DNA of 23,917 nt from positions 1 through 23,917 of IMG/VR virus record IMGVR_UViG_3300008259_000421; one strand, 5' to 3'. The position numbers and the translations under genes were made by a program. Shown here piece by piece: positions 1 to 23,917 of the stretch; position 1 is the stretch's first letter, and each line of letters opens with the position of its first letter. This DNA comes from a virus. The notes under the pieces are model-generated. The model was given only the letters and a program-made list of their open reading frames with translations, was not told the DNA's origin and did not search any database.

Positions 1-234
1 ATCCGTAGCGACAACGACATTGTGTATGTCAGCAACGTCGGCGCTTTAAAGCAAGGATTGCTAGGTCGTCTGATGGAGGACAACGCCGATATTGAGCGCG
101 CTGAATACCACTGGAACAAGTGTATGCAACTCATGGAAGAAGAAGCCGCCTCATCGAGGGGCGCTGCTCTTCCGAGACTAAACGTCGATCCATACGGTAC
201 CGGCAGTCTCAATCGTATCTACCAACTGTACTAA
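1..234 (+). CDS. C-terminal end of a virion structural protein (partial)
   Basis: The frame is open from the first base and ends in TAA, so 77 C-terminal residues of a longer gene are visible. The segment has a helical hairpin look (SNVGALKQGLLGRLMEDNAD, then ERAEYHWNKCMQLMEEE), followed by a short basic and Asn/Asp/Pro tail ending IYQLY. This kind of ending (helix with WxxA-like repeats, then xVNxDPxG) is familiar from phage head-tail connector or neck proteins, but I cannot assign a family with certainty. It lies on the same strand as the large terminase and the late genes at the other end of the window, which suits a structural role. The next gene starts inside its stop codon (taATG), so the two are translationally coupled. 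Confidence 0.6.
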   Translation: MRSDNDIVYVSNVGALKQGLLGRLMEDNADIERAEYHWNKCMQLMEEEAASSRGAALPRLNVDPYGTGSLNRIYQLY

Positions 235-758
235 TGATAGTCATTAAACCCTCCGGTGAAGACCGGAAACAGGCACGTGCTGAGGCGAAAGCAATGGGCG
301 TGCTCAGAGGCTCTATTGCACGCGGTCGCGGCAATGAGATTGGAATGATGGGCGAGATCCTTGTCCATCGAGAGATCGGAGGCAGTCGTGTAGGCGACAT
401 TAACTTCGCCTACGACATTGCCCTAACCGGAGACCTCACTATTGATGTGAAGACCACAAAGGCCGCAAGCGTGCCCCACCCGCATTATGTGGCTCGTGTG
501 TACGGTGCAGAGGGTAGTAAAGAAAAGCTAGGCGACAAATGTGATGTCTACTATTTCGTTAGGTGCAACCAACAGATGACGTTGGCTACGATTGTTGGCT
601 GGTTACCGGCCAAAGAGTTTATGGAGCGTGCAACGTTTTTGCCTAAGGGCAATGTGGACCCGAACGACGGCAAGCTCTCGTTCTCCGACGAGTACGTTCT
701 GCCCATTTCAGAATTAAACCCGCCCTCCGTGAAGGTCACGAAGAAGCGGGTTCGATAA
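234..758 (+). CDS. PD-(D/E)XK superfamily nuclease
   Basis: This is a 174-residue protein starting at the ATG that overlaps the preceding stop codon by one base (taATG). An in-frame upstream ATG at 120 would lie inside the previous gene and is rejected. The restriction-endonuclease-fold core is visible: a helix with acidic residues E35/E41 (GNEIGMMGEILVHRE), an Asp at about 61 (FAYDIAL), then a beta-strand with the D-x-K signature at about 71-73 (TIDVKTTK). These are the metal-binding and catalytic residues of the superfamily. The rest is a compact alpha/beta domain ending in a basic tail (KVTKKRVR). Likely roles are cleavage of host or replicating phage DNA, or junction processing; the exact substrate cannot be read. 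It is the last plus-strand gene before the convergent replication block, with only 13 bases to the stop of the primase gene. Confidence 0.72.
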   Translation: MIVIKPSGEDRKQARAEAKAMGVLRGSIARGRGNEIGMMGEILVHREIGGSRVGDINFAYDIALTGDLTIDVKTTKAASVPHPHYVARVYGAEGSKEKLGDKCDVYYFVRCNQQMTLATIVGWLPAKEFMERATFLPKGNVDPNDGKLSFSDEYVLPISELNPPSVKVTKKRVR

Positions 759-771
759 TTCCGTAGCTGTC

Positions 772-2928
772 TTAGAAGTCGCCACCTTGGTCGATGTCGT
801 AAGCCTCGGAGAGATCAATCTCCCAGATCTTACCACCGCCTTGACCTTTGCTTCTTACTGGCCTGATGCTCTTGTTGTGCTGGCTGACTTCCTCAAGGAC
901 AGTCATGCCGCGACGTACGAACTCAAGGTTGCCGCTGTTGCCGACAGCCCTACCGCCGTTGCATTCCTGCAACACGACTGTGAACTCGGTAAGCGTGCCG
1001 CGCCATTTGGTAAGGGCCACAGTCTCACGGACTTTCTTGGCGAAGAACTCCACCATTTCCGCGATAGCCGAACGCGAGCTGTTGTCGTAGGCCGCCGCCT
1101 CGATGAACGAGTCGATATAAGTCTTAACACCAAAACGGCTGGCGTCTTTAATCTCAATCGGCGGTTGCCAGTCGTACAGCCACTTGAGGAAGTACGGCAT
1201 CTCCGCGTTGATGGTGTTCTCGACGAACTCATTGGAACCGAACTTGACCTTATGGCCGCTGTTAATTCGCAACGCGATAATCTTGTCGCGGTTACTGCTG
1301 TCCAAAGACGGCAGAGCGGCGAGTGAGTTGGCATCTAGGTTGAGCGACATCATCACTCGACCAGACCACGGAAGCGGAATGGCATCGGCGTACTTGGCGT
1401 GATACTCAAGCCTCGGGTTAGCCACACAGCGTTTGGTAAGCTCGACGAACTTGCGCTGGTCGGCGTAGGTAGATGCCGCCGTTTGGTCATCCACAACCCA
1501 AGCAGCAGATCCGCAGAGATCGCGGTTGAAGCTGGTCTTGCCGGATAGATAATCCGAGGCGTCGCTGAAACCACCAACTGCTGCACCGACAATCTTGTTG
1601 GTGAGTAGGGTCTTTCCGTGTCCGGCTGGTCCCAACAGGATCATCAGTTGTCCTTGGTCCAAACGGTACTCTAGTACGGCTTTGTACAGGCGTTGGAACC
1701 AAGCAAGGAAATACGGAAGTGTCTCATTGCCGCTAGTATCCTTCGCAAAGAACGGCGTAATGAATGCGTTAATCCACGGCCAGTTAGCTACATCACCGTT
1801 ATCGGCAAATGGGATAGCGGTAGTGCGGCAGTTGTTGAGTATCTTCCTGCCGTTGAAATTGACCACACGTTCTTTGGAGAACACGACAGGAGCAACTTCT
1901 TCGACACGGCAATCGTTAGAGATTGTGAGTACCGCTTGTTCGACTTCGGATACGGTCTGGTTCTTCTTGAGTTTCGGGCAGAAGCCAGCCTTGCGGAGTT
2001 CGAGTACGAGCTGTTCTTTGGGGATGATAACAGGTCCGCCGTTAAGAAGTTTGTAGTATCCCTTGCCGTTGAACCAATACTGATCTAGTAGGCTAGACAG
2101 TTTCCGCTCTTCGTACTTCGTGACGAACTGCTTGCCCAAGATCGAAGCCCACGACTTAAACCCTGTACCGGCACGATCAGAGTAGCAGATCATTCCGTCT
2201 TCACGAACCTGACAGCCGTCGCGGTCGATTCCGTCGTCAATCCAGAATAACGGTCCGCGAGCACCTACGACAAACTCACCTTTCCAGCGGTTAGGGAATC
2301 GGCGAGCGACCTCAGCGGCGACATCGTCGAGTGGGATGTTGGTATCCTCAGTCCTGATCGGTGTATCGTTCGCCGCTTTAAGAAGCACGGTTCGGGCAAA
2401 GGATACAGGAATCGGGTCGCCGATACGTGTCCAGTCTTCACCGATCTCAAAGTACTGCGATGGCTTGAGACTGGTTTTGTCGAAGCCAGCCAGCAGCATC
2501 GAAGCCTTGAGTGCATCCGACAGCCGTTTCATAAACGATTCGGCTAGAGCTGGAGCGAGTGGCATTGGTTTATCGAACTCCCAGACGAGACGGATATAGC
2601 CGGACTGTGTTCTGGTACGCCATGTTGGCATATGTCCGCCGTCACATCTGATCTTGAGCACGCTGTCAATATTCGGCCAATCGACCGGAGCATCGAAGTC
2701 AGCCACAAAGCCGTGCAGTTTGTTGATCGGATTGTCTTCGCTGATTCGTCCGTTCGGACTATCGCCTTCTGCCATTGAGTAAAAGCAATGGTCGGTGTTG
2801 GCGTCGGCGCACCATGCTCGGTACTCCGCTTTCGTCGAGAACGACGGTTTTGTAAATGTGAATGTTGAGAGGTCAGCTACAGCAGTTACAGTTGCAGCAC
2901 GATGATTTTTTAGGTATCTATATTTCAT
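772..2928 (-). CDS. Primase-polymerase / SF3 helicase fusion protein
   Basis: A 718-residue replication protein. The N-terminal third resembles archaeo-eukaryotic primases (PrimPol): a catalytic D-x-D at residues 77 and 79 (GFVADFDAP) and a PSQYFEIG segment (156-163) in the place of the second AEP motif. The C-terminal part is a superfamily 3 helicase: Walker A GPAGHGKT (433-440), Walker B AAWVVDDQ (475-482), sensor-type Asn at about 530 (GRVMMSLN), and an Arg-rich stretch (SSNRDKIIALR) for the arginine finger. By family it would prime and unwind DNA at the fork in one polypeptide. It is the last gene of the minus-strand operon, directly after the polymerase. ATG 2928 sits in CATATG like several neighbours and has no clear Shine-Dalgarno. 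The length is normal for such fusions. The function of the middle region (about 220-390) is not clear. Confidence 0.88.
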   Translation of the reverse strand: MKYRYLKNHRAATVTAVADLSTFTFTKPSFSTKAEYRAWCADANTDHCFYSMAEGDSPNGRISEDNPINKLHGFVADFDAPVDWPNIDSVLKIRCDGGHMPTWRTRTQSGYIRLVWEFDKPMPLAPALAESFMKRLSDALKASMLLAGFDKTSLKPSQYFEIGEDWTRIGDPIPVSFARTVLLKAANDTPIRTEDTNIPLDDVAAEVARRFPNRWKGEFVVGARGPLFWIDDGIDRDGCQVREDGMICYSDRAGTGFKSWASILGKQFVTKYEERKLSSLLDQYWFNGKGYYKLLNGGPVIIPKEQLVLELRKAGFCPKLKKNQTVSEVEQAVLTISNDCRVEEVAPVVFSKERVVNFNGRKILNNCRTTAIPFADNGDVANWPWINAFITPFFAKDTSGNETLPYFLAWFQRLYKAVLEYRLDQGQLMILLGPAGHGKTLLTNKIVGAAVGGFSDASDYLSGKTSFNRDLCGSAAWVVDDQTAASTYADQRKFVELTKRCVANPRLEYHAKYADAIPLPWSGRVMMSLNLDANSLAALPSLDSSNRDKIIALRINSGHKVKFGSNEFVENTINAEMPYFLKWLYDWQPPIEIKDASRFGVKTYIDSFIEAAAYDNSSRSAIAEMVEFFAKKVRETVALTKWRGTLTEFTVVLQECNGGRAVGNSGNLEFVRRGMTVLEEVSQHNKSIRPVRSKGQGGGKIWEIDLSEAYDIDQGGDF

Positions 2929-2994
2929 ATGTAGGTGCCAATTGATGACGTGTTGGCCACACGGTTTTTGTTTGGGGTTATTCTAAATAAACTA

Positions 2995-4164
2995 TTACTT
3001 AGAATAAAGGTCGCAGATATGTCCTTCAGCGGCGACCGGAATATCCGGTATCCACAGCGGGGGGATGGACATAATCTCCATAATCTTTGCGAGCGCGCTT
3101 TCAGCTTGTGCTTCCGGTACTTCGCAAACCATTTCGTCATGCACGTGTAGGATGACTGGAAAACCAGCGGCGTCAACACGAAGCATCATGTCTGAGAAAA
3201 TATCACGAGCCAGACCTTGAGACAGGTTCTCCGTAAGGATACCACCCCACAAGGGGAAGTCCCGCATCTGTCCGTTACGTACGATCTTGCCGATGTAACG
3301 GAACCGATTGACTGAGCCGATCTCTTTCATCCGCTTAATCTTCCCGTAGCGCAAAGCGCGACCAGACGGAAGCTCAAGCTGAAACGGCTCGCTCACAGCA
3401 CAAGCGGTTGCCATGTCTTGGTCGAGTGAACGCCAGAACTTTGGCACCATAGGCATACGATCACGGTAGAGTTTGACCGCCTTCTCCGCCTCTTCGAGCG
3501 ACATGCCGCTGAACGTGGAGAACTTTGCGGCACCCATGCCATAACCACAGCCCAACGCAATGGCTTTTACTTTGTGCCTCAACTGCTTGTCGTAGTCTTT
3601 CAGTGGTCCGTTGTTAGGATCATGCAGACCCAACAGTACTCCGAACGCGTGATAAATATCGTCAGACTCACGGATAAGGTCGAGAGCTTTATGGTCCTTA
3701 GCGAGCCAGCACAGGGTACGTACTTCGATCTGCGACAAGTCGGCGACAATCAGTTTGTATCCGTCCTTTGGCTTAATCATATGGCGGAAGTTAACGCCGA
3801 ACATCTCGTCCCTCGGAAGGTTTTGTAGGTTGAGGTTTCCGCCGCTACCGCTGAAGCGAGCAGTGGGGTTCGCGCCACAGTACATCAGTCCGCCGTAGTA
3901 TCTTCCGTCGGCCATTGTGCCGTTGTCGAATGCTTCCAGCTTACGGAGGAAGGCGTTGATGCGTCGGTAGTTCTGTACAGCACGTGCCCAAGGACATGCG
4001 TCTTGGAATGCGGCAAACCATTTGTCAGCTTCTTCATTACCGGCAGCGAGTGATGCTGTTACGAGAGAGCGGTGTGTGGTCGCCGATCCACGGGATAGAC
4101 TGCTCTGCATTAAATAATTCAGTACGTATCTGCTCAAGGTTTGTCTTGAGTAGCGTCGTGTCAA
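2995..4164 (-). CDS. DNA polymerase A, polymerase domain (second half, different frame)
   Basis: This open frame holds the complete palm, fingers and thumb of a family A DNA polymerase. Visible motifs are the template-binding TARFSGSGGNLNLQNLP, motif A VADLSQIEVRTL (catalytic Asp), motif B RHKVKAIALGCGYG (O-helix Arg/Lys/Tyr) and motif C HVHDEMVCE (catalytic Asp-Glu). The 3'-5' exonuclease domain is in the overlapping frame just upstream (4037-4726). Residues before about ASLAAGNEEADKW (near 4060) look like out-of-frame translation of the exonuclease gene, so the ATG at 4164 is probably not a natural start. The two frames need a +1 shift to join. Neither a convincing ribosome site nor an in-frame start appears at the junction. 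It is most likely one polymerase gene interrupted by a small deletion or indel, a programmed shift, or a sequence error. The catalytic residues are intact. Confidence 0.85.
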   Translation of the reverse strand: MTRRYSRQTLSRYVLNYLMQSSLSRGSATTHRSLVTASLAAGNEEADKWFAAFQDACPWARAVQNYRRINAFLRKLEAFDNGTMADGRYYGGLMYCGANPTARFSGSGGNLNLQNLPRDEMFGVNFRHMIKPKDGYKLIVADLSQIEVRTLCWLAKDHKALDLIRESDDIYHAFGVLLGLHDPNNGPLKDYDKQLRHKVKAIALGCGYGMGAAKFSTFSGMSLEEAEKAVKLYRDRMPMVPKFWRSLDQDMATACAVSEPFQLELPSGRALRYGKIKRMKEIGSVNRFRYIGKIVRNGQMRDFPLWGGILTENLSQGLARDIFSDMMLRVDAAGFPVILHVHDEMVCEVPEAQAESALAKIMEIMSIPPLWIPDIPVAAEGHICDLYSK

Positions 4165-4726
4165 TAGGCAAACCGCGTTGTCCTACTTTACGATTGAGTG
4201 TACTGATGTTGCGCTCTGTCTGGGGCCATCTGTCAGATAGTTCCTTCCACAAACGTAAGCAAAGTTCGGAGTCAACGATTGCATATTCGGTGACTTCCTT
4301 CTTGAAGTCGTCAGTCATTGAACCCCACTGCTTGCCCTTCATGTTGTCACGTGTGGTCTTGTTGACCTCCATGCCGAACACTGCGGCGGACGCATTTTTA
4401 AGAGATCTCGGAAGACCCAAGAACGCTGTCATATCTGCGGTACAGTGCCACTCTGCTGGTGAGCATGGGTTGAACCAGCCAGCCTCAACGCCGTAGAGAT
4501 ACAGGCTTTCGTCGAAAGAGGCGTTGTGGCTCAATACCACATTACCGTCTAGCATCGCCCAATCTAATTCTCTCGGACATCCGGCGTAAACAAAACCGTC
4601 ATCGCCTACTATGGTAACCATGTAAGCGTCGAATTGAGGGTGTGAAAAGTAACCCCTCGGCCCCAATGTAGTGATGGAGCATTCACCGTCGTAATACGAC
4701 TCAAAGTCAACTGCGTAAGTAATCAT
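4037..4726 (-). CDS. DNA polymerase A, 3'-5' exonuclease domain (first half)
   Basis: A 229-residue DnaQ-like proofreading domain. Exo I is VDFESYYD (D7, E9), Exo II is SHNASFDESL (D72) and Exo III is YAIVDSEL (Y148, D152), giving the complete DEDDy set. After these the frame continues into the start of the polymerase linker (TLNRKVGQRGLPIDTTLL, then IPWIGDHTPLSR) and stops at NSITRCR. In related PolA proteins this region runs on for a few residues and into the polymerase domain, which here is in the +1 frame (2995-4164). Start ATG 4726 is chosen because the family begins at the DFE strand; the upstream ATG at 4756 would read through the terminator hairpin at 4740-4777. No Shine-Dalgarno is seen ahead of the ATG, which sits in CATATG, 13 bases after the T-run of that terminator. 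Confidence 0.85.
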   Translation of the reverse strand: MITYAVDFESYYDGECSITTLGPRGYFSHPQFDAYMVTIVGDDGFVYAGCPRELDWAMLDGNVVLSHNASFDESLYLYGVEAGWFNPCSPAEWHCTADMTAFLGLPRSLKNASAAVFGMEVNKTTRDNMKGKQWGSMTDDFKKEVTEYAIVDSELCLRLWKELSDRWPQTERNISTLNRKVGQRGLPIDTTLLKTNLEQIRTELFNAEQSIPWIGDHTPLSRNSITRCR

Positions 4727-4739
4727 ATGTCGTGTGCGT

Positions 4740-4777
4740 AAAAAGCCGCACCCCACACCATTAGGTGCGAGGTGCGG
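4740..4777 (-). terminator. Intrinsic terminator between SSB-like gene and polymerase
   Basis: Read on the minus strand, CCGCACCTCGCACC (4777-4764), loop TAAT, then GGTGTGGGGTGCGG (4759-4746) forms a 14-pair stem with two G-T wobbles and no mismatch. It is followed by C and TTTTT (4744-4740). This is a textbook Rho-independent terminator. It starts 11 bases after the stop of the SSB-like gene (4789) and ends 13 bases before the exonuclease ATG (4726). It would cut off transcription from the upstream operon just before the polymerase, unless read-through, antitermination or a further promoter supplies polymerase and primase mRNA. Confidence 0.88.
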
Positions 4778-4788
4778 TATGGGGGTTA

Positions 4789-5604
4789 TTACTCTACCTC
4801 CAGATCCAGCTCAAGCTGTTGTGGAGACAGGCGGATGCGATCCATCTCATTGTCGAGGGCGGTAGCCACAAGATTGAGAGATGCCTTCTGGACCATCAAC
4901 TCAGTGATCTGATCATTGAGTGTGGTGATATCGCCGTCGATCTTAGTGATCACACTGCGGATGGAATCAGCCTCACGCTTCAAAAGCGCAAGGGGGTTGT
5001 CGATTACAATGTTGCTCATTGGTCGTTCCCTCCCTTGGTAAGGCGTGCAGCCGAGGGTCGGCACGTACCAGCTGTATTTTCCTTTGGACATCAGCTCAGT
5101 ACCGAAGTTCCAAAAACGCGAGGAGATCGGAACGTTGGGGTTGAATGTCGAGAAGGTGAACAAACGCTTGTAGGTCAAGCGATAGGCGTCCTTCTGAACG
5201 GTGATGCGGCCAATTTGGTAATTAACGTCGCCGATTGGGTAGGGGAACAATGCGTCATCATCACCGATTTGGGGGATAAGCAGGATGATTTCAGCAAACT
5301 CCGTGACGTCGTAGCTGCTTTCCGAAGCAAGGGCTTTGGCGTCCGATTCGTTGGAGACGATCTTTGGGATATAGTCTTCACCGAATGGGACATCTTCTTT
5401 CCACCGCTTGATGGCTCCGATCACGACTACCGGAGTTTTCTGTTCGGCTTCAAGGAGAACTGAGTCCTTGTCGATAACGACCGATCCGATAGGCCCTTCG
5501 ATTTCCGACATCTTTTGGATGACGTTAAGGCGAGGGATGTCGATGTCTTGCGCTGCGAACGCGAGTCCGGTCGATGTGCTTGTGCTTAGTGCTTCTGTAC
5601 TCAT
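4789..5604 (-). CDS. SSB-like replication protein (putative)
   Basis: A 271-residue protein with no motif I can assign firmly. The N-terminal part after a Ser/Thr-rich leader (IPRLNVIQKMSEIEGPIGS, then beta-rich sequence) looks like a small beta domain. A predicted helical segment near 205-255 has coiled-coil spacing (LLKREADSIRSVITKIDGDI). The tail is acidic and ends SPQQLELDLEVE. Acidic tails are common in phage single-stranded-DNA-binding proteins. The position, between the Cas4-like exonuclease and PolA, is where DUF2815-type SSBs lie in related replication modules. SSB function is therefore an inference from synteny and the tail, not from a recognised fold. QLELDL (263-268) also fits the hexameric sliding-clamp-binding consensus QLxLxL. 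The start ATG 5604 is preceded by the AAACTAG leader motif rather than a Shine-Dalgarno. Confidence 0.5.
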   Translation of the reverse strand: MSTEALSTSTSTGLAFAAQDIDIPRLNVIQKMSEIEGPIGSVVIDKDSVLLEAEQKTPVVVIGAIKRWKEDVPFGEDYIPKIVSNESDAKALASESSYDVTEFAEIILLIPQIGDDDALFPYPIGDVNYQIGRITVQKDAYRLTYKRLFTFSTFNPNVPISSRFWNFGTELMSKGKYSWYVPTLGCTPYQGRERPMSNIVIDNPLALLKREADSIRSVITKIDGDITTLNDQITELMVQKASLNLVATALDNEMDRIRLSPQQLELDLEVE

Positions 5605-5677
5605 GTGTCTGTTTTCTAGTTTCTGATCGGTTGTTGCTTGCGCTTACTAAAGGGGACAGCCGTAACTCCCTTTCTCC

Positions 5678-6808
5678 TCATCGTGAGGAAAGTGTGTATC
5701 GTGTCGGTCCAACCTCAACGATATTGAGATCAATAGCTTCTTTCTCGAAGCTGTCAACAACAAAAGATTTTTTTCCTTTCGGGGATTTTTCGTGCAGGGC
5801 TTTTGAGAGTTGGCCCATCGTCAAGTCGGCGGCTTCGATAACTTCATCGAGACCTAATCCGTGCTTGATAGCGAGTTGCGCGAGATAGTTCTTTTCAAGT
5901 GTTTTCTTTAGGGAACCCATTGAACGCAGCTTAAGGGAGTCAAACTCAACTCCGTCATGAGCCATACCGGTAGCCTTGTGCTTGATGCCGCTTGCCCAGT
6001 TCTCCACAATCTTAGCGACAACGTAGAGTTTCTCGATAGCTGCTGGATCGTCGACTTCGCCGGAAGCGATTGGTCCGTCTGGAAGCAAGTCTGGTCGATA
6101 ACGTTTGGCTACCTCGATAGCCACAGCGCCCAATGCCGGACAGTGTTCTTCGTGGCGGCAGAAGCGGCAGTTGACTGTGGGGTTGAGATCGTCGATGTCG
6201 ATGCTCTTGTTCTCCCATTTAGGTCTTGTCGTCTCGGCTTTTCTAATTACGTCTGAGATCTCTTTGCGAAGCTGGCCCATCTCCGAACGCTCAAACGTGC
6301 CTGTCAAAATCTCATCTCGCTTCGGTACTAGGAAAGCAAAGTGGATAGTTTCAAGTTCGGTGGACTGGAACATCGCCAGTACGTACGCCTTTGCTTGCCA
6401 GTTTTTACGGGGCTCGTCGATTTTGCTGATGCCCGTTTTGTAGTCAATCTGAAGGCCGACATTACCTTTAAACGCAACAATATCAGAAGTACCGAACGTT
6501 GGTGTCTGGCAGTCGAGGTCGAGTACAAGGCGGTTCTCGCGCTGGATGGTTACGCCATCAGTGCCGCCGAAGATGTTTGTGAATACCTCATCTTCCTCCT
6601 CGATCATGCGGCTGTAGATCTGAACCTCTTCGTCGCTCTCAAGAGCGGAAGGGTCACGTACTTCAAGAGCTTCGTGGATGCGTGTCCCGATTATAGACGC
6701 GGCGTTGTTTCCGTCCTTGCCGTGATAACCAGCACAGAGGGATACGTACTTGAGTGATGAAGGTCCGAACTCTGCGTGAGCGCGGTCTGAGTGGTCAACA
6801 GAGTTCAT
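5678..6808 (-). CDS. Cas4/RecB-like PD-(D/E)XK exonuclease with Fe-S cysteines (DUF2800-like)
   Basis: A 376-residue nuclease. The RecB/Cas4 core is complete: GTRIHEALE (H45, E47), Asp109 in GTSDIVAF, D-Y-K at 122-124 (LQIDYKTG) and QAKAY (Q138, Y142). Four cysteines match the Cas4/AddB iron-sulfur pattern: C25 near the N terminus, and C214, C217, C223 (NCRFCRHEEHC). The family resects double-stranded DNA ends, giving single strands for recombination or annealing; phage members next to PolA are named DUF2800. Start 6808 is preferred over an in-frame ATG at 6832 because 6832 lies inside the upstream gene, whereas 6808 follows its stop codon at once (TAATATG). The downstream neighbour is the SSB-like gene, so the two may act together on resected ends. 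The C-terminal 100 residues are helical and of unknown role. Confidence 0.85.
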   Translation of the reverse strand: MNSVDHSDRAHAEFGPSSLKYVSLCAGYHGKDGNNAASIIGTRIHEALEVRDPSALESDEEVQIYSRMIEEEDEVFTNIFGGTDGVTIQRENRLVLDLDCQTPTFGTSDIVAFKGNVGLQIDYKTGISKIDEPRKNWQAKAYVLAMFQSTELETIHFAFLVPKRDEILTGTFERSEMGQLRKEISDVIRKAETTRPKWENKSIDIDDLNPTVNCRFCRHEEHCPALGAVAIEVAKRYRPDLLPDGPIASGEVDDPAAIEKLYVVAKIVENWASGIKHKATGMAHDGVEFDSLKLRSMGSLKKTLEKNYLAQLAIKHGLGLDEVIEAADLTMGQLSKALHEKSPKGKKSFVVDSFEKEAIDLNIVEVGPTRYTLSSR

Positions 6809-6809
6809 A

Positions 6810-7022
6810 TTAGATATTCTTTTTGGCTTCACACATTGCTTTAGCCCACTCGTAGCTTTCGCGGCTTGCTTCTTCGCCTAATGTGCCCCCTTCGGGAATA
6901 ACGATATTCTCAAATTTATTGACAGCATAACCTAAAAAGGCAATGCCAGCCATAAAGTCGATTAGAGTAACTGAAGCGTCGTAATTATTTTCTGGTTTAT
7001 CGGATCTTTTGTCTGTGCTCAT
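6810..7022 (-). CDS. Small hypothetical protein
   Basis: A 70-residue protein I do not recognise. It has a charged N terminus (MSTDKRSDKPENNYD), one mildly hydrophobic stretch (LIDFMAGIAFLGYAVN) that may be a helix packed in a fold rather than a full membrane span, and a Lys-rich end (AMCEAKKNI). It lies between SF2 helicase A (11-base gap) and the Cas4-like nuclease (starts one base after its stop), clearly within the same operon. The start is well placed: helicase stop TAA is followed by ATACTAAACAT and then ATG, giving one of the clearest examples of the ACTAA leader motif in this window. Confidence 0.7.
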   Translation of the reverse strand: MSTDKRSDKPENNYDASVTLIDFMAGIAFLGYAVNKFENIVIPEGGTLGEEASRESYEWAKAMCEAKKNI

Positions 7023-7033
7023 ATGTTTAGTAT

Positions 7034-8326
7034 TTACTGTTGCGCGTGAAGCGTGTCCAGAGACAAACGCTTTTGTTCCAACTTGTCAACAATTTTTTCT
7101 TCGATTGTTTTCGACGCCACCAAAACCCTTTGAATTGCAGGACTTTTTGCGTTGGCGCGGTGGATTCGACCTAACGTCTGAATATAATCTTTGACGTTAA
7201 AGGTGGGGGAGATGAGGCTCATCCTCGGATGTCCGCCTTCTGTGTCGTGTAGTGAAACGCCTACGCCTCCGGCTGCGATGTTGCAGATGATGACTCGTGA
7301 CTCATTGGTCTGGAACCGCTGTACATTGGCTTCCCGTTCCACCGCAGATTGTCCACCGACAATGGTACAGGATTCAGGGATCAGGGACTGGATAGCTTTG
7401 ACGGTATCCACAAAGTTTACAAAGATCGCTACGCTGTATCCTTCGGCACAGGCATCGGCTACCATCTCTACGATGTCCGGTACTTTGGCCGCTTCGGCAA
7501 GCTGGCGGGCGCGTAAGATCTCCACAAGAATGTGTGGGCTGGCTCCGCCGTCTTCCATGAATTGGTCTACAATCTCCGGTGTGACGCCGTGGTCTTTGTA
7601 GAACTTGGCGATGTTACCTAACGAGGAGAAGGCTAGTGGCTCGGTGATAACGTGGTTGCTAGTAAACGCAGACGGCAAATCGGATGGCGTGAGTTTAACG
7701 CAGTTAGTCGAGTAGAGTTCTTTATTGAGCGGCACCAGCTTTGCGACTGGTCCGGCTACCCAATTGTTCCAAGGGTCTTTTCTACAGCCGTATTGCATCA
7801 TCCATGAGAACCAGCTTTTAAGTTTGCCGTCCGGCTTATTGAGAGAGTGCAGACCTAAAGCAAAACCCAACGAACGCATTTCTGTGGGGTCTTGGCACGC
7901 TGTCGCTGACAGTAAGAGATTGTACAAACCAGCTTGTTTGGCAGCCACTAGCATCTGGGCGTTCTGACTAAACGGAGATTTGCATTTGTGACACTCGTCC
8001 CATATCAGCAAGGTCTCTTGCGGGAGCTGCCAGCGGAATAGCTTCTTACCGATCTTAGCTAAAAAACTGTTGCCCCTCTTTAGTTTCTCGTAGTTTGTAA
8101 TGAAGAGTGGCGTAACGCCGACCTCTGCAAGTTCGCGCTCCCAATGGGGTATGACGATCTTAGGGCAGATGACGGCTACTGGTAGTTGGGATTCTTTAGC
8201 TACATGACAGGCAATAACTGTCTTACCAACACCAGTATGGCTAGAGTCTAGGGCACAACGACAATGCACCAATGAGCGCAGAATAAAATCAACAGAGCTT
8301 CGTTGTTTCGGGAATAGTGTTTTCAT
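7034..8326 (-). CDS. SF2 DNA helicase/translocase A (SNF2-like)
   Basis: A 430-residue superfamily 2 ATPase. Visible motifs: Walker A TGVGKT (31-36), motif Ia CPKIVIPHWEREL, Walker B/DExH DECHK (110-114), motif III SATACQDPTEMR, and in the second RecA-like domain SVAIFVNFVDTV (motif IV region), NIAAGGVGVSL (motif V) and QTLGRIHRANAKS (motif VI with the arginine finger). The length is that of a minimal two-domain phage helicase without accessory domains. SNF2-like proteins of this type accompany PolA and Cas4-like nucleases in phage modules, where they probably remodel forks or recombination intermediates. The ATG 8326 has a Shine-Dalgarno-like AGGA (CAGGAAACCATG) and overlaps the end of the upstream gene by 38 bases. 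It is clearly paralogous to helicase B at 11650-12945, both beginning MKTLFPKQ. Confidence 0.9.
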   Translation of the reverse strand: MKTLFPKQRSSVDFILRSLVHCRCALDSSHTGVGKTVIACHVAKESQLPVAVICPKIVIPHWERELAEVGVTPLFITNYEKLKRGNSFLAKIGKKLFRWQLPQETLLIWDECHKCKSPFSQNAQMLVAAKQAGLYNLLLSATACQDPTEMRSLGFALGLHSLNKPDGKLKSWFSWMMQYGCRKDPWNNWVAGPVAKLVPLNKELYSTNCVKLTPSDLPSAFTSNHVITEPLAFSSLGNIAKFYKDHGVTPEIVDQFMEDGGASPHILVEILRARQLAEAAKVPDIVEMVADACAEGYSVAIFVNFVDTVKAIQSLIPESCTIVGGQSAVEREANVQRFQTNESRVIICNIAAGGVGVSLHDTEGGHPRMSLISPTFNVKDYIQTLGRIHRANAKSPAIQRVLVASKTIEEKIVDKLEQKRLSLDTLHAQQ

Positions 8327-8642
8327 GGTTTCCTGTTTGTTTTTCCTGTATCATTTTTAAGACTTCGAGATGCTCCTCCTCTGTTGCCAGTAGGACGTCC
8401 ACATCGGTAGTCATTGGGGAGCCCATCTTGTTCAGCGGCATTCGTTTGTCAACGAGTTTCCGCAAAGAATTTACCCAACGAACACGGAGGGCGTGGTTGT
8501 TGCGGTCCGTCAGGCCCAACTCTTCCTGCCGCTGCCGAATGCTGCGGAGCATCAGTGCCTCCGTTTTCCAGTGGGCTGCTTCCAGTTGGGCTTCCCGTTT
8601 GTCGGCAAGGATCTTTTCAATGGCGTCATCAACAATGCTCAT
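8289..8642 (-). CDS. Small helical hypothetical protein
   Basis: A 117-residue protein with no recognised family. It is rich in Glu, Lys, Arg and Leu and is probably mostly helical, with a central basic segment (RVRWVNSLRKLVDKR) and an acidic helix near the C terminus (ATEEEHLEVLKMIQEKQ). The last 12 codons overlap the helicase A start in another frame, implying coupled translation. The ATG 8642 sits in CATATG and follows ACACTAACC, another instance of the leader motif; the stop codon TAG of the upstream gene is 11 bases away. Confidence 0.7.
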   Translation of the reverse strand: MSIVDDAIEKILADKREAQLEAAHWKTEALMLRSIRQRQEELGLTDRNNHALRVRWVNSLRKLVDKRMPLNKMGSPMTTDVDVLLATEEEHLEVLKMIQEKQTGNHENTIPETTKLC

Positions 8643-8653
8643 ATGGTTAGTGT

Positions 8654-8845
8654 CTAGTGGGCTAATCCAAGGGCTTTCATGTAGGGGCTAATTTCTGCAA
8701 AAGGGGTTCCCTCGACGAGAAGCTCTCCAGCCATTGCTTCGTAATCCAACGAGCCATCCTCATTGGTTATGGGAGGCATCTCGGCAAAATATCTCAACGC
8801 CTCCTCCTTCGTTTTGGTGTTTGGTTCAGTTATCATGCATGTCAT
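8654..8845 (-). CDS. Small acidic hypothetical protein
   Basis: A 63-residue acidic protein, not recognised. It contains EALRYFAEMPPITNEDGSL and ends with ISPYMKALGLAH. The first ATG (8845) overlaps the upstream stop (TAATG), a coupling arrangement that decides the start; a second ATG three codons in (8836) is possible but less likely. It belongs to the run of small genes upstream of helicase A. Function unknown. Confidence 0.62.
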   Translation of the reverse strand: MTCMITEPNTKTKEEALRYFAEMPPITNEDGSLDYEAMAGELLVEGTPFAEISPYMKALGLAH

Positions 8846-9264
8846 TAGTTGTAGTTTTCTTCTCTGAAAAGTTCTTTGAACTCGCGTACTGCTTCGCCTT
8901 TGTGGTGCACGAACAGGTCGTTGTACAGGCGGATGAGTAGACCTTTGTACTGGTCACGCTCGCGCTCTGCGTCGATAGCCCGCTCCTGAGCTTTTGACCA
9001 CTTATCTAAAAATGCGTCCGCGTCTTCATGGTGCTTATCCCGCTCGGCTCTCACTTCATTGAGTTGCTGCTCCTGAAGTTGAAAAAGCCCACGCCGAAAT
9101 TCCAAATCGGATTTCAACTCATCCCGCTCGTTCTCAAGCGACTCAATGTCTGGAAGTGCAGCTATAATGTTTCCCATTCCATCTCCAGTAAGCTCATCCT
9201 CTTTGTATTGGGCGAAGACCACTTCTCGAAACGCATCTGTCTCTGGTGTTGGTCGCCTATTCAT
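8845..9264 (-). CDS. Coiled-coil hypothetical protein
   Basis: A 139-residue protein. The start at 9264 is fixed by a perfect Shine-Dalgarno: AAGGAGG, six bases, then ATG AAT AGG. A longer frame to 9435 exists but overlaps the upstream gene almost completely and is rejected. The N terminus RRPTPETDAFREV resembles phage proteins that begin with TPxTDA followed by a coiled coil. Residues about 45-110 are a long heptad-like helix (LENERDELKSDLEFRRG, then LQEQQLNEVRAERDKHHED) and the end is helical and basic. Function unknown. The gene overlaps the upstream stop by eight bases, and its own stop overlaps the next start. Confidence 0.75.
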   Translation of the reverse strand: MNRRPTPETDAFREVVFAQYKEDELTGDGMGNIIAALPDIESLENERDELKSDLEFRRGLFQLQEQQLNEVRAERDKHHEDADAFLDKWSKAQERAIDAERERDQYKGLLIRLYNDLFVHHKGEAVREFKELFREENYN

Positions 9265-9469
9265 TTCGTGCCTCCTTCCATGCGGCGAGGGCACTCCAAG
9301 CGGCGCGAGCATACGCCCGATTGCTGGCGATATGGTGTCTGGAATCTTCGGAATAGTAGTAGTCCAACGCCTCCGCCAACCGATCCGCGAGGGCGCGTTC
9401 GGCTTGTAGCTCACGCTCAAGTGCGTCCAGATCAAAGCCGCTAATTGTTACATCGTGTGTTCTGCCCAT
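9257..9469 (-). CDS. Small coiled-coil protein
   Basis: A 70-residue protein with a helical middle (LDALERELQAERALADRLAE) and a region rich in Tyr, Ala and Trp (ALDYYYSED, then AYARAAWSALAAWKEARNE). The LERELQAERALADRLAEAL type of heptad appears in many uncharacterised phage proteins, usually paired with a TPxTDA protein like the one downstream. The ATG 9469 follows the upstream stop by one base (TAATATG), and the last eight bases overlap the next gene, placing it firmly in the operon. No function can be assigned. Confidence 0.68.
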   Translation of the reverse strand: MGRTHDVTISGFDLDALERELQAERALADRLAEALDYYYSEDSRHHIASNRAYARAAWSALAAWKEARNE

Positions 9470-9470
9470 A

Positions 9471-9860
9471 TTATTCTTCGTTAAATTCTTCTTTCATCCT
9501 GTTGGCTGCAATCTTGTAGACCTCAAAGAAATCTTTGCGGTCGTCTCCTGACAAGTTCAAGATACGCTCGCCCACACTTTTTAGATCGGTGCAAACCTCA
9601 TCGGGATCGTATGTGATGTAAGCAATGACCATACACGACTCTTCACTATTAAAAGCAGACACGCTTATGGTGCAGTTGAGCTTGCTGATGCGAGTGTTGT
9701 CATCAACATACTCCCACCCATTAGCAAGATATTCGTTCAATCTGCCGTGATAACGGTTTGTGTAGTACTGTACAATGCTGAGGGTGTGTTGCGCGTTTTC
9801 TGGCTGCTTACCAATATATGCTGGTGGCCGAACGCCGATGTTGTTTATTCTGATTTTCAT
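9471..9860 (-). CDS. Hypothetical protein, mixed alpha/beta
   Basis: A 129-residue protein, unrecognised. It has an N-terminal beta-like segment (MKIRINNIGVRPPAYIG), a helix, a central beta region (LNCTISVSAF, then CMVIAYITYDPDEVC) and a C-terminal charged helix ending MKEEFNEE. It is the first coding gene downstream of the tRNA region, with 182 non-coding bases between it and the microprotein at 10043-10108. The upstream leader carries two copies of CCAGAAAC just before the ATG and no clear Shine-Dalgarno. A TTGACA hexamer on the minus strand near 9922-9917 could be a -35 element, but the matching -10 is poor. Confidence 0.68.
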   Translation of the reverse strand: MKIRINNIGVRPPAYIGKQPENAQHTLSIVQYYTNRYHGRLNEYLANGWEYVDDNTRISKLNCTISVSAFNSEESCMVIAYITYDPDEVCTDLKSVGERILNLSGDDRKDFFEVYKIAANRMKEEFNEE

Positions 9861-10042
9861 GTTTCTGGTTTCTGGTTTGGGTCAACAGGAACAGCGTTAC
9901 TTGATGCCGCCGTCTGTGTCAAAATTATTTTCAAGAAATTTTAATGGCAGCCTTTTTGCTCAGAGTGCGCGGCTAGTCCCCTTTACCGCTACTGCCAAAA
10001 CTGTTGGGTCTCTTGCCGGAACTTTCCAGCGGTGGAGATTGG
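9861..10042. other. Non-coding leader region without a recognisable gene
   Basis: No minus-strand ATG occurs here before the gene at 9860, and plus-strand frames have neither coding character nor a good start. It holds a TTCAAGAAATTTT motif (9930-9942) also found ahead of the large terminase (14727-14739). It probably serves as untranslated leader for the gene at 9471-9860. Confidence 0.5.
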
Positions 10043-10108
10043 TTACTCTAGTAAGCTGACTAAGACCAATAGTACGGCGACCAAAATAAGCATTGGTGTC
10101 GGGTCCAT
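10043..10108 (-). CDS. 21-residue hydrophobic microprotein
   Basis: A very short frame encoding MDPTPMLILVAVLLVLVSLLE. Residues 6-20 are entirely hydrophobic, enough for a single membrane span, with acidic residues at either end. It stands alone in the otherwise gene-free stretch between the tRNA and the gene at 9860. Its ATG is preceded by CACTAAAGACGAT, the same ACTAA leader element seen ahead of at least nine other starts in this window, which argues against chance. Possible roles are a regulator of a membrane protein, a superinfection or lysis modulator, or a small toxin. None can be shown from sequence. No Shine-Dalgarno is visible. Confidence 0.5.
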   Translation of the reverse strand: MDPTPMLILVAVLLVLVSLLE

Positions 10109-10145
10109 ATCGTCTTTAGTGTCGGTTTAGGGTTTGGTTTCCAGC

Positions 10146-10187
10146 GTAATGCGTCATATATGGCTAGTTAAGCGGTGTAATGCGTCA
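10146..10187. repeat. Two direct copies of GTAATGCGTCAT beside the tRNA
   Basis: GTAATGCGTCATATATG (from 10146) and GTAATGCGTCATGTATG (from 10177) differ by one base. A third copy of the 11-base core lies on the other side of the tRNA in inverted orientation (TGACGCATTAC, 10281-10291). The inverted pair could form an 11-base-pair stem enclosing the tRNA in a precursor RNA. Confidence 0.7.
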
Positions 10188-10203
10188 TGTATGATGCGTT
10201 AAA

Positions 10204-10274
10204 AGCCCCATGAAAGAATCGAACTTTCGTCAGATGATTACAAATCAACCGTTTTACCATTAAACTAATGGGGC
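10204..10274 (-). tRNA. tRNA-Thr (UGU anticodon)
   Basis: Read on the minus strand it folds as a 71-base cloverleaf. The acceptor GCCCCAT pairs with ATGGGGC over seven bases. The D-arm is GTTT/AAAC around AATGGTA. The anticodon stem GTTGA/TCATC has one T-T mismatch, with loop TTTGTAA giving anticodon TGT. The variable loop is TGAC, and the T-arm GAAAG/CTTTC encloses TTCGATT. The anticodon reads ACA, and ACG by wobble. CCA is not encoded; the sequence continues TTTT. It lies 13 bases downstream of a protein gene on the same strand, so it is probably cut out of a polycistronic transcript. It presumably supplements a host tRNA for threonine codons common in the phage. Confidence 0.92.
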
Positions 10275-10287
10275 AATATTTGACGCA

Positions 10288-10488
10288 TTACTCGACGCCG
10301 TGATCTTCTAAAAACTCCCGTTTGAACATGGATTCAGTGATATCTGGATGCCATGACAGGTACGTCATTATGGTGCGAAACACGGTGACTAAGTCTTCAA
10401 GCGGTTGGTCTCGCGGCAGCGAGAACTCCAGCTTGCTTCCTTCGTGTGGGATCTCCACAGTGATCTTCATTTGTCGGTCGCGGTTCAT
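10288..10488 (-). CDS. Small hypothetical protein
   Basis: A 66-residue protein, unrecognised, with sequence like KITVEIPHEGSKLEFSLPRD followed by a helix (LEDLVTVFRTIMTYLSW). ATG 10488 overlaps a TGA stop in ATGA form; that stop belongs to the shifted frame of the upstream DUF5664 gene, which supports both the start and the frameshift there. An internal start at 10470 (MKITVEIP) is the alternative. The stop codon sits inside the inverted copy of the GTAATGCGTCA repeat that flanks the tRNA. Confidence 0.7.
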   Translation of the reverse strand: MNRDRQMKITVEIPHEGSKLEFSLPRDQPLEDLVTVFRTIMTYLSWHPDITESMFKREFLEDHGVE

Positions 10489-11098
10489 GAGTTGTACGGG
10501 TCTTGATGTTTGAGGTCACAGTCTTCGCAGATCCAGCCGTACAGCCTTCTTGTTTGATCCAATGCGGAATGTAAAGTGTCATCCAGTCTCCGAAGCCGAC
10601 ATAGACTTCGTCGCCGTCTTTCAGAAGCTCGCCGCTGTTCAGTAGGCGGTATCCCGCTTCGGCCCAATCTTCTTTGATGCTTTCGTCAAGTTCGGTCCAC
10701 AGTCCGTCGTCTTCCTCTTCGTCAAAAAGCCAATCCCAATCGCCGTCTGACTCTTCGACTTCGTTGCACTGACGTGTCGTGTTCCTGTCATCCTGTAACT
10801 TGTTACAGTACTCCGCGTCCATGAGGATGTTCGCGCTACAGGCAATGTGTGCCAGATGCGAGATACCGGATTCAGGGTCCAAGTCTTCGCCGTCGCGCCA
10901 CGCGTTCAAGTGTCGGAGGATTGCGTTGACGTACGTACTAGCGCACACGCCAGTCTCGCGCCAGTTCCATGCTCCGTACTTGTCTGCGCCCAACTTGTGG
11001 ACCCATGCGGTCTGCTCCATTGCATGTGGCGGTATCAAGCCCAATGGGGTTTTGGTAGCGCCGATAGCGCCTTTAGGGTCATTAAATTTCTTTGACAT
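10397..11098 (-). CDS. DUF5664-like dATP/dGTP diphosphohydrolase family protein, frameshifted C terminus
   Basis: The N-terminal 110 residues match the phage DUF5664 pattern: PLGLIPPHAMEQTAWVHKLG, GADKYGAWNWRETG, then AILRHLNAWRDGEDLDPESG and HLAHIACSANILMD. Members are predicted all-alpha nucleotide (dATP/dGTP) hydrolases that adjust dNTP pools. After an acidic linker a second small domain follows (YRLLNSGELLKDGDEVYVG, then WMTLYIPHWIKQE), a common phage appendage. Near 10540 the reading frame looks broken. The annotated frame continues as a low-complexity tail to 10397. The -1 frame instead gives RLYGWICEDCDLKHQDPYNS, with a CxxC pair, and stops at 10485 in an ATGA overlap with the next gene. 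The natural protein therefore probably ends at 10485 and is about 203 residues. A lost base in CAAGAAGG, or a sequencing error, would explain it. Confidence 0.75.
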   Translation of the reverse strand: MSKKFNDPKGAIGATKTPLGLIPPHAMEQTAWVHKLGADKYGAWNWRETGVCASTYVNAILRHLNAWRDGEDLDPESGISHLAHIACSANILMDAEYCNKLQDDRNTTRQCNEVEESDGDWDWLFDEEEDDGLWTELDESIKEDWAEAGYRLLNSGELLKDGDEVYVGFGDWMTLYIPHWIKQEGCTAGSAKTVTSNIKTRTTHEPRPTNEDHCGDPTRRKQAGVLAAARPTA

Positions 11099-11363
11099 AA
11101 AGATTAGTATTTACAAAATAAGGTATTTTTTGGTCTGTGTTTGCCGATGCAATCCCTTCAATAACTGACAAAGGGTCTACTCGAAATTCTCTTGCGATCT
11201 CATCAAATGCTAATGCTATTGTAAAAGCATCGTTGACGATTTCTTCGGCGTACCCATATAGACTCTCGTCAGTATTTTTGTATCTCGATACAAGAGCTGG
11301 TAAAAGGCTCTGCGCTATGTGTGTTGTATTTCTTACTGTTTCGCATCGTGTGGTTGTTTTCAT
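11082..11363 (-). CDS. Small hypothetical protein
   Basis: A 93-residue protein, unrecognised, probably helical (TTHIAQSLLPALVSRYKN, then YAEEIVNDAFTIALAFDEIA). The C-terminal codons overlap the start of the DUF5664 gene by 17 bases, so translation is coupled. The start ATG 11363 follows the TAG of the upstream gene by three bases, and ACTAAACAACAA lies within the end of that gene. Confidence 0.68.
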   Translation of the reverse strand: MKTTTRCETVRNTTHIAQSLLPALVSRYKNTDESLYGYAEEIVNDAFTIALAFDEIAREFRVDPLSVIEGIASANTDQKIPYFVNTNLYVKEI

Positions 11364-11366
11364 AAT

Positions 11367-11576
11367 CTAATTGTTGTTTAGTTGTTCTATTTTTTGTTTG
11401 TATTCTGCTGCCTTATCAAATTGTCCATCTTCGATTGCTTTGTCGTGTATCTTCAGCAATTCAGCATAAGTAAATTCTTTTTGCTTGCGGAAGATATCAT
11501 CGTGGTTATTACGAAATGCTTCGCCGTTTACGGCTCGCGGCAGATCGCCCTTTCCTGCTCCAGTTCCAAATGACAT
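11367..11576 (-). CDS. Small conserved phage protein (GTGAGKGDLPR type)
   Basis: A 69-residue protein starting MSFGTGAGKGDLPRAVNGEAF. A glycine-rich KGDxPRxVxGxxF/YRxNxDxIF opening is a recurrent feature of small phage proteins of unknown function. The C-terminal half is a helix with heptad character (LLKIHDKAIEDG, then AAEYKQKIEQL). The leader has CAATACTAACCACAAAACACA before ATG 11576, an ACTAA motif 12 bases from the start, and no Shine-Dalgarno. It is 73 bases downstream of the SF2 helicase B stop. Confidence 0.72.
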   Translation of the reverse strand: MSFGTGAGKGDLPRAVNGEAFRNNHDDIFRKQKEFTYAELLKIHDKAIEDGQFDKAAEYKQKIEQLNNN

Positions 11577-11649
11577 TGTGTTTTGTGGTTAGTATTGGTG
11601 GTCAAAATAATCCAAGTTCAGATCGAGTAAAGAAAAAATTTCAGAAATT

Positions 11650-12945
11650 TTACTCGCCGTGAATTGCCTGTAGGTTTTCCGTCTTTATTCGGATTGCTTT
11701 CATTACGGTTTCTTCGATCGTGCCAGCCGCGACAAGCACTTTTTGGAGTGCGTCCGACTTGGCTCCGTTGCGGTGTATCCGGCCCAACACTTGCAAGTAA
11801 TCCTTGGCGTTAAAGGTTGGGCAAATAAGTGAGATACGCGGCCTCTCCCCACGTGTGTCGTGCAGAGACAGGCCAGTCCCGCCAGCCGCGATATTGACGA
11901 CGATGCAGTTGACGACGTCGTTCTGGAAGTCGTCGATCGCTTGCTGTCTTTGAACGGCGTTCTGGTTGCCGTCGATCTTTGGGCAATTCAATAGGCCGCA
12001 GAGAGCGTTTACCGTATCTGTGAAGTTCACGAAGATGACGACGCTGTTGCCGCCGCTGATGAAGTCCTCAGCCATCTCGACGATGTCCGGCACTTTGAAC
12101 GACTCTGCCAGCTGGCGGGCTTTGAGTATGTTTACCAGAATGTGCTCGCTGTTTGAAACGGTTCCGTTGAGAATATACTCGTCGATGATGGCTGGCGTGA
12201 TGCCCAACTGCTCGTAGGCTTTGTCGATCTTCTTGATGTCTTTGAACTCCGTCGGCTCGACGAAAACACGGTTGTCTCGGAAGCTGTCCGGAAAGTCTGC
12301 TACTGTAAGTTTGTTGCAATTGACTCCGTACATCATGTTGCGGAGCAAAGCCAGCTTTGTCTTAGTCGCCAGCTTCCATCCGCCCCAATCGTCCTGATAG
12401 CATCCGTACTGCATCATCCATCCGTACCAGCTACGTAGTTTGTTGTCCGGCTTGTTAAGAGAGTGAAGCCCCAATAGGTATCCCAACGCCCGCATCTCCG
12501 TAGGGTCTTCGGCAGCGGTGGCGGACATGCCGTGTACGGAGTAGCTCTGCTGTACCAACGAAACCACAAGTTGGGCGTTCAAAGTATACGGCCCTTTGCA
12601 TTTGTGGATCTCGTCTACGAGCACCAATGTGTCGGCTGGCAGGGACCAGCGCATGATCTTCTTGCCGACTTTGGAAAGCCATTTGGTTTTGCCGCCACGG
12701 ATCTTCTCGAAGTTCGTAACGAACAGCGGAGTTATTCCGTGTTCCGTCAGCTCTCGTTCCCATGACGGGACAACCGCTTTCGGGCAAAGTACAGCGACAG
12801 GCTTTCCGAAATCTCTGGCCAGATGGACCGCCACAACTGTTTTGCCAGTGCCGACGCTTGAGCTGTCAAGCGTGTTGACTTTATTTTTGTGACAGCAGAG
12901 AAAAAATTCTTTGGCGTCATCTTGCTTCGGGAATAGTGTTTTCAT
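11650..12945 (-). CDS. SF2 DNA helicase/translocase B (SNF2-like), paralogue of helicase A
   Basis: A 431-residue superfamily 2 ATPase with all motifs: Walker A VGTGKT (31-36), CPKAVVPSWEREL (Ia), Walker B as DEIHK (111-115), SATAAEDPTEMR (III), SVVIFVNFTDTV (IV region), NIAAGGTGLSL (V) and QVLGRIHRNGAKS (VI). It aligns end to end with helicase A (7034-8326), sharing MKTLFPKQ at the start, WERELTEHG-type segments and LGLHSLNKPD. The DExH box differs (DEIH against DECH), and so do the linker and the C terminus. Both copies retain every catalytic residue, so neither looks decayed. By family it would translocate on duplex DNA during replication or recombination. The ATG follows a dyad-rich leader (12957-12979) and has no strong Shine-Dalgarno. 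Confidence 0.9.
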   Translation of the reverse strand: MKTLFPKQDDAKEFFLCCHKNKVNTLDSSSVGTGKTVVAVHLARDFGKPVAVLCPKAVVPSWERELTEHGITPLFVTNFEKIRGGKTKWLSKVGKKIMRWSLPADTLVLVDEIHKCKGPYTLNAQLVVSLVQQSYSVHGMSATAAEDPTEMRALGYLLGLHSLNKPDNKLRSWYGWMMQYGCYQDDWGGWKLATKTKLALLRNMMYGVNCNKLTVADFPDSFRDNRVFVEPTEFKDIKKIDKAYEQLGITPAIIDEYILNGTVSNSEHILVNILKARQLAESFKVPDIVEMAEDFISGGNSVVIFVNFTDTVNALCGLLNCPKIDGNQNAVQRQQAIDDFQNDVVNCIVVNIAAGGTGLSLHDTRGERPRISLICPTFNAKDYLQVLGRIHRNGAKSDALQKVLVAAGTIEETVMKAIRIKTENLQAIHGE

Positions 12946-12956
12946 TCGAGAAGGCT

Positions 12957-12979
12957 CTTACTCGAAGGTTCGAGCGAAG
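12957..12979 (-). repeat. Small hairpin in the leader of helicase B
   Basis: On the minus strand, CTT CG CTCGAA CC TTCGAG T AAG folds with a CTCGAA/TTCGAG core and an outer CTT/AAG. It sits between the upstream gene's stop and the helicase B start, and TCGA recurs around it. It has no T-run on the downstream side in the direction of transcription, so it is not a terminator. It could affect translation of helicase B. Confidence 0.4.
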
Positions 12980-12994
12980 TCGAGAAAAAAAAAT

Positions 12995-13273
12995 TTAATC
13001 CTCAAAAATTTCATCTTCAGGGTCGGCCCACGACATGAAGGCCGGAGTGTTTTCGCCTACCCACGCGCCTTCCACGTTGTAGTAGAAGTATTCGAGAGCG
13101 TCCTCTTCCGTCATCTCTCTGGCGAGGATCTCGATACACTTCTCAAAACTGTATACGGCAAAGGGCTTACCGAACTGGCGGGCGATGCCCATGAACGCTT
13201 CTTCAAAGCCATCTGCAAGGATGACTTCTTCTTCGTCGTCAAGGCACTGTTCAAGTGTTTTTGGGATATCCAT
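12995..13273 (-). CDS. Small conserved phage protein
   Basis: A 92-residue acidic protein (MDIPKTLEQCLDDEEEVILA, then FEEAFMGIARQFGKPFAVYS, EDALEYFYYNV, GAWVGENTPAFM). The ADGFEEAxxGxxRQFxxPxxVY and NVEGAWVGExTPxF pattern is found in many uncharacterised phage and bacterial small proteins. Function is unknown. ATG 13273 is chosen because it opens the conserved region and overlaps the resolvase gene by 23 bases; the longer frame up to 13372 would be out-of-frame resolvase sequence. ATACTAGACAACGTT precedes the start. Confidence 0.75.
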   Translation of the reverse strand: MDIPKTLEQCLDDEEEVILADGFEEAFMGIARQFGKPFAVYSFEKCIEILAREMTEEDALEYFYYNVEGAWVGENTPAFMSWADPEDEIFED

Positions 13274-13748
13274 AACGTTGTCTAGTATACTGTGCAATGA
13301 GGAAAGCGTCAACGACGCCGTCATGCGGCACGGTGCAGCGGTTGTTCTTGCGCCAGTCCTCATCCGGAGCAAGTTCGTTTGCTTTCTTCAAAGCAAAGAC
13401 TTTTGTATGTGATTTAGGCACTTTGCCTAACAGAGACTTCTGCCAGTCCAGAACTTGAATCGGCTGGACTTTGAGCTTGTGGGACTCACACATGCCGAGG
13501 ATCTTGCCGTACGAGATCCCCATCGACCGCATCGCTTGAGATGACTTTGCATGCTTCAGGGGTTCCTCAATCCCGATTAAGGATTCAGTGTTCAGGTCAG
13601 TGATCCAGTCGTAAATGATTTCGGTATCAACTTCCCGCTTGCCAGCCCGTTCAAACGTTGGCATCGCCCACTTGTCGATGATGGATCCGTTGTGCGCTGA
13701 TATGGCACAAAGTCCGCCGTCGAGTCCGTTGTCGATGCCGATGATCAT
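13251..13748 (-). CDS. RuvC-like Holliday junction resolvase
   Basis: A 165-residue protein with an RNase H-like fold signature. D6 lies in IIGIDNGLDGG (usually IDPGxxG), E61 in LIGIEEP, and D143/D147 in VPHDGVVDAFLIAQY; together these are the four acidic metal ligands of RuvC-type resolvases. The length matches phage and bacterial RuvC. It would cut four-way junctions formed during phage replication and recombination, leaving DNA suitable for packaging; its place immediately upstream of the terminase genes fits. It starts with ATGA overlapping the end of the preceding gene. The Asn in place of the usual Pro in the first motif is a small deviation outside the catalytic residues. Confidence 0.85.
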   Translation of the reverse strand: MIIGIDNGLDGGLCAISAHNGSIIDKWAMPTFERAGKREVDTEIIYDWITDLNTESLIGIEEPLKHAKSSQAMRSMGISYGKILGMCESHKLKVQPIQVLDWQKSLLGKVPKSHTKVFALKKANELAPDEDWRKNNRCTVPHDGVVDAFLIAQYTRQRYGYPKNT

Positions 13749-14023
13749 TTACGATTGTAGGACAAGCCGTCGATAATTTCAGTCCGGACAATGACTCCGT
13801 TGCCTTTTGCGGGAGCCCATTTATCGACGTACTTTTCCAACGATGCCAGAAAGAATACCTCTCTCGCATTGGTCGGGATAACACGGTAATACGTTCCGCG
13901 CAGTTCCATAGGATCGAACGCGTAGTCGTCCACAGTAACCATCTTTCGTTTTTTGATTACTTCTGGATTTTTGCTTTCGATCCGCATGTGGAATTTAATT
14001 GGGCTGTTGTGTAGTTCAATCAT
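13745..14023 (-). CDS. Small hypothetical protein
   Basis: A 92-residue basic protein, unrecognised. It has beta-like segments (MIELHNSPIKFHMRIESKN, GTYYRVIPT, REVFFLASLEKYVDKW) and ends IIDGLSYNRK. The chosen ATG 14023 overlaps the last eight bases of the small-terminase-like gene; an upstream ATG at 14050 would extend further into it. The stop overlaps the resolvase start, so it is in a coupled cluster of packaging and resolution genes. Function unknown. Confidence 0.66.
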   Translation of the reverse strand: MIELHNSPIKFHMRIESKNPEVIKKRKMVTVDDYAFDPMELRGTYYRVIPTNAREVFFLASLEKYVDKWAPAKGNGVIVRTEIIDGLSYNRK

Positions 14024-14693
14024 CGTTTTGTTCTTCGTTTGGGATGTCAATTACTGTTGTTGCTTTTTTCTTTATCCTGACAGCTCCGTCGCCGCGATCG
14101 GCTTCGGTGTTGTTGAGGATGGAAATATCGATGTGCATCTTGCTCTGGCTCCCGTTCTTGGAATTGAGTCCCAAGTTGCGGCGGATCAGCTGGTCGAGTT
14201 CTGATAGCTCTCTCACGGTCCTCGGCCCACGGAGATTCTTCATGCTGTCGCGCATCAGCTTCACGCCAGCGGCGGCGATGTAGTGCTGGTACTTATCGGC
14301 TGGAGACGACTGCGCCTCCGCGATTTCAAGGATATTCTTTTCTTCTTCCAGCACGGCGTCGTGCATTGCTAACCTGACGGCTTCGCCAGTCTTGTGCTTG
14401 AGGTCTTCCTCCAATGTGTCGGCCAACGGATCTACTGGCTCCGCGTCCGGATCGGCGATAGACGAAAAGCCGTCCGGCCTCTTCCGGATTCCTGCTTCCC
14501 GAATCCATTTATGGATAGTAGCTGTGCTGACCTTTAGATCTCTAGCGATCGAAGTGACCATGTAGTCCTGCTGGTACAGCTCCAGCCCACGCGCTTTGAG
14601 ACGTGCGGACTTATCTGCGATCTCGGCTCTGGACTGCTTGGGCTTGCTTTTTATGCCCTTTTTCTTTAGTTGATTTTTTGTGTTGCTGCTCAA
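14016..14693 (-). CDS. Terminase small subunit-like DNA-binding protein
   Basis: About 225 residues with an N-terminal helix-turn-helix: the segment VTSIARDLKVSTATIHKWIR is a standard HTH of the kind found in small terminases and resolvase-like DNA-binding proteins. Helical regions follow (LADTLEEDLKHKTGEAVRLA, then KYQHYIAAAGVKLMRDSMKN), suitable for oligomerisation, and a C-terminal basic tract (RIKKKATTV). Its position head-to-head with the large terminase supports the assignment. No ATG is available at the right place: TTG 14693 gives MSSNTKNQLKKKG and GTG 14702 is the alternative, whereas the first ATG at 14855 lies deep inside the large terminase on the other strand. The start is therefore uncertain. 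Confidence 0.68.
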   Translation of the reverse strand: MSSNTKNQLKKKGIKSKPKQSRAEIADKSARLKARGLELYQQDYMVTSIARDLKVSTATIHKWIREAGIRKRPDGFSSIADPDAEPVDPLADTLEEDLKHKTGEAVRLAMHDAVLEEEKNILEIAEAQSSPADKYQHYIAAAGVKLMRDSMKNLRGPRTVRELSELDQLIRRNLGLNSKNGSQSKMHIDISILNNTEADRGDGAVRIKKKATTVIDIPNEEQNDD

Positions 14694-14720
14694 GATGAAC
14701 ACAGTTAAGATCAGCCAACC

Positions 14721-14739
14721 AAAAAATTCAAGAAATTTT
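14721..14739. repeat. AT-rich dyad in the divergent terminase spacer
   Basis: AAAAAATT, CAAGA, then the A/T mirror AATTTTTT forms an eight-base-pair AT stem (about 14721-14741). It lies in the roughly 55-base spacer between the divergent small and large terminase genes. The core TTCAAGAAATTTT recurs at 9930-9942, and a near match (TTTCAGAAATTTT) is next to the helicase B stop at about 11639-11651. No standard -35/-10 promoter is evident here. Confidence 0.45.
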
Positions 14740-14748
14740 TTCTGAAAA

Positions 14749-16539
14749 ATGACAAATAAATCTAATCTGGCGCGAAACGTTTTGGAGCCGCGCATCGATC
14801 CTGTATCCAAAAAGATGGACGTCGGCGGCTTGTTCATCAAGCCAACGAACCTCATAACGGCCTTACTCTACGGATTCGCCCAACACGACAGGCCGATGGC
14901 AAAGGAGTATTATTTCTGGCGGATCTGCGACGAGCTATGGAACAACGACGACCTTCCGGAGAAGCTGATGGTCCGCCATCCGTGGGCAGATCGGATGATC
15001 AAGAACGCGATCCGCAATAAGTATCTCGCCGTCGGTGGTTCAGCGTCTTCCGGAAAGTCCCACACGATGGCGGCTTGGGGTCTTGTGAACTTCCTCTCAC
15101 AGCCGCAGAATACTTTGATCCTTGTAACCAGTACCACGCTTCGGGAAGCACGGAAACGGATCTGGGGTTCCATCATCTCGCTCCTTACGGTGGTCGAGGA
15201 TGCACCAATCAAGATTCGGGATTCAATCGGAAACATCGCCTACATCAACGAGAAGGGAGACCTTATCGAGAAAGCTGGCCTCTCGCTTATCGCGGCGGAG
15301 AAGAGCAAGACACGGGAAGCGGTCGGCAAGTTTATCGGTATCAAGCAAAAGCGGGTCATCGTCATCGCAGACGAGCTTTCGGAACTATCGGAGGCGATCC
15401 TCAACGCTGGTCTGACCAACTTGTCCAAGAACCCTGATTTCCAGATGATCGGGATGAGCAACCCCAACAGCCGATTCGATGCGTTCGGCGTCTGGTCTCA
15501 GCCGAAAAGCGGGTGGGACTCGATCGACGCACAGATCGACGACGAGTGGGAAACGAAGTGGGGCGGGAAGTACATCCGTCTGGACGGCGAACGCTCGCCT
15601 AATATTCTGGCTGGAGAGACCATCTATCCTTGGCTGCCAACTGAGGCTAAACTGGCAGAGGACAGGGCTTTGCTTGGACCGGAATCTCGCGGCTACATGC
15701 GGATGGTTCGCGCCGTGTTCTTCGACTCCGAAGAGACGGAAGGGATCTACTCCGAGGCGGAGCTGGCCAGAAGCGGTTCCCTTGGAAAGGTGCAGTGGGT
15801 CGGGAAGCCAATCGCGGTTGCGGGGCTCGATCCGGCCTTTACCAATGGCGGCGACAGAACGATTCTCTATACCGGAAAGGTTGGCTACGACACGAAGGGC
15901 CAATACGTCTGCGAATTGGGGGATGCGATCCACCTAAACGACGACGCCACAAACAAAGCCATTCCGCGTACATACCAGATTGTCAAACAGGTTAAGGACC
16001 ACTGCGAGAAGCGTGGCATCTTGCCAGAGAATCTGGCGGTTGACTCGACTGGTGCTGGAGCGCCTTTCTGTGACGTGCTTGCCGGAGAGTGGTCTTCTGG
16101 ATTCCTCCGTGTTGGATTCGGCGGGAAGGCTTCCGACAAACGGGTAAGCGCCAACAGCAGTCTGGTCGGGGAGGAACTCTACGTGAACCGTGTATCCGAA
16201 CTCTGGTTCGTCGGGAAGGAACTAGTCCGTACCAAACAGCTGTTTGGGATCAGCGGAGATCTGGCCCAAGAGATCTGTGCCCGTAACTACGAGCTGGTCA
16301 AAGGCGGCACGCTCCGTGTGAAGATCGAATCGAAAGCAGATTTCAAGTCTCGCTTCGGTCGTTCGCCCGACTTAGCGGACGCGGCGTTCCTCTGTCTCGA
16401 CATGGCCCGCCAGAGGCACGGAGTGGTGGCTGTAGAGCCGTTGCCGGAAAGCTCGGCTAACGGGTTCCAGAAAAGGGGTACGACGTTCCAGTCTTTGCGG
16501 AACGCCCTCTCGTCGGAGATGTCGATGGCTCTGGATTAA
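14749..16539 (+). CDS. Terminase large subunit
   Basis: A 596-residue packaging motor. ATPase motifs: Walker A GGSASSGKS (96-104), Walker B VIVIADE (203-209) and a coupling segment IGMSNPNSR (about 234-242). Nuclease domain: D361 in VAGLDPAFTNGG, D432 in LAVDSTGAG and D541/D544 in RSPDLADAAFLCL, the three-acid RNase H-like centre that cuts concatemeric DNA. The length is normal. Start ATG 14749 opens a typical N terminus and has an A-rich leader without a Shine-Dalgarno. It pumps DNA into the prohead with the small subunit. The gene is followed by a palindromic non-coding region before the next late gene. No missing residues are seen. Confidence 0.95.
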   Translation: MTNKSNLARNVLEPRIDPVSKKMDVGGLFIKPTNLITALLYGFAQHDRPMAKEYYFWRICDELWNNDDLPEKLMVRHPWADRMIKNAIRNKYLAVGGSASSGKSHTMAAWGLVNFLSQPQNTLILVTSTTLREARKRIWGSIISLLTVVEDAPIKIRDSIGNIAYINEKGDLIEKAGLSLIAAEKSKTREAVGKFIGIKQKRVIVIADELSELSEAILNAGLTNLSKNPDFQMIGMSNPNSRFDAFGVWSQPKSGWDSIDAQIDDEWETKWGGKYIRLDGERSPNILAGETIYPWLPTEAKLAEDRALLGPESRGYMRMVRAVFFDSEETEGIYSEAELARSGSLGKVQWVGKPIAVAGLDPAFTNGGDRTILYTGKVGYDTKGQYVCELGDAIHLNDDATNKAIPRTYQIVKQVKDHCEKRGILPENLAVDSTGAGAPFCDVLAGEWSSGFLRVGFGGKASDKRVSANSSLVGEELYVNRVSELWFVGKELVRTKQLFGISGDLAQEICARNYELVKGGTLRVKIESKADFKSRFGRSPDLADAAFLCLDMARQRHGVVAVEPLPESSANGFQKRGTTFQSLRNALSSEMSMALD

Positions 16540-16611
16540 GGGTTCAGGGTTCCCGATCGGGATCTTATGTGCCGCTCATGTGCAGTTGTGGCGTAAATGT
16601 GCCAGATCGGT

Positions 16612-16625
16612 AATGTATTTACATT
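16612..16625. promoter_or_regulatory. Dyad operator-like site 1
   Basis: AATGT ATTT ACATT, a perfect five-base inverted repeat with a four-base spacer. It forms the left end of the large palindrome. Confidence 0.55.
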
Positions 16626-16765
16626 GTGGTTTGATTGCCTGTTTGGACCCCCTACTTGAAAACTTTCTATAGAATAGAATAAACCGTTTGCTCTATAGCT
16701 CAAACTGTTTAATAGAGTTTAGAAAAAGTTTTTATATAGGGTTCTTGTAAGGGCAATCAAACTAC

Positions 16766-16779
16766 AATGTAAATACATC
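16766..16779. promoter_or_regulatory. Dyad operator-like site 2
   Basis: AATGT AAAT ACATC, one mismatch from the consensus AATGT-N4-ACATT. It forms the right end of the large palindrome and lies 10 bases before the -35 element at 16790. Confidence 0.5.
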
Positions 16780-16789
16780 AATAAAAATA

Positions 16790-16818
16790 TTGACATCCAG
16801 AGCCGAAGAATGTACATT
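16790..16818 (+). promoter_or_regulatory. Sigma70-type promoter ahead of gene 16827
   Basis: The -35 is TTGACA (16790-16795), followed by a 17-base spacer and the -10 TACATT (16813-16818, four of six). The -10 is part of the perfect palindrome AATGTACATT (16809-16818), so a protein bound there would block the promoter. The gene's ATG begins eight bases after the -10, implying a transcript with almost no leader. Confidence 0.6.
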
Positions 16819-16826
16819 GTAATCAC

Positions 16827-17120
16827 ATGGCTGCTCCACGATTTAAGAGACTATCTTCCGGTCAGATCCAATATATGGGAGAGAAGTACGCTGGCTTTAA
16901 TAAGCCGAAGAAGGCACCAGCTGGCTCTCCAAAGAAGTTTGTAGTTTTGGGTAAGGAAGGTGACAAAGTCAAAAAGGTCTCTTTTGGCGCGAGAGGCTAC
17001 GAGGATTATACCCAACACAAAGACCCCAAAAGGCGGGCCAACTTCCGGTCTAGGCACAGCTGCCAGACGGCAAACGACAAGACGACAGCCCGCCATTGGG
17101 CATGCAAACATTTGTGGTGA
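16827..17120 (+). CDS. Small basic conserved phage protein (DUF5754-like)
   Basis: A 97-residue strongly basic protein. It contains RFKRLSSGQIQYMGEKYAGF, then KKFVVLGKEGDKVKKVSFGA, YTQHKDPKRRANFRSRHSC and RHWACKHLW. The HKDPxRRxNFRxRH followed by Cys and a C-terminal WxCxxLW is a recognisable signature of small proteins found in many large and medium phages next to virion genes. It resembles DUF5754, though I cannot confirm the family from sequence alone. The basic charge and paired Cys/His (C80, C93, H79, H94) suggest nucleic-acid or metal binding. It is the first gene after the regulatory palindrome, under its own promoter. A second promoter follows its stop. Confidence 0.75.
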   Translation: MAAPRFKRLSSGQIQYMGEKYAGFNKPKKAPAGSPKKFVVLGKEGDKVKKVSFGARGYEDYTQHKDPKRRANFRSRHSCQTANDKTTARHWACKHLW

Positions 17121-17121
17121 T

Positions 17122-17156
17122 AATGTATTGACATTGGCTGACCGCTAAAATAAAAT
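17122..17156 (+). promoter_or_regulatory. Promoter overlapping dyad site 4, ahead of gene 17164
   Basis: The -35 TTGACA (17128-17133), a 17-base spacer and the -10 TAAAAT (17151-17156) make a strong consensus match. The -35 is embedded in the dyad AATGT ATTG ACATT (17122-17135), the fourth member of the site family. The ATG lies only seven bases after the -10, again predicting a leaderless or nearly leaderless mRNA. Confidence 0.65.
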
Positions 17157-17163
17157 CAATTTT

Positions 17164-18534
17164 ATGGCCGATTCCGATTTTATTGCTGCTTTTAATAAAA
17201 GATATTCAGATAGTGGGTTTGACCCCCAATATCGGCGAGACGTAGGGGAAAAAATAAGCAATCTCGTTGCGGCGGCAAAAAATGTTGCTGGAAAAAAACG
17301 TTCAAAATTTCGTCAAACTGGAGCGGGTCAATTTGATCCAAAAACTAATATCCGTGCTTCTAAAGAACAATTACGTACAGAAAAACAATTTCAGGATTAT
17401 GACGCTATGCGGGAAGAACTCGCTGGTTTCATTTCTGGCAATGTGTACGATCGCGGGAAGAAGCCAAATATGCAGGAAGCTAGGGATATTGTTGACAGTT
17501 TTTCGAAAAGTCAACGCGAGCAGCATCTTACCGCTGCTGGAAAAACAATGCCCAGAATCGCTTTGCCACCCCAATCATCAAGTGCCCCATCGACAATAGA
17601 AAAGGGAACCTCTGATTTTTCTAGCTTAGAGGGAGTAGCGCCATCTTCTTTCTCACCGTCTCCAATCAACTACCGTTCAAGTGAACCCGATCCATTGGAG
17701 AAAAGAAAACTCCTCGCTGAAGAACTCCGCCAATTCGCTGCGGGCAAGTCAAAAGAAACAGCGCAATCCTTGAAAGAACAAGGCGGAGAGATTGGGGTAA
17801 CTCCCACGCAGCTTTCTAATTTGTACAAACAGTACAAAGCAGAATCAGAAAAAGGTCCGACAAAGCTGGACGGAGGGTCCACGTTTGAACAGGAAGAGGA
17901 ACAAGCACGTGCACGTTCTAAAGCCTCTGGAGCTTTCGGCGGAGATGATTGGCGTGGCCGTTCTTCAGCTAATTCTGTATCAACCCCCAACTTGGATCAG
18001 TATGCGAGTGACGCGTTCGGCGCTCGCCCGATGGGCAGTGAACGGAGAATGATTACTTCTCCGGAAGGACAGATGCGCCTGATGGCACGGAAAGCTGCAA
18101 GAGCTGGTATCGACGTTGGCCAGTTGATCTCTGCTACCAAAGGAGATGTTATGGCAGCTTTCGGCGAGCTTGAGGCTTCCGGCTTAGGAGCAAGAGGAAT
18201 CCGGTCTCAGGAAGAGGTGAGAGCCCGTCCAGAGTTGGCGTCGCAGCTACGTGAATCAAGAGCAAACTTGCTGAAACAACAAGCAGAAGAGTTTCGCAAA
18301 GCGGAAGAAGAGCGTATTGCAAAAGAAGAAGCAGACCGCAAAGAAAAAGAGCGTCTCGCGAAAGAGGAAGAAGAGCGTAAAGAGAAAGAGCGTCTCGCGG
18401 CGGAAAAAGAGGGAGACATTACCGCGCAACGGGGGGTGGGAGAGTTAGCAAATACTAACTCAAGACCGTCGAGGGATTCCTCACCGCGATTAGCAAATCC
18501 CAATTCAAGACCTACAAACCCAAATAGGGCCTAA
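17164..18534 (+). CDS. Charged, coiled-coil probable virion protein
   Basis: A 456-residue hydrophilic protein of no recognised family. The N-terminal 120 residues are basic and helical; a Ser/Pro-rich linker follows (about 130-175, SSSAPSTIEKG, SSFSPSPIN). A central helical domain includes PLEKRKLLAEELRQFAAG and MRLMARKAARAGIDVGQLIS. Residues about 370-420 form a highly charged coiled coil with a 13-residue repeat (RKEKERLA twice). The tail has a 15-residue tandem repeat (LANTNSRPS and LANPNSRPT). There is no signal peptide or membrane span. Its place between the small basic protein and the giant protein suggests a minor capsid, scaffold or internal virion role, but nothing proves this. Its start resembles that of the next gene (MADSDF and MADFDY). 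Confidence 0.75.
   Translation: MADSDFIAAFNKRYSDSGFDPQYRRDVGEKISNLVAAAKNVAGKKRSKFRQTGAGQFDPKTNIRASKEQLRTEKQFQDYDAMREELAGFISGNVYDRGKKPNMQEARDIVDSFSKSQREQHLTAAGKTMPRIALPPQSSSAPSTIEKGTSDFSSLEGVAPSSFSPSPINYRSSEPDPLEKRKLLAEELRQFAAGKSKETAQSLKEQGGEIGVTPTQLSNLYKQYKAESEKGPTKLDGGSTFEQEEEQARARSKASGAFGGDDWRGRSSANSVSTPNLDQYASDAFGARPMGSERRMITSPEGQMRLMARKAARAGIDVGQLISATKGDVMAAFGELEASGLGARGIRSQEEVRARPELASQLRESRANLLKQQAEEFRKAEEERIAKEEADRKEKERLAKEEEERKEKERLAAEKEGDITAQRGVGELANTNSRPSRDSSPRLANPNSRPTNPNRA
18337..18512 (+). repeat. Short tandem repeats in the C-terminal coding region
   Basis: Two 24-base units encoding RKEKERLA (18337-18360 and 18376-18399, 39-base period) are followed by two 23-base units encoding LANxNSRP (18445-18467 and 18490-18512, 45-base period, differing at three positions). 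Both are in frame, consistent with tandem duplication inside the gene. Confidence 0.75.
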
Positions 18535-18552
18535 AGGTCAAAATAAAATATT

Positions 18553-19578
18553 ATGGCCGACTTCGATTACTCCAATGATATCGCTCCCTTGAAGGGAAAC
18601 TATTTCCGTGACAAGTATTCCGGAAGTACGATGTCTCAAGATGAGCGTCGCGGACTTGAGCTTATGGAACTCAAAGAGCTTGAGAGACAAAATGCAATTG
18701 CACTCGACACAGCTAAGATCTCCAACAGCTTGAGGACTTCCGAACTCGCCTTCCGCGAACAGTCGTTATCTCTGGAAAAACAAAAGAACGAGTTCAAGAA
18801 CCAACGCGATGCGTTGCTCGCTCTTCCGGAAGTTACGAAACGACTTACTCAAATCAAAGAAGATCCCGAACTAGACGACACACAAAAACTTGTGCGCTCT
18901 GCCGAACTTCAATCCGAATTTGCTGGTCCGGCGACATATAGTCCTGAAACTAAAAATCTTTTTACTGCGTTTGATAACTCTATTAAAGTAAAAAGCGCCG
19001 AACGCGACCGCTCTGACAACTTGGCATTCACTCTGATTCAAAGGGGCGAGACCGACGCCGCCAAAAAACTCTTGGAAGGCCGCGCCGACCAATCAGCTGG
19101 CCAGCTTATTGCCGCCTCCGATGCTGTCGCCGCTTCAATGAAAAAAGAAGCGGAGCAGAAAGGGTCCATCAAACAGCAGGAGATCGAGCAAGAGCAGAAC
19201 AAAGCGATGCTTACTGCGCGTGTCTCGATGCTGAATAACTACATGTCTGATATCAAAGACATAAAGCCGCCGAAGCCCACAGCAGACGAGCTTGAAATCG
19301 GAACCCTTGGCGGCGATGGCAAGACCTCAGCCCTCCCAAAAGTTGAGCCAATCAAATACTCCAAGGAACAAAAGATCCGACTCCAGACTATCGTCGGAAA
19401 TATCTATGACAATGTAGATGAGAAAGTCCTTCTCGGACTGTCGGACGAAGATCTGTACAAAGCAGCCTACGACGGCACAACTGGAGAGCTAGAAGCACTA
19501 GCCGGATTCAAATCATCCTTCAAGACCAAATCACAAGACAATCTCAAAAACAAATTCCGGAGCAACAAAACGGAATAA
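18553..19578 (+). CDS. Helical probable virion protein
   Basis: A 341-residue protein, unrecognised and largely helical. Long heptad-like stretches run from about residue 30 to 90 (ERRGLELMELKELERQN, then FREQSLSLEKQKNEFKNQ) and 180 to 225 (ASMKKEAEQKG, IKQQEIEQEQNKA). A Pro-rich loop (IKPPKPTADELE) precedes a C-terminal helical domain. There are no cysteines or membrane spans. The protein could be an internal or ejected virion protein lying before the giant one. The leader AAAATAAAATATT before ATG closely copies the leader of the gene at 17164, and both proteins begin MAD-x-D. Confidence 0.72.
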   Translation: MADFDYSNDIAPLKGNYFRDKYSGSTMSQDERRGLELMELKELERQNAIALDTAKISNSLRTSELAFREQSLSLEKQKNEFKNQRDALLALPEVTKRLTQIKEDPELDDTQKLVRSAELQSEFAGPATYSPETKNLFTAFDNSIKVKSAERDRSDNLAFTLIQRGETDAAKKLLEGRADQSAGQLIAASDAVAASMKKEAEQKGSIKQQEIEQEQNKAMLTARVSMLNNYMSDIKDIKPPKPTADELEIGTLGGDGKTSALPKVEPIKYSKEQKIRLQTIVGNIYDNVDEKVLLGLSDEDLYKAAYDGTTGELEALAGFKSSFKTKSQDNLKNKFRSNKTE

Positions 19579-19606
19579 TACTAACAACCAATAACCAGTG
19601 TCTGCT

Positions 19607-22600
19607 ATGTCAGAGCTTAATAAACTAATCAGAAAAGATCCCGAATTCCTGCCACTCGAAGACTGGAGGAAGGATAACGATTCCGGAGACGAGATCAAAA
19701 ATCGTAAGGAATACTCCAACTATGTTCGCAGCCAATATGTGGATGCCGGAATGTGGGATAACGAGATCGCTAGCGAGATCAACCAGTTTACCTATGAAGG
19801 TGCTGTTGAAGATGGAGTTCTGAAAGAGGACGACGAAGAGAAAAAAGCCGCTCTACTAGCTCCAGAAGAAACAGATCTCGACACAAAACTTCAAATGGTC
19901 CAGTCCAATCTGGACTTCGACACTCCAGCTTGGCAAGCCGCGACTAAATATCTTACATTCAAGAAACAAAATCCTGAGGGCGTAGAGGTACCAGAAGAGA
20001 TCCGTTTGCAGGGCGAGCAGTATCTCGCAGATGCACAGGCGGTAGCAGATACGGAATACAACACCGCATTGAGGAACGCTGTCCGTAGTGGCGAACTTCC
20101 GCTTGCTAAAGTCAAAAACGCGGACGGAGATTTTGACATTCTCGTTTCCCCGACCTTTGGTGATATGTCAGCCGGAGAGGCTATCCGCGCCAGCAAGAGG
20201 GGCGGCGTCTCTTTCGAGGATGCGACAGCGGTACAGTCCAAACTCTCTACTCCAGTTGGCTTTAATGAGCCGATGTATAAAGTTGAAAGGTATAGACAAG
20301 CGGGTTCCGCAATTGAAGAACTGGCAAAGAAAGATAACCACCTATCCAAGATTATCCAGCGATACACTGAACAACTTGTCGCCGCAGACGAAGAGGGTCG
20401 CGCTCCGGCAGAGCATGAGGAGTACGCATCGATGATCAGTTATCAGATCAATAAGAGTGGCGTGCTTCCGGATAAAGAAGCTGTTACGAACGAAGAAGTC
20501 TCAAAGGCGCTGACGCAAATTGTTTACAACAATGCGAATTCTGGCGGCATGTTCAAGCTCTACGATAAGCCAGAAGAGGCTTACAAGAATGTTCGTAACG
20601 TTGGGTATGAAGCCCCCTTTGTTCACTCTTCCGCGATATTGAACGACGATCTGTTTGAGAAGTCTGTCCTCAACAACCCCAATCTTTCCGACGATCAGAA
20701 AAAGATTATCGAAGCTCGCCGCGAGCCAATGATCCAACAGCAGTTTGTTCAGATTAACAATCTCCTTTCCAAGTCGTCGATGTCTGACGAATGGCTCAAC
20801 ACCCTTCAAGCTGGTCGGGTCAACGGAAAGAAAGACTCCGACATCGCAAGAGAGTTTGTTTCTAATCCAGATAACTTTAACGAGATCGGAGACCGCATAT
20901 CCGGAGTCGTCGGTTCAATCGCCGATGGATTCGGTGAGATGGTCGCCGCTGTTCCAATGATGATGGGAGCTGATTGGGCTCGCGACTACATGATCGGCAA
21001 CATCAAAGAGCGCAGTGACCGTAAGGAAGTTGCTAATCTTTTCGGTGTTGAGTACGGCATTTTCCAAGAAACCGCCGAAGCAATCGCTCCAATGTTGGTA
21101 GACATCGGAGCCACAACACTTCTAGCTGGCCTCACTGCTCCAGCAGCTGGAACTGGCGGAGCGTTGTATCTCTCATCAAAGCAAGGCGCTCGTCTCACAG
21201 CAAAGGGAATGCTCAAGTCGATGACTTCTAACGCTCTTAGGCAGTTGCCGACGGAGACCGCTGAAGAAGCAGCAGAAAGACTTGTTGCACAGAATCTTAT
21301 CAAAGCATCTACAGCGGAAGCGGGCATCAGCGGAGCGCAAGCCGCGATCAAAGGATTTAACAGCCAGCTTGTGAAACAGGTTGGTCTTGCTCCGGCTATA
21401 GCCCTTCCGGCATTCAACCGTTCCGCTGGATCAACATACGCGTCGGTCTACTCGACCCTCGACGGCGACAAAGATCTTACAGCAGAGCAAAAACACGATA
21501 GGGCCCTTGGAGCAGCACTTACCAGCGGAACCATTACCGCCGCTATTACTACAGGATTCTCAGCGTTCGGTCGCGGCGGTATCGAGAACGCTCTCCTCGG
21601 CGGGGCTTCCCGCAAGCAAGTCAAAAACATCATGGCCCGCCTCGCCAACGTTGATGACATCCCCGATGACGTGTTCAATGGAGTTGTTGCAAAACAACTT
21701 TCTGATACGATGAAAAAATATGCGTTTAAGACCAGTAAAGAAATTGGCAGAAACGCTTTTGATGAAGGTGTTGAAGAAGGTCTCGACCAATTCATTAACT
21801 CATTCGTTTCAGACTCTGCCACAGATCAAGATACCCCGCTTCTCGAAAGGCTTGAACAAGCTGGTCGTGCGGCTCTGATCGGTGGCATGATCGGCGGCGC
21901 TGTCCCCGCTGTCAAAGCGGCGAAGAATGCAGTGATGCAAAGCAGCGACATTGGATCGCAGATAGCTGTAGAAACTAACTTCGCTAAAGGGGTTAGCCAA
22001 AAACTTACAGAAGCCGGAAGCCCTCTTACAGCACAGACCGTTTACAGTATCCTCACAGCTCCGAGGCGAACACGCGCCCCAATTGCTAAAACGATTCTCG
22101 ACGCCTCTCGTCAGCAAGCTGCTGAAACTACAGTAGAAGCCACAACAGAAGCCACAGCAGAATTGCCAGAAGTTAAAGACGCCACAGAGCCAGACATCGC
22201 TCTGACTCCGGAACGCCTTACCGAAACCCTTAACAACATAGTATCTCCAGATACTGTCGCCAAAGCCATCGTCGATGAGCGTGGCCAATCTCAATTTAGT
22301 TTCGTTGAAGACATCCCGTTGACCGAAGTTGCGAAACGTGGCCGCACCGTTCGCAAGCCAACCGGATCCACCGATCCTGTATCCCAACAACTGGAATTTG
22401 ATTTCACCGCAAAGCAGGAAAACAAAGTACAAGATCAGCTCGATCTCGGACTCGACGTCCCCGCTGCCGACGCACCGAAAGTAAAGGTCAAGCGTTCCGC
22501 CACTGTCAACAAGAGTATAAAGAAAGCCAAGCTGGCCGAACAACTCGGACTCGACTTCGATAAGGAAGCTACCGATGAGCAGAACAACCACATCGATGCG

Positions 22601-23917
22601 AACTATTCGGACGAAGATCTTACCGATCAAGAGCGTCAAGAGATCCAGAACGAGCTTGCGGAACAACAAGCCGCGACCCAACAGTTGGAAGTTCCTACGC
22701 CGAAAGGCAAAAAGGCTGTTAAAAATGTCTCTGCCCAAGCCACCGCAGCTCCGGCAAAGCCAGCCGCTAAAGCTCCGAAGGCACAGCCAATCGCCCAACT
22801 TCCTGTCGCCGACGAGCCAATGTTTGCTTCGGACGAATTCATCGACGACGAACTAATCGGCCAAGAGGTTAGCGCGATGACGAAGATTGCCACCTTCGGT
22901 TATCCTGTTCGCCTTGAGCGCAAAGCTCTACACGGAATGCCACAACGCGGCAAGTATCCTAAAGGATATCTCGCTGGTAAATCCGACATGGTCGCTCGCA
23001 AAGTTAACGAGCTTTATCCAGTCAGCATGCCGACGGATGTTATCGCCGCTGATGAGATTACTGGAAAAGATAAAGTTTCTTACTACGACCCACAAGCCAA
23101 GAAGGTCGTCCGCAAAGCGCCGAAGGCTTTCGTCGATGAGAACGGAGTCGGTATCTTTAACAACGATCCCGTTTCCATGAAGCTGTTGCTCGACCGCCGT
23201 ATTCCGGTTGTCATTCCCGAATCCTTTACCGGAACCCTTAACCCGTCTTTCCGGACGCGAGCTTCCGGAGGAATGCAGTTCCTTAACGATATCGTTATGA
23301 CGAATCCCGAATCCGGAACCGGATTCGTGTCTGTCCTTACCAAGCAAGACAAAGTCATTTCGGGAGAGCCCAACTACAAGTACTACGAAAACCTGTCCAC
23401 GTTCACAGCTCTGTTCAACGAAGGCGTCGCAGAACGCACTGTTCCCGATCCGAAAGGCAAGGCAGCTGACGTTACTGTCGCCAGCATTATCCAAGACGCT
23501 GACCAGCTTTATATCACCGCATCTACAGATAGGCCAACCAGCGCGTACGGAGATCCCGATAAGGCGCGTGCCACCCTTCGGTCTATCCTGAAGCCGAGAC
23601 AAGGAACCCTTGAGCGGGAGTTCCTTGAAGCCGCTATTCCGGCGTTTAACATGTCTGTCCGCAAGGAGGCTTACCTACACGAACTCCGCCTCGGAATGGA
23701 CAAGTTCGCCGAGCGCAAGTCCGGCGAGGCAACACCGACACTTAAAGCCAACAAGATTGGAGAAGCTGTTGCAGACTTTGTTTCGCGTACCAAAGTTGAC
23801 AAAGTTACGGCGGCCAAAAATATCGCCAAAGTATTCGGTTCCGACATCAATCCTGAGGCACAGCCTGACTTGGTAATTGAAAAATTCATCGAGGACACAG
23901 TTCTTACAAGACGCCCG
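19607..23917 (+). CDS. Giant virion-associated or polyvalent protein (N-terminal part)
   Basis: An uninterrupted frame of 1,437 codons that runs off the end of the window. It starts with ATG 19607 (MSELNKLIRKDPEFLPLEDW), preceded by AATACTAACAACC, another leader-motif instance. Residues 1-420 are acidic and helical. Hydrophobic stretches lie at about 440-455 (VAAVPMMMGADW), 492-520 (IAPMLVDIGATTLLAGLTAP and on), 634-650, and 753-773 with glycine-zipper spacing (AALIGGMIGGAVPAVKAA). A Thr/Ala/Glu segment (about 840-855) and a Lys/Ala/Pro linker (about 1038-1070) separate domains. Three QLxLxL/F-like hexapeptides lie at 928-984. Residues after about 1100 are a mixed alpha/beta region. Giant phage proteins with Gly-rich membrane-active segments are typically carried in the particle and ejected with DNA. 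I see no catalytic motif, and the rest of the protein is outside the window. Confidence 0.85.
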   Translation, partial: MSELNKLIRKDPEFLPLEDWRKDNDSGDEIKNRKEYSNYVRSQYVDAGMWDNEIASEINQFTYEGAVEDGVLKEDDEEKKAALLAPEETDLDTKLQMVQSNLDFDTPAWQAATKYLTFKKQNPEGVEVPEEIRLQGEQYLADAQAVADTEYNTALRNAVRSGELPLAKVKNADGDFDILVSPTFGDMSAGEAIRASKRGGVSFEDATAVQSKLSTPVGFNEPMYKVERYRQAGSAIEELAKKDNHLSKIIQRYTEQLVAADEEGRAPAEHEEYASMISYQINKSGVLPDKEAVTNEEVSKALTQIVYNNANSGGMFKLYDKPEEAYKNVRNVGYEAPFVHSSAILNDDLFEKSVLNNPNLSDDQKKIIEARREPMIQQQFVQINNLLSKSSMSDEWLNTLQAGRVNGKKDSDIAREFVSNPDNFNEIGDRISGVVGSIADGFGEMVAAVPMMMGADWARDYMIGNIKERSDRKEVANLFGVEYGIFQETAEAIAPMLVDIGATTLLAGLTAPAAGTGGALYLSSKQGARLTAKGMLKSMTSNALRQLPTETAEEAAERLVAQNLIKASTAEAGISGAQAAIKGFNSQLVKQVGLAPAIALPAFNRSAGSTYASVYSTLDGDKDLTAEQKHDRALGAALTSGTITAAITTGFSAFGRGGIENALLGGASRKQVKNIMARLANVDDIPDDVFNGVVAKQLSDTMKKYAFKTSKEIGRNAFDEGVEEGLDQFINSFVSDSATDQDTPLLERLEQAGRAALIGGMIGGAVPAVKAAKNAVMQSSDIGSQIAVETNFAKGVSQKLTEAGSPLTAQTVYSILTAPRRTRAPIAKTILDASRQQAAETTVEATTEATAELPEVKDATEPDIALTPERLTETLNNIVSPDTVAKAIVDERGQSQFSFVEDIPLTEVAKRGRTVRKPTGSTDPVSQQLEFDFTAKQENKVQDQLDLGLDVPAADAPKVKVKRSATVNKSIKKAKLAEQLGLDFDKEATDEQNNHIDANYSDEDLTDQERQEIQNELAEQQAATQQLEVPTPKGKKAVKNVSAQATAAPAKPAAKAPKAQPIAQLPVADEPMFASDEFIDDELIGQEVSAMTKIATFGYPVRLERKALHGMPQRGKYPKGYLAGKSDMVARKVNELYPVSMPTDVIAADEITGKDKVSYYDPQAKKVVRKAPKAFVDENGVGIFNNDPVSMKLLLDRRIPVVIPESFTGTLNPSFRTRASGGMQFLNDIVMTNPESGTGFVSVLTKQDKVISGEPNYKYYENLSTFTALFNEGVAERTVPDPKGKAADVTVASIIQDADQLYITASTDRPTSAYGDPDKARATLRSILKPRQGTLEREFLEAAIPAFNMSVRKEAYLHELRLGMDKFAERKSGEATPTLKANKIGEAVADFVSRTKVDKVTAAKNIAKVFGSDINPEAQPDLVIEKFIEDTVLTRRP

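Follow-up and report, generated by a model that had tools for sequence, protein, structure and literature searches.

Palindrome downstream of the terminase gene

The window, meaning the whole stretch of DNA analysed, is an IMG/VR record of 23.9 kb. It contains a 166-bp imperfect palindrome (positions 16613-16778, centre 16695.5), placed between the gene for the terminase large subunit (TerL; 14749-16539, plus strand; PHROG phrog_2, E 2.6e-12) and the first gene past the palindrome, which encodes a 97-aa DUF5754 protein (16827-17120, plus strand; Pfam PF19058, E 3e-15). The outer arms are 27 nt each. The left arm, ATGTATTTACATTGTGGTTTGATTGCC (16613-16639, plus strand), starts with a ATGTAnnTACAT dyad, and the right arm (16752-16778, minus strand) is its reverse complement at 26 of 27 positions. 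An inner block of 46 nt (16650-16695 against 16696-16741) is 72% complementary and has its centre in common with the outer arms. Aligned with its own opposite strand, the palindrome matched at 72% over 166 nt (E 3.3e-22), confirming a sequence-only reading that had described a concentric palindrome of this length. The ATGTAnnTACAT dyad occurs in both arm ends, and the window holds three instances in total with at most one mismatch, against 0.25 expected by chance.

Inside the outer arms is a family-wide core (16648-16741, plus strand), delimited by comparison with L023-L037, L043 and L060 and with the second copies in G001-G042. It is composed of CCCCC, AAAACTTT, a hairpin and AAAAAGTTTTTATATAGGG. 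The left boundary, AAAACTTT (16659-16666, plus strand), is conserved and flips in relatives, and the right boundary, AAAAAGTTTTTATATAGGG (16723-16741, plus strand), is conserved together with a TATA and a G run. The inner hairpin has a lineage-specific left arm, TAAACCGTTTG (16680-16690, plus strand), with one mismatch to its partner CAAACTGTTTA (16701-16711, minus strand) in the window copy; compensatory variants of this hairpin were found in G001, G010 and L128.

The region 16600-16790 folded to -70.9 kcal/mol as RNA (z -9.55) and to -37.2 kcal/mol as DNA (z -7.94). None of 200 shuffles was as good in either case, which answers the folding check proposed in the sequence-only reading. A scan of 16000-17500 detected no intrinsic terminator within 16540-16826. 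The terminator reading was rejected: the hairpin is A/T-rich and its T's begin only about 15 nt past the stem, whereas an intrinsic terminator has a stem rich in G+C with a T run immediately behind it. The earlier claim that the repeats are not independent terminators was upheld: they form a single structured non-coding element, with a shared centre and compensatory changes in relatives. A search of Rfam recovered tRNAs only and no match for the palindrome.

Promoters near the palindrome

The gene at 16827 is preceded by a sigma70-like promoter (TTGACA-17-TACATT; 16790-16818, plus strand), which ends 8 nt before the start codon and would produce a leaderless transcript. An extra copy of the outer-arm motif (16805-16821, plus strand) overlaps its -10 region and is 82% complementary to 16763-16779. 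Another outer-arm-like motif, AATGTATTGACATTGGC (17122-17138, plus strand), overlaps the -35 of the next gene's promoter (17128-17156), and in the window motifs related to the outer arm overlap the promoters of both gene 16827 and gene 17164. The operator-like dyads that had been noticed at the arm ends are present and resemble this nearby promoter sequence. In L017, the outer arm agreed at 18 of 21 positions with the -35 side of the promoter that lies downstream (0 of 2000 shuffles). The same likeness had p values of 0.0005-0.0015 in L009, L012 and L015 and of about 0.02 in the window, and it was weak in L014, L016, L019 and L021 (p 0.08-0.13). Among the matches to consensus sigma70-like promoters in six genomes, 20 of 24 ended -2 to 12 nt from a start codon. 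Judging from these positions, leaderless mRNAs look common in the phage group.

Distribution among post-terminase relatives

A TerL search recovered 59 loci. Where TerL was at least 81% identical and the contig extended beyond it, a palindrome, mostly of 157-166 bp, was found directly past the TerL stop. Among these loci the outer motif TGTATTTACATTGT was constant and the inner arms differed; L015 had a variant left outer arm. The outer 27-bp arms were confined to this clade, which is that of the window, and scanning IMG/VR as a whole for the pair of outer arms yielded 16 stretches, all of them in contigs already recovered via the TerL locus. More distant relatives had no outer arms and kept the core, represented by CCCCC, AAAAAGTCTT or AAAACTTT, a lineage-specific hairpin, AAAACACTTTT or AAAGTTTTT, TATATA and a G run. 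The expectation in the sequence-only reading that relatives with the same flanking genes would carry the dyad held only in part. G028, G033 and G036 lack it past TerL and keep the second-site hairpin, and L038 and L039 have nothing palindromic after TerL.

In L007 (about 3190-3250), 24 nt are absent from the palindrome centre and most of one inner arm is gone, through either a real variant or an assembly slip. Within each of the pairs L017/L018 and L014/L016, the intergenic regions are near-identical up to the start codon and the genes that follow differ, so that a mosaic breakpoint coincides with the palindrome.

The complete 166-bp palindrome was absent from an 84,980-species genome collection (bacterial and archaeal genomes). 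Four TerL relatives were found in MAGs labelled Opitutae (two), Blastopirellula and Altibacter, labels that do not identify a host. Searches of 50,697 phage records with TerL, the SF3 helicase, the portal-like protein and NUMOD4 detected no cultured relative. DUF5754 matches in Roseobacter, Pelagibacter and Flavobacterium phages were rejected as relatives because their gene neighbourhoods differ, as was HTVC027P, whose similarity was distant only.

A second copy of the core

On long contigs, the lineage-specific hairpin recurs in a second copy of the core, usually about 21-25 kb downstream of the first. It is beyond the reach of the window and was seen in relatives only. The usual arrangement had one core copy ahead of each of two structural gene blocks; 27 further contigs were paired using the portal-like protein and a TerL alignment (more than 580 stretches). 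In G001, circular by a 123-bp end repeat, copy 1 precedes an operon that encodes a giant protein of 4261 aa. Minus-strand genes separate this operon from copy 2, which is followed in turn by genes for a NUMOD4-like protein, a portal-like protein, tail fibres and an amidase. The name “portal-like” reflects position only, as the protein matched no family. Contigs run through both palindromes, which, together with the end repeat of G001, argues against hairpin genome ends of the N15 telomere type. The suggestion that the palindrome is a packaging site was not supported, since it occurs twice, at sites separated by many kb.

Departures from this layout were G028, G033 and G036, which have copy 2 only, though the first structural operon is present. 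G016 has three core copies in one contig (188-262, 21815-21889 and 60923-60997). The second copy was often found within a gap of 0.35-1.2 kb between called genes. Tandem repeats of 34, 30 and 15 bp adjoin it in G013 (L077:2677-3334), and multiplied palindromic repeats occur near the second-site region in G037 (13022-19915) and G022 (33229-38114).

Consensus promoters were not enriched on either side of the second copy. TTGAC or TTGAT was present 28-29 nt before the start of the NUMOD4-like gene in several lineages. In most genomes tested, low-mismatch matches to the arm motif fell mainly in the two elements (8 of 8 in G017; 4 of 4 in each of G006, G007 and G011), and shorter arm motifs had some low-mismatch matches elsewhere in G001 and G013. 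The outer and inner arms share a motif in G017 and, for TTACATTG, in the L013 clade.

Evolution of the arms

Compensatory changes, which the sequence-only reading had proposed to look for in relatives, were found in both the outer arms and the inner hairpins. In the window's clade the outer arms had a covariation score of 0.226, against 0.103 in shuffled alignments, with 26 double-change cells and none of 500 shuffles as high. The covarying positions are in the inner part of the arm; 12 of the 27 outer pairs are invariant and are therefore uninformative on covariation either way. Pairing in the outer arms was lost when the partner was shifted out of register in the alignment. The inner hairpins of different clades could not be brought into register by MAFFT, and they were therefore counted by hand-anchored arms. 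Across 19 types, 203 of 209 cells were Watson-Crick and none was G-U, a count that overstates perfection because the inner arms were picked for good pairing. A scan neutral to mismatch type found 80 G-U pairs against 120 A-C mismatches; the element copies are related and not independent, so no p value is attached to these counts. Selection on a plus-strand RNA would have given more G-U than A-C, and the opposite was observed, so that no RNA signature was seen.

The two copies were compared in 18 genomes, with 12 matching best in direct and 6 in inverted orientation. Inversion was clear in G017, G018, G037 and G042, modest in G020 and marginal in G021. In G042, reverse-complementing the 75-bp core from one copy exactly reproduces that of its counterpart, and inversion of the core is near-exact in G018, G017 and G037. 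Between L014 and L016 the loop is inverted. The core palindrome is thus conserved as a structure, not as a sequence, and occurs in matching pairs.

Template switching in inverted repeats is known to homogenise the arms and invert the spacers (PMC8604942). We infer that this process accounts for the changes within a copy, and that the copies must in addition undergo exchange for their match across 24 kb to be explained. Our elements resemble template-switch-maintained hairpins and quasipalindromes (PMC8604942, PMC8794818) in their homogenised arms and inverted spacers, and differ from them in that the matching extends to a pair of distant copies.

Candidate protein partners

In at least 39 of 45 loci, the stretch from copy 2 to the portal-like gene encodes a NUMOD4-like, DNA-binding-like protein roughly 150 aa long (examples are L076:2980-3438 and L074:1611-2087). 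Its model (pLDDT 86) has two repeats, and the second resembles residues 1-82 of the HNH homing endonuclease I-HmuI (1u3e; Z 8.8, rmsd 2.1, 69 residues). A Foldseek search of PDB with the whole model gave no significant match, and I-HmuI was found only on a second look. Matches in a viral library were NUMOD4/HNH proteins, no Pfam family was matched and no catalytic or nuclease domain was recognised. The protein thus shares the NUMOD4 fold of I-HmuI and differs from it in having two NUMOD4 domains in tandem and no recognised catalytic HNH domain.

With TerL controlled for, none of the proteins tested was a clear partner of the hairpin motif by covariation (NUMOD4-like protein -0.085, SF3 helicase 0.105, and the best, an SF2 helicase, 0.21), so no sequence-specific partner was identified. 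The phages also encode a DUF5906 SF3-type (D5-like) helicase, and the window has a gene for a RuvC-like resolvase (13251-13748).

The window holds the start of the giant late protein (19598-23917; G001:36840-49625), which ranges from about 2650 to 6300 aa across the group. It carries a metalloprotease motif (HEYTH-like) and is matched in part by structural proteins and by proteins annotated as ADP-ribosyltransferases. A hairpin promoter for a virion RNA polymerase, as in N4, was considered and gained no support: the giant protein had no RNA polymerase match among families or in PDB and no recurrent motif B, and it resembles the proteins named above, although a distant polymerase could escape such sequence tests.

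Function of the palindrome pair

The position of the palindromes ahead of both structural operons, the occurrence of the arm motif mainly within them, the promoter-like outer arms and the lack of an RNA signature together favour a control site in DNA. The pair most likely acts as such a site for the late genes; its arms change fast yet stay complementary and matched between sites. The specific proposal that the palindrome is a DNA-level operator or promoter element controlling both structural operons is tentative, and we give it somewhat less than an even chance. In this proposal a DNA-binding protein of the phage, either dimeric or with two domains, would sit on the nested inverted half-sites, perhaps with the palindrome extruded as a cruciform, and when bound would switch the two late operons together. 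By its position just past copy 2 and its fold, the double-NUMOD4 protein would be a candidate for this role. Template switching during replication would keep the arms of a copy perfect while inverting its centre, and exchange between the two copies would keep them alike; the observed arm matching and flipping fit template-switch repair combined with such exchange. However, with TerL controlled for, no protein tested shows clear covariation with the hairpin motif, consensus promoters are not enriched around the second copy, the likeness of outer arm to promoter is weak in L014, L016, L019 and L021, and G028, G033 and G036 have the operon without the first copy.

The late-promoter activator sites of P2 and P4 are Ogr/delta dyads of fixed sequence (TGT-N12-ACA) upstream of several late operons. 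They are similar to the palindromes in being dyads that coordinate structural genes from ahead of several late operons. Unlike them, the palindromes are larger, nested, paired and hypervariable in their arms, and an Ogr-type protein was not found. We could not assign the palindromes to any known system. A regulatory site whose shape and likeness to a distant twin outlast its sequence would be unusual. The pair makes recognition by shape or by matching a testable question, and it is a recognisable landmark for a large phage group, of which the 50,697 phage records contain no cultured member.

A pair of replication origins is possible but unlikely. An initiator, for example the DUF5906 primase-helicase, would load on the palindromes, with the second copy as an accessory site. 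The satellite phage P4 offers a parallel in its replication sites ori and crr. Two distant repeat-bearing sites and an SF3-type primase-helicase are common to P4 and the present genomes; the palindromes differ in being perfect hairpins at structural operons. Paired sites with lineage-specific repeats, the frequent gap around the second copy, the adjoining tandem repeats in G013 and indifference to orientation would all suit an initiator site. However, both copies head structural operons and not replication genes, some genomes have a single copy, and the SF3 helicase does not covary with the motif. GC skew tracks gene strand and does not single out either site, a confounded measure.

We also consider it unlikely, and slightly more so, that the palindromes specify a structured leader RNA ahead of both structural operons, such as a nut- or put-like antitermination site, an RNase site or a terminator. 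The stems of nut sites are lineage-specific, as are those found here. The RNA fold is strong, and the conserved hairpins head two operons in each genome, like the paired put sites of HK022 (PMC9378689) and the nut sites of lambda. Those elements act as RNA, whereas here the cores flip between copies, the substitutions are not of RNA type (more A-C than G-U overall, and no G-U in the inner-arm cells, a biased sample) and no Rfam family matched. Moreover, the promoter of gene 16827 is downstream of the palindrome, so its transcript would not contain it, and promoters are not enriched to the left of the second copy. The long regulatory RNA hairpin suggested in the sequence-only reading is disfavoured by the same mismatch counts and inverted cores.

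Recombination or cruciform resolution, in which a RuvC-like resolvase or a recombinase acts on extruded palindromes and exchanges or flips segments, appears improbable. It would account for the inverted cores in G042, G018, G017 and G037, the inverted loop between L014 and L016 and the shift in gene content right past the palindrome in L017/L018 and L014/L016, and a RuvC-like gene is present. An equally improbable extension is that the self-matching, hypervariable pair is an active site at which a Holliday-junction resolvase opens extruded palindromes, flips cores and homogenises both sites; module exchange or late expression would then be linked to how far the two sequences are identical, and not to a set recognition motif. 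However, no contig had the segment between the copies inverted, a comparison that requires close relatives, and the matches in L159 were DUF5754 on the same strand. No recombinase was identified in the subset of genes searched. Spacers can also be inverted by template switching alone (PMC8604942).

A selfish palindromic repeat or MITE-like element sitting there by chance is highly improbable: it would explain the AT-rich, terminal-inverted-repeat appearance and the multiplication of palindromic repeats around the second site of G037 and G022, but both positions are conserved across very divergent phages, and the complete 166-bp form occurs in IMG/VR only in contigs known for the post-terminase position and nowhere in the 84,980-species collection.

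Other genes in the window

Two SF2 helicase paralogues are encoded on the same strand (7034-8326 and 11650-12945), with up to 75% DNA identity, and both find one and the same homologue in G001. A protein with a dATP/dGTP diphosphohydrolase domain (10397-11098, minus strand; PF18909, E 2.6e-31) may be relevant to nucleotide pools or modified bases.
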